Source: a virus
DNA: 44,602 nt
Direction: 5' to 3' (one strand)
Virus record (IMG/VR): IMGVR_UViG_3300042922_000861
Location: 1 to 44,602 of that record
Shown here: piece after piece, positions 1 through 44,602 of the stretch
Layout of the letters: the number at the start of each line of letters is the position of its first letter
Position numbering within the stretch: position 1 is the first letter of the stretch
Program-made: the position numbers and the translations under genes
Notes under the pieces: generated by a model
Told to the model about the DNA's origin: nothing
Databases searched by the model: none
What the model saw: only the letters and a program-made list of their open reading frames with translations

Positions 1-1
1 T

Positions 2-142
2 AATGAGATTACCATTCGAGACCTGATCAAAACATCGCTCCGAATGAGGCCGGATCGAATTATCGTCGGAGAAGTCCGGGATGCTTCTGCGATTGACATG
101 CTTCAAGCGCTAAATACAGGGCATGATTTATTAGCACTATAG
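2..142 (+). pseudogene. cpaF: CpaF/TadA-type pilus secretion ATPase, 5' part cut off by prophage
   Basis: The frame from base 2 encodes the middle of a VirB11/CpaF-type ATPase, including the [14 protein letters not shown] stretch (the Walker B and Asp-box area) and ending LNTGHD. After attL the frame runs four prophage codons (LLAL) to a stop at 140-142. CpaF powers Tad/Flp pilus assembly at the inner face of the membrane. The start and Walker A lie outside the window. The cut falls inside the conserved TGHxGSxST..HANS His-box, so the truncated product should be inactive. The 3' part is at 43524-43880. Confidence 0.93.
115..127. repeat. attL core (13-bp direct repeat)
   Basis: The sequence TACAGGGCATGAT occurs here inside cpaF and again at 43523-43535. 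CpaF is in frame across the join of the two copies. Such a short identity is usual for large serine integrases, where only the central dinucleotide must match. The bases just inside the prophage (TTAGCACTAT, 131-140) are one half of an inverted repeat whose other half (ATAGTACTAA) lies at 43501-43510. Confidence 0.9.
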
Positions 143-150
143 CAATTAAG

Positions 151-1527
151 CTAAAAAATAAGTTCAATCTTGCGGTCAGCATAGAAGCGTACCTCCTGTA
201 GTACAGACCTCCAAAAGCGTACTTTTTCTTGGAAATCAAAGGTTGTATATATATTTTCAAAGTTACTATTCAGCAATTCCTTTATGTTACTTAAATCTTT
301 TTTAGGTGCTTCATGAGATGGTAATGCATTTAACGAGTCTATGAGCTTTGCTCGATCAAGTTTAAACTCGTCCATTGTTAGTAATTCATTCAGATAAAGA
401 TCTTTTAATCTTTCAATTTTATCCTCAATTAATTTTCTTTTGGCATAATTGCTCACGGCGGGGGTGGATGCCAATTCATATTCGGCCACATATGCATCCA
501 AATCTTCGCGGAGATGCGAAATCAAATATTTTTCCAGGGTGGTTTCAAATAGAATTTTTTTGTTTCCACATAACTTCAGATCAAAATGTCTTTTGCATCG
601 ATACCCACTGCGTTTGTATTTCTTCCGGGTACCATCAATTCTGGGATGTCCAATTCCATGCACCTGGTGAGCAGCCATAGCAGATCCGCAATCTCCACAG
701 CGAACCATTCCGGCAAAAAAATAGTCATTTGTTTTATTAGCTTTTATATTACGAGATAATAGATGTTGGACTAAATCAAAGGTTTCACTGTCTATAATCG
801 GCTCGCAGTAATTTGCATTACCTCGAAAATCGCCTACGTATTTTCTGTTTTTAAGAATACTTCTTCGATATGTCTGGGCAGTTCTGTCTATGCCGTAATT
901 TTCACGCATATACTTCATTACATCAATTAGATTCGATGTCTTTTTGTATCGCTCAAAGATTTCGACAACATACTTTGCATTTTCATCCGGTACGAGTCTT
1001 TTACTTTCAATGCGATATCCAAAAGGAGCTGTTCCAGAGATTACTTCCCCAAACTTTACTTTACTATCAAATACCGCTAAAATTCGCTCGGAATCGTTCT
1101 GAGCTTCTAATTCTGCCCATGTCATTGATTGAGCTACAAAAGCTCTGCCATGGGCTGTTGTTGTGTCAAAAAACGGCTGTGAAACAGCAGTCCATGTTAC
1201 CACATGCTCTTCTAACGTCGCTTGAGTATTAAGATAGTGACGTAGCGATCGGAACCAACGGTCAAGCTTTGTAAACAATATTATATCAATGCTGCCAGAT
1301 TTAACGTCATCCATTAGGCGTGTGAATTCGTCTCTAGCAAGCTTCTGGCCGGATATACCATCATCGACATATTTATCATATACAATCATATCACTGTGTT
1401 TATTGGCATAGTCCTGTAAAGTCTCCAGTTGTTCCCTGAGACTATCCCCTGTCTTGGCCTGTCTTTCCGAGCTGACACGCAAGTAAAGAGCAACGTGCTT
1501 AAGAGTCTTTTCTTGTTTTTTCTTCAA
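151..1527 (-). CDS. Large serine recombinase (phage integrase)
   Basis: This 458-aa protein catalyses prophage integration and, with a directionality factor, excision. The N-terminal resolvase domain holds the YLRVSSERQ motif, with nucleophile Ser19. A recombinase domain follows, then a zinc ribbon (CGDCG about residue 274, later YRCKRH...C) and a coiled-coil C-terminus. The length is typical of large serine integrases. The start is TTG at 1527, preceded by GAGGTGG, which overlaps the stop of the upstream ImmA-like gene. Its position 24 bp inside attL is standard. No tyrosine-integrase features are present. Confidence 0.97.
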   Translation of the reverse strand: MKKKQEKTLKHVALYLRVSSERQAKTGDSLREQLETLQDYANKHSDMIVYDKYVDDGISGQKLARDEFTRLMDDVKSGSIDIILFTKLDRWFRSLRHYLNTQATLEEHVVTWTAVSQPFFDTTTAHGRAFVAQSMTWAELEAQNDSERILAVFDSKVKFGEVISGTAPFGYRIESKRLVPDENAKYVVEIFERYKKTSNLIDVMKYMRENYGIDRTAQTYRRSILKNRKYVGDFRGNANYCEPIIDSETFDLVQHLLSRNIKANKTNDYFFAGMVRCGDCGSAMAAHQVHGIGHPRIDGTRKKYKRSGYRCKRHFDLKLCGNKKILFETTLEKYLISHLREDLDAYVAEYELASTPAVSNYAKRKLIEDKIERLKDLYLNELLTMDEFKLDRAKLIDSLNALPSHEAPKKDLSNIKELLNSNFENIYTTFDFQEKVRFWRSVLQEVRFYADRKIELIF

Positions 1528-1539
1528 TATACCACCTCT

Positions 1540-2004
1540 TTATCTGTTTATCATTTTCATAACCCCTAGAGCAGGTTCGAAATATACTATGTAATTATCT
1601 ACAGTAGTGCAGATACCGTACTTACTTCGGTAATAGTCTACGGCTTCTTTTAAAAATGTCTCAGTAACCCCAAGATAATCAGCCACAGTAAACGCACTTG
1701 TGCAGTTTGCTTTGTAGGCCTCTATAAGCCCTGATAATCCGATCTGTATGTCATAAGCTACTGATCTTGCTTTAAGTTCCTGCTTACGATTCTCGGTTTT
1801 GCTCTGATCTAATATATCACCCGTATTGATAAGGTAATGCCCAATCTCTTCAGCAAGAATACACGATTTTTCTTTAAGTGTGGGTATATTCTTTCTGATA
1901 GCTATTTTATATCCCTTAATTCTCCCGTTATATCCCGTGAGTGGCTTTTCTTTCACAGCAAGCCCCAAGTCATCAGCTATGCTCAGCAGTTCATCATATG
2001 TCAA
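1540..2004 (-). CDS. ImmA/IrrE-like metallopeptidase-family protein
   Basis: This protein belongs to the ImmA/IrrE family, whose founding member cleaves the ICEBs1 repressor ImmR; here the neighbouring XRE repressor is the likely partner. The core motif reads AEEIGHYL, so the first His of HExxH is Glu, a variant seen in many phage members; whether it remains proteolytic is unknown. An ATG at 2037 would add 11 residues but has no ribosome site. The TTG at 2004 sits behind GAGGTGAT at good spacing and is preferred, giving 154 aa. It lies between the repressor and integrase genes, probably in one leftward operon. Confidence 0.85.
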   Translation of the reverse strand: MTYDELLSIADDLGLAVKEKPLTGYNGRIKGYKIAIRKNIPTLKEKSCILAEEIGHYLINTGDILDQSKTENRKQELKARSVAYDIQIGLSGLIEAYKANCTSAFTVADYLGVTETFLKEAVDYYRSKYGICTTVDNYIVYFEPALGVMKMINR

Positions 2005-2051
2005 ATTAATCACCTCATGTTTATAATACGATGCCATAAGGACATATCATG

Positions 2052-2531
2052 TCAAAAATCATCCATAAGGTCTTCATCATGCTTTTTATCATCATCGGTA
2101 GCACCGGGTAGAGGATTTGCTGCATTCAACAATGGTTCCTCCATCTGTTGTATTTTATATAGCCTTGTCGCGAACTCCAGCACCTTATCTTTATTATCTT
2201 TATTTAAACCATTAACTACTTCGTTCAACCTTTTTACATATGTAGCAACTCTTCTTACTTGTGCGATCGTATGAGGCTGAGAAATGACACCGCTTGCCAT
2301 TTTGTTTTTTGCCTGATCAATAAATTCATAATAATTAAACCCAAGCATCTCGGACAACTCCATAAGGGTTGAAATTTTTATTTTTCGTTCCCCTGTTTCA
2401 TACCTTTGTACAGTTTTTCTAGTGACACCAATTTTATCTGCGATATCATCTAACGTGTATCCTTTTGCGATGCGTTTCTCTCTAATCATATCTCCAATGA
2501 TTTTATATAACTCAACTTCGTACTCGCTCAT
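2052..2531 (-). CDS. XRE-family lysogeny repressor (CI-like)
   Basis: This 159-aa protein has an N-terminal HTH_3 domain at about residues 10-66 (IREKRIAKGYTLDDIADKIGVTRKTVQ spans the recognition helix) and a low-complexity acidic C-terminus (DDDKKHDEDLMDDF). It lacks the LexA-type peptidase domain of lambda CI, consistent with inactivation by an ImmA-like protease rather than RecA-stimulated self-cleavage. Its start has GAGGT seven bases upstream. The divergent promoter region to its right carries TGTCC-N5-GGACA sites that are its likely operators. Confidence 0.88.
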   Translation of the reverse strand: MSEYEVELYKIIGDMIREKRIAKGYTLDDIADKIGVTRKTVQRYETGERKIKISTLMELSEMLGFNYYEFIDQAKNKMASGVISQPHTIAQVRRVATYVKRLNEVVNGLNKDNKDKVLEFATRLYKIQQMEEPLLNAANPLPGATDDDKKHDEDLMDDF

Positions 2532-2566
2532 TTATTTTACCTCAATTCAAATAATTTACAAATTTG

Positions 2567-2595
2567 ATTATATACCAAAATTGGACATTATGCAA
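2567..2595 (-). promoter_or_regulatory. Leftward (repressor maintenance) promoter
   Basis: On the minus strand TTGCAT (2595-2590), a 17-bp spacer and a perfect TATAAT (2572-2567) point into the repressor gene 36 bp away. The operator half-site TTGGACA (2581-2587 on the plus strand) lies within the spacer, which suggests autoregulation. Confidence 0.6.
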
Positions 2596-2629
2596 CTTAT
2601 ATTTTTAATGAAAATGTCCAAAAACTGTA

Positions 2630-2658
2630 TTGACACATCCCACATATGGTGTTAATAT
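2630..2658 (+). promoter_or_regulatory. Rightward early promoter
   Basis: TTGACA (2630-2635), a 17-bp spacer and TAATAT (2653-2658) drive the Cro-like gene. The predicted start point falls at the edge of the perfect operator at 2663-2679, and a half-site TGTCC lies upstream of the -35 at 2615-2619. Repressor bound there would block initiation. Confidence 0.7.
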
Positions 2659-2662
2659 AAAA

Positions 2663-2679
2663 GTGTCCAAAACGGACAC
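2663..2679. promoter_or_regulatory. Repressor/Cro operator (perfect 17-bp inverted repeat)
   Basis: GTGTCC-AAAAC-GGACAC is a perfect dyad immediately downstream of the rightward -10. A second complete TGTCC-N5-GGACA copy lies at 2928-2942 and half-sites lie at 2581-2587 and 2615-2619. Assignment to the two neighbouring XRE proteins is inference from position. Confidence 0.75.
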
Positions 2680-2705
2680 AACATTTTGTATAAGGAGGTG
2701 TTAAC

Positions 2706-2915
2706 ATGCTTGAAAACATACAAATTATGGGAAAAATAACGATAAGGGATCTGCGCAGTCTATCCGGACTATCGCAGCAAGATTTTGCAAAAAAAGTAGG
2801 GATACCATTTACTACGTATCGCAGATACGAACACGATGTATCAAAAATGGAGGTTGGCAAACTATTTCAAATTTGTGAAATCTTTGGAATATCAATAAGC
2901 AATATCAAGGTTTAA
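2706..2915 (+). CDS. Cro-like HTH regulator
   Basis: This 69-aa protein is almost entirely an HTH_3 domain: IRDLRSLSGLSQQDFAKKVG with the recognition helix around FTTYRRYEHD. It is the first gene of the rightward operon, with a near-perfect AAGGAGGTG ribosome site seven bases before ATG. Size, position opposite the repressor and shared operators fit a Cro-type antagonist. An early activator role cannot be excluded. Confidence 0.82.
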   Translation: MLENIQIMGKITIRDLRSLSGLSQQDFAKKVGIPFTTYRRYEHDVSKMEVGKLFQICEIFGISISNIKV

Positions 2916-2927
2916 TTTGCCGTCAGG

Positions 2928-2942
2928 TGTCCAAAATGGACA
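2928..2942. promoter_or_regulatory. Second operator TGTCC-AAAAT-GGACA
   Basis: This perfect 5-bp-arm dyad has the same spacing as the operator at 2663-2679. It lies in the short gap after the Cro-like gene and directly before the ribosome site of the 43-aa gene at 2963. It could act as a downstream roadblock or looping site for the repressor. Confidence 0.65.
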
Positions 2943-2962
2943 TTTAAACAGGAGGTGGCAAC

Positions 2963-3094
2963 GTGCCGGAAGAAAAGTCAAAACCAGACCCAAACAAAGT
3001 ATTTAATGTTATTGCTGACATCATAGCTGATCGAGAAGGAGTGAAAGTGACTGTAAAATCAGTTAAGAAAAACGGTGAACATAAGACCACCTAG
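2963..3094 (+). CDS. Small hypothetical early protein (43 aa)
   Basis: This GTG-start frame follows a perfect GGAGGTGG ribosome site (2951-2958) at good spacing. It encodes a 43-residue, lysine- and acid-rich soluble peptide (VFNVIADIIADREGVKVTVK in the centre). It overlaps the upstream extension of the next gene. No family is recognised. The strong ribosome site and position in the operon are the grounds for calling it. Confidence 0.6.
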   Translation: MPEEKSKPDPNKVFNVIADIIADREGVKVTVKSVKKNGEHKTT

Positions 3095-3116
3095 ACAAGC
3101 AGAAAGGAGGTCCATC

Positions 3117-3320
3117 TTGAAAGAAGATATCAAAACGCTCCTTAAATTCATTCTCGGAATCTTGGCTTTTCTATGCATCTACGGGACAGCAGGCTCGCTC
3201 GAGCTTGATATAATCACTGTCCAGCAAGCGCTAATTCGGTGCGGAGCAATATTCGGAGCAGTAATAATTGGGGTGGTTATAACAGCTATTAGGCAGCATA
3301 GAGAGGAGGAAAACATATGA
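3117..3320 (+). CDS. Small membrane protein with two TM segments
   Basis: This 67-aa protein has two hydrophobic segments (LLKFILGILAFLCIYGTAG and an alanine/isoleucine-rich stretch ending VVITAI) and a charged C-terminus. The frame opens at 3075, but the ribosome site AAAGGAGG at 3104-3110 points to TTG at 3117. It ends in a 4-base ATGA overlap with the next gene. Function is unknown; it may be an early membrane-acting phage protein. Confidence 0.6.
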   Translation: MKEDIKTLLKFILGILAFLCIYGTAGSLELDIITVQQALIRCGAIFGAVIIGVVITAIRQHREEENI

Positions 3321-3532
3321 ATTGTGGAAAGTGGAGAGTATCAACCAATCGCATCGGTGTCAAATGGATGTATATTGTCTTCAGATTAAGAGACTTGAAC
3401 GAAGTAGATCATTCCGGTAATAGGGATTACGCAACCGGTTGGATGGAGGACAAGCAGGAGGCCCAGAAGATAGCCGATCAGATGAATTGCTGTATAGATG
3501 AGAAGGAGCTGAGTTCTGATGGCAAGATATAA
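3317..3532 (+). CDS. Hypothetical early protein (71 aa)
   Basis: This small protein has a hydrophobic beta-like centre (KWMYIVFRLRDL) followed by a charged helix (KQEAQKIADQMN). It is coupled by ATGA overlap to the preceding membrane protein and has GAGGAGG upstream. Small proteins of this type, which appear to carry an acid/amide-rich strand-helix unit, are frequent in early operons of Clostridia phages. No function can be assigned. Confidence 0.6.
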   Translation: MNCGKWRVSTNRIGVKWMYIVFRLRDLNEVDHSGNRDYATGWMEDKQEAQKIADQMNCCIDEKELSSDGKI

Positions 3533-3668
3533 GAAGTGTATCAGCTGCCGCAGGATCTGGAATATCAGTGTGAGGCAGGAGATTCCAAGCAGCGGATATG
3601 TGTGTCCGCATTGCATCAGTGTAAGAAAAAAGCTCACCAGGTCTGGCAGGACCAAAATGAGCGCATAA
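3519..3668 (+). CDS. Small zinc-ribbon protein (49 aa)
   Basis: An ATG frame overlaps the end of the previous gene by 14 bases and encodes 49 residues with paired CxxC knuckles (CISC near residue 7 and CPHC near residue 30) and a basic C-terminus. The two knuckles suggest one bound zinc and possible nucleic-acid binding. AAGGAG lies about 10 bases before the start. The frame is too short for most gene finders. Confidence 0.55.
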   Translation: MARYKKCISCRRIWNISVRQEIPSSGYVCPHCISVRKKLTRSGRTKMSA

Positions 3669-3715
3669 CAAATTATCTAAGGTGAGTATATCACCAGAAT
3701 CGGAGGATTGCAAGT

Positions 3716-4099
3716 ATGGCAAGAGGAATCGTAAGAAAGATTGATGAGTTAGGAAGGGTAACGCTTCCTATTGAAGTAAGACGTAGGTTTGAATTAAGCA
3801 CCGGCGACAGAGCTGGACTTGTATTAGATGGACAAGTTATCCGAATCAGCAAGAAGGTATCTGGTATGAGTAGACCTATTGACGAACTTGGCAGACTGAC
3901 GTTGCCGAAGGAGTTTCGCAGATCATTGGGATTTGTTGAATATCAAGAAGTTGAAATATATATCGATGATGGAGATATCTGTGTATCAAAGGTTGGTTGC
4001 GAGTGGTGCAGCAGTACCGAGGAGCTGATGGATATCAATAGACATTGCCTCTGTCGGAAATGTGCTTACACGGTTGTGGATGCAGTGATGGAGGGATAG
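3716..4099 (+). CDS. Tandem AbrB-type DNA-binding protein with C-terminal zinc knuckles
   Basis: This 127-aa protein contains two consecutive SpoVT/AbrB swapped-hairpin units: KIDELGRVTLPIEVRR (about 8-23) and PIDELGRLTLPKEFRR (about 54-69). Usual AbrB proteins have one unit and dimerise to make the DNA-binding fold, so here one chain may supply both halves. The tail carries CEWC...CLCRKC cysteines, probably a zinc site. It is probably a transcriptional regulator of the phage early operon; its target is unknown. Confidence 0.8.
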   Translation: MARGIVRKIDELGRVTLPIEVRRRFELSTGDRAGLVLDGQVIRISKKVSGMSRPIDELGRLTLPKEFRRSLGFVEYQEVEIYIDDGDICVSKVGCEWCSSTEELMDINRHCLCRKCAYTVVDAVMEG

Positions 4100-4102
4100 C
4101 TT

Positions 4103-4309
4103 ATGAAATCAGGAGTAACTAAGCAAGAGTTAATCAAGTCACTGGAGGCAACGCTTAAGCTCACCCGAGAGCCTATCGAGAGTTTAGAGTTGGTTGGCGA
4201 AGATAAAGTTATCATCCATTTTAAGGGCGATGCAACAGTGCCGGTAAATATCCACATGGATAGTGGACTGGCAATCATCCGCGATGTATCCAGAGCAATA
4301 GATTATTGA
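4103..4309 (+). CDS. Hypothetical early protein (68 aa)
   Basis: This protein consists of an N-terminal helix (TKQELIKSLEATLKL) and beta-rich remainder with a repeated VNIHMDSG-like strand. It starts three bases after the AbrB-like gene, with GGAGGGATAG as ribosome site, and is therefore probably translated from the same message. No family is recognised. Confidence 0.6.
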   Translation: MKSGVTKQELIKSLEATLKLTREPIESLELVGEDKVIIHFKGDATVPVNIHMDSGLAIIRDVSRAIDY

Positions 4310-4322
4310 TGGAGGTATGAAG

Positions 4323-4484
4323 ATGAGCCATGACTACTGGTATTGTCCAGTTTGCAACGGTAATTATAATCACGGTGAGCCGTGTGATTGTGAAGAAGGA
4401 CTTCCGTTTGTAACAGTGCCGAATGATTGCGGTGCACATAAGGAATTTAAGGAGGAATTATCAGGTGAATATTATCAAAGTTAA
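4323..4484 (+). CDS. Small cysteine-rich protein (53 aa)
   Basis: An ATG frame preceded by GGAGGT encodes 53 residues with a CPVC knuckle near residue 8 and CDC near residue 21, a likely zinc site. It overlaps the next gene by 20 bases. It belongs to the run of very small overlapping early genes. Function is unknown. Confidence 0.55.
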   Translation: MSHDYWYCPVCNGNYNHGEPCDCEEGLPFVTVPNDCGAHKEFKEELSGEYYQS

Positions 4485-4701
4485 ATTTCTCAGGGATGGG
4501 CAACCATCCGGTAGAGCTTATACATACTTCTCGGAGAATCCGGTAGTAGTGAACGATAAGGTACAGATTAATTCTGCATCGGTTGGAGTTGTGACAGAGA
4601 TTGATGTTCAGGAGGAAGAGATTGCAGATTACAGAGATAAATGCAAATTCATCCATAGTACATATCAAGAACCGATTAAGGAGGAAAGCGTCAATGAATG
4701 A
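4465..4701 (+). CDS. Hypothetical early protein (78 aa)
   Basis: The frame is open from 4423, but AAGGAGG at 4449-4455 directs initiation at GTG 4465, giving 78 aa. The product is beta-rich with a GRAYTYFSENPV strand-turn and an acidic C-terminal third. It resembles small single-domain early phage proteins, but no named family can be given. Its end overlaps the DUF1351 gene by eight bases. Confidence 0.6.
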   Translation: MNIIKVKFLRDGQPSGRAYTYFSENPVVVNDKVQINSASVGVVTEIDVQEEEIADYRDKCKFIHSTYQEPIKEESVNE

Positions 4702-5755
4702 ATTACAGATTGTAGTTGATATCAAGCCAAGTCTGATATCAACAAATTTTGAGGATATTAAATCTACTCTTTCAGAGCAGATGCAGGTTTATAAGGAACT
4801 GGAGGTTACCGAGGAGAACAAGGTTGAGCGCAAGAAAGATGTTGCTACTCTTCGTAAAATGGCTAAGGCTGTCAATGATAAGAAGGTTGAGGTCAAGAAT
4901 GAATTCCTGAAGCCTTATACTGCATTCGAGGAGAATGTAAAGCAGCTGATCGAGATCATCAATGAACCGATCGGGATAATCAATAACCAGGTAAATGAAT
5001 TTGAGGAAAAGCAGCGATTGCTGAAAATCGATGAAATAAATAAAGCATTCGCTTCTCTGATTGCTAATTATCCAACCCTCATCGAGGAAATCGGCATTGT
5101 TGTAATTTACGACAACCGGTGGGAAAACATCGGTGCCACCATGAAATCCGTTAAGGATGAAATGACCGCTAAACTAAACACTATACGCGATAATGTCGCG
5201 CTGATCAGTTCCATGGTATCGGATAAGACTGAAGAGGCTTTGAGCTTGTTTTGGGGTGATTTAGACGTTGCTAAGGCAATGCAGATGATTAATCGATACG
5301 AGGCTCAGAAACGTGAGATACAGGCTCGATTAGAGGAACAGAATCGCAAGGATAAAGAAGCCGAGGATGAACGTCAGCGATTGGCCAGAGAGCGCGAATT
5401 GGAACGCGAGAAGCGGAAAGTCCGTGACGAAGAATTAGTTCGTATCCGGATAGAGGAACAAATCCGCGAGGAGGAGCGCCGGAAGGCTGCAGAAGCCGAA
5501 GAGGCTATTAGAGCAGAGGAGCGAGCTAAGGCTTTGGCTGATGAGGAACGTATTCGTGAAGAGGAGCGCCAGGCTACTGAAAAGCGATTAATGGAAGTTA
5601 AGGCTCCAGCTCAGGTGGATGATCTGGAAGCTCCATTTATTGTTTCGGATAATGTTACTGCAGTGTTTACCGTCACCGGTACCGCCGAAGAGCTTCAGCA
5701 AGTGGAAATGTATCTGAATAGTATCGGATTACTATTTGAAAGGAAGGATGCTTAA
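4694..5755 (+). CDS. DUF1351-family phage protein
   Basis: This 353-aa protein matches DUF1351, found next to ssDNA-annealing proteins in Firmicutes phages. The conserved N-terminal half includes KKDVATLRKMAKAVNDKK. The central third (about residues 205-310) is a very long charged coiled coil of ERxR/EEER repeats, and a small C-terminal domain follows. The start is ATG 4694 behind AAGGAGG, not the upstream in-frame ATG at 4601, which lies inside the preceding gene. Overlap with the ERF gene (TAATG) argues for a joint role in recombination or replication. Confidence 0.82.
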   Translation: MNELQIVVDIKPSLISTNFEDIKSTLSEQMQVYKELEVTEENKVERKKDVATLRKMAKAVNDKKVEVKNEFLKPYTAFEENVKQLIEIINEPIGIINNQVNEFEEKQRLLKIDEINKAFASLIANYPTLIEEIGIVVIYDNRWENIGATMKSVKDEMTAKLNTIRDNVALISSMVSDKTEEALSLFWGDLDVAKAMQMINRYEAQKREIQARLEEQNRKDKEAEDERQRLARERELEREKRKVRDEELVRIRIEEQIREEERRKAAEAEEAIRAEERAKALADEERIREEERQATEKRLMEVKAPAQVDDLEAPFIVSDNVTAVFTVTGTAEELQQVEMYLNSIGLLFERKDA

Positions 5756-6489
5756 TGGCAGAGAATGGAAGGATTTTCGAAGCAATCAGTAATGTTATGG
5801 CTGAAATAGGAGCCATTGGCAAGGAGAAGAAAAATTTACAACAGGGGTTTATGTACAGAGGTATTGATGATGTTATGAATGCTCTGCAACCAGCGCTGGT
5901 AAAGCATAAGGTTTTCATTGCTCCGAATGTATTGGAAGAAAGAAGAGATGAGCGCCCTTCTCAGAAAGGTGGAACCCTGTTTTATACAAGGCTTGACATC
6001 ATGTTTAAGTTCTATACATACGACGGAAGTTTTATTGAAGCAAAAGTAATCGGTGAGGCAATGGATAGTGGTGATAAGGCAACTAATAAAGCTATGAGCA
6101 TTGCTTATAAATATGCCTGCTTCCAGGTGTTTTGTATCCCGACCGAGGAAATGATTGATCCAGATGCTGAGATACATGAACCGGCACCTAAGAACAAGAC
6201 TGCTAACACTGAGAAACAACCGGACAAGCCAAAGGCAAAATCTCCAAGTCAACCACCTAAGGCAGTTCCTCCGCCTGTACCAACTCCTGAGCAGATGGCA
6301 GAAGTTGCTCAGCATAAGATCGGAGAAGCTAAGCTGTCTGTCATTAAAAAAGAGTTGGAGCGTACCGGAGTTGCTGAAAAATCAATCTGCACCAGATATA
6401 AGCTTGATAAGTTAGAAGATTGTACCGAGGAGCTGTTCCCTAAAGTAATGAGTGCGTTGACAGGTACTAAGTCGAAAGGAGAAAAGTAA
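5755..6489 (+). CDS. ERF-family single-strand annealing recombinase
   Basis: This 244-aa protein belongs to the ERF superfamily (founder: P22 essential recombination function), which anneals complementary ssDNA for phage recombination. The signature runs over about residues 1-130, including FMYRGIDDVMNAL, the ALVKHKVF stretch and GEAMDSGDKATNKAMS...YKYA. A proline-rich linker (PPPVPTPEQ) joins it to a small C-terminal helical domain. It overlaps DUF1351 upstream and SSB downstream by TAATG, giving a coupled recombination cassette. Confidence 0.93.
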   Translation: MAENGRIFEAISNVMAEIGAIGKEKKNLQQGFMYRGIDDVMNALQPALVKHKVFIAPNVLEERRDERPSQKGGTLFYTRLDIMFKFYTYDGSFIEAKVIGEAMDSGDKATNKAMSIAYKYACFQVFCIPTEEMIDPDAEIHEPAPKNKTANTEKQPDKPKAKSPSQPPKAVPPPVPTPEQMAEVAQHKIGEAKLSVIKKELERTGVAEKSICTRYKLDKLEDCTEELFPKVMSALTGTKSKGEK

Positions 6490-6908
6490 TGAATAGTGTT
6501 AATTTAGTCGGAAGACTTACGAGGGATCCCGAAGTCAGATATACAGACGGAGGATCCTCGGTTGCAAAATTCACCATTGCTTGTGATAGGAGATTTAAGA
6601 AGCAGGGAGATACTCAGACAGCGGATTTCATCAGTTGCGTAGCTTTCGGAAAGACAGCAGAGTTCGTTGAGAAGCATTTCAAGCAGGGGATGAAACTTGG
6701 TGCAGATGGCAGAATCCAGACTGGATCATACACCAACAAAGACGGTCAGAAGGTTTATACCACTGATGTTGTTGTGGAAAATGTGGAATTCGTTGAAAGC
6801 AAAGCTGCTGGCGGTGGACAAACTCAGGAGTCAGAGAGCGGTTGGACTCCTTCGAACGGCTTCATGAATATTCCGGACGGAATTGACGAAGAACTCCCCT
6901 TCAATTAA
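6489..6908 (+). CDS. ssb: Single-stranded DNA-binding protein
   Basis: This 139-aa protein has a single OB fold: MNSVNLVGRLTRDPEVRYT at the start, FISCVAFGKTAEFVEKHF in the middle and DGRIQTGSY before the last strand. Its C-terminus (DEELPFN) resembles the acidic DDDIPF tip through which bacterial SSBs recruit partners. It coats ssDNA during phage replication and annealing. It is coupled to the ERF gene by TAATG overlap. Confidence 0.96.
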   Translation: MNSVNLVGRLTRDPEVRYTDGGSSVAKFTIACDRRFKKQGDTQTADFISCVAFGKTAEFVEKHFKQGMKLGADGRIQTGSYTNKDGQKVYTTDVVVENVEFVESKAAGGGQTQESESGWTPSNGFMNIPDGIDEELPFN

Positions 6909-6920
6909 AAGGAGGCGCAT

Positions 6921-7472
6921 ATGAGCCTTACGATACAGATTGACAGCAGAGAGAAAGCCAGGGCAATTACTAAGATTGTCGCTGAGTTTGACCGCCAAGG
7001 TGTTAAGCACTACATAAGTAAACTGTGGGCCGGGGACTATATGTCCCTGGACAACCCACGGCTGATTATTGACCGGAAGCAGAATCTAACCGAGGTATGT
7101 TCCAATGTTGCAAATAATCACGATCGTTTCAGAAATGAGCTTATCAGAGCCAAGGATAATGGTATTAAATTAATTATCCTTATCGAACACAGTAACCAAA
7201 TCAAATCAATCGATGATGTAGCAAAATGGAGCAATCCAAGAAAAAAAGAAGTAAAGAATTGGGTGGATGATAAATGTATGGTTGATAAAAAAGGTGAGGA
7301 GTACTGGGTACTGGCTCATTATGAAATTAAAAAGAATAAGGCAATATCCGGCGAAACCCTTGCTAATATAATGCATACCCAGGAGCGGAAGTATGGATGT
7401 GAATTCATGTTCTGTGATAAGCTCCATACCGGTAAGAAGATTATTGAGTTGCTAGGCGGTGAGAGACATTGA
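6921..7472 (+). CDS. ERCC4-type nuclease
   Basis: This 183-aa protein carries the ERCC4/XPF nuclease signature: IDSREK (7-12), GDYMSL (38-43) and IIDRKQNLTEV (49-59), equivalent to the GDx(n)ERKxxxD active site with Asp in place of Glu in the ERK element. The HDRFRNEL helix is also typical. Such phage proteins probably cut branched or flapped DNA in recombination. A clean AAGGAGG lies upstream, and the stop overlaps the TTG start of the next gene. Confidence 0.85.
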   Translation: MSLTIQIDSREKARAITKIVAEFDRQGVKHYISKLWAGDYMSLDNPRLIIDRKQNLTEVCSNVANNHDRFRNELIRAKDNGIKLIILIEHSNQIKSIDDVAKWSNPRKKEVKNWVDDKCMVDKKGEEYWVLAHYEIKKNKAISGETLANIMHTQERKYGCEFMFCDKLHTGKKIIELLGGERH

Positions 7473-7969
7473 CAATAGAAGAAATTGAAGAAAGAAAGCA
7501 GTATTTACTAGCCACAGTAACCGTGACAGATGTTCTCTCTCGGTATGGTGTTCCGGTCAAATGGAAGCGCTGCAGGGGATGGTGTCATGGAGGTAAGGAT
7601 CTAAATATGAAGGTCTTCAGGGATGGTTGCCACTGCTTCGTATGTGGTCGTAGCTTTGATATATTCGACATCACGATGCACTTTAATAACTGCGATTTCT
7701 GGACAGCCTTTGAGCTTCTGGGCGGTATCGAGAAACCAAGCTTTACCGCTCAGCGCAAGGCTAAATCGGCTATGAAAGAACGTCAGGATAGAATTATCAA
7801 GGAGCGCAAGGCAAAGGCAGAGTTGAAGCGAATACGCGTTTATATTACCGCCTATCGTGAGCTCATAGTAATGTCGGACCCATTCTCGGATATTTGGTGT
7901 GAAGCTCATAACCAATTACAACTTGAATTATACCATCTTGAATATATGACAGATAAAGAAATGAGGTGA
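7469..7969 (+). CDS. CHC2-type zinc protein (primase zinc-domain-like)
   Basis: This 166-aa protein begins with a zinc domain of the DnaG CHC2 type: CRGWCHGG near residue 35 and CHCFVCGRSFDIFD near residue 54, corresponding to the C..H...C..CG..GD.F pattern. The rest is a basic helical region. It lacks a TOPRIM domain, so it may act with the DUF927 ATPase that overlaps its end. The start is TTG inside the previous stop (ATTGA). Confidence 0.78.
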   Translation: MTIEEIEERKQYLLATVTVTDVLSRYGVPVKWKRCRGWCHGGKDLNMKVFRDGCHCFVCGRSFDIFDITMHFNNCDFWTAFELLGGIEKPSFTAQRKAKSAMKERQDRIIKERKAKAELKRIRVYITAYRELIVMSDPFSDIWCEAHNQLQLELYHLEYMTDKEMR

Positions 7970-9891
7970 TAACCCTGCAAGAAATAGCTAGTTTAACAGC
8001 TGATACCATTCTTGGTGATGATGTGCTTTGTGAGGTAATGGAGCAACAAGATGAGATCTTTAAAGCCAGATTACTCTTAACCCTCGAAGAGAGAGCGGAT
8101 AAGCTTGGTGTAAAAACTAAATTCACTAAATTGGTGGCTGCCTACAAGAAAGAAAAACAGAAGTTTGATAAAGGGCAGCAATCTCCAGGAAGCTTAGAGC
8201 GGACCACTGAGTTTGATTCCGATTACGGTGAAATGCGGTGCGGTAACTGGATCGCTAATGATAATGGTATCCGGACGTTTGGACCATTCGGTGGTGAAAT
8301 TCTTGCTTGTTATCATCCGATCATACCCGTTCAAAGACTGATTAACGCAGAAACACACAGAGAAAAGATTAAGCTGGCATATAAAAAGGGTAACCATTGG
8401 AAAGATATCATAATCGATAAAGGAATGATTGCTTCAGCGAATAGAATTGTCGGGCTGGCAGACTTCGGAATATCGGTCACCTCGGAAAATGCAAGAAATT
8501 TGGTCCGTTATTTGTCCGATATCGAAAATTACAATATGGAGAGGATTGAGGTACAAGTGTCAACAGGGAAGCTTGGGTGGATTGAAAAGGAGTTCATGCC
8601 GTATGGCAAAGGAATTATTTTTGATAATGAAACCAGATTTAAAGATACTTACGAGAGTATCCATGAGCAAGGATCCTTCGATACTTGGATGGATGCTGCA
8701 AAAAAAATAAGAAAATCAGATCGATTTGAACCAAAGATCTACATAGCCGGGGCATTGGCAAGTGTTCTGGTTGAACCATTAAATGCTTTACCATTTGTAC
8801 TCAATTTATGGGGTGATGCAGGAAAGGGGAAAACAGTTGCAATTATGTTAGCGGCTTCGATATGGGCTAATCCATGGGGTAATGATTATATAACGGATCC
8901 TAAATCGACGCTGACAGCCTTAGAGCTTCGGTTGGACTTTTTGAACAACCTTCCTATGCTAATCGATGATATGGCTCAGCTGAAAGATAAGTATTCAGGA
9001 GATTTCTCGGAATTGGTATATATGCTCTGCTCCGGTAAAGGTAAGGACCGTGCAAATGTCACCCTAGGACTGAATAAGCCTACCACTTGGAGAAATGTTA
9101 TCTTGACTAATGGAGAGCACTCCTTGGTCACCGAGACGATGCAGGGTGGAGCCATTAACCGTATCATTGATGCTCGGATGGAAGAAGGATATATATTCGA
9201 AAATGGTAATCAGGTCGTAGAAATCATCAAGAATAATTATGGTTTTGCCGGAAGAATGTTTATTGATGTTATCGAGGAGATAGGAATTGATCAAATCAAG
9301 GCGATACAACAAGACTTTCTGAAAAGAATTGCCGATCGTGCGAAGGTATTAGATATCGAGAAAGAAGAGAAGCAATCACTACCAATGAGTATATTGCTGA
9401 CAGCTGACAAGATAGCCACTGACTATATATTCGAGGATGGTGTTTATCTGGACTTCAATGCCTGTGTTGATCTCCTTAAGAATAAAGGCGACGTATCGGA
9501 AAATGAACGTGCTTATGAATTCATACTTTCTGAGGTTGCAATCAATATGAATAAGTTTAAGCCAGACACGTTTACAGGTGATTATAAAGGTGAGGTCTGG
9601 GGAGCTATCGAAGGAGGGTATCTGATTATTATAAATAATGCATTTAATAAAATCTGTGAGCGAGGCAACTTTTCTAATAAATCATTTTTAGCATGGGCAG
9701 GAAAACAGGGCCTACTAGATACTCAATCTGGTAAAAACACGAAGACTAAACGGTTAAATGGAACGGTCAGTCGATGTATATATCTTAAACTTCCTTCCGA
9801 TGGTGAATCTAATCTGAATAAACAGATTGAAATACCGGAGGAATTCATGACGGTTCCTGAGGACCTGCAGGGTGAGTTACCTTTTGATTAA
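7966..9891 (+). CDS. DUF927-family ATPase (phage primase-helicase C-terminal type)
   Basis: This 641-aa protein has a DUF927 domain with Walker A LWGDAGKGKT (281-290) and a Walker B-like LPMLIDDMAQ (around 330), typical of replication helicases of phages and integrative elements. The C-terminal part resembles the winged region of such helicases and ends in GELPFD, an SSB-like tip. The first in-frame start is GTG 7966, but GAGGTG (7963-7968) is placed ideally for a CTG at 7975; the true start may be that CTG. It is probably the replicative helicase, working with the preceding zinc protein. Confidence 0.85.
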   Translation: MITLQEIASLTADTILGDDVLCEVMEQQDEIFKARLLLTLEERADKLGVKTKFTKLVAAYKKEKQKFDKGQQSPGSLERTTEFDSDYGEMRCGNWIANDNGIRTFGPFGGEILACYHPIIPVQRLINAETHREKIKLAYKKGNHWKDIIIDKGMIASANRIVGLADFGISVTSENARNLVRYLSDIENYNMERIEVQVSTGKLGWIEKEFMPYGKGIIFDNETRFKDTYESIHEQGSFDTWMDAAKKIRKSDRFEPKIYIAGALASVLVEPLNALPFVLNLWGDAGKGKTVAIMLAASIWANPWGNDYITDPKSTLTALELRLDFLNNLPMLIDDMAQLKDKYSGDFSELVYMLCSGKGKDRANVTLGLNKPTTWRNVILTNGEHSLVTETMQGGAINRIIDARMEEGYIFENGNQVVEIIKNNYGFAGRMFIDVIEEIGIDQIKAIQQDFLKRIADRAKVLDIEKEEKQSLPMSILLTADKIATDYIFEDGVYLDFNACVDLLKNKGDVSENERAYEFILSEVAINMNKFKPDTFTGDYKGEVWGAIEGGYLIIINNAFNKICERGNFSNKSFLAWAGKQGLLDTQSGKNTKTKRLNGTVSRCIYLKLPSDGESNLNKQIEIPEEFMTVPEDLQGELPFD

Positions 9892-9903
9892 AGAGAGGAT
9901 GAA

Positions 9904-10398
9904 GTGTTTATGCAAGAGGAATGGAAAGACATAGAAGGTTATGAAGGAATTTATCTGATTAGCAATCTTGGAAGATGTAGAAATATCAAGAATGGCAATC
10001 TGATGAAGGTTAATAATAGTTTTAAATACCCTAGATATGCATTGTCCAATAATGGTAAAACCGAAAAACTATATATTCATAGGTTGGTCGCAAAGGCGTT
10101 TATTCCAAATCCTATGAACTTCGATACAGTAAATCACATTGACGAGAATCACTTTCATAATTCTCCTGATAATTTAGAGTGGTGTTCAAACATCGAAAAC
10201 TCGATCAAATATTATCGCAAGGACGATTTTACAGAAAGGAAAATTGGTCAATACGATGTTGCTGGAACAGAGATAAATATTTTCAACAGTATAAAATCTG
10301 CAGGAAGATTTATCAATAAAGGTCATTCCGCAATATCGCAGTGCTGTAATGAAAAGAGAAAATCTGCTTATGGCTACGTATGGAGATATACAATGTAA
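9904..10398 (+). CDS. HNH homing endonuclease (NUMOD4-HNH-NUMOD1)
   Basis: This 164-aa protein has a NUMOD4 start (EEWKDIEGYEGIYLISNLGR), an HNH core (IHRLVAKAFIPNP, VNHIDENHFHNS, NLEWCS) and a C-terminal NUMOD1-type DNA-binding stretch (SIKSAGRF...GYVWRY). Free-standing homing endonucleases of this kind are selfish passengers in phages. The start is GTG 9904 or ATG 9910 after GAGAGGATG. Its stop codon lies inside the first TGTAACACC repeat, so it abuts the putative origin. Confidence 0.93.
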   Translation: MFMQEEWKDIEGYEGIYLISNLGRCRNIKNGNLMKVNNSFKYPRYALSNNGKTEKLYIHRLVAKAFIPNPMNFDTVNHIDENHFHNSPDNLEWCSNIENSIKYYRKDDFTERKIGQYDVAGTEINIFNSIKSAGRFINKGHSAISQCCNEKRKSAYGYVWRYTM

Positions 10399-10679
10399 CA
10401 CCTATTGTAACACCTAGAATTTTACGCTGAAAGCCATGATTTTACAGGGATTTATTAATGAAAACAGTGATGTAACACCACGAAGGAAATATAGACCTTT
10501 ATAAAAAGTAATAAAATTTGAAATTTTCTAATAATAACCTCACGCGTATAGAGGCATATAATTTATGTTACAGGTGTTACACACCTGTCAATCTCAGTAA
10601 AATCAAGGCTTGTAGCGTAACACCATAGGTGTTACAAATGCGGAAAATGGTGTTACAAACAGTGAAATGAGGTGTTACA
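10394..10679. repeat. TGTAACACC iteron-like repeats flanking an AT-rich core (candidate origin)
   Basis: Eight copies of a 9-mer occur in 286 bp: TGTAACACC at 10394, 10406 and 10471, CGTAACACC at 10616, and the complement GGTGTTACA at 10573, 10628, 10649 and 10671. Left copies point one way and most right copies the other, around an A+T-rich block (about 10498-10570). Two are perfect palindromes: arms 10617-10624/10628-10635, and ACAGGTGT-TAC-ACACCTGT at 10570-10588. The last copy overlaps the ribosome site of the next gene. This 270-bp stretch has no gene. Confidence 0.75.
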
Positions 10680-10680
10680 A

Positions 10681-10905
10681 ATGGCAGATACAAGTAAAAA
10701 GATACCATCACCAATCGAAGTAAGACAGATTTTTAATGATACTTACAATGTGTTTTATAAAAAATGGATCAATCCCAATACAATTTATGATCCGGCTGTC
10801 ATGATGCATGAAGCTCGTGAGCTTGATCGGAAATATGGTGGGCAGAGGATAGTTAGTATTACGGATCTGATTATCTGTATTGAGGATGTAAGAAGGAGGG
10901 ATTAA
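10681..10905 (+). CDS. Hypothetical protein at the iteron region (74 aa)
   Basis: This small, mostly helical protein (IEVRQIFNDTYNVFYKKWIN) has no recognised family. The ATG at 10681 is chosen because GAGGTG (10669-10674) is spaced correctly; that ribosome site coincides with the eighth repeat, so a repeat-binding protein might affect its expression. It precedes the 650-aa protein by one base and is probably co-expressed with it. Confidence 0.65.
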   Translation: MADTSKKIPSPIEVRQIFNDTYNVFYKKWINPNTIYDPAVMMHEARELDRKYGGQRIVSITDLIICIEDVRRRD

Positions 10906-10906
10906 G

Positions 10907-12859
10907 TTGGAGGAAGAGCTAAGGCAGGCGATAAATGCAACTAAAGAGCAGCAGCCGGTAGCGGTAAGTCTTGAATGGTACCAGGATACCATAACTCTCG
11001 AAGAGATAAAGCAGTTCATCAAGGCTAATCTAAATGCAGCTACTCGGAGTTTTGTGGCAACTGGATACTATCTCAAATATATTAGGGACAAGGAATTATA
11101 CATCGAGGCCGGATATGAAAGCATCTGGGATTTTGCAAAGGCTGAGTTCGGGATCAGTAAATCAAGTGCATCACGCTTCATGGCAATCAACGATCGGTTC
11201 AGCAAGGATGGTAACTCTCCTTTACTTATGGAGCAATATAAGGATTTCAGCAGTAGTAAATTATCTGAGATGCTAACAATGACAGATGATCAGTTAGAGC
11301 AAGTAAGTATTGGCACGACCAGAGCGGAAATCAGAGAAATGAAGCAGCCGGCTAAGGAAGAAATTGTTGCGCCGGCGCAACAGGAAATGCAGCCAAAAGA
11401 GGTTAAACAGGAGTTTCAATGCTTTGATAAATTAATTGCATATTGGTGTAAGCGAAACATGACTGTCGAGCTATATGAACTTGCTAAATCAGTCAATGAT
11501 GAGGATATTGATGTTTTCAATCGATATTTCAAAGAAAAATTCATCCGTGACAGTTATGCACCTGCTCACAATACACCTGGATATGAAATATCATTTAAGA
11601 CCGATAAGAATGGAATTCACTTTGACGATGATGAAAAAACAGGATATTCATGGAAGCTATTAATCGATTTGGTATGCCAAGAAGCTGAGAACAATACTCC
11701 TGCATCAAAGCCTGCCAACTTTCACGAAAATGAAGAAGGAATCAAAAAGATTAAAGCCATAAGAAAGGAATTGAAGAATTCTAAATCTGTAACAGAATCT
11801 GTTGAAACTGTACCAGAACACATAGAACCTGTTAGTGAAACAGTAGAAATTGTGGATAATGAGCCGGAAATCATGAACGATGTGGATGAAACTATTACAG
11901 GTTATGAAGAGGAAGTTGACGAGAGATACAGTTTTGCCAATATCCCAAGAGCTTCCGACCGCCATGTTACAATTCTGGCTAAATTGTTTGTTGAGAAGAA
12001 AGAACAGCAATTAATATACGGACGTTCTTCTCTGAGATTTCCATCCGATGATGAAATTACCAACATGTTTAAAAATTATTGTCGGTCTGCAAAAGTATGT
12101 ATCGATAACGGCATAGAGATATCTGCAGGAGAAGAGATCATTGAATTTTGCAGAGGTGATGAAGATCTGGGAATTTGCCTATATGAAAAATTTGCAAACC
12201 ATGTCAGGAAACAGCTTGATGAATATATAAATAATCAAATTGCAGAAGCTCTTCCAGAAGACATTAAGGAAGCGGATCAGGTTGAAACCGTAGAAGCTGA
12301 TATCATCCAGACGGTACCTGCTGATGCGGATCCGGTTGATTATGAAAAGTATTCAATACAAGAAGTGAAAGATGAATTCGAGAAACTGACAGAGTATGTT
12401 GAAACTTACCGAAAAACGAATGAGACTATGCTTGGAAGACGTAAAGCAAAGATGCGGCTAGATGCAATCACTCTTCTGGGTAAGGAGATTCGGAAGCCTC
12501 CTGTGATTGAAGAGCCCGAGCCGGTACAACCTGAACTTCCAATCCTGAAAAATAATGATCAGCGCGCAGCCTTCATTGATGCCTATGTGACATGGCCGTT
12601 ATGGATTGAAACCAAGGAAACCGGAGAACGGTATTACCGGTACAATCTTACAGATGATGCCAGTATAGTAGTTAAGGTTTATCATGCAATGTTGTTTGAT
12701 TATAAAGCACACAGCGCAACATATGAAGATCGATTTAGTGATGGTTGGGGTAAGGAAGAGTATTACCTTCTGAAGCCAGACAAACACTTTAAGGATTGTG
12801 AGACAAACCGTTCAAGCCTGGTCGATTATTTGAAAGAGATTCAGAAGAGGGGAGCCTGA
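10907..12859 (+). CDS. Large DUF3102-like early protein, candidate replication initiator
   Basis: This 650-aa protein has a helical N-terminal region (about 30-150; FVATGYYLKYIRD, YESIWDFAKAEFGISKSSASRFM) resembling DUF3102/ParB-associated HTH-like domains in Lachnospiraceae phages and mobile elements. The middle is acidic and repetitive (ESVETVPEHIEPVSETVEIV), and the end is a separate basic domain. The start is TTG behind AGAAGGAGGG. Its place directly after the repeats makes it the best candidate for binding them, which is inference. No helicase or nuclease motif is seen. Confidence 0.7.
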   Translation: MEEELRQAINATKEQQPVAVSLEWYQDTITLEEIKQFIKANLNAATRSFVATGYYLKYIRDKELYIEAGYESIWDFAKAEFGISKSSASRFMAINDRFSKDGNSPLLMEQYKDFSSSKLSEMLTMTDDQLEQVSIGTTRAEIREMKQPAKEEIVAPAQQEMQPKEVKQEFQCFDKLIAYWCKRNMTVELYELAKSVNDEDIDVFNRYFKEKFIRDSYAPAHNTPGYEISFKTDKNGIHFDDDEKTGYSWKLLIDLVCQEAENNTPASKPANFHENEEGIKKIKAIRKELKNSKSVTESVETVPEHIEPVSETVEIVDNEPEIMNDVDETITGYEEEVDERYSFANIPRASDRHVTILAKLFVEKKEQQLIYGRSSLRFPSDDEITNMFKNYCRSAKVCIDNGIEISAGEEIIEFCRGDEDLGICLYEKFANHVRKQLDEYINNQIAEALPEDIKEADQVETVEADIIQTVPADADPVDYEKYSIQEVKDEFEKLTEYVETYRKTNETMLGRRKAKMRLDAITLLGKEIRKPPVIEEPEPVQPELPILKNNDQRAAFIDAYVTWPLWIETKETGERYYRYNLTDDASIVVKVYHAMLFDYKAHSATYEDRFSDGWGKEEYYLLKPDKHFKDCETNRSSLVDYLKEIQKRGA

Positions 12860-12860
12860 T

Positions 12861-13043
12861 ATGGAATATAATAAGCAACTAATCACCAAAGCCAAGCATT
12901 CCAGGTGCAGGATCTGTCTGGAGCATATCACCGAACCCGAGGCAGATAATATGGAGTTTCATGCAGCCAAAACCAGTCGGGGGTACAGCTTTGTACATAC
13001 CCGATGCTGGGACAAAGAATATAAGGAGGTAGTACATAAATGA
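12861..13043 (+). CDS. Small zinc-finger protein (60 aa)
   Basis: This protein contains CRICLEHI near residue 16 and an FVHTRCWDKEY motif near residue 49, a CxxC...HxxC zinc site like those of small DUF-type treble-clef proteins in Clostridia phages. The start lies one base after the preceding stop, and the stop overlaps the next ATG (ATGA). Function is unknown. Confidence 0.65.
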   Translation: MEYNKQLITKAKHSRCRICLEHITEPEADNMEFHAAKTSRGYSFVHTRCWDKEYKEVVHK

Positions 13044-13219
13044 AACGCAGTGACAAATATCCGGCACGTCGCAGTGAGGGAGAATTCAAATTAAACTCAG
13101 CAAGGGCATATGGGCACATAGAATCAGATGCCAAGAAGGGCGTCAGTAAGTTAAATCCCATATTTATGGAGCGACCGCATTACGGGATACCAGAGCCAAT
13201 GAAAGAAATACAGTCGTGA
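13040..13219 (+). CDS. Small hypothetical protein (59 aa)
   Basis: An ATGA-coupled frame after the zinc-finger gene, with AAGGAGGT nine bases upstream, encodes 59 basic residues (MKRSDKYPARRSEGEF...). No domain is visible. Coupling and the strong ribosome site support translation. Confidence 0.55.
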   Translation: MKRSDKYPARRSEGEFKLNSARAYGHIESDAKKGVSKLNPIFMERPHYGIPEPMKEIQS

Positions 13220-13223
13220 TAAG

Positions 13224-13472
13224 CTATTTATTAAATAAGTTACTAAAAAAATCAATTAGGTTAGTTATTCCACTTGCGCGCCTTTTTGAGAAGCCTTGGC
13301 TCCGAAGTAAGCTATATATAATATATAAAACTATGCCTGAAATTGTAGCACTGATAATGATATTACGGAAAGTTGGAGTACTCCATAGTACCGAAAAAAA
13401 ATCTTTCAATCCATCTAATAAATATGTATTAATATCATGCGTTAAATCCTTTAAGTAAATACCTAAATCCAA
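13224..13472 (-). CDS. Small single-pass membrane protein on the opposite strand (82 aa)
   Basis: This leftward gene interrupts the rightward operon. The TTG start at 13472 is preceded by a perfect GGAGGTGAT and an extended -10 promoter. The product has one hydrophobic span (IIISATISGIVLYIIYSLL) and a basic C-terminal tail. A plus-strand frame over the same bases has no ribosome site. Isolated, self-promoted, opposite-strand small membrane genes in prophages are often exclusion or toxin genes, but nothing here proves that. Confidence 0.65.
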   Translation of the reverse strand: MDLGIYLKDLTHDINTYLLDGLKDFFSVLWSTPTFRNIIISATISGIVLYIIYSLLRSQGFSKRRASGITNLIDFFSNLFNK

Positions 13473-13493
13473 ATTATCACCTCCATATATCAG

Positions 13494-13499
13494 ATTATA
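13494..13499 (-). promoter_or_regulatory. Extended -10 promoter of the small membrane protein
   Basis: On the minus strand TGCTATAAT, an extended -10, lies 22 bp upstream of the TTG start at 13472. The -35 (TTCCAT, 17 bp away) is weak, which is common with an extended -10. Confidence 0.5.
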
Positions 13500-13530
13500 G
13501 CAAATAATGTATGAAAATGGAAGTTAAGAG

Positions 13531-14325
13531 TTGATTAGAAAAGGAGTTGATTATATTAGAACTTTACTAAGATATCCCGGGAGCAAGCAGCGTATTGCCC
13601 CATGGATAATTGAACAAATGCCGAAGCATCACAGTTACATAGAACCATACTTCGGAGGCGGTGCAATCCTCTTTAACAAGGAGCCATCTAAGATTGAGAC
13701 TATTAACGACCTGGATGATGACGTTGTTAATTTCTTCAGGGTGATCCGTGAAAAGAAAGAGGAGCTTATCGAAAAGATTGTATTCACTCCCTATGCCAGA
13801 CAGGAATATAACAATGCCTTCCCGGACAACCATGAAGATTTATCAGATGTCGAGAGAGCTAAGAACTTTCTGATCCGGTCCGGAATGGGTCATGGGTTCC
13901 GGCTGTGTGAGAAATGCGGATGGAAGAAAGATGTGTATGGTCGAGAAGCTGCATACGCGGTCCGGTACTGGAATGACCTTCCTGAAGTAATCACTAATGT
14001 AGCTCAGCGGTTGAAGATGGTACAGATTGAACATAAGCCGGCAGTGGAGTTGATCAAAGCATTTAATCATGATAACGTTCTGATTTATGCGGATCCACCT
14101 TATGTATTATCTACTCGCACCAGGAAGCAGTATCGGCATGAAATGACTGATCAAGATCACATTGAGTTACTCGAGACACTTAATCTACATACCGGTCCGG
14201 TGATGTTATCCGGATATGACAGTGATTTATACAGCGAATACCTGCAGGGATGGCGAAAGATAAGCACTCCGGCCAGAGCTGAGAATTCTCTTCCCCGGAC
14301 CGAAGTGCTATGGATGAATTATTGA
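13531..14325 (+). CDS. D12-class DNA N6-adenine methyltransferase
   Basis: This Dam/DpnM-type enzyme transfers methyl from SAM to adenine. SAM-binding motifs are RYPGSKQRIAPW (14-25) and PYFGGGA (39-45); the catalytic motif is DPPY (188-191). At about 260 aa it is a full-length D12-class methylase. No cognate endonuclease gene is adjacent, so it is an orphan, probably shielding phage DNA from host restriction. TTG 13531 has only a weak GGAAG upstream; a strong AAGGAG (13541-13546) is placed for an ATT at 13555, which would yield the usual RTLLRYPGSK beginning. Confidence 0.93.
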   Translation: MIRKGVDYIRTLLRYPGSKQRIAPWIIEQMPKHHSYIEPYFGGGAILFNKEPSKIETINDLDDDVVNFFRVIREKKEELIEKIVFTPYARQEYNNAFPDNHEDLSDVERAKNFLIRSGMGHGFRLCEKCGWKKDVYGREAAYAVRYWNDLPEVITNVAQRLKMVQIEHKPAVELIKAFNHDNVLIYADPPYVLSTRTRKQYRHEMTDQDHIELLETLNLHTGPVMLSGYDSDLYSEYLQGWRKISTPARAENSLPRTEVLWMNY

Positions 14326-14360
14326 AATGTACAGGTGTCAGTAAAATGTGATTATAAAAA

Positions 14361-14612
14361 TCAATAACATTTTTTACAAGCGGTTAAACCTGATTTTTTA
14401 GCTTTTTCTAATGTGGACTTTGTATATGTACCGTTACCACATTTCTTCTTATGATATTTCTTACCGGTCCGAGTTACATAGACTGTAGTTGATTTTTTAG
14501 CGCTTGCTTCTACGGTGACTTGAGTAACTTGTCCGATGATAGGTATTGGTGGTAAGGAGATCAGAGAAATAGATAGTATTAAGGCTAAGATCAACTTCTT
14601 TAAACGTTTCAT
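14361..14612 (-). CDS. Small secreted cysteine-pair protein (83 aa)
   Basis: This protein has a clear Sec signal peptide (KRLKKLILALILSISLISL, cleavage near residue 38 after VEA-SA) and a mature part with YVTRTGKKYHKKKCGN...GLTACKKCY. The KYHxxxC...CxxC pattern resembles the extracellular zinc-type module often fused to secreted nucleases in Firmicutes. The ribosome site is GGAGGTG. It is leftward, against the operon, so probably expressed in the lysogen. The mature 45-residue domain alone is unusual. Confidence 0.75.
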   Translation of the reverse strand: MKRLKKLILALILSISLISLPPIPIIGQVTQVTVEASAKKSTTVYVTRTGKKYHKKKCGNGTYTKSTLEKAKKSGLTACKKCY

Positions 14613-14718
14613 GATACACCTCCAATGGTAAATATTACTTAATAGTCTTGAAACTTGTGCATTCTTTTATAAAGAACAAAAGTAAGCGATAGAGTTTGCT
14701 GCTTTGATCATATGGGAG

Positions 14719-15405
14719 TTATCTAGGTTCCATTTGTTCAACTTCTTTTGTTTCAAGCAACATTGAAACCCAGTGTACCGTCAGCCTAATCAAGCGTTTT
14801 AAATCATTGATATCTTTATCATCAAATTTTTGGACATAGTGTGTTTGATCATTACCTAACCATGTAGCTCGGGAAGCAGCAATTTTTAGCTGGTCGTTAT
14901 CAATCTTGTCGCTTATACATTTACCAAGAGGCAACTTCTCTATCTCTTCCTGCTCGGCAGGATAAGTTTTAATTAAGTAATCTTTAATAAGGAACTCAAT
15001 AGCTTTTCTATATCCAATTCCAGCAATCTGATCTAGGTAATAACTTTCGGCTGCTGAAGCTTGATTAAATATTTCAACGAAAGCCGGAGATATATTTGTT
15101 ATGTAGTCATCAAAATTTGATTTAATATATTCATTTGGTGCAACATAATATGGTTCGTTACCTGCAAAAGTATTATTAGAAGGGGTGTATACAATTTTAT
15201 AATTAGCGAGAAAGCTGTGATTACATCCCCTACATAATAAATGTGATTCCATATTAAAATTATTAGTTGTTACAAAATAATACATAGAGCTTAAATGTAC
15301 AGGTTTTATTGATTTTTTACAAATAGGACACTGACTAACTTCCTCAACACTTATTTTTACAACAGAAGAAGCTTCAATGTTTTTAGCATCATAACTAACT
15401 CGCAT
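14719..15405 (-). CDS. DUF4145-domain protein with N-terminal zinc ribbon
   Basis: This 228-aa cytosolic protein has an N-terminal zinc ribbon (CPICKK near residue 31, CRGC near residue 58) and a DUF4145-type helical domain (about 110-220; GIGYRKAIEFLIKDYLI is the signature). DUF4145 occurs alone or fused to restriction enzymes and is often linked to defence, though its activity is unclear. AAAGGATG precedes ATG. It is divergent from the next gene and probably transcribed in the lysogen. A superinfection-exclusion role is inference. Confidence 0.75.
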   Translation of the reverse strand: MRVSYDAKNIEASSVVKISVEEVSQCPICKKSIKPVHLSSMYYFVTTNNFNMESHLLCRGCNHSFLANYKIVYTPSNNTFAGNEPYYVAPNEYIKSNFDDYITNISPAFVEIFNQASAAESYYLDQIAGIGYRKAIEFLIKDYLIKTYPAEQEEIEKLPLGKCISDKIDNDQLKIAASRATWLGNDQTHYVQKFDDKDINDLKRLIRLTVHWVSMLLETKEVEQMEPR

Positions 15406-15494
15406 AATACCACATCCTTTTTTACATTATAATAGCAAATTTAGAAGAATATTACAATATACAAATCATAATAACAATAAATGGAGGTTTTTGT

Positions 15495-16196
15495 ATGAAT
15501 AGTAAAGAATTATTAGAGCAGGCAACTGCCAAGGTTGAGAAAATAAATGATTTATCAAGCAATGTAATCAATGCCGAGAGTGTTCTAGCAGTTATCGGAG
15601 ATGGAAAGGTGTGTTTCTTTACAATTGGTATTGGAACAACGCATTTGACATCAGTTCTTACACCGGAGAAGTTAGAGAAATTAAGAGAAGAGGCTGTTAG
15701 GGAGATTATCTATACCCGAGATGAAAAGGCTGCGGAGTTAGAGAACCTTCTCGGAATCCGCAAACCTACAAGGCTTAATCCGGAATTTGAAAAGGAAGTT
15801 CAGGAGATGGAGCAGTCCTCCAAATCAACCACTGGAACGATTAGTGAAAATAAGGATGTCAGTGGGACGATTGAATCGGATCCAGCCATGGAGAAGCTTA
15901 CCGGCATCCTCCAGAAGGAAGCGGAGAAAACTGAAGCGCCTCATGAAGATAAGTCTTCAGAGAAGTATCCAGCTCCCAAAACGGACAAGCGCAGGAAGTA
16001 TCCGGAGAATATGACCGAAGAAGTTGTTGGCAGAATGTACAGGGATGAAGAAAAATCAATGGCACAGATCGCTGAGCATTTCGGGGTTAAATCTTCCACC
16101 GTAAATAACTTTATTTACTTACATGGACTTAAGCGTACGAGCAAAAAGCAGCCGGAGAAGCAGCCGGAAGAAACGGAGCGTCCCTCGCAAGCCTAG
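15495..16196 (+). CDS. Hypothetical protein with C-terminal HTH
   Basis: This 233-aa protein has three parts: a small N-terminal domain (1-85; SVLAVIGDGKVCFFTIG), a long disordered charged linker (about 100-170), and a C-terminal helix-turn-helix (MAQIAEHFGVKSSTVNNFIYLHGL, about 190-213) with a basic tail. ATGGAGG supplies the ribosome site. It heads the block that ends with the late regulator, and may be a DNA-binding regulator. The linker explains the open alternative frames over it. Confidence 0.65.
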   Translation: MNSKELLEQATAKVEKINDLSSNVINAESVLAVIGDGKVCFFTIGIGTTHLTSVLTPEKLEKLREEAVREIIYTRDEKAAELENLLGIRKPTRLNPEFEKEVQEMEQSSKSTTGTISENKDVSGTIESDPAMEKLTGILQKEAEKTEAPHEDKSSEKYPAPKTDKRRKYPENMTEEVVGRMYRDEEKSMAQIAEHFGVKSSTVNNFIYLHGLKRTSKKQPEKQPEETERPSQA

Positions 16197-16350
16197 CGAT
16201 CCAGAACACTGTGCGGTATGTGGTAAACAGATTACTTTTACCGGAGGAATGAGCAGGGTAAATTATCATTACAAGATATCTCACAAGGGTAAGACAAAAT
16301 ACTTCTGCGGATATGGACACTTACAGGCAGGGAAAATGAGAGGTGATTAA
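16123..16350 (+). CDS. Small zinc-finger protein overlapping the HTH gene
   Basis: This frame overlaps the end of the previous gene by 74 bases. The convincing part is after the overlap: CAVCGKQITFTGG, then YHYKISHKGKTKYFCGYGH, a C2...H/C zinc-finger-like pattern common in small phage proteins. ATG 16123 is the only start in frame and has no clear ribosome site, so it may depend on reinitiation or a frameshift from the preceding gene. Its stop lies inside the start region of the next gene. Confidence 0.55.
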   Translation: MDLSVRAKSSRRSSRKKRSVPRKPSDPEHCAVCGKQITFTGGMSRVNYHYKISHKGKTKYFCGYGHLQAGKMRGD

Positions 16351-16783
16351 TCTGACAGAGAATGAGTTAAGTCAATACCGTAAATTGAAGTGTGAGATAT
16401 CGGACTTGGAGGATCGGATAAACAAGCTTTTGGATAAAGAGCTTGCAACCTGCCACAGCAAAGTTAGCGGATCATCTAAACACTTCCCGTACATTGAATT
16501 TCATATGGATGTGGTGATCGAGGATCCTGGTGAAGTTTCTGATCGGGATCAGCTGATAGATTTGTACCGTAGAAGGCAGTCGGCAGCCAGGGCAGCTGTC
16601 CTGCAGATAGAGAGGTTTATCAGTGAAATTCCGGAAAGCGAGTTGAGGATGATATTCCAATACCGATACATAGATGGTAAGAAATTGAGAGAAATCGGAG
16701 AGTTGATGAATAGTGATCGGAGCGTCATTGGGAAAAGAATTAACAGATTTTTAAATTTGCCCCCATTTCCCCAAAATCTCTGA
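16343..16783 (+). CDS. ArpU/RinA-like late transcription regulator (sigma-70 region 4 type)
   Basis: This 146-aa protein has an N-terminal coiled coil and a C-terminal sigma-4-like HTH: SELRMIFQYRYIDGKKLREIGELMNSDRSVIGKRINRF. Proteins of this size and place (ArpU, RinA, DUF1492) switch on the late operon in Firmicutes phages. The first start is GTG 16343, but AGGTGAT (16341-16347) is spaced for CTG 16352, as in the DUF927 gene. The cargo island separates it from its probable target, the terminase promoter. Confidence 0.78.
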   Translation: MINLTENELSQYRKLKCEISDLEDRINKLLDKELATCHSKVSGSSKHFPYIEFHMDVVIEDPGEVSDRDQLIDLYRRRQSAARAAVLQIERFISEIPESELRMIFQYRYIDGKKLREIGELMNSDRSVIGKRINRFLNLPPFPQNL

Positions 16784-16901
16784 TAAAATTTATAATTGAG
16801 AAGGTTGCCAATAGGTGACCTCCTGCAGCTGGTAAGTGTCAAAGCTTACTGGCTGATTCCCCTCACTCCCCCGAGGGTCCCTCATACAGATCCATAATAA
16901 G

Positions 16902-16941
16902 AAAAGGCATTCAGTTTCATTTGAGTGCCTTTTGTATTTTT
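16902..16941 (+). terminator. Terminator after the late regulator
   Basis: AAAAGGCA (16903-ff.) pairs with TGCCTTTT (16926-16933) around an imperfect stem and is followed by GTATTTTTAT. The preceding 118 bases (16784-16901) hold no gene; they include a C/G-rich stretch near 16850-16885 without clear structure. Confidence 0.7.
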
Positions 16942-16952
16942 ATGTAAATATA

Positions 16953-16981
16953 TTGACAAACATATGTTTGTGGAATATAAT
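16953..16981 (+). promoter_or_regulatory. Consensus promoter with overlapping palindromic operator
   Basis: TTGACA (16953-16958), a 17-bp spacer and TATAAT (16976-16981) match sigma-A consensus at all 12 positions. A perfect palindrome ACAAACAT-ATGTTTGT (16956-16971) overlaps the -35 and spacer. The core CAAACATATGTTTG differs symmetrically by one base per arm from the Bacillus LexA box CGAAC-N4-GTTCG, so a LexA-like repressor is possible. Confidence 0.8.
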
Positions 16982-17010
16982 GGATAAAAAGGTCGACGGA
17001 GGGTTTATGA

Positions 17011-17511
17011 ATGAAAAAAGGTAATCATGCGATAAAGGCAGTTAGGTATACATTAAAATCATTATATCCACAAGGACACCTTGGTTTTAGAATAGAGGTA
17101 GGAGAGACATATCATTCAGAAGAAGGGTACAGCGTTTGTGATTCAATTCCAGCAACATTTAAGTACTATCCGTATCCTGCATTAACCAGGTATCTTGAAG
17201 TTGAATTATTATCTGACGCAGAAAAAATTGAGGAACACTCATACAAAGTGAAAGATATTAAAGTACTTAGAGTAATTTCTGTAAAAGAGTTGGAACAGGA
17301 TCCAGATATAGTCGAGTATTGGAATGAATGGAATAATCAAGAGAAAAAGAAAGAGTTAATGGAATTTTTGCAAAAAGAAAGCGCTGAAATTTCAAAAAGA
17401 AAGGATACAAGAGTAAAAAAAATACGGCTAATCGCTTTAATACCATTGATTTTATTAGCTTTATATGCAGTGGTACCTATGTTATTAGCATATTTCGGAA
17501 TTATTAAATAA
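17011..17511 (+). CDS. C-terminally membrane-anchored protein with DUF7666-like domain
   Basis: This 166-aa protein has an N-terminal beta-rich domain (about 8-95; GFRIEVGETYHSEEG, FKYYPYP, RYLEVELL, VLRVISVKEL) whose order of strands resembles DUF7666-type domains. A charged helix and one C-terminal TM segment (LIALIPLILLALYAVVPMLL) follow. GGAGGG precedes ATG. The gene has its own consensus promoter and is the first of the cargo island. Base composition is more AT-rich than the flanking phage genes. Function is unknown. Confidence 0.65.
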   Translation: MKKGNHAIKAVRYTLKSLYPQGHLGFRIEVGETYHSEEGYSVCDSIPATFKYYPYPALTRYLEVELLSDAEKIEEHSYKVKDIKVLRVISVKELEQDPDIVEYWNEWNNQEKKKELMEFLQKESAEISKRKDTRVKKIRLIALIPLILLALYAVVPMLLAYFGIIK

Positions 17512-17567
17512 TAAAGAGAACATCAAGAACCATTAATTTCAATAAGGGGCATATATTATTGTATTTA

Positions 17568-17596
17568 TTGCAAATGCTGTTAAAATGTGGTAGTAC
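17568..17596 (+). promoter_or_regulatory. Repeated cargo promoter, copy 1
   Basis: TTGCAA, a 17-bp spacer and TAGTAC, with an extended -10 TG, lie in a conserved block that continues TTGGGTAAAAGGGG. The same block occurs at 17897 and 19974 before other cargo genes. This copy serves the 77-aa zinc protein. Confidence 0.7.
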
Positions 17597-17619
17597 TTGG
17601 GTAAAAGGGGAATTGCTTA

Positions 17620-17853
17620 ATGATAAACAAGCAAATACACGGAAATAATAAATGTTGGTATTGTAACAAGGATGTTAGATGGTCTACAATACCGCAAGGG
17701 CTTCCAGGACAGGCAGTTTGCTATGATAAACCCGAAACCGTAGCAGATGCAGTCGCAGTAGGAAAAAACGAAGATGGGACAGTCCAATTCGAAATAGTGT
17801 GTACATGTAATAACTGCAGAACAAAAAACGTATTTAAAACGAATTTTAAGTGA
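17620..17853 (+). CDS. Small zinc-binding protein (77 aa), cargo gene
   Basis: This protein has two CxxC knuckles, CWYC near residue 12 and CTCNNC near residue 61, forming a probable zinc ribbon around a valine-rich core. Translation starts at ATG with AAAAGGGG upstream. It forms a complete promoter-gene-terminator unit. No family is recognised. Confidence 0.65.
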   Translation: MINKQIHGNNKCWYCNKDVRWSTIPQGLPGQAVCYDKPETVADAVAVGKNEDGTVQFEIVCTCNNCRTKNVFKTNFK

Positions 17854-17862
17854 CATTGAATT

Positions 17863-17884
17863 GCATCATTCGAGGTGCTTTTCT
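17863..17884 (+). terminator. Cargo terminator (GCATC/GGTGC)
   Basis: GCATC (17863-17867) pairs with GGTGC (17874-17878) across a 6-nt loop and is followed by TTTTCTT. Related GCATCC...GGGTGCTTTTCTC terminators close the next units. Confidence 0.6.
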
Positions 17885-17896
17885 TGTAACCTCCTA

Positions 17897-17925
17897 TTGC
17901 AAATACTGTCAGAAAGTGGTAGTAT
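17897..17925 (+). promoter_or_regulatory. Repeated cargo promoter, copy 2
   Basis: TTGCAA (17897-17902), a 17-bp spacer and TAGTAT (17920-17925), with TGG before the -10. The surrounding block CTCCTATTGCAAAT...GTGGTAGTATTTGGGT is almost identical to copy 3. Confidence 0.72.
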
Positions 17926-17950
17926 TTGGGTGAAAGGAGAGTGATAACGC

Positions 17951-18244
17951 ATGGGTGATGATATTGAAAACAAGGTGATAAACGTAACAGCTTCTGAATT
18001 GGAAGAACAAATCTTTGATAAAGAAGGTGTAAGGGTAGTAATTAGAGCGGGTAAAGATACTAAATTTCCGCCTTACAACTATAAGAATAAAGCAAGCGCC
18101 TCAATGAGTAAGACTTCATGGTATATGAGCAGAGTAAAACCATTGTTAGGTGAATTTGAAGGTGAAGTAGTTGATGGTCATGGCGAAATGCCACACGGTA
18201 GAACCCAGATGATTAAAATGAGAGACAGTTATCAAAAAGATTAA
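17951..18244 (+). CDS. Hypothetical cargo protein (97 aa)
   Basis: This soluble 97-aa protein has an acidic N-terminal helix region (ASELEEQIFDKEGVRVVI) and a basic C-terminal half. GAAAGGAGAG lies before ATG. It sits in its own repeated-promoter/terminator unit. No motif or family is recognised. Confidence 0.6.
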   Translation: MGDDIENKVINVTASELEEQIFDKEGVRVVIRAGKDTKFPPYNYKNKASASMSKTSWYMSRVKPLLGEFEGEVVDGHGEMPHGRTQMIKMRDSYQKD

Positions 18245-18268
18245 TCCTTAAGCATTATATAGTTACTA

Positions 18269-18292
18269 AAAAGCATCCATGGGGGTGCTTTT
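18269..18292 (+). terminator. Cargo terminator (GCATCC-atgg-GGGTGC)
   Basis: The stem GCATCC (18273-18278)/GGGTGC (18283-18288) is flanked by an A-run before and TTTTCT after. It isolates the 97-aa gene from the following operon. Confidence 0.75.
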
Positions 18293-18334
18293 CTCATGTA
18301 CAGATAAATGCTGTATGATAGATAAATATTCCTA

Positions 18335-18363
18335 TTGATATTAGAACAAATGTTCTATATAAT
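18335..18363 (+). promoter_or_regulatory. Promoter with embedded LexA-like box
   Basis: TTGATA (18335-18340), a 17-bp spacer and TATAAT (18358-18363). The spacer is filled by TAGAACA-AA-TGTTCTA (18342-18357), whose core GAAC-AAAT-GTTC fits the Firmicutes LexA/DinR pattern GAAC-N4-GTTC. A repressor there would cover the promoter, so the two-gene operon downstream is probably induced by DNA damage. Confidence 0.75.
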
Positions 18364-18471
18364 AAGTTTACCAGATAATAGCATGAAATGTCATATTTTA
18401 CCCTTTATATTGAAGAATATTTCAAGTTGATGTATAATGATGGAAATTACTTTATACCAAGGAGGGAAAAT

Positions 18472-19362
18472 ATGCAAAGAACAGTGTATGCATATGATTT
18501 GAAATTTAATGCTTCAAAAAATTCGAAGGCAAAGAAAGTAAAATCATATGAAGAAGATCTAGGTTCTATATTGAGTGCAGTAAAGGGTAGAGCTAAAGGA
18601 AAAAAATCAATGGATTTTAAAGACTCAAAAAAAATTCTTTACCTTGATGATTATGCATATGATAGTAGTAAATGCTTGTTTAAATTAATTTTTATCTCAG
18701 CAAAATATGCTACTCGAAGAAAAGTCATTAATACTATTACATTTGCTGATAGAGGAATATTAAAAGAAAAACCTGATGGTGATGTGGAAAAAAATCATGT
18801 TTTAATTAGATTTAACGAAAATAATAGAGCGGTAGCTTTATATGAGAGCAATAGGGATGGAATAAGCTTTCCTAAAATTATGGCTTATATAGAAGAATAT
18901 ATTGAGAAAGCTCATAAGAAAAAACATGAAGTAGTATTATATAAAATTCGTCACGAAAACATTGTTTCAAGAGACTTCTTAAAGGCATTAGAAAAAGTTA
19001 AAAGGATAAAGGCTGTTACCTTAACAGTTGATCAAGAGGAGGTCGGAGTATCCGATTATAAGCGCTTTTCTGGAAGAAATGATATATCTAATGATGTAGA
19101 CATTGTATTAAAGCCAGCGGCAAAGGGAGCCAGTATTTTTGGTGATACTGTACAGGAATTCTATAATATGTATAAAAACCAATCAATGCCAATTAAGCGA
19201 ATTACAATTGACGGAGATAGGGAAAATAAAAATCCATTAACATTTGATACTGAAAAAATGAAAGAAAAGAACACGATTAATGTGCAGGAAGAGTTTATAA
19301 CAGGAGAAGCAGACACGAAGGATATGTTTGCGCAATTGGAAGACTTGTTAAAATATTATTAG
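18472..19362 (+). CDS. Soluble cargo protein of a two-gene operon (candidate exclusion protein A)
   Basis: This 296-aa soluble protein is rich in lysine, with a two-domain look: about 1-110 (YAYDLKFNASKNSKAKK...) and 115-296 (LIRFNENNRAVALYESN, GISFPKIMAYIEEY). I do not recognise the family. The frame opens at 18388, but AAGGAGG at 18460-18466 selects ATG 18472, about 110 bp after the promoter. The soluble plus four-TM pair recalls lambda RexA-RexB and Kiwa KwaA-KwaB in layout only. It has low GC relative to neighbours and lies behind a LexA-like box. Confidence 0.7.
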   Translation: MQRTVYAYDLKFNASKNSKAKKVKSYEEDLGSILSAVKGRAKGKKSMDFKDSKKILYLDDYAYDSSKCLFKLIFISAKYATRRKVINTITFADRGILKEKPDGDVEKNHVLIRFNENNRAVALYESNRDGISFPKIMAYIEEYIEKAHKKKHEVVLYKIRHENIVSRDFLKALEKVKRIKAVTLTVDQEEVGVSDYKRFSGRNDISNDVDIVLKPAAKGASIFGDTVQEFYNMYKNQSMPIKRITIDGDRENKNPLTFDTEKMKEKNTINVQEEFITGEADTKDMFAQLEDLLKYY

Positions 19363-19378
19363 AATTAGGAGTGATAAA

Positions 19379-19933
19379 ATGAAGAAATCCATCAAGGAAA
19401 TATTCAATCCGGTATCTGACTTTTATTCGATGAGGCATAGACGTAAAAACGAAGCTATATTTTTTGTGATCTGCCCGATATTAGTTGCTGGATCTTTCTT
19501 GGTGTTAGATCATTTTTTAAAAGCAACACGAAGCTTTGAGTTAGACTCCTTTGTTAATGATATTATTAATCAACTTATAACTGTACTGGCTTTATTTGTA
19601 AGTTTTAGTTTAGCTTATTTATCCATCATAACAACCAGCAGTAGTAAGAATGTTGACGGATTGAAAGAAACTCCTTCAAGTGTTTATATTTTAAATGGCA
19701 GTAATGAGTATTGTTCACTGTATCAAGTTTTAGTATCAGAAATAACTTACACATTATTTTTTGATATCTTTTTCTTGTTTTTAGTTTTTATTGAAAAATT
19801 CGTTATTTATGTTAGTAACGATACTATCATAAAGTATATTATTGCGACTGATATTGCATTATTTACACATGTTCTTATATTGATGTTAGTATCTATAAAA
19901 AATATTTACTTCTCATTTTGGAGATCGGAATAG
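19379..19933 (+). CDS. Four-segment membrane protein of the two-gene operon (candidate exclusion protein B)
   Basis: This 184-aa protein has about four hydrophobic segments: FFVICPILVAGSFLVLDHFL, LITVLALFVSFSLAYLSIIT, a third around residues 122-142 (FFDIFFLFLVFIEKF) and a fourth near 152-173 (IATDIALFTHVLILMLVSI). The N-terminus is basic, so it is probably cytoplasmic. It starts 16 bp after its partner, with TTAGGAG, and is followed by a terminator; the two genes therefore form a closed operon. Membrane partners of phage-exclusion systems have similar size and topology. Confidence 0.7.
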   Translation: MKKSIKEIFNPVSDFYSMRHRRKNEAIFFVICPILVAGSFLVLDHFLKATRSFELDSFVNDIINQLITVLALFVSFSLAYLSIITTSSSKNVDGLKETPSSVYILNGSNEYCSLYQVLVSEITYTLFFDIFFLFLVFIEKFVIYVSNDTIIKYIIATDIALFTHVLILMLVSIKNIYFSFWRSE

Positions 19934-19938
19934 ATTAG

Positions 19939-19961
19939 AGCATCCTTCGGGGTGCTTTTCT
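19939..19961 (+). terminator. Cargo terminator with UUCG loop
   Basis: GCATCC (19940-19945), loop TTCG, GGGTGC (19950-19955), then TTTTC. It closes the two-gene operon. Confidence 0.85.
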
Positions 19962-19973
19962 CATATCCTCCTA

Positions 19974-20002
19974 TTGCAAATTCTGTAAAATAGTGGTAGT
20001 AT
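19974..20002 (+). promoter_or_regulatory. Repeated cargo promoter, copy 3
   Basis: TTGCAA (19974-19979), a 17-bp spacer and TAGTAT (19997-20002), within the same conserved block as at 17897. It drives the 133-aa gene. Confidence 0.72.
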
Positions 20003-20024
20003 TTGGGTAAAAGGGGGTGCTGAA

Positions 20025-20426
20025 ATGAGCAGTAATGAGATGATTATCACAATTGTTGCGGCTTTATTATCTGGAGTTGTAGCAACTATAGTTAGTAATA
20101 TCTATTACACTAACCAAAGAATGAAACAGAAAAGAATTGATTTACTAGATGATATCTTTGGGTACAGATATCAAATGACCGACAGTTATTCTGGTGCGGC
20201 AAACGATATAATTCGAGCTATTAATCGAATACCTATAGTTTACGCAAAAAGCAAAGATGTAATGAGTGCATTCAATGAATATAATCAGTCTGTTATTAGT
20301 GGAACTCAGGTAGATGATAAGTTAATTACGCTGTACAAGAAAATGTGTTTCGATGCAAAAATAGACAGTAATGGATGGAATGATAGTTATATAAAGAGCG
20401 TAATCTTATCAAAGAACTTAAAATAG
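20025..20426 (+). CDS. N-terminally anchored cargo protein (DUF6680-like)
   Basis: This 133-aa protein has one N-terminal TM segment (IIITIVAALLSGVVATIVSNIY) followed by a basic stretch, placing the rest in the cytoplasm. The cytosolic helical part (RIDLLDDIFGYRYQMTD, SAFNEYNQS) is reminiscent of DUF6680-type proteins; this is a weak resemblance. AAGGGGGTG lies before ATG. The unit has its own promoter and terminator. Confidence 0.6.
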   Translation: MSSNEMIITIVAALLSGVVATIVSNIYYTNQRMKQKRIDLLDDIFGYRYQMTDSYSGAANDIIRAINRIPIVYAKSKDVMSAFNEYNQSVISGTQVDDKLITLYKKMCFDAKIDSNGWNDSYIKSVILSKNLK

Positions 20427-20437
20427 GTTATAAACTT

Positions 20438-20467
20438 AAAAGCACTTTCTTCAGTAGGTGCTTTTTT
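20438..20467 (+). terminator. Terminator ending the cargo island
   Basis: AAAAGCAC (20438-20445) pairs with GTGCTTTT (20458-20465) and runs into TTTTTT. It separates the cargo from the terminase genes. Confidence 0.8.
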
Positions 20468-20500
20468 CATACTCAAAACGACGAATAGAGGTGGTGATCA

Positions 20501-21211
20501 GTGGCACGAAGCCCAGATGAAAGATATAGCGAGGCATTAAAGCTTTTCCAGTCCGGAAAGAAATTAATTGAAATAGCTAATCAATTAAATCTCCCCGAAG
20601 GCACTGTTCGCCGTTGGAAGAGTACTCATGAATGGGATAGCGAACGCTCGGATAAGAAAAGCGAACGTTCGCATAAGAATAAAGGCGGTCAGCCAGGTAA
20701 TAAAAATGCAACGGGGCCACCGGAGAATAAGAACGCTGAGAAGTACGGCTTTTTTTCGAAGTACCTTCCGGAGGAAACAAAGGAGATATTTGAAGCTGTA
20801 GCAAAAGCGATCCCCCTAGACCTACTTTGGCATCAGATCCAACTTGCATATGCTGCCATTATTAGAGCGCAGCGTATCTCCTATGTTAAGGATCAGAAAG
20901 ACATGTCCAAGACTAAGATACAAAAGAAAGATGGAGACACTATCACTGAGGAACGCTGGGAAATACAATTTGCTTGGGACAAGCAAGCAAACTTCATGAA
21001 AGCACAAGCTAGAGCCCAGGGTGAGTTAAGATCTATGATTAAGCAATATGATGAAATGCTACACCACAATTGGGATTTGGCAACCGAAGAGCAGAAGATC
21101 CGTATCGCTGCATTAAAAGCAAAGGCTCAACTTAATGATAATGGTCCGTTAGAAGATGATGGCTTCATCGAAGCGCTGCAGGGAAAGGTTGATGAGATAT
21201 GGCAGGATTGA
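20501..21211 (+). CDS. terS: Terminase small subunit
   Basis: This 236-aa protein begins with an HTH (KLIEIANQLNLPEGTVRRWKSTHEW, about 26-50), followed by the GGQPGNKNATGPPENKNAEKYG linker region typical of PBSX-type small terminases, and a helical oligomerisation domain. It binds the packaging site and hands DNA to the large subunit. The start is GTG behind GAGGTGGTG. It overlaps terL by 13 bases. Any pac/cos site is not obvious. Confidence 0.92.
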   Translation: MARSPDERYSEALKLFQSGKKLIEIANQLNLPEGTVRRWKSTHEWDSERSDKKSERSHKNKGGQPGNKNATGPPENKNAEKYGFFSKYLPEETKEIFEAVAKAIPLDLLWHQIQLAYAAIIRAQRISYVKDQKDMSKTKIQKKDGDTITEERWEIQFAWDKQANFMKAQARAQGELRSMIKQYDEMLHHNWDLATEEQKIRIAALKAKAQLNDNGPLEDDGFIEALQGKVDEIWQD

Positions 21212-22476
21212 TAAGACGTGCTATATTTAAGTTCAAGGAATTCTCATGTAAGCAGCTCAAGGTATTAACCTGGTGGCTACCGAATTCTCCTATGAGTGAT
21301 AATGACGGTATCATAGCCGATGGAGCGATCCGATCTGGCAAAACATTATCAATGTCGTTATCATATGTTATTTGGGCAATGACCACATTCACTGATCAGA
21401 ACTTTGGTATGTGTGGTAAGACCATAGGATCCTTCCGCAGGAATGTATTATTTCTCCTGAAGCTAATGCTTAGAGCTAGAGGTTACGGAGTAGCTGATCA
21501 CAGAGCTGACAACCTCCTTGTAGTTACTCGAGGAGATATAACAAATTACTTTTATATATTTGGTGGTAAAGATGAGCGGTCACAAGATCTGATACAGGGT
21601 ATCACTCTTGCAGGCTGCTTTTTTGATGAAGTAGCACTGATGCCGGAATCCTTCGTTAACCAGGCAACCGGTCGATGTTCCGTTGACGGATCAAAATTCT
21701 GGTTCAACTGTAACCCGGATGGACCTTATCATTGGTTTAAAATCAACTGGATAGATAAAATAATTGAAAAGAACTTATTATATCTACATTTCACCATGGA
21801 TGATAACCTGAGCCTCTCTGAGAAGATTAAAGCTAGATACAAATCCATGTATTATGGAGTGTTCTATCAGCGCTACATATTGGGATTATGGGTAGTTGCT
21901 GAAGGTGTTATTTATGATATGTTCGATAAAGTTAAGCATACTATTGATAAGTTGGTTGACCTGATCACAGATTCCTATTATGTCAGCATTGACTACGGTA
22001 CCCAAAACGCAACAGTGTTCCTTTTGTGGTGTAAGAATAAAGCTGGCCAATGGGTATGTATAAAAGAATATTATTACTCCGGCAGGGATGAGACGGAGCA
22101 AAAGACCGATGGAGAGTATGCGGATGACCTAAAAGACTTTCTGGGAAATATAAAGCCCAAGGCTATCATAGTAGATCCAAGTGCAGCGTCTTTTATCGCA
22201 GAGCTGAGAAAGCGCTGTTATAGCATTAAGAAAGCTAAGAATGAGGTTTTGGATGGTATTCGATATGTGGCTTCGTTACTAAACCAGGAACTGATAGTAT
22301 TCTCGACTGAATGCAAAAATACAATTTTGGAGTTCAATTCTTATATTTGGGATATTAAGGCTTCTGAACGTGGTGATGACAAGCCATTCAAGCAGCACGA
22401 TCATGCAATGGATGCAGTCAGGTATTTCTGTTACACAATAATTTTCAAAGGCAACAGCATATCCGTTTTTAAGTGA
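21199..22476 (+). CDS. terL: Terminase large subunit (PBSX XtmB family)
   Basis: This 425-aa packaging motor has Walker A GAIRSGKT (42-49), Walker B CFFDEV (about 140-145), and RNase-H-like nuclease acids beginning with YVSIDYGT (Asp265) and ending near HDHAMDAVRYF. It is full length for the XtmB group. It translocates DNA into the prohead with the portal. Confidence 0.97.
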   Translation: MAGLIRRAIFKFKEFSCKQLKVLTWWLPNSPMSDNDGIIADGAIRSGKTLSMSLSYVIWAMTTFTDQNFGMCGKTIGSFRRNVLFLLKLMLRARGYGVADHRADNLLVVTRGDITNYFYIFGGKDERSQDLIQGITLAGCFFDEVALMPESFVNQATGRCSVDGSKFWFNCNPDGPYHWFKINWIDKIIEKNLLYLHFTMDDNLSLSEKIKARYKSMYYGVFYQRYILGLWVVAEGVIYDMFDKVKHTIDKLVDLITDSYYVSIDYGTQNATVFLLWCKNKAGQWVCIKEYYYSGRDETEQKTDGEYADDLKDFLGNIKPKAIIVDPSAASFIAELRKRCYSIKKAKNEVLDGIRYVASLLNQELIVFSTECKNTILEFNSYIWDIKASERGDDKPFKQHDHAMDAVRYFCYTIIFKGNSISVFK

Positions 22477-22486
22477 GGTGAGAACG

Positions 22487-23917
22487 ATGGATTTTAAAAA
22501 TGATATTAACATATTAACAACCCCGGAGCTGATCAAGATCGAGATCGATGAGTTCAATGTGTCGAAGCAGCGCCAGCTCATGATTAAGGGTGAAAAATAT
22601 TACAAGGTTGAGAATGACATCCTTACTCGTAAAATGTACCGGTATGAGGATGAGCAGCCGGTCGAGGATGAAACCAAGACCAATCATAAATTGGCACACG
22701 GGTTTATGCATGAATTTGTTGAAGACAAGGTCAACTATCTCCTGTCTAAGCCTTACACAATGGAATGCAAGGATACAACATATCTCAAAACTATTCAAGA
22801 TACCCTTGGCAGGCATTATCAGCACAGACTCGTTCAGCTGGGTACCGAATGCAGTAACAAGGGTATAGCGTGGTCATATGAATACATAGACGCCTCAGGA
22901 AATAAAAAGACCATGAGAATCCCGTCCGAGCAGCTTATTCCGCAGTGGATTGACAATGACCATGAAGAACTGCAGGCAATGATTCGGTATTATCAGGTCG
23001 AGGTCTACGAAGGTAAAGAAAAGAAGTACGTTACGAAGATTGAATATCATACACCGGACGGTGTTGAGTATTACATCGAGGATAAAGATGGTCAAGTCCT
23101 CTTGGATGCTGAAATGTATCTGGATCAGGTGGAGGATGGCGGTCTTCTGGTACCGCACTTCACAATCAATAATATTCCAGGTACTTGGGAAAGGGTTCCG
23201 TTTGTTCCTTGGAAGAATAATGACTTCGAGCTGCCGGATCTGCAATTCTTCAAGACGCTCGTTGATGATTACGATCTCACCCGATCGGATGTATCTAATC
23301 TGCTGACAGATATCAAGGACATCATCTTTGCGCTGAGAGGATATGGCGGTGAGGACTTAAGCGAGTTCATGCGTGAGCTTGCCTATTACAAAGCGGTTAA
23401 GCTTGATGCAGATGAAAACTCCGGGGTGGATAAGATTGAGCATACTATTAATATTGATGCGGCTGAGAAACATTTTCTACAGCTTCTGAAAGATATATAC
23501 CGGTTCGGACAGGCAGTAGATAAAGGCCAGGATAGCCTTGGCAATAGTCCTTCAGGAATTGCATTAAAATTTCTTTACTCCGGTTTAGACCTTAAATGCA
23601 ATAGGCTGGAAGATAATTTCAAATGCGCATTTGAACAACAGATATATTTTATCAATAAATACCTTGAAGTTACGAAGAAAGGGACTCCTTCGGATAAGGA
23701 AGTCGGAATCATATTCAACCGGGATATTGCGATTGCAGAAACAGAGGTAATCACAAATTGTCAGAATAGTATGGGTGTTATTAGTCAGCAGACCATCATT
23801 GAAAATCATCCATGGACCAAGGATTACGAGACTGAAAAAGCTCAGATGGATAATGAAGCTAAATCACGAGAGGTACCGCTGTTAGGTGAAGACGAGGATG
23901 AGGACGGTGAGGAATAA
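22487..23917 (+). CDS. Portal protein (SPP1 gp6-like)
   Basis: This 476-aa protein matches the SPP1/PBSX portal family: NHKLAHGFMHEFVEDKVNYLLSKP, the ELPDLQFFKTLVDDYDLTRSD region and SGIALKFLYSGLDLK. It forms the dodecameric ring at the packaging vertex. GAGGTG seven bases upstream selects ATG 22487 rather than the GTG at 22478. The acidic C-terminus (EDEDEDGEE) precedes a 1-base overlap with the MuF-type gene. Confidence 0.96.
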   Translation: MDFKNDINILTTPELIKIEIDEFNVSKQRQLMIKGEKYYKVENDILTRKMYRYEDEQPVEDETKTNHKLAHGFMHEFVEDKVNYLLSKPYTMECKDTTYLKTIQDTLGRHYQHRLVQLGTECSNKGIAWSYEYIDASGNKKTMRIPSEQLIPQWIDNDHEELQAMIRYYQVEVYEGKEKKYVTKIEYHTPDGVEYYIEDKDGQVLLDAEMYLDQVEDGGLLVPHFTINNIPGTWERVPFVPWKNNDFELPDLQFFKTLVDDYDLTRSDVSNLLTDIKDIIFALRGYGGEDLSEFMRELAYYKAVKLDADENSGVDKIEHTINIDAAEKHFLQLLKDIYRFGQAVDKGQDSLGNSPSGIALKFLYSGLDLKCNRLEDNFKCAFEQQIYFINKYLEVTKKGTPSDKEVGIIFNRDIAIAETEVITNCQNSMGVISQQTIIENHPWTKDYETEKAQMDNEAKSREVPLLGEDEDEDGEE

Positions 23918-25662
23918 TGCCTAAACCGAATAAACCATATTGGCAGGATCGCCAAGAAAAGAAATACTTGGACGGTGAGAAGAAGATTAATCAGTATTAC
24001 ATAGATCTTGAAAAGTCTTTTGAGCAGGCCAAGAGGGAAATTCAGTCCGTAATCAATAATTTCTATTGGCGGTACGCAGAAGAAAATCGACTTTACTATG
24101 CGAGCGCCCAGCTAAGGCTATCCCAGACCGAAATCGGCGATCTACAGGTCTTTATTGATAAAGCACAAGAAAACATGGGTAAGTACAATCAAGAGCTGAA
24201 TAATATGAGTATCCGGGCAAGAATTACTCGGTATGAAGCATTACAGAAGCAAATTGATGCACAAATCCAACTGCTCTATGCGATTGACTATCAGTACAAA
24301 GGTGAGGAGCTACTAAAGGAAGTATATTCCGATTCATATTACCAGACATGGTTTAATATCGATCAGTATCATGGCTTCCATGCAGAGTTCGCTCAGATCA
24401 GTGCCGGTACGGTAGATGAGTTGATAAGGTATCCCTTTGATGGTGCAAGCTTCTCCACTCGGATCTGGAAACAGAAAGATCATATGCTTCAGAAACTGAA
24501 TGAGTCTATCACTACCATGCTGATCCAAGGGAGGAACCCTAAGACTCTGACCGGTGAGATGTCAAAAACATTTGGTACCAAAGAGTATGAGGCTTACCGG
24601 CTGCTTCACACAGAAGGCTCATTCATCATCGAGCAAGGCACACAAGCAGCTTATAAAGAGGATGGGGTTGAAAAGTATCAATGGCTTGCTACATTGGATT
24701 TAAAGACTTGTGAGCACTGCCAAGAATTAGATGGTAAGATGTTTGCAGTCGGTAAAGGCATTGTCGGAAAAACTCTTCCTCCGCTCCATGCATTTGATAG
24801 ATGCACTACGGTACCAGCTTATGACGATGAAGATTTATCCGAGGAAACAAGAGTAGCACGAGATCCAGTTACCGGGGGAAATTATAACGTGCCTGCAGAT
24901 ATGACTTATAAGGAATGGAATGCAAAATATATCGAGGGCAATCCAGAAGCTGAACTCGCTCAAAAGAAGCTTAGGAATATCAATCAGGATAAGCAGCAAT
25001 ATGAGAGTTACAAAGAATCTCTTGGTTCAGAATACCTTCCGAAAACACTTGATGAGTTTCAGGTTATTAAGTACGGAAAAGGAAATAAGTATAGCATTGT
25101 AAAAGCGCAGGCAAAAGGTATGGGCTACTACAATAAGGCTATAGCTAATGAACCGGAGATAACGGATCATGTCAAAAAAGTTGCTGAAATAGCTGGCATG
25201 GATGTGTCTGGACTTGATAAAAGGATAAAAAATAAAGACACCTATCTTGAGAAAATCCAAAGGAAATTCAAGCCTAATGGTAATGAGTATGAGGTAAAGG
25301 ATATTGTCAGATATACATATACTTCAAGTCCTATTGATTTATCCCAAAAAACCTTAAATACTATTGATGCTCATAAGAATATGGGATATAATACAATTGA
25401 AGTTGACAATAGTTGGCTTAATAAGCAAAATCCATATAAGGGGATTAATACAATTGTGCAGGCTCCCAATGGACAGAAGTTTGAAATACAATATCATACG
25501 CCTGAGAGTTATAAACTCAAAAACGGGGAAATGCATAAGCTGTATGAAAAGCAAAGACTTATTAAAGATGAGGAATCTGAGGAGTTTATTGCACTTCGTA
25601 GTCAAATGTTTGATTTGTCAGACAAACTTACAGTTCCATTCGAGATAGAAAGGGTGAAATGA
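23917..25662 (+). CDS. MuF-type minor head protein with C-terminal RelA/SpoT-like domain
   Basis: This 581-aa protein has residues 1-340 of SPP1 gp7/MuF minor head type, including the C265EHC268...H291...C296 cluster. Residues about 400-581 form an extra domain that follows RelA/SpoT synthetase order: LDKRIKNKD (R/K loop, 433-441), VKDIVRYTY (460-468), YKGINT (507-512) and FEIQYHT (522-528), then an MHKLYE helix. Members transfer pyrophosphate or nucleotides to purine nucleotides or tRNA. Fusion of toxin domains to MuF is known in Firmicutes prophages; this one may be delivered with the virion. The function is inference. Confidence 0.85.
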   Translation: MPKPNKPYWQDRQEKKYLDGEKKINQYYIDLEKSFEQAKREIQSVINNFYWRYAEENRLYYASAQLRLSQTEIGDLQVFIDKAQENMGKYNQELNNMSIRARITRYEALQKQIDAQIQLLYAIDYQYKGEELLKEVYSDSYYQTWFNIDQYHGFHAEFAQISAGTVDELIRYPFDGASFSTRIWKQKDHMLQKLNESITTMLIQGRNPKTLTGEMSKTFGTKEYEAYRLLHTEGSFIIEQGTQAAYKEDGVEKYQWLATLDLKTCEHCQELDGKMFAVGKGIVGKTLPPLHAFDRCTTVPAYDDEDLSEETRVARDPVTGGNYNVPADMTYKEWNAKYIEGNPEAELAQKKLRNINQDKQQYESYKESLGSEYLPKTLDEFQVIKYGKGNKYSIVKAQAKGMGYYNKAIANEPEITDHVKKVAEIAGMDVSGLDKRIKNKDTYLEKIQRKFKPNGNEYEVKDIVRYTYTSSPIDLSQKTLNTIDAHKNMGYNTIEVDNSWLNKQNPYKGINTIVQAPNGQKFEIQYHTPESYKLKNGEMHKLYEKQRLIKDEESEEFIALRSQMFDLSDKLTVPFEIERVK

Positions 25663-25663
25663 C

Positions 25664-25867
25664 GTGGCATATTATAAATTAACTGATTTAGAATACGACG
25701 GTACTGTAGTAAGAGCAAACGGAAGAAGCCAACAGAAGTTCATTAAGGACAAAGGCTGGGTTGAAAGTGGTGTCATGATAAAGTATTTTAATCCTGACAG
25801 TCCATATTATGGTTCTTATACCGAGATTTCCGAAGAAGAAGCAATCAAATTAATATCAAATATGTAA
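25664..25867 (+). CDS. Small protein after the MuF-RSH fusion, candidate immunity/antitoxin
   Basis: This 67-aa soluble protein (TDLEYDGTVVRANGRS, EEEAIKLISNM) starts at GTG one base after the fusion gene stops, so the two should be translationally coupled, and a terminator follows at once. It matches no structural gene expected at this place. Genes of this size directly behind MuF toxin fusions commonly encode their immunity protein. It would protect the lysogen from the RelA/SpoT-like domain. No family is recognised. Confidence 0.65.
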   Translation: MAYYKLTDLEYDGTVVRANGRSQQKFIKDKGWVESGVMIKYFNPDSPYYGSYTEISEEEAIKLISNM

Positions 25868-25898
25868 ACCATCTATCATAACGGTAGGTGGTATTTTT
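25868..25898 (+). terminator. Terminator after the toxin-type cassette
   Basis: ACCATCTATC (25868-25877) pairs with GGTAGGTGGT (25883-25892) with two G-U pairs, followed by ATTTTTAT. It is inside the head operon, where it would reduce readthrough into the scaffold and capsid genes. Confidence 0.75.
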
Positions 25899-25934
25899 AT
25901 ATTCAAAAGGCGGTGGTCCGGTTGATCTCCCTTC

Positions 25935-25962
25935 AAGACGTTGGGTTAAACGTCTTATTTTT
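25935..25962 (+). terminator. Second hairpin in the leader of the scaffold gene
   Basis: AAGACG (25935-25940) pairs with CGTCTT (25951-25956), followed by ATTTTTAT. The 203-bp interval 25868-26070 has no credible gene. Two terminator-like hairpins in sequence suggest attenuation or an uncharted promoter between the head-protein and scaffold genes. Confidence 0.45.
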
Positions 25963-26070
25963 ATGACCGAAATGTCGTTTAAACTAATCAACCCTTGCAG
26001 AATGGGATATAAACTTCTGTATCGCAGTGGAGACACCACGATTAAAAACATAGCGATTGAGAGGAGCAAT

Positions 26071-26712
26071 ATGGAATTTTTAAAAGAAATACTAGGTGAC
26101 AAGTATCCTGAGTTCGAAGCGGCAATCACTGCATATAACGCACTTCCCGAAAACAAAGATAAGCAGGTCAAGCTAGCAGACCTTGGGAGCGGCGAATATG
26201 TAGGGGTAGGTAAGTACAACACAGCAGTCACAGAAAGAGACGGATTGCATGAAAAGCTTACGGCGGCTGAAGGAACTATCACCACCCTTAAGAAGGACAA
26301 CAAGGACAATGAGACCTTACAGCAGACCATCAAGACGCATGAGGGCACAATTGAGACCCTTAAGACTACCTATGAAGGTAAGATTAAGGAAATGGCAATC
26401 AATACTGCAATCCATGCGAAATTAACCGATACCAAGTATCCTGATCTACTGGCCACGAAGTTTGACAAGTCCAAATTAGTGGTTGGTGCTGATGGATCTA
26501 TATCCGGCATTGATGAACAGCTGACAGGTATCAAAGAGACTTACAAGGATCTGTTCACTCCGGCTGTTAGGGGTAATGAACCCTACAACAAAGAGAAGAA
26601 CCCAAGCGGTACTAACAACCCTTGGAGCAAGGAACATTTCAACCTGACGGAGCAAGGAAAGCTTCTTAAGGAGAATCCAGCATTAGCAGCTCAGTACATG
26701 GCAAGCAAGTAA
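26071..26712 (+). CDS. Capsid scaffolding protein (phage minor structural GP20 type)
   Basis: This 213-aa protein is a GP20-type scaffold: an N-terminal FLKEILGDKYPEFEAAITAYN region, a long coiled coil (about 55-115; LTAAEGTITTLKKDNKDN) and a C-terminal capsid-binding end. It shapes the prohead and then leaves. GAGAGGAG before ATG 26071 sets the start; the open frame upstream to 25888 is leader. It directly precedes the capsid gene, as usual. Confidence 0.88.
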   Translation: MEFLKEILGDKYPEFEAAITAYNALPENKDKQVKLADLGSGEYVGVGKYNTAVTERDGLHEKLTAAEGTITTLKKDNKDNETLQQTIKTHEGTIETLKTTYEGKIKEMAINTAIHAKLTDTKYPDLLATKFDKSKLVVGADGSISGIDEQLTGIKETYKDLFTPAVRGNEPYNKEKNPSGTNNPWSKEHFNLTEQGKLLKENPALAAQYMASK

Positions 26713-26754
26713 CTATTAACTTAAAATTCTATGAAAGAAAGAGGTATTTAAATT

Positions 26755-27711
26755 ATGCCAGGTCCAACAAGAATAGCAGATGTAATCGTTCCCCAGGTGT
26801 TTAATCCCTATGTAATCCAAAAAACCGCAGAGTTATCCGCTTTATCACAGGCTGGTATCATTTCAAACAATCCAGAATTAGATGCGTTAGCATCCGCAGG
26901 CGGTAAATTAATTAATATGCCATTCTGGAATGATTTAACCGGTAACGACGAAGTTCTATCCGATACTGGTGCATTAACACCAGAGAAGATCACAGCAGCG
27001 CAAGACGTTGCAGCTCTCTACATGAGAGGTAAAGCATGGTCAACCAACGATTTAGCAAAAGCTTTATCCGGATCAGATCCGATGGCAGCTATTGGCGATT
27101 TAGTAGCAGCATATTGGGCAAGAAGAAGACAAGCTATTATGTTTTCTCAGTTAAAGGGAGTATTTGCAAGCGCTACCATGGCAAGTAACTTACTAGATGT
27201 ATCTGCATTGGCTGGTGCCTTAGCAACAATGACAGGTAATTCGTTTATTGATGCAATGACATTGTTAGGCGATGCAGCTGGTAAGATTACAGCGGTAGGT
27301 ATGCATTCAGCGGTTTATGCATCTTTACAGAAGCAGAACTTAATTGTATACATTCCAAATTCCCAAGGTGTTGTTGATATCCCTACATACATGGGCAAAA
27401 GAGTAATCGTTGATGATGGTTGTCCTGTAGCTGCAGGGGTTTACTCCACTTACTTATTTGGTGAGGGTGCTATAGGTTTAGGCAATGGATCCGCTCCGGT
27501 TCCTACCGAGACAGATCGTGACTCCTTAGCTGGTGATGATATCCTCATTAACAGACAGCACTTTGTACTTCATCCTAGGGGTATTAAGTTCAACAATGCA
27601 TCTGTAGCCGGGTCTTCTCCGACAAATGCAGAGGCAGAAACAGCAGCCAACTGGACAAAGGTGTACGAGACGAAGAATATCCGTATAATCAAATTTGTTC
27701 ATAAGATCTAA
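26755..27711 (+). CDS. Major capsid protein
   Basis: This 318-aa protein is of the HK97-fold coat type found in PBSX-like phages: VIVPQVFNPYVIQKTAELSA at the start, the P-loop-like INMPFWNDL, and a C-terminal ILINRQHFVLHPRGIKF. AAAGAGG lies before ATG. The strong A/T-ending codon preference differs slightly from neighbours and suits a highly expressed gene. A hairpin follows the stop. Confidence 0.93.
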   Translation: MPGPTRIADVIVPQVFNPYVIQKTAELSALSQAGIISNNPELDALASAGGKLINMPFWNDLTGNDEVLSDTGALTPEKITAAQDVAALYMRGKAWSTNDLAKALSGSDPMAAIGDLVAAYWARRRQAIMFSQLKGVFASATMASNLLDVSALAGALATMTGNSFIDAMTLLGDAAGKITAVGMHSAVYASLQKQNLIVYIPNSQGVVDIPTYMGKRVIVDDGCPVAAGVYSTYLFGEGAIGLGNGSAPVPTETDRDSLAGDDILINRQHFVLHPRGIKFNNASVAGSSPTNAEAETAANWTKVYETKNIRIIKFVHKI

Positions 27712-27717
27712 CTAACC

Positions 27718-27748
27718 GAGGAGGCTTATATAGCTCCTCTATCCTTTT
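27718..27748 (+). terminator. Hairpin after the capsid gene
   Basis: GAGGAG (27718-27723) pairs with CTCCTC (27734-27739), followed by TATCCTTTT. Its loop GCTTATATAG nearly matches that of the hairpin after the tail-tube gene (31178-31207). Probably a partial terminator or 3'-end stabiliser. Confidence 0.55.
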
Positions 27749-27767
27749 GATTGGAGGAAAGATATAT

Positions 27768-28076
27768 ATGAGTGCAACAGCATTCCAGCGATTAAGACGC
27801 GAGCTGGCCAATATAGAACAGACCAAGACGGAAGAGCCATTGGAAAATGAAAAGAAGCTCGCTGAACCGACTAATAAAGAACTGATGGCGCTGCTTGATG
27901 GATTAGGTATCGAGTACGATAAGAAATCCAATAAAGCAACCCTTTTGGAGCTGCTTAAAAAGGCTCAGGGCGAACCGGATGGAAAAACACCGGATAATGA
28001 TGATCCTGACGCTCCAGCTCAGAATGAAGATGAAGATCCCGGAAAAGAACCGGACGACGATAAGGACGCTGACTAA
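27768..28076 (+). CDS. HeH/LEM-type small head-region protein
   Basis: This 102-aa protein has a short helical N-terminus, a helix-extended-helix unit (TNKELMALLDGLGIEYD...TLLELLKKA, about 40-70) resembling SAP/HeH motifs of phage head proteins, and a very acidic tail. GGAGG upstream sets ATG 27768. Its stop codon lies inside a terminator stem. Probably structural, role unknown. Confidence 0.68.
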   Translation: MSATAFQRLRRELANIEQTKTEEPLENEKKLAEPTNKELMALLDGLGIEYDKKSNKATLLELLKKAQGEPDGKTPDNDDPDAPAQNEDEDPGKEPDDDKDAD

Positions 28077-28093
28077 AATCAGTGTCCTTTTTT
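28064..28093 (+). terminator. Terminator overlapping the end of the HeH gene
   Basis: GGACGCTGA (28064-28072) pairs with TCAGTGTCC (28079-28087) with one G-T pair and runs into TTTTTT. The stop codon (28074-28076) is in the loop, so translation could melt the hairpin. Confidence 0.75.
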
Positions 28094-28110
28094 GAAAAGG
28101 AGCTGATACA

Positions 28111-28446
28111 GTGACCAATATAGAATTAATAGCATTGGTGAAAACCAATCTTAAAGTTGCAAATGATGAAAAGGACCTGATAATCACGGATGCCATCCAA
28201 GAGGCATTGAATTATTGTAACTTGGCTGAGCTGCCGAAAGAAGCAGAGCCATTTATCCGGAAGAAAGTCCAGACAGTAATCAACTATGAGTTAGAGAATG
28301 GTACAACCTCCGTATTTGATGTTAAGTCAATCAAAGAGGGCGATACCTCCACCACCTACAACACTGATGAAGTCTCCAAAGAAACCGTGTACGGCTTATC
28401 CAAAAAGGATAAAGAATGCCTACGGAGATTTAGGAGGTTGCGATGA
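28111..28446 (+). CDS. Head-tail connector protein (gp6-like)
   Basis: This 111-aa helical protein (ALVKTNLKVANDEKDLIITDAIQEALNYCN) fits the HK97 gp6/SPP1 gp15-type connectors that bind under the portal. It starts at GTG with AAAAGGAG. It overlaps the next gene by four bases (ATGA). Confidence 0.82.
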   Translation: MTNIELIALVKTNLKVANDEKDLIITDAIQEALNYCNLAELPKEAEPFIRKKVQTVINYELENGTTSVFDVKSIKEGDTSTTYNTDEVSKETVYGLSKKDKECLRRFRRLR

Positions 28447-28778
28447 CAGCGCTCCAGAGATTATGGAAAGATACCATGAACATATACAGGTATGAGGAAT
28501 ACGAAGAAAATGGAGTTACCAAGAACGGTGACGTGCTAAAACACTCCGGCGTTAAATGCCATTACAGCAAATGCTCATTGACCGACGCAGGCACGGAAGG
28601 CATCCCAACGTTGATTAACTCATATTCACTGTTTTGTGCTTTAGAAACTGATTTACGAGAGGGCGACAAGGTTGTTGTTACTCAGAGAAACGGTAGACAG
28701 GTTGTATTGGCAGTCGGCGAGGGATTCCCTTATTCAAGTCACCAAGAATTTAAAGTGAAGCGAGATGGTACTGCATGA
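28443..28778 (+). CDS. Head closure/stopper-type protein
   Basis: This 111-aa beta-rich protein (MNIYRYEEYEENGVTKNGDVL, LREGDKVVVTQ) is in the position of the SPP1 gp16-type stopper and resembles DUF6751-like proteins. It seals the head after packaging. It overlaps its neighbours by 4 bases on both sides. Confidence 0.72.
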   Translation: MTALQRLWKDTMNIYRYEEYEENGVTKNGDVLKHSGVKCHYSKCSLTDAGTEGIPTLINSYSLFCALETDLREGDKVVVTQRNGRQVVLAVGEGFPYSSHQEFKVKRDGTA

Positions 28779-29194
28779 GTTTTAGTAATCAGCAACATAA
28801 TCGGAAGGAAACTGATGCTTTCCGGAAAGAGCTAAAGGCAATGCTTGGAGACATTGGAGAGATTGACAGAAAATGCTTGAACATAGCAGTTAATAAAGGT
28901 CTCTCAAGTGCTAAGAGAGGAACACCAGTTGACACAGGCTTCATGCGTAAAATGTGGGGCGCATTACCTCTTCGTAAATTCAGGCGCAAAGGTGTTGAGA
29001 AGTCCATATATAATGCAGCTGATTATGGTTCCTATGTCAATGATGGTCACAGGATAGTCAATGGAGCAGGAGAGACCACAGGATGGGTAGAAGGTAAGTT
29101 TATGCTAGAGCGAGCCGAGAAAGCAGTAAGACGGTCACTTAACCAAGAGTTCAAAAAAGAAGTGGAGAGGGTGAATAAGAAGTATGATAAATGA
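28775..29194 (+). CDS. HK97 gp10-family tail completion protein
   Basis: This 139-aa protein carries the gp10 signature: SAKRGTPVDTGFMRKMW (about 48-64), YGSYVNDGHRIVNG and a C-terminal FMLERAEKAV helix. Members act in joining head and tail. It overlaps the next gene by 11 bases. Confidence 0.9.
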   Translation: MSFSNQQHNRKETDAFRKELKAMLGDIGEIDRKCLNIAVNKGLSSAKRGTPVDTGFMRKMWGALPLRKFRRKGVEKSIYNAADYGSYVNDGHRIVNGAGETTGWVEGKFMLERAEKAVRRSLNQEFKKEVERVNKKYDK

Positions 29195-29606
29195 TATTAA
29201 ATCAGCAATCGTATACAAATTAAGAGATACATTTCCCTTAATCACAAAGCGGTACACGGATGATAACATTCCTCAAAACTTCGCAAGACCCTCCTTCTTC
29301 GTCTCTGTAATTGACCAAGATCACGAAAAACGAATAAACACCAAGTATAAAGGCTTACTTGGCTTTGATGTAGCTTACTTCAGCGATAAGGGCATGACTG
29401 ACATAAAGAGTGACTGTCTTGCTAAGCAAGAAATATTACTTCGAGAATTTGACTTGATCGGAACCGCAAACAAATTCCGGGTGCTGAATAAGAATGCTCG
29501 GATAACTGACAACGTGCTGCATATGACATTCGATGTCTACTATTCCGAAATGAAGGTTGAACCAAGAATTCCGATGCAGACACAAGCAACAAATACAAAT
29601 TTATAA
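29184..29606 (+). CDS. Tail terminator-type protein (DUF6838-like)
   Basis: This 140-aa protein resembles the DUF6838 tail-terminator family of PBSX-like phages: IKSAIVYKLRDTFPLITKRYTD at the start and a VLHMTFDVYYSEMK strand near the end. It lies just before the sheath gene, as expected. Confidence 0.75.
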   Translation: MINDIKSAIVYKLRDTFPLITKRYTDDNIPQNFARPSFFVSVIDQDHEKRINTKYKGLLGFDVAYFSDKGMTDIKSDCLAKQEILLREFDLIGTANKFRVLNKNARITDNVLHMTFDVYYSEMKVEPRIPMQTQATNTNL

Positions 29607-29623
29607 GAAAGGTGGAATAAATC

Positions 29624-30673
29624 ATGGGTGGAACTTTTAGCTCTCAGAATAAAATCCTCCCTGGCGCATATCTCAATTTTCGCACGAATGCACCGTTATC
29701 TATTACCTTGGGTGAAAGAGGAACGGTTGTGTTGTTACATGAAATGAGCGTAGGCGTGCAGGGAGAAATGTATACCATTACGGCGCTCGATATGAGTCAG
29801 TGCCCGGAAGGTGCTACAGCTGCAGACAAGTTGCTTGTCAACGAAGCATTGAAAGGCGCTAAGACGGTTAAGTTATTTAATCTAGGATCTACGGCGCATG
29901 ATGCGGCTGATATCACTGCGGCTCTCGCAGTACTTAAGACTGTTGATTTTAACGTGCTGGTTTATCCATATACCGGTGGAGGCTTCACTGCGATGCAACT
30001 CGCAATCGCAACGTGGGTTAAAGCTATGATTGATGACGAGGGTGTAGGCATACAAGCCGTATTGGCTGATTATGTGGCTGATAGTGAATTCATCACTAAT
30101 GTAGCACATGGTATTGAATTGGCAGATGAAACCGTACTCACAGTAGCACAAGCAACTGCATGGGTTGGCGGTGTTACCGCAGGCGCTAATATTAATCAGT
30201 CCAATACTGGAAGAAAGTACCCCGGAGCAATCGATGTTGTGCCTCGAATGACCAAGACCGAGATGGAAGCTGCGATCACCGCAGGGAAGTTTATTTTTAA
30301 GGTGGACACAGCTCAGAATGTTACCGCAGTATACGATATCAACAGTTTAACCACGGTTACTGTGGATAAAGGTCCGGAATTTAAGAAGAACCGTGTAATT
30401 CGGACTATCCAGGGTATCAATAACGATATCACGGAGATCTTCGAGAGCAATTATGTTGGAAAGATCAACAATAATGCAGATGGTAGATCTCTTCTCAGAG
30501 CTACATTGATTGAGTATTTCAATGAGCTGCAGCGCTTGAATGCAATTCAGAATTTCGTGGCTGAAGATGTTACCGTCAAGGCTGGAACGAATTCCGATGC
30601 AGTTGTTATTGACTGCTACATTCAACCGGTAGACAGTATTGAGAAGATTTACATTACTGTCAACTTATCCTAA
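29624..30673 (+). CDS. Tail sheath protein (XkdK family)
   Basis: This 349-aa protein is of the XkdK-type contractile sheath: GGTFSSQNKILPGAYLNF at the start, VLVYPYTGGG in the insertion domain and INSLTTVTVDKGPEFKKNRV in the C-terminal conserved region. It shows that the phage has a contractile tail. AAAGGTGG lies before ATG. Confidence 0.96.
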   Translation: MGGTFSSQNKILPGAYLNFRTNAPLSITLGERGTVVLLHEMSVGVQGEMYTITALDMSQCPEGATAADKLLVNEALKGAKTVKLFNLGSTAHDAADITAALAVLKTVDFNVLVYPYTGGGFTAMQLAIATWVKAMIDDEGVGIQAVLADYVADSEFITNVAHGIELADETVLTVAQATAWVGGVTAGANINQSNTGRKYPGAIDVVPRMTKTEMEAAITAGKFIFKVDTAQNVTAVYDINSLTTVTVDKGPEFKKNRVIRTIQGINNDITEIFESNYVGKINNNADGRSLLRATLIEYFNELQRLNAIQNFVAEDVTVKAGTNSDAVVIDCYIQPVDSIEKIYITVNLS

Positions 30674-30689
30674 GAAAGGGGATTAAATC

Positions 30690-31166
30690 ATGCCAGAGAA
30701 TTATACAAGATTAACGGATACGATATCCTCGAAAGAGGGTAAGGTGTTTATCACTATTAATGGATCCAACAGAGAGCTCTTTGAGATTTCCAATATCAAA
30801 GCGCAGTTGGATTTAATCATTCAAGCCCGACGGATGATGGGGCATAGGATGACGCAGCATAAAGTTGTAGGAGCTGAAGGCACAGGAAGCATGACAATGT
30901 ATTTCATGAACTCCGATATGCTAAGACTTGCCATTGCCTACATCAAAGAGGGCAAATACGGTGGATTAAAACTCCAGGTCAAAAACGAAGATGCTCAGTC
31001 CACGATAGGGGCGCAGGAAGTGGTAATGCTCAACGTATTACTCAAGACTATTCCGGTAGCAACGATTGACGATCAATCCGATGATCCTATCACGATTGAT
31101 ACTGACTTCACCTTCGATGACTTGGAGGGGTTAAGTTTCTTCCAGTTGCCGGAGAATTACAGATAA
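30690..31166 (+). CDS. Tail tube protein (XkdM family)
   Basis: This 158-aa protein matches XkdM: ISSKEGKVFITINGSNRELFEI, MGHRMTQHKVVGAEGTGSM, and VMLNVLLKTIPVATID. It forms the inner tube. A hairpin follows its stop. Confidence 0.95.
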   Translation: MPENYTRLTDTISSKEGKVFITINGSNRELFEISNIKAQLDLIIQARRMMGHRMTQHKVVGAEGTGSMTMYFMNSDMLRLAIAYIKEGKYGGLKLQVKNEDAQSTIGAQEVVMLNVLLKTIPVATIDDQSDDPITIDTDFTFDDLEGLSFFQLPENYR

Positions 31167-31177
31167 CACAATTAACA

Positions 31178-31207
31178 GGGAGGCTTACACAGCTCCCTTA
31201 ATATTTT
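31178..31207 (+). terminator. Hairpin after the tail-tube gene
   Basis: GGGAG (31178-31182) pairs with CTCCC (31193-31197) across GCTTACACAG and is followed by TTAATATTTT. It is nearly the same element as after the capsid gene. Confidence 0.6.
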
Positions 31208-31221
31208 AAAGGAGGAACTTT

Positions 31222-31626
31222 GTGAGTTCATTAAAAGCATTTCTTAATCCGATCCAGACGGAAAACAAAGAGGTAGTTGTATCTAATCGCTTTGTCGAAG
31301 ATGGAAAGCCGATACCATTTGTAATCAGGCCGATTACCCAGGAAGAAAACAAGCTTCTGATCAAGAAGTTTACAAAGAAGAATGACAAAAAGGGGACGGA
31401 AAGTTTTGACCGGCCGGAGTATGTTTCTGCCATGACTGCCGCCGCAGTAGTGTTCCCTGATTTGACTAATTCGGAGCTGCAAAAGGCTTACGGAGTACTG
31501 GGCGAATCCTCGCTGCTCCAAAAGATGCTTTATGTTGGTGAGTATGCTGAATTATCCATGGCAGTACAGGAGATATCGGGACTGGATGCAGATATCAATG
31601 AGGATATCGAAGAGGCAAAAAACTAA
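31222..31626 (+). CDS. Tail assembly chaperone, upstream frame (XkdN family)
   Basis: This 134-aa protein fits XkdN: SSLKAFLNPIQTENKEVVVSNRF and FVIRPITQEENKLLIKK. It starts at GTG behind AAAGGAGG. The last sense codons lie on the slippery heptamer A-AAA-AAC (31617-31623) directly before TAA, so a fraction of ribosomes should continue in the -1 frame into the next segment, giving a 198-aa fusion like lambda G-GT. Confidence 0.92.
   Translation: MSSLKAFLNPIQTENKEVVVSNRFVEDGKPIPFVIRPITQEENKLLIKKFTKKNDKKGTESFDRPEYVSAMTAAAVVFPDLTNSELQKAYGVLGESSLLQKMLYVGEYAELSMAVQEISGLDADINEDIEEAKN
31617..31623 (+). promoter_or_regulatory. -1 ribosomal frameshift site A-AAA-AAC
   Basis: The heptamer is in the correct phase (gcA AAA AAC taa). 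After slippage reading continues CTA ATA TTG CAA GGT in the frame of the following segment without a stop. Confidence 0.85.
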
Positions 31627-31817
31627 TATTGCAAGGTGATCCGGAAGCTACATTGTGTCACTTTGCACTTCAAAAACTCCACTTAAGAGCTGGTGTAATT
31701 ATGGGAGTATGCTCAGCTAATGATCCTATGGATAGCAAGGAAAGGGCATTCACCTATGGCAGCATCCAGTTGCGAGTAGAGGATGAAAAGAAACATCTTC
31801 CGAAGGGAGGTAGATAA
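31623..31817 (+). CDS. Tail assembly chaperone, downstream -1 frame extension
   Basis: This segment encodes about 64 residues (LQGDPEATLCHFALQKLHLRAG...) made by -1 frameshifting from the XkdN-like gene. A TTG at 31629 exists but has no ribosome site. The extension is in the place of lambda T and would help load the tape measure during tail assembly. Its stop is three bases before the tape-measure gene. Confidence 0.82.
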   Translation, partial: LILQGDPEATLCHFALQKLHLRAGVIMGVCSANDPMDSKERAFTYGSIQLRVEDEKKHLPKGGR

Positions 31818-31820
31818 TTA

Positions 31821-33764
31821 ATGCCAACATTAAATGCAACATTCAGGTTGTTCAATGGATATTCAAGCACCGCAGATAAGATTATCAGTAAAACCGATCA
31901 GGCAACCAATAAGATACTCAATGCCAGTGGTGCCACTGATAAATTTAATCGAAAGCTTGAAGCAACCGGCATGAGCGCAGGGAAGGCAAGTAGCGGACTT
32001 GGTAAGTTTATATCAGCGGCTGCTTTATATATGGGCACACTAAAAGGTATGGAGATATCCGACACATACACCAATACATATGCAAGATTAGGATTGATCA
32101 CGGATAGTCAAAAAGAACAGCTTGAATTACAGAAGCAGATTTTTGCATCAGCTGATAGAGCTAAGGGTTCTTATGGTGCCATGGCCGGAGCGATATCAAA
32201 GATGGGTATAACGGCTGGCGAAGCATTCGGATCCAATAGCGAGTTGGTAGCCTTCACCGAACTAATCCAGAAGGGATTTAAAGTCGGAGGAGCCAGTACA
32301 ACAGAACAATCCTCTGCTATGCTACAGTTAACACAGGCTATGGGCGCCGGTAAGCTCCAAGGTGATGAATTCCGCTCGATCATGGAGAATGCCCCGATGA
32401 TAGCCGATGCAATTGCAAAATATACCGGTAAGTCCAAGGGCGAGCTAAAGAAGCTGTCAGCCGATGGAGCCATTACCTCCGACATAATCAAAAACGCCAT
32501 GTTTATGGCTGCTGATGATATTAATGATAAATTCGCAGATATGCCTTACACCTTTGCAGATATCTGGAACAAGGTTAAAAATGGTGGAACAAAAGCCTTC
32601 GGGTCTTTGATTACTAGAATTAATAAAATGGTCAATTCAGAGAAATTCGATAAATTCATTGACAATGTTGTCGGGGGATTAAATATTGCAGCCGGTGCAG
32701 CCGATAAGGCCTTGGATGGCATGATCGGCATATATGACTATGTAAGCTCTAACTGGTCGAGGATAACGCCTATCATTGAAGGAGTTACAGTTGCATGGCT
32801 AGCTTATAAAGCTGCCTTATTGCTCGTAAACGCAGCACAGTGGGCGGTGAATTTCGCGGCCATGCTTAATCCGATCAGCTTGTCCATAATGCTCGTAGCT
32901 GTTCTGGCCGGAGCGTTCGTTCTGCTGTGGGAAAGAAGTGAACGGTTTAGAAAGGTTTATGCTGTCATGTGGAAGTCAAGCGCCATGGTAACTGCGAACG
33001 GATATAACGCTTTCGCAATGTTTTTCAACCTTTTCGCAGTAATGTGGAACAAATCAATCGATGTGTTTAAATTATTTACAGCTGCCCTAAAAATCGGAAT
33101 GATTGCCGGAGTACGGATTACCGAAGGAGCTATCTCAGGAATGATTGATCTGTTTTCGTTTTTGACCGATGCCATAGGCCTTGCTATAAAAGCATATAAT
33201 TTGCTTGCAAAAGCAACTGGTGGAAAGACAATCGACTTCGATGTCAATGCTACGAATATCAAAAAGGCAATCGGTTACATATCGGACAAAGCAGTCGGAA
33301 CAATAAACGGTGCATACAGTGGTGTTGACGGTGCTTTTAATAATGCAAAAATAGATACATTGATAAAGCCAATAGATACCGATAAGGCTTTCAAAGTGGT
33401 AGATGCCCTTGGAGATAAGATGGAAGATTTTACTGTATCCGGATGGTTAAAGGGGTTGTTTAGCGAAGCCAAAGGCGCTCTGGACGGGTTGCTTCCGGAT
33501 GGTGACGATGGAAGCCCTACAGTGGTTGAAGGCCTTGGTAATGGCGGAGCAATAAAAGTTGATATGTCAGACGAAGACCTGCAGTATCTTAGGGATATTG
33601 CTGAAAGAGAATATATTAATAAGTTTTCCTCTGCGACATTGGCGCCGAATGTATCTTTTACGTTTGGAGATATTCATGAAGAAGCCGATGTCGATAAGGT
33701 TCGAGGAAGATTAGAAATGATGATGCGTGAAGAGATCGCAATGGTTGCGGAGGGGGTATACTAA
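31821..33764 (+). CDS. Tail tape measure protein
   Basis: This 647-aa protein has the tape-measure domain (about 60-250; GAMAGAISKMGITAGEAFG, LQGDEFRSIMENAPMIADAIAKYTG), then hydrophobic membrane-active segments (WLAYKAALLLVNAAQWAVNF, ISLSIMLVAVLAGAFVLLW). Its length predicts a tail of roughly 100 nm by the usual 0.15 nm per residue. GGAGGT precedes ATG. Confidence 0.95.
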   Translation: MPTLNATFRLFNGYSSTADKIISKTDQATNKILNASGATDKFNRKLEATGMSAGKASSGLGKFISAAALYMGTLKGMEISDTYTNTYARLGLITDSQKEQLELQKQIFASADRAKGSYGAMAGAISKMGITAGEAFGSNSELVAFTELIQKGFKVGGASTTEQSSAMLQLTQAMGAGKLQGDEFRSIMENAPMIADAIAKYTGKSKGELKKLSADGAITSDIIKNAMFMAADDINDKFADMPYTFADIWNKVKNGGTKAFGSLITRINKMVNSEKFDKFIDNVVGGLNIAAGAADKALDGMIGIYDYVSSNWSRITPIIEGVTVAWLAYKAALLLVNAAQWAVNFAAMLNPISLSIMLVAVLAGAFVLLWERSERFRKVYAVMWKSSAMVTANGYNAFAMFFNLFAVMWNKSIDVFKLFTAALKIGMIAGVRITEGAISGMIDLFSFLTDAIGLAIKAYNLLAKATGGKTIDFDVNATNIKKAIGYISDKAVGTINGAYSGVDGAFNNAKIDTLIKPIDTDKAFKVVDALGDKMEDFTVSGWLKGLFSEAKGALDGLLPDGDDGSPTVVEGLGNGGAIKVDMSDEDLQYLRDIAEREYINKFSSATLAPNVSFTFGDIHEEADVDKVRGRLEMMMREEIAMVAEGVY

Positions 33765-34561
33765 TGAGCAGTTATGAAATGTTTTTTGAAATGGGCGGCA
33801 TGGTATATCAACTCCCTGTGAATCCGGAGCAGTTGGAAAAGGAATCCGTGCAGGCTATTTCAAAGTACGAGATTCTAAAGCTTGGCCAGATTGCAATTCC
33901 TACACACATGGAGCTTGCTGAGTATACTTTTGAAGCCGAGTTTCCTCATGAAGCTCAGCACTATGTTGAGACTGCGGGCGAATTCAAAGACGCGGATTTT
34001 TATCTTGCTCTGTTCGCTGAATGGAGAAGCAAGCTTGTGCCGGTGCGATTCATAGCAACAAATGGAATAGGCAATGATATCAACACCCTGGTACTGATCG
34101 AGACCATCGGGGAGGTTGAGAGAGCTGGAGAAGAGGGAGATAAATACGTCAGCTTCAAATTGTTAGAGTATCGGGAATTTGGTAAAAAGTCGATGGTTGT
34201 GGAAGAGATTGTGTCGTTTTCAACCGGGACAACTAAAGCTAAAAAGAAAAAGGCTGCCAAGGAAACAATCTATCCTAAGAGCAATGGGTACCATGTTGTA
34301 GTATCCGGAGATTCTCTATGGTCAATTGCTAAGAAATATTACGGCGATGGCAGCAAGAACAATATAATCTTTAATGCCAATAAGGATAAGATTAAGATGC
34401 CGGCGCTAATCAGTATCGGGTGGAAGCTCAGGATCCCTACTAAGGATGAATTTTCGAAGTACTCAGCACCATTACCCAAGACCATTAAGGTCGAGCCGGT
34501 AACCAAAAAGTTTATTCTTCCCGGTGAGAAGATTGTTGCAGGTTTCGGAGCGGGGTGGTGA
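33764..34561 (+). CDS. LysM baseplate protein (XkdP family)
   Basis: This 265-aa protein has an N-terminal tail domain (VYQLPVNPEQLEKESVQAIS) and a C-terminal LysM (YHVVVSGDSLWSIAKKYYGD...GWKLRIP, about 175-226) that binds peptidoglycan. It overlaps the tape-measure gene by one base. It is part of the baseplate hub. Confidence 0.93.
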   Translation: MSSYEMFFEMGGMVYQLPVNPEQLEKESVQAISKYEILKLGQIAIPTHMELAEYTFEAEFPHEAQHYVETAGEFKDADFYLALFAEWRSKLVPVRFIATNGIGNDINTLVLIETIGEVERAGEEGDKYVSFKLLEYREFGKKSMVVEEIVSFSTGTTKAKKKKAAKETIYPKSNGYHVVVSGDSLWSIAKKYYGDGSKNNIIFNANKDKIKMPALISIGWKLRIPTKDEFSKYSAPLPKTIKVEPVTKKFILPGEKIVAGFGAGW

Positions 34562-35502
34562 TGGCGATAGAATTCTTGATTGAGACTGACGCAGAGGTTT
34601 ATGAGATTAGCGAGCTCGTGAAGTCTGTATCGTTTACAGATAAATTAAATGACGGATGTAGTAAGTTTGAGTTTTCCTTTGTTGACGATGACCTGAACAT
34701 CGCCAACGGTAATGCGGTACGATTTATTTATGACGATATCAAGTACTTCGGCAAAGTATATAAACACGGTCAAAATAAAAAGAAAGAGAAAACCGCTACA
34801 AGTTACGATCAACTCAGACACGCCAAAGCAAAAGATACCATTGTTTGCAAGAACGATACTGTAACAACGCTGGCCGGGAAAATGTGCAATTATTTCGGAC
34901 TTAAAAAAGGAATACTGACCGATACCGGGTTCAAGCTTCCTGTCTCGGTCCAAGATGATAAAACTTGGTTGGATATAATCTATTCCGGAATAGGTGATAC
35001 ACTCACCAACAAGGGAAAATGGTATGCGCTTCGAGATGAATACGGAAGTATAGCACTTAGAGACATTGAAGATTTAAAATTGGACCTGGTACTTGGCGAT
35101 GAAAGCCTTTGTTATGACTATGAGTACGAAAAATCAATAGACGAAAATTTTTACAATGTCGTGAAGCTTGTCAGTGACAACGAGTCAACCAGCAAGAGAG
35201 ATACTTACATCGTCAAGGATGGTAAATCTATATCAAAATATGGCATACTGCAGTATTTTGAAGTACTCGATAAAAACGGCAATCCGTCTCAGATAAAGGC
35301 GAAAGCAGATATACTCCTGAGTCTTTATAATCGAGAGGTTGAATCGTTATCATTGGAATGTCTGGGCGATACCAGAGTGCGAGCCGGTAACAGTTTTTAT
35401 GCAAGCATTGTGGATATCGATATAAACAAAAGATTGATTGTCCGATCGGTAACTCACAACTTTTTACCAATACACACCATGAGTTTGGAGGTCGCAATAT
35501 GA
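34561..35502 (+). CDS. Baseplate hub protein (XkdQ/YqbQ family)
   Basis: This 313-aa hub protein is of the gpD/gp27-like fold (VSFTDKLNDGCSKFEFSFVD, NGNAVRFIYDD, TVTTLAGKMCNYFGL). ATG 34561 overlaps the previous stop (TGATG); in-frame GTGs at 34555 and 34558 are possible starts. The C-terminal RVRAGNSFYASIVDID is typical. Confidence 0.92.
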   Translation: MAIEFLIETDAEVYEISELVKSVSFTDKLNDGCSKFEFSFVDDDLNIANGNAVRFIYDDIKYFGKVYKHGQNKKKEKTATSYDQLRHAKAKDTIVCKNDTVTTLAGKMCNYFGLKKGILTDTGFKLPVSVQDDKTWLDIIYSGIGDTLTNKGKWYALRDEYGSIALRDIEDLKLDLVLGDESLCYDYEYEKSIDENFYNVVKLVSDNESTSKRDTYIVKDGKSISKYGILQYFEVLDKNGNPSQIKAKADILLSLYNREVESLSLECLGDTRVRAGNSFYASIVDIDINKRLIVRSVTHNFLPIHTMSLEVAI

Positions 35503-35732
35503 TAAATGAGATCAAAGTTATAGTACAAAATTATCTAAATAATGCAAAGCTCTGCGGTCTCATGATTGGTACGGTGACGGATGATGGTATCCGAATAAGT
35601 GATAAATTAGTGCTACCAAATGAGCTTATTGTGGGCAATCTCAGAAGCACCGCTTCGGTAGGACAAAAGGTCCGTCTCCTCCGTAATCATGGCGGTCAAC
35701 AATTCTATATCTTGGAGGTGATTAGCGAATGA
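35499..35732 (+). CDS. Baseplate protein, XkdR type (DUF2577)
   Basis: This 77-aa protein has a DUF2577-like OB core (LCGLMIGTVTDDGIRISDKLVL, KVRLLRNHGGQQFYILEVI). It is shorter than many family members. It is linked by 4-base overlaps to XkdQ and XkdS. Confidence 0.85.
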   Translation: MINEIKVIVQNYLNNAKLCGLMIGTVTDDGIRISDKLVLPNELIVGNLRSTASVGQKVRLLRNHGGQQFYILEVISE

Positions 35733-36112
35733 TACTGACAACAGATTTAACCGTCACAGAAGACGCAGAAACCACTCGGACGTACAAATTGACCGCTGAT
35801 AGGATACAAGGGTTTACGGACGAATTAGGAGCTTTGCAGCAGGCTATATATAAGGTGCTAAGTACTGAGAAGTATGAGTATCCGATATATAGCTTTTCTT
35901 ATGGGATTGAATTGGAAAGCCTTATCGGAAAAGAGCGCACTTATGTGCAGATTGAATCGAAAAGACGAATAAGAGAGTGCTTGATCCAGGATGAAAGAAT
36001 CACTGGAATAGATAATTTTGTTTATACCGTAACCGGTGACGAAATGACTTGTACGTTCGATGTCACAAGCATTTACGGAAATCTCACAATTACAAAGGAG
36101 GTGAAAGTCTAA
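35729..36112 (+). CDS. Baseplate wedge protein, XkdS type (DUF2634)
   Basis: This 127-aa protein is of the gp25-like DUF2634 family (LTADRIQGFTDELGALQQAI, YEYPIYSFSYGIELESLIGK). It belongs to the baseplate wedge. GGAGGTG is in the end of XkdR; one-base overlap with the next gene. Confidence 0.9.
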   Translation: MILTTDLTVTEDAETTRTYKLTADRIQGFTDELGALQQAIYKVLSTEKYEYPIYSFSYGIELESLIGKERTYVQIESKRRIRECLIQDERITGIDNFVYTVTGDEMTCTFDVTSIYGNLTITKEVKV

Positions 36113-37131
36113 TGTGGGAAGCAATGACTTATGAAAACATTTTAGCCGATATGCTCAGCAGAGTAACTTCTGACGTGGATAAACGGGAAGGTTCAGTAAT
36201 TCATGATGCACTTGCACCCTGTGCACTCCAATTAGCTCAGACTTATTTCAATTTGGATAATTTCGTTGACTTAGTATCAGGTGATACTGCGATTGGAGAA
36301 TATCTTGATCGGGTTGTAGCAGACTACGGAATTACCCGAAAGCCTGCTACATATGCAGTGAGAAAAGTTACAACCTCAGGAGCAGTCGATATCGGCACCA
36401 GATGGGGGTTAAATGATACGGTCTATACAATAACCGTCTTACTATCCGCGAATACCTACAGCGCCACATGTGAGCAGTTGGGCGATATCGGAAATCAATA
36501 CAGTGGAGCACTCGAGAATATTGACAACGTATCCGGGATAACTGCCACGATTACAGATATCATTACTTCAGGGGAAGACATCGAAACGGATGATAACCTC
36601 AGATTAAGATTTTATACCCAGATACGAACCTCGGGAACAAGTGGTAATGTTTACGATTATCGGAATTGGGCGTTAGAAGTTCCCGGCTGTGGTGACGCAA
36701 AAGTATTCCCTCTTTGGGATGGACCCGGAACTGTAAAAGTTTTGGTGGTTGATGAGAATATGACCATTGACGAAGCGCTTCCGGCAACCGTAGCTGCCTA
36801 CATTGAAACGGTCCGCCCGATCAGTGCCATAGTGACCGTAGATAGTCCCACCAGCTTAACGATAAATGTAACCGCCAATATAGTACTTGATGGTACCCAA
36901 ACGTTGGAAGACGTACAGACAGCTATTATCGAAAGATTAACAACCTATTTGATAGATACCGTTTTTGAACTGTACAGTGTTAGTTATGCTAAAGTTGGAA
37001 GTCTATTATTAGCTACTGCAGGCGTTGAGGATTACAATACGTTACTCATTAACACCGGCCATGCAAATATAACTATTGCAGACGTTGAAATGCCGATCGT
37101 GGGAATAGTTATATTGACGGAGGTGGCGTAG
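36112..37131 (+). CDS. Baseplate J protein (XkdT family)
   Basis: This 339-aa protein matches baseplate J: REGSVIHDALAPCALQLAQ, ETDDNLRLRFYTQIRTSGTSGNVYDY and VPGCGDAKVFPLWDGPGTV. AAAGGAGGTG sets ATG 36112; the open frame to 36049 overlaps XkdS and is not used. Confidence 0.95.
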   Translation: MWEAMTYENILADMLSRVTSDVDKREGSVIHDALAPCALQLAQTYFNLDNFVDLVSGDTAIGEYLDRVVADYGITRKPATYAVRKVTTSGAVDIGTRWGLNDTVYTITVLLSANTYSATCEQLGDIGNQYSGALENIDNVSGITATITDIITSGEDIETDDNLRLRFYTQIRTSGTSGNVYDYRNWALEVPGCGDAKVFPLWDGPGTVKVLVVDENMTIDEALPATVAAYIETVRPISAIVTVDSPTSLTINVTANIVLDGTQTLEDVQTAIIERLTTYLIDTVFELYSVSYAKVGSLLLATAGVEDYNTLLINTGHANITIADVEMPIVGIVILTEVA

Positions 37132-37659
37132 TTGAATTTAATGACGTTATTACCCCCGGTATATGATGGCAACACCACAATGCAGAAACTGCAAAGCATA
37201 TTGTCTGCAGATATAAATACTCTAGCTAATAAATTTGATGAGACGATAGATCAATGTTTTGTTAGTACGGCTGCAAGCTTATTAAGTCGATACGAAAAGA
37301 TTTATGGACTGCAGGTTGACGTAATTAAATCAGATGAATTCCGGAGAGAGCGCATCAAGGCGAAAATAAGAGGTATTGGAACCGTTACAAAGCAGATGAT
37401 TATAGATACTGCAAGGTCTTTTTCAAATGGTGAGGCTGAGGTTTTAGAGGACTCTTCGAATAACTGTTTCGTTATTAAGTTTATTGGGACTATGGGGATT
37501 CCGGCTAACATGGATGATCTGGTTTTAACCATTGAGGAAATAAAGCCAGCTCACCTGAGCTATACCTTCGAGTATACATATCGGCGGTGGGGTGAGGTAT
37601 CTTCCTACTTGTGGGGAGATGCAGACGATAAAACCTGGTACCAATTATCGACAGAATAG
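37132..37659 (+). CDS. Baseplate/tail protein, XkdU/YmfQ type (DUF2313)
   Basis: This 175-aa protein is of the DUF2313 family (LMTLLPPVYDGNTTMQKLQ, SLLSRYEKIYGLQVD, RRERIKAKIRGIGTVTKQMI). It joins the baseplate to the fibres. GGAGGTGG is placed for TTG 37132; ATG 37141 is an alternative. Confidence 0.92.
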   Translation: MNLMTLLPPVYDGNTTMQKLQSILSADINTLANKFDETIDQCFVSTAASLLSRYEKIYGLQVDVIKSDEFRRERIKAKIRGIGTVTKQMIIDTARSFSNGEAEVLEDSSNNCFVIKFIGTMGIPANMDDLVLTIEEIKPAHLSYTFEYTYRRWGEVSSYLWGDADDKTWYQLSTE

Positions 37660-37672
37660 GAGATGAGAATAG

Positions 37673-39109
37673 ATGAAATATACGTCAAACTTCGGCTTAA
37701 AGAAACCGGAGCCATTAATCGATAATGTCAGCCCGGATCCACTTAATGATAATTCAGATATCATAGATGCTGGTCTTACGGTTTACTTAGGGGTCACTTC
37801 TGGATCAGGCAATACCTACGCTATTTCTTCAGATAAAATTATATCCCTGAATGCAGGTCTTGGGGTATGCGTTAAGTTTCACGCGGCTTCGACAGCAGCA
37901 AGTACTTTGAATATAAACGGATTGGGTGCCAAGGCAATAAAAAAGCCTGGTGGAACGGATGTGACTAACCTAAAGGAAGGCTTGTATACACTGAGGTATG
38001 ATGGGACAAATTTTATTTTACAGGGTGAGGGAGCTTCTGGCGATGCCACTGCATCTGACCTCCTCCTGGGTAAGAAAGCAACTACAGATGTAGGGGAGAT
38101 AACCGGCACCATGCCTGATAATGGACCGGATATTGCCGATGTCATAGAACTTAACACTCAAAATCAAGAGTATTCAATACCTATAGGTAAACATTCAGGG
38201 CTAAGGAAAATTAAAGCAGTTATTACGGGATTGGTAGCAAGTGTTATCAAAGCCGGTATTACAGTTGGTGGAGTCCTTGGTACATTCACAAGCGATGCAA
38301 CCGCCGTAGATGCTAATGTACTAGCTACTAAGACGTACTACAGAAATGGTGTAAAGGGTACTGGGAGTATGGTTAACCATGGTTCAGGTTCAGTCGCAGG
38401 GACAGGGGTGTCTGGTGTAGCAGGTAGGGTGTCTATTGTTCCTCCACAGGGTTATCATACTGGTGTGGGTTGGGCGTATGCAGATGACCCAGACTTCATA
38501 GCAAGTAATTTCCTAAATACAGCTAACGTGTTTGGATTGCAAGGTGGTATTCAGATAGTTAACGCTGACATAGGCGACCAAGTTGCTGCAAGAACTGATA
38601 TTGGCGCCTTTGCATCTGGAGGCTATTCTTACACAGGAGTATGGCCATATCGACTTATTGGCGCTGCGAATTGGGTTAGATGTGCTCAGCCTGATATACT
38701 TCCTCAGAACATATTGACGGGTAAGACTATATACGGTCAAGCAGGCACAATACCCAGAGTGGTAACAGGGCAAGCATATGCTTCAAACGGTATAGGCGGT
38801 GATAGTGTGGTTACATCTGCCGGCGATGCGAAAAATCGTCTTGCACATGCGTATATTAATATACCTGCTCTACCCTTTAGACCAAAGATGATAGAAGCAC
38901 ATTGGGTAGATAATTGGTATGAAAGAACTGTCTATATAGAAAACCCAACTACCCCAGGGCGACAATGTATATGGTTGGGTAACGGAGGTAATTTTAACAC
39001 TCAAGATTTTGATGCTGGATGTGGAGTATACATTCAGTCAGCCGGCTCTAAAATCCCGGTGACACTTCCATATACAGATAAATTGTATACATGGAAAGCA
39101 TATGAATAA
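37673..39109 (+). CDS. Tail fibre / receptor-binding protein
   Basis: This 478-aa protein begins with the fibre-type attachment segment (NFGLKKPEPLIDNVSPDPLN), a carbohydrate-fibre beta module (about 40-120), two copies of the repeated LLxGKKAxxxxGEITGTMPDNG-like unit (125-148; variant at 218-232) and a distinct glycine-rich C-terminal domain (VVTSAGDAKNRLAHAYI...) probably involved in receptor binding. It follows the baseplate genes. No hypervariable template repeat is nearby. Confidence 0.88.
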   Translation: MKYTSNFGLKKPEPLIDNVSPDPLNDNSDIIDAGLTVYLGVTSGSGNTYAISSDKIISLNAGLGVCVKFHAASTAASTLNINGLGAKAIKKPGGTDVTNLKEGLYTLRYDGTNFILQGEGASGDATASDLLLGKKATTDVGEITGTMPDNGPDIADVIELNTQNQEYSIPIGKHSGLRKIKAVITGLVASVIKAGITVGGVLGTFTSDATAVDANVLATKTYYRNGVKGTGSMVNHGSGSVAGTGVSGVAGRVSIVPPQGYHTGVGWAYADDPDFIASNFLNTANVFGLQGGIQIVNADIGDQVAARTDIGAFASGGYSYTGVWPYRLIGAANWVRCAQPDILPQNILTGKTIYGQAGTIPRVVTGQAYASNGIGGDSVVTSAGDAKNRLAHAYINIPALPFRPKMIEAHWVDNWYERTVYIENPTTPGRQCIWLGNGGNFNTQDFDAGCGVYIQSAGSKIPVTLPYTDKLYTWKAYE

Positions 39110-39123
39110 GAAAGGAGATATAA

Positions 39124-39369
39124 ATGGGAGACACAATAGCTATTTATGATACAACTGGCTCAGTAATTTCTTGTGTTACTGGAAGTGCCAGAGAACCTAT
39201 TGGTGTTCCTTTTCAATGGATCACAATACCAACTGGTAAATACCTAGTTAGTATGGATGTAACAGTTACACCTAACGTACCTATCTTCGGAGAAGCACCT
39301 AAGTCAGCGGAACTGACGAGATTGGAGTTACTTGAAGTTGCTTTCAACGAACTGATATTTACACTATAG
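39124..39369 (+). CDS. Small fibre-associated protein (81 aa)
   Basis: This 81-aa beta-rich protein (IAIYDTTGSVISCVTGSAREP) ends with a helical RLELLEVAFNELIF segment. AAAGGAG is upstream. Position between the fibre and XkdX-type genes suggests a fibre partner or chaperone. No family is recognised. Confidence 0.62.
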   Translation: MGDTIAIYDTTGSVISCVTGSAREPIGVPFQWITIPTGKYLVSMDVTVTPNVPIFGEAPKSAELTRLELLEVAFNELIFTL

Positions 39370-39391
39370 AACTAAGAGAGGAGGAGACACT

Positions 39392-39529
39392 ATGGTAGCA
39401 TATCTAGTAAATCAGATCGTACTTGGCAAGCTGAAATATTTAGAAGTAGTGACAGCAAAACCACAGTACAAAGCAGGGATTGATGCTTACATCGAAGAAA
39501 AAGGTCTAGTTATTGACAAAACAATTTAA
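39392..39529 (+). CDS. XkdX-like small tail protein (45 aa)
   Basis: This frame with GAGGAGG upstream encodes 45 residues (VNQIVLGKLKYLEVVTAKP, YKAGIDAYIEEKGL). Size, position before the holin and the YxxxIDxYI pattern fit the XkdX-type proteins of PBSX-like phages. Confidence 0.7.
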   Translation: MVAYLVNQIVLGKLKYLEVVTAKPQYKAGIDAYIEEKGLVIDKTI

Positions 39530-39532
39530 TTA

Positions 39533-39590
39533 CATAACAAAAACCACTCATATGACGATTATATGATGTCACAAAAGCGGTTTTGTTATG
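39533..39590 (+). terminator. Long inverted repeat after the tail operon
   Basis: CATAACAAAAACC (39533-39545) pairs with GGTTTTGTTATG (39579-39590), one bulge, and an inner CATAT...ATATG can pair too. It lacks a T-run on the plus strand (an A-run follows), so it may act as an RNA-stabilising or processing element rather than a simple terminator. Confidence 0.5.
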
Positions 39591-39649
39591 AAAAAACTGG
39601 GGGATGTCTACTTATGACACAGGAAGCGTATAACAAATATCAAATTAAT

Positions 39650-39681
39650 AGAGCCAAGGGGTTACTCCTAAGGCTCTTTTG
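39650..39681 (+). terminator. Terminator before the lysis genes
   Basis: AGAGCC (39650-39655) pairs with GGCTCT (39672-39677), followed by TTTG. It separates tail genes from the holin. Confidence 0.65.
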
Positions 39682-39712
39682 TTATAAAAAATATTAGAAA
39701 GAAGGTAAAGGA

Positions 39713-40201
39713 ATGGAGAAAGTATCAAAAAGCATAAACGGAATAGGTGGGTTGTTCATAGGTATTATGACAGGTATATTTGGACAGTTCTGGTTTCTAT
39801 TTGCGTTCTATTTGGCGCTCAATATAAGTGATTGGTTAACAGGTTGGGCAAAGGCAAAAAAGAAGAATGAGGGTAGTTCCGCCATTGGCATCAAGGGAAT
39901 AATCAAAAAGACTGGCTACTGGGCTATTATAGCTATAGCCTTTGGGTGTTCCTTTGTGTTTGTAAAGCTCGGAGAGATTCTCAGCATCAACCTTGGTTTT
40001 ATGATATGGATGGGATGGTTTACGCTTGCTACTTTAATTGTGAATGAACTAGTAAGCAACTTAGAAAATTTAACCCAACTTGGCTACAAAGTGCCTTATG
40101 TGTTAATTAAGGGTCTCAAGGTATCTGGTGATTTTATAGACAACGCGGTAAGAAAGTTGCTAGATAAAAAGGTGGGAAGTGTAGGTGAAGTGGATGAGTA
40201 G
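39713..40201 (+). CDS. Holin (phage_holin_4 / TcdE-type)
   Basis: This 162-aa membrane protein has three or four hydrophobic segments (GGLFIGIMTGIFGQFWFLFAF, YWAIIAIAFGCSFVFV, LGFMIWMGWFTLATLIV), a basic loop (WAKAKKKNEGSSAIGIKGI) typical of the family, and a charged tail. It makes pores that release the endolysin. AAGAAGGTAAAGG lies before ATG. Confidence 0.93.
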   Translation: MEKVSKSINGIGGLFIGIMTGIFGQFWFLFAFYLALNISDWLTGWAKAKKKNEGSSAIGIKGIIKKTGYWAIIAIAFGCSFVFVKLGEILSINLGFMIWMGWFTLATLIVNELVSNLENLTQLGYKVPYVLIKGLKVSGDFIDNAVRKLLDKKVGSVGEVDE

Positions 40202-40901
40202 ATACTTAGTAGCCCTTGATGATGGGCATGGAATGAAGACTGCAGGTAAAAGGACTCCAGCTATTCCAGAGATGGACAACCGAGTTATCCATGAGAATGA
40301 GTTTAACCGAGCCGTAATCAATTATCTTGATGCAGAGCTTAAGCGATGTGGTATCAATACACTGCAAGTAGCCCCAACCGATGCAGACACATCCTTATCG
40401 GCTAGAGTTAAAGTTGCGAATAGCGCCAACGCAGATTTATATATTGCGATCCACTACAATGCTCTGGATGGCACATTTGAGGGTAAGGATCCCAGTGGAT
40501 TATCCGTGCATATTTATCCTGGATCAGTAAGGGGACGAAAGCTCGCAGAGTGTGTACATAAATATCTTGTTCAAGGCACAGAGCAGATTGATCGCGGTAT
40601 CGTAGAGAGCAATTACCATGTTATCCGGGAAACTAACATGCCGGCAATCCTGTCTGAAAACGGATTCATGGATAACAAGCGTGAAGCGCTATTGATGATC
40701 GATAAAAACTTTCAAAAGGAAGTTGCAGCTGAACACGCAAAAGGCATCTGTGATTATCTGAGGGTCAAGTATGTTCCTGAGGCAAGAATTGTTTACCGGT
40801 TGCGTGTCGGTGAATATGCCAGCTCAGACGAAGCAAATAAGGCACGCACAAGACTTAAGTCCCTGGGGTATGAGTCCACTATCGTAGCTGATAAGATATA
40901 A
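40194..40901 (+). CDS. Endolysin: N-acetylmuramoyl-L-alanine amidase with SPOR-like C-terminus
   Basis: This 235-aa amidase_3 enzyme cleaves the glycan-peptide amide bond. Zinc/catalytic elements are LDDGHGM (His near 11), HENEFNRAV (Glu near 36), YIAIHYNA (His near 86) and SENGFM (catalytic Glu). The end (VYRLRVGEYASSDEANKARTRL) is a SPOR-like cell-wall-binding repeat. AGGTG upstream favours ATG 40194; GTG 40185 would add three residues. No signal peptide, so it depends on the holin. Confidence 0.93.
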   Translation: MSRYLVALDDGHGMKTAGKRTPAIPEMDNRVIHENEFNRAVINYLDAELKRCGINTLQVAPTDADTSLSARVKVANSANADLYIAIHYNALDGTFEGKDPSGLSVHIYPGSVRGRKLAECVHKYLVQGTEQIDRGIVESNYHVIRETNMPAILSENGFMDNKREALLMIDKNFQKEVAAEHAKGICDYLRVKYVPEARIVYRLRVGEYASSDEANKARTRLKSLGYESTIVADKI

Positions 40902-41017
40902 CGGCCTGCTTGGATATGCAGTTTAAGCCAATTTAAACCGTAGGCTAAATCACGAAGATTAATTGGACAAGCGAAACCAAAACCGCTTAGAATGTCAATA
41001 TACGAGGTAATAATAAA

Positions 41018-41050
41018 ACCCCTGGGCTTGTTGGCTCAGGGGGTAATTTG
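41018..41050. terminator. Bidirectional terminator between endolysin and nuclease genes
   Basis: CCCCTGGGC (41019-41027) pairs with GCTCAGGGG (41034-41042), flanked by AAAA on the left and TAATTT on the right, so it can end both converging messages. The rest of 40902-41072 shows no gene. Confidence 0.8.
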
Positions 41051-41072
41051 TATATTTAACTTATATGAATTA

Positions 41073-42059
41073 CTATTCTCCTACCATGCCATCACCGTCA
41101 CGGTCATCCATGTATTGGTATAGCCAATGATCCGAGTAGATTGGCATTTTATATCCGGCAGATTTCGCTTCAGCTATCGTCACCTTGCCATTTCCATTTG
41201 TGTCAACTCTTGAGAGATCATTCTTTTCCTTGACAACATCATTTTTATTATCTTTGTTAGGAGTCTGTGTTGGGGCCTGCGTTATGGATGCGTTGACTTC
41301 ATCAGGGTTTACATTCTCAAATTCATCAACGATCTTATTCCCTTTAAGCACATATTCGTATTTATATTTGGAGGGTATCTGTTTATCGGTATCAGAATAA
41401 GTAATTGTTGCTACAAAAGACTCACAACCTCCAGCATCACGAATTATCTTTTCCGTATAGGCCTGGTCGCCGTATCGGTTTAGTGTACTATCTTGTGGAG
41501 TGATATTATATGCGTTTGATACACCTCCAAGTGCATCCGCAATAACATGACCTTCGTCTAAATCTTCTTGTTCAACTCCCGGCACTTTTGCCTCATCATC
41601 ATAGTATCTACCATTAGAATTAACTGGTTCAGTGCTATCATCTTGAAGAATAATTTCATCCGCAATTACATAAACAAGTTGACCATATTTATTGGTTAAT
41701 GCCCAATATTCACGATCTTCAAATCCAATATCCACAGCAACATTAGGCTGCCTGTCGCCTGATAAATCACCACCATCAACTTCGATAATTTTATAAGCGT
41801 TCCCTGCATAGTCTAAGGTTGAATTGTGGCTACCGTCGCTCTTAGCTGGCTTTTTGGTTGAATCCTTGGTGGGAGCAATTGTCGGGGTTACATCCTTTGG
41901 TGACACCGTTATGGCTTCGGTCGGTGACTCAGTGATTGTTGACGTTACTGTTACAGCATTATTATTTGGCTTGTTACTAGGCACATTCTGTGTACACGCA
42001 ATTAATGTAAAAACCAATATAAATATGACAAAAGCACCTGTTATTTTTTTATTTCTCAA
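41073..42059 (-). CDS. Secreted lipoprotein DNA/RNA non-specific endonuclease with Excalibur domain
   Basis: This 328-aa precursor has a lipoprotein signal ending FTLIAC (lipidated Cys22), a threonine-rich linker, a NUC1/EndA-like nuclease domain (about 90-255) with the catalytic DEGHVIADALGG (168-179), and a C-terminal Excalibur calcium-binding end (DTNGNGKVTIAEA, DDRDGDGMVGE). It should degrade DNA outside the cell. GGAGATGAGG selects TTG 42059; the frame is open to 42167. Leftward, self-promoted, next to attR, it is a likely lysogenic-conversion gene. Confidence 0.9.
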   Translation of the reverse strand: MRNKKITGAFVIFILVFTLIACTQNVPSNKPNNNAVTVTSTITESPTEAITVSPKDVTPTIAPTKDSTKKPAKSDGSHNSTLDYAGNAYKIIEVDGGDLSGDRQPNVAVDIGFEDREYWALTNKYGQLVYVIADEIILQDDSTEPVNSNGRYYDDEAKVPGVEQEDLDEGHVIADALGGVSNAYNITPQDSTLNRYGDQAYTEKIIRDAGGCESFVATITYSDTDKQIPSKYKYEYVLKGNKIVDEFENVNPDEVNASITQAPTQTPNKDNKNDVVKEKNDLSRVDTNGNGKVTIAEAKSAGYKMPIYSDHWLYQYMDDRDGDGMVGE

Positions 42060-42095
42060 TTCCTCATCTCCTTTGTAATATAATATCATGAAAAT

Positions 42096-42124
42096 ATTAT
42101 GTTGAGTATGGAGGATAATGTCAA
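42096..42124 (-). promoter_or_regulatory. Promoter of the nuclease gene
   Basis: On the minus strand TTGACA (42124-42119), a 17-bp spacer and CATAAT (42101-42096), 11 of 12 consensus positions, stand 36 bp before the TTG start. Confidence 0.8.
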
Positions 42125-42264
42125 CATTTATCCAATTGACCGTGTATGATGTAAGGCCTCTTTCCACCAGTCAACAGCTGGGTTATTTTAGTATTTTTCA
42201 CCATGAAATTCTCTATTTAATAATTGGATTATACTAACAATAGCATAATATTTAAAAAAGAATA

Positions 42265-42286
42265 CCCCGGTCATTAAAGGCCGGGG
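42265..42286 (-). terminator. Terminator of the zinc-ribbon membrane gene
   Basis: CCCCGG (42265-42270) pairs with CCGGGG (42281-42286); on the minus strand it runs into TATTCTTTTTT. The remainder of the 240-bp gap 42060-42299 contains the nuclease promoter and no gene. Confidence 0.85.
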
Positions 42287-42299
42287 CTGAGCTTGCGTA

Positions 42300-43283
42300 C
42301 TAGTCTAAATCTATAAATTCACCGGATGTTTCCCCATCGATATCTATATATATAGGCAAATAGTTATATGTATCGATATCAATTACTTGGAACTCTACGA
42401 GAAACTTACTTCTAATCTCGGCGCCAAACGAGTTTTGCGCATCAACATAACTCTGTACAGCTACCATATCCCCGTTGCGTTGCATGGCTATTTCATCAGG
42501 GCTCCATACGATCGAAGGAAAGTCTGCTGACTTGGGGGATTTTAAACTGCTTTTGACTATTTCTTTTGCAATTGAATAATATGATACGCTATCGGTTATT
42601 ATCCTGTCTAAAACTCCCTGTTTATCCATTGTTACTGTTAAATCATCGTAAAGAATGAATGAGCCGCATTTTATTTTATATATCTCGTCGTCGTCTAAAT
42701 TAGCAGTCAATTCGTATTCATCTGCATTAATAATTAAAACAGAATCGCTATAATCACTTTTACTTACATATGTTATATCGGAAAATCCAATTTCACTTGT
42801 TAATACATCATATAGATTCGAAGCGGTATCTTCTTTTAGTCCTGCATCTTTTGACAGCGATTCAACAAAGGATTTCTCAGGAGTAAGTGTAGGAATAGGA
42901 GTTGAAGTGGGTCCAGTTGTAGCATTAGGATCTGCGGTAGAGGCTTCGTCCTGATCTGAGATAACTTTATCTGGGCTGCCGGAACTCGAAGAATCTTCTG
43001 AATCATTTAATGCAGACCCAATGACACCAATAAACATGAGAACAACAAATGTTATCAGGCCATAATACAAACATCCCTTCTTATTTTTTTGCTTGATAGA
43101 ATTATTTGGATAATAAGGAGGTGGGGGAGGAGGTAATGGTCTTTGCTGATTTTGTTGGTATGGTGGTTGCTGCTGAAATTGCTGTTGATTTTGCGGCTGT
43201 TGAGGTTGCTGAGCTGCAGTTCCGCAATTAGGACAATAATTCCAATTATGAGCTACACCGCATTTTGGGCATTTCACATTCAA
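42300..43283 (-). CDS. Zinc-ribbon, single-TM protein with extracellular domain
   Basis: This 327-aa protein has an N-terminal cytoplasmic zinc ribbon (CPKCGVAHNWNYCPNCG, 5-21), a glutamine/proline-rich segment (about 24-60), one TM helix (LYYGLITFVVLMFIGVIG, about 72-89), a Ser/Thr-rich linker and an outside domain of two small repeats (about 135-205 and 210-327). AAGGAGGG selects TTG 43283. The type is common in Clostridia with no fixed function. Its own consensus promoter suggests expression in the lysogen. Confidence 0.8.
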   Translation of the reverse strand: MNVKCPKCGVAHNWNYCPNCGTAAQQPQQPQNQQQFQQQPPYQQNQQRPLPPPPPPYYPNNSIKQKNKKGCLYYGLITFVVLMFIGVIGSALNDSEDSSSSGSPDKVISDQDEASTADPNATTGPTSTPIPTLTPEKSFVESLSKDAGLKEDTASNLYDVLTSEIGFSDITYVSKSDYSDSVLIINADEYELTANLDDDEIYKIKCGSFILYDDLTVTMDKQGVLDRIITDSVSYYSIAKEIVKSSLKSPKSADFPSIVWSPDEIAMQRNGDMVAVQSYVDAQNSFGAEIRSKFLVEFQVIDIDTYNYLPIYIDIDGETSGEFIDLD

Positions 43284-43323
43284 TTAGTTTCCCTCCTTTG
43301 TATTAACAAATATATCCATAATC

Positions 43324-43352
43324 ATTATAATCCAAATAGCATATTTTGTCAA
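43324..43352 (-). promoter_or_regulatory. Full-consensus promoter of the zinc-ribbon gene
   Basis: On the minus strand TTGACA (43352-43347), a 17-bp spacer and TATAAT (43329-43324) match the sigma-A consensus at every position. Confidence 0.85.
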
Positions 43353-43378
43353 AAAGAAAACCCCACATTGCTGCAGGG
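43351..43378 (-). terminator. Leftward terminator abutting the promoter at the right end
   Basis: On the minus strand CCCTGCA (43378-43372) pairs with TGTGGGG (43367-43361) across GCAA, then TTTTCTTTTT runs into the -35. It shields the zinc-ribbon gene from leftward transcription entering from the host side. The rest of 43380-43520 shows only the attP arm. Confidence 0.65.
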
Positions 43379-43500
43379 CTCCTTCCATTCAACGTAGACG
43401 ACATTCTTTTTGGGATAGGTTTATATTATCACGGCTGGATAAATTTGTATAGTTGGCAAAAAGCTGATTATCATGATTCCTTATATACATAATAAACAAT

Positions 43501-43510
43501 ATAGTACTAA
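43501..43510. repeat. attP arm, half of an interrupted inverted repeat
   Basis: ATAGTACTAA here and TTAGCACTAT at 131-140 are inverted repeats with 9 of 10 matches. When the prophage ends are joined, they flank the 13-bp core with 28 bp between them, as expected of the two integrase-binding half-sites of a serine-integrase attP. Confidence 0.6.
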
Positions 43511-43522
43511 CAATACATAGCC

Positions 43523-43535
43523 TACAGGGCATGAT
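43523..43535. repeat. attR core (13-bp direct repeat)
   Basis: This is the second copy of TACAGGGCATGAT. Everything to the right reads as host CpaF. See the left copy at 115-127. Confidence 0.9.
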
Positions 43536-43880
43536 GGCTCCTTATCCACAGGACATGCCAATTCACCGGCGGATATGCTCAGTAGATTGGAAGCATTGGT
43601 TTTATTGGGTGCGGAGATACCGTTATTAGCAGTACGCAAGCAAATCGCATCGGCGCTTGATATTATCGTTCATCTAGGCAGGTTAAGGGATCGCTCCAGA
43701 AGACTTCTCTCCGTCTGCGAGGTCCTTGATTGTCAGGGAGGGGAGATTCTACTGAACCCAATCTACGAATTCGAAGAGAGCTGTGAGGAACAAGGAAGAG
43801 TCATCGGAAGCCTAATTAAGAAAAATAATCTCAAAATGCTTGATAAACTAAAAAGAGCGGGCATCCATATAGATATGTAA
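43524..43880 (+). pseudogene. cpaF: CpaF/TadA-type ATPase, 3' part
   Basis: The frame resumes as TGHDGSLSTGHANSPADM, the conserved His-box of the VirB11/CpaF family, and continues through LLGAEIPLLAVRKQIASALDIIVHLGRL to the stop at 43878-43880. This 118-residue piece lacks a start and ribosome site. With the left piece it rebuilds an uninterrupted gene after prophage excision. Confidence 0.94.
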
Positions 43881-43935
43881 TAAATTGCTGATGATGCAAT
43901 TTTATTAAATAGAGATAAGGAAGGGGGAGATAAAG

Positions 43936-44602
43936 ACGAAGGACTATAATCGGTATGACTTATCCCGGAAGGAGAGGATACTGTATCTCTACCAAGGACT
44001 ACTAATCATCATCACAATCGGGTATCTCTTCTATCAAAATCTCATAGGTATTCTCCTACTGACACCCCTGGTTTACCTATATCTGAAACATAAAAAAATA
44101 GCGTTGATTAAGGACCGGAAATGGAGGCTGAGTCTAGAATTCCGGGATGGAATCCTTTCTCTGTCGGCAGCCTTAGAGGCAGGTTATTCTGCAGAGAATG
44201 CGATAGAGGAGGCAAGAAAGGATCTTAGCCGTATCTATCAGGAGAATGCTATGATACTTCAAGAATTTGCCTATATGACGAATCAGATTCGTATGAATGT
44301 AACAGTTGAGAAGGCGCTGGAGGATTTTTCGGTAAGGAGCGGTATTGAGGATATACAAAGCTTTTCTGAGGTGTTCAGCACAGCGAAGCGAACCGGGGGA
44401 GACTTAATCAATGTGATTAAACTCACAGGCAAAATAATCAATGATAAGACAGAGGTTAAGAGGGAGATTATTACGCTAATCACAGCAAAGCGCTTGGAGG
44501 CAAATATCATGAAGGTTATACCCCTGCTTATCCTGGTCTATCTATTAGTGTCTTCTCCGGGATTCTTGGAGCCGCTATACCATAATACCTTTGGTGTAAT
44601 TG
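43936..44602 (+). CDS. tadB: TadB-like Tad pilus inner-membrane protein (T2SSF), partial
   Basis: This protein has an N-terminal membrane region (LLIIITIGYLFYQNLIGILL), a cytosolic helical domain with the T2SSF pattern (GILSLSAALEAGYSAENAIEEA, FSEVFSTAKRTGGDL) and the beginning of a further TM pair (VIPLLILVYLLVSS) before the window ends. TadB is the platform of the Tad/Flp pilus and pairs with CpaF. No ATG/GTG/TTG start exists before the domain; an ACG at 43936 stands 8 bases after AGGGGG, and an ATA at 43930 is the other option. The 3' end is cut by the window. Confidence 0.88.

Follow-up and report, generated by a model that had tools for sequence, protein, structure and literature searches.

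Few puzzles of phage defence are as old as Rex exclusion. RexAB-like systems described so far number five, by the authors' count (PMC12894663). For RexA of phage lambda, the crystal structure shows a closed conformation, next to which an open one has been proposed; RdgC, Iml3 and Chl4 were reported as structural relatives, and the protein was described as stabilising the lytic state and potentiating prophage induction (PMC11077077). Here we analyzed a 44.6-kb virus record (IMGVR_UViG_3300042922_000861, 44,602 nucleotides, the whole of which we refer to as the window) with a prophage-like gene set: integrase, CI-like repressor, Cro-like regulator, replication genes, late regulator, terminase and structural genes, several of these names having been read from translations. 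We conclude that the window is a prophage of a gut bacterium that carries a far-diverged relative of the lambda RexA/RexB genes. At 2582-2942 and 1540-2037 are operator-like TGTCCAAAAYGGACA sites around the CI/Cro region and an ImmA-like M78 protease gene that adjoins the repressor gene. Near the end of the element, a minus-strand gene (41073-42167) encodes a 364-aa predicted secreted lipoprotein that appears, by reading of its translation, to be like non-specific nucleases.

The two genes form a self-contained unit at 18335-19958, composed of a promoter, a gene for a soluble protein, a gene for a membrane protein and a terminator with a UUCG loop. An earlier, sequence-only reading had proposed exactly such a closed unit, with a soluble protein of 296 aa and a membrane protein of four segments, lying in AT-rich DNA between the late regulator and the terminase, and our analysis agrees with it. 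The GC content of the unit is 29.5% vs 40.1% for the whole window, and the unit lies between a sigma-like late regulator on one side (16343-16783; phrog_36) and the terminase region on the other (from 20501), with further small gene cassettes separating it from both. Terminators flank the unit on both sides. The upstream intrinsic terminator, which insulates it, is found at 18269-18292 on the plus strand (AAAAGCAUCC-AUGG-GGGUGCUUUU, -12.5 kcal/mol, z -2.8), and the downstream one, with the UUCG loop, at 19937-19958 on the same strand (GCAUCC-UUCG-GGGUGC-UUUU, -14.2 kcal/mol, z -4.3). A 45-bp leader, whose copies are 84-89% identical, precedes three unrelated small genes (17566-17610, 17895-17939 and 19972-20016), and terminators of a similar form, GCATCC..GGGTGCTTTT, occur at 17863, 18272 and 19940. 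From these leaders and terminators, we read the RexAB unit as sitting within a row of cassette-like accessory genes. Directly 3' of the unit, positions 20025-20426 encode a small protein with a hydrophobic N-terminus and a match to DUF6680 (E 2.8e-10).

The first gene of the pair (18472-19362, plus strand) encodes a 296-aa RexA-like protein matching phrog_4672 (E 1.6e-23). Its start at 18472 is backed by a ribosome-binding site (AGGAGGG, 18460-18466, plus strand) and by the family alignment, which gives no support to the upstream start at 18388 taken from the mechanical ORF list. An AlphaFold model of the protein, built with 11 family members as input (pLDDT 82.2, pTM 0.77), was compared with the PDB using Foldseek. 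The top two matches were the chains of lambda RexA (8TWQ; E 1.8e-6 and 4.0e-6), aligned at full length over about 276 columns; the next match had an E of 0.012, and no other PDB entry fell below E 0.001. In a VIA comparison, which is a re-examination of Foldseek's own matches, RexA again came first (Z 10.5 over 220 residues, overall rmsd 15), ahead of Iml3 (8.1), CENP-N (7.2) and RdgC (6.7). These three belong to the same fold group as RexA, and the large rmsd may reflect a different orientation of the two domains in the model. The predicted model thus has the two-domain fold of RexA. The homologue in Roseburia phage Jekyll is also named RexA-like in its record, by annotation.

At the sequence level the likeness is much fainter. 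The window proteins matched no RexA or RexB sequence model in Pfam, PADLOC or PHROGs, and had no valuable match in Pfam, NCBIfam, PADLOC or the PDB sequences. Searches of the PDB sequences with the single protein and with a 13-member profile returned nothing, so that the RexA link comes from the fold only, and a profile comparison of the family with lambda RexA (sequence from record J02459.1) was weak (P 0.024). The remote-homology check suggested with the sequence-only reading therefore divides: RexA is recovered by fold (E 1.8e-6), and the RexA and RexB sequence models miss the window pair. That reading had also recognised neither family and had considered a possible new system; the RexA fold instead makes the pair RexAB-type, and its guess of an exclusion-type pair is sustained by the modelled structure. 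Weak library matches to TrmB, FTZ, Cmr5 and MnmE were taken as chance. Up to E 5, no Kiwa model matched in a search that had no KwaA/KwaB control, and the best fold match was RexA.

The second gene begins 16 bases after the first (19379-19933, plus strand) and encodes a RexB-like membrane protein of 184 aa that matches phrog_4613 (E 2.4e-8). It has four predicted hydrophobic membrane segments, as does lambda RexB, and RexAB-type pairs likewise have such a four-segment protein encoded next to the soluble one. Among the relatives, 13 membrane proteins were counted with four segments, two of them having five. In one relative (L030), a stretch of 32 residues matches the PADLOC RexB model (E 1.6e-4); the window protein has no such match. 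The profile comparison with lambda RexB (P 0.051) was weaker than that with RexA, and fold searches of the membrane protein found generic helical bundles only, with no support for RexB. ORAI was rejected as a relative of the membrane protein, its Z of 8.3 being in the usual range for helical proteins. The RexB identity is accordingly less well backed than the RexA identity.

Both PHROG families are without an assigned function. Relatives of the pair were found in the Anaerostipes phages AC844P1-P3, Roseburia phage Jekyll, the Clostridioides difficile phage phiCDKH02, IMG/VR contigs and a few genomes. The family is rare: it was present in 3/397, 3/391 and 4/392 genomes in three draws, each of which included the seed genome, and scans of viral contigs gave no further relatives. 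Wherever the sequence of a relative extends far enough, the soluble gene has the membrane gene directly behind it, so the co-occurrence that had been proposed as a check holds. Four chromosomal copies lie directly behind restriction-modification genes. In L062 (genome G105) and L064 (G854) the pair comes after type III mod and res genes, and in L065 (G499) after a type IIG enzyme with its specificity subunit. In L063 (G274) the gene directly upstream of the pair is cut by the contig end and is similar to the end of the L062 res gene, as read rather than scanned. AbiEi/AbiEii genes were found near the pair in L062 and a PDC-S02 nuclease in L063, and the PADLOC candidate PDC-M53A was matched by three distant family members (E 3e-6 to 1.3e-4). 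By guilt by association, the restriction-modification neighbours may point to a role in defence.

Upstream of the pair we predicted two promoters. The distal one, P1 (18335-18363, plus strand, TTGATA-17-TATAAT), agrees with the consensus at 11/12 positions, its hexamers at 18335-18340 and 18358-18363 being separated by a spacer of 17 nt. The spacer is filled by GAACAAATGTTC (18344-18355), in the middle of a perfect palindrome of 16 bp, TAGAACAAATGTTCTA (18342-18357), with a GAAC-N4-GTTC core. A GAAC-N4-GTTC/T operator overlapping a promoter is characteristic of the LexA regulon of Bacillota, and the one here, already noted from the letters, is the single exact box in the 44.6-kb window. With up to one mismatch there are 13 such sites in the window, which is the level expected by chance, so that the exact match alone carries information. 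The proximal promoter, P2 (18410-18438, plus strand, TTGAAG-17-TATAAT, 10/12 positions), was absent from the sequence-only reading and lies outside the box. A TATAAT 20-60 nt 5' of the start codon is present in 8/15 loci (shuffled mean 1.1, maximum 5). Since this proximal element is outside the box and is kept in 8/15 loci, basal expression of the pair in the lysogen appears likely, which makes the earlier supposition that a quiet lysogen keeps the pair off doubtful and probably wrong. The promoter arrangement suggests that DNA damage would boost the pair through the LexA box, on top of the basal promoter.

The RexA fold predicted for the soluble protein places the pair in the exclusion type, and we consider it probable that it is a prophage-borne RexAB-type exclusion (abortive-infection) module with basal and SOS-boosted expression. 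For this system we infer that LexA binds and the promoters are active, and likewise DNA binding, exclusion and damage to the membrane. By analogy with RexAB of lambda, CarolAnn, Sbash and P. putida (PMC12894663, PMC6426606, PMC6426596), the RexA-like protein would form a dimer, bind DNA and sense the replication or recombination structures of an invading phage, or a phage protein. It would then switch on the RexB-like four-helix protein, which would permeabilise the membrane and stop growth before the invader multiplies. As a basal layer, P2 would arm the lysogen; as a second layer, host LexA bound in the P1 spacer would block P1 until SOS, triggered by DNA damage or infection, adds expression. 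The box may raise both proteins upon damage, including infection, or it may serve prophage induction.

The latter leads to the best-surviving alternative, which we nevertheless regard as unlikely: that the pair tunes its own prophage switch, the LexA-induced RexA-like protein acting on regulatory DNA or on the repressor to keep the prophage committed to lysis once induced, with exclusion as a side effect. Lambda RexA does potentiate induction and stabilise the lytic state (PMC11077077), and the LexA box would raise the RexA-like protein as induction starts. Moreover, the ImmA-like protease adjoins the repressor gene, so that the repressor may lack the self-cleavage response to SOS of the lambda CI type. 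However, no prophage switch is evident around the chromosomal relatives behind restriction-modification genes, the membrane gene is always retained, and RexAB of P. putida left the expression of the neighbouring repressor gene unchanged (PMC12894663). More tentatively, and again with rather low probability, the module could have a double role, in which the basal level guards the lysogen while upon damage RexA pushes lytic growth and RexB shuts out competitors. If true, such a module in clostridial prophages would unite both of the roles proposed for lambda Rex.

The proposed SOS boost would depend on the box being read by LexA, and the relatives bear on this. In 7/15 loci, an exact GAAC-N4-GTTC lies no more than 250 bp upstream of the pair, with about 0.03 (0.027) expected from base composition. 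Counting near relatives once on the tree, the box-bearing lineages are five: the window, L027, AC844P2/L010, L003/Jekyll and L042. The corresponding Poisson value (2e-15) treats loci as independent and thus overstates the case; even so, five lineages greatly exceed what chance would give. The boxes in L003 and Jekyll are at -176 and -188, with diverged flanks and different distances, and between AC844P2 and L010 the arms of the box are conserved while the spacer letters are not. In three Lachnospiraceae genomes, GAAC-N4-GTTC precedes recA and GAAC-N4-GTTT precedes lexA; a screen for LexA sites in C. difficile used GAACnnnnGTTC/T (PMC4234289). The operator-like sites near the CI gene are of a form unlike the LexA box. 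Given the recurrence of the box, the boxes at host recA and lexA and the different sites at the CI gene, the likely reader is host LexA. The box, first noticed in the window only, recurs in other phages too. The genome of AC844P2 (L048) has two more exact boxes, at 14968-14979 and 16535-16546, near regulator genes, a placement that suggests more LexA-controlled genes in this phage.

Some prophage copies have the box, but the family as a whole does not. It is absent within 250 bp in 8/15 loci, including the C. difficile copies and two loci close to the window protein (L002 and L009); the sole exact box of L009 is at -273. There was no exact box in 420 bp upstream in L002, L022, a C. difficile copy and L041, nor over the same distance in the restriction-linked copies L029, L030 and L033, nor in 330 bp upstream in L059. 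This absence, together with the P2-like TATAAT kept in as many loci, is what one would expect if the palindrome had arisen by chance or were not one for LexA, and the pair were ordinary accessory genes expressed from P2 only. We find this quite improbable, as against it stand the five lineages with the exact box where about 0.03 occurrences were expected over 15 loci, the arms conserved though the spacers vary, and the same box at host recA. Least probable of all is a damage-induced growth arrest, in which SOS raises the membrane protein and depolarises the damaged cell with or without a second phage: the box, the four-segment protein and the growth halt caused by P. putida RexB upon RexA overexpression without infection (PMC12894663) would fit it, but arrest at induction would oppose the prophage's own lytic growth, and the chromosomal relatives adjoin phage-defence genes and are without the box.

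RexAB is thus a known kind of system. What is new, as far as we searched, is a Bacillota branch with a predicted RexA fold, the recurring LexA operator in the prophage copies, and the restriction-linked chromosomal copies. We found no report of an SOS-controlled phage RexAB in the open-licence literature; the RexAB of the Staphylococcus aureus SOS papers we take to be a repair enzyme of the AddAB type and distinct from phage Rex. The LexA box provides a direct test of whether the role of Rex is exclusion, the lytic switch or both, and the restriction-linked copies raise the question of whether DNA that has been cut or processed elicits a response from RexA-like sensors.

Among described systems, the window pair shares with lambda RexA/RexB the RexA fold over nearly the full length, the order of a soluble gene followed immediately by a four-segment membrane gene, and a temperate phage as carrier. 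It differs in that structure alignments have 10-14% identity and in that the window proteins have no match to PF15969 or PF15968, which the lambda controls do match. CarolAnn gp44 and gp43 also fail these two models, so the window pair is outside the narrow lambda family only. While lambda rex is co-transcribed with cI, the window pair is away from the CI gene and has its own promoters and a LexA box. RexAB of P. putida prophage P1 (PP_5643-5644) is likewise a distant RexA-like protein by fold with a four-segment membrane partner, but it sits in the operon of a CI-like repressor; SOS goes unmentioned in that text, and the two mentions of LexA found are both in a cited reference (PMC12894663). 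The PADLOC candidate PDC-M53 differs in that its PDC-M53A model is unmatched by the window protein.

Sbash gp30/gp31 and CarolAnn gp44/gp43 are also pairs of a RexA-like protein and a four-segment membrane protein, and the Sbash pair has its own promoter, like the window pair (PMC6426606). Both pairs are expressed in lysogens, with no LexA box reported in the parts of their descriptions that we cover; our family had no detectable sequence similarity to the CarolAnn pair, and the profile comparison was negative. The pairs of Jekyll and AC844P1-P3 are direct homologues of both genes at 34-48% identity. The Jekyll pair differs in its location behind the endolysin, and its RexA-like name is an annotation; upstream of the pair, Jekyll and AC844P2 have a LexA-type box, as the window does.
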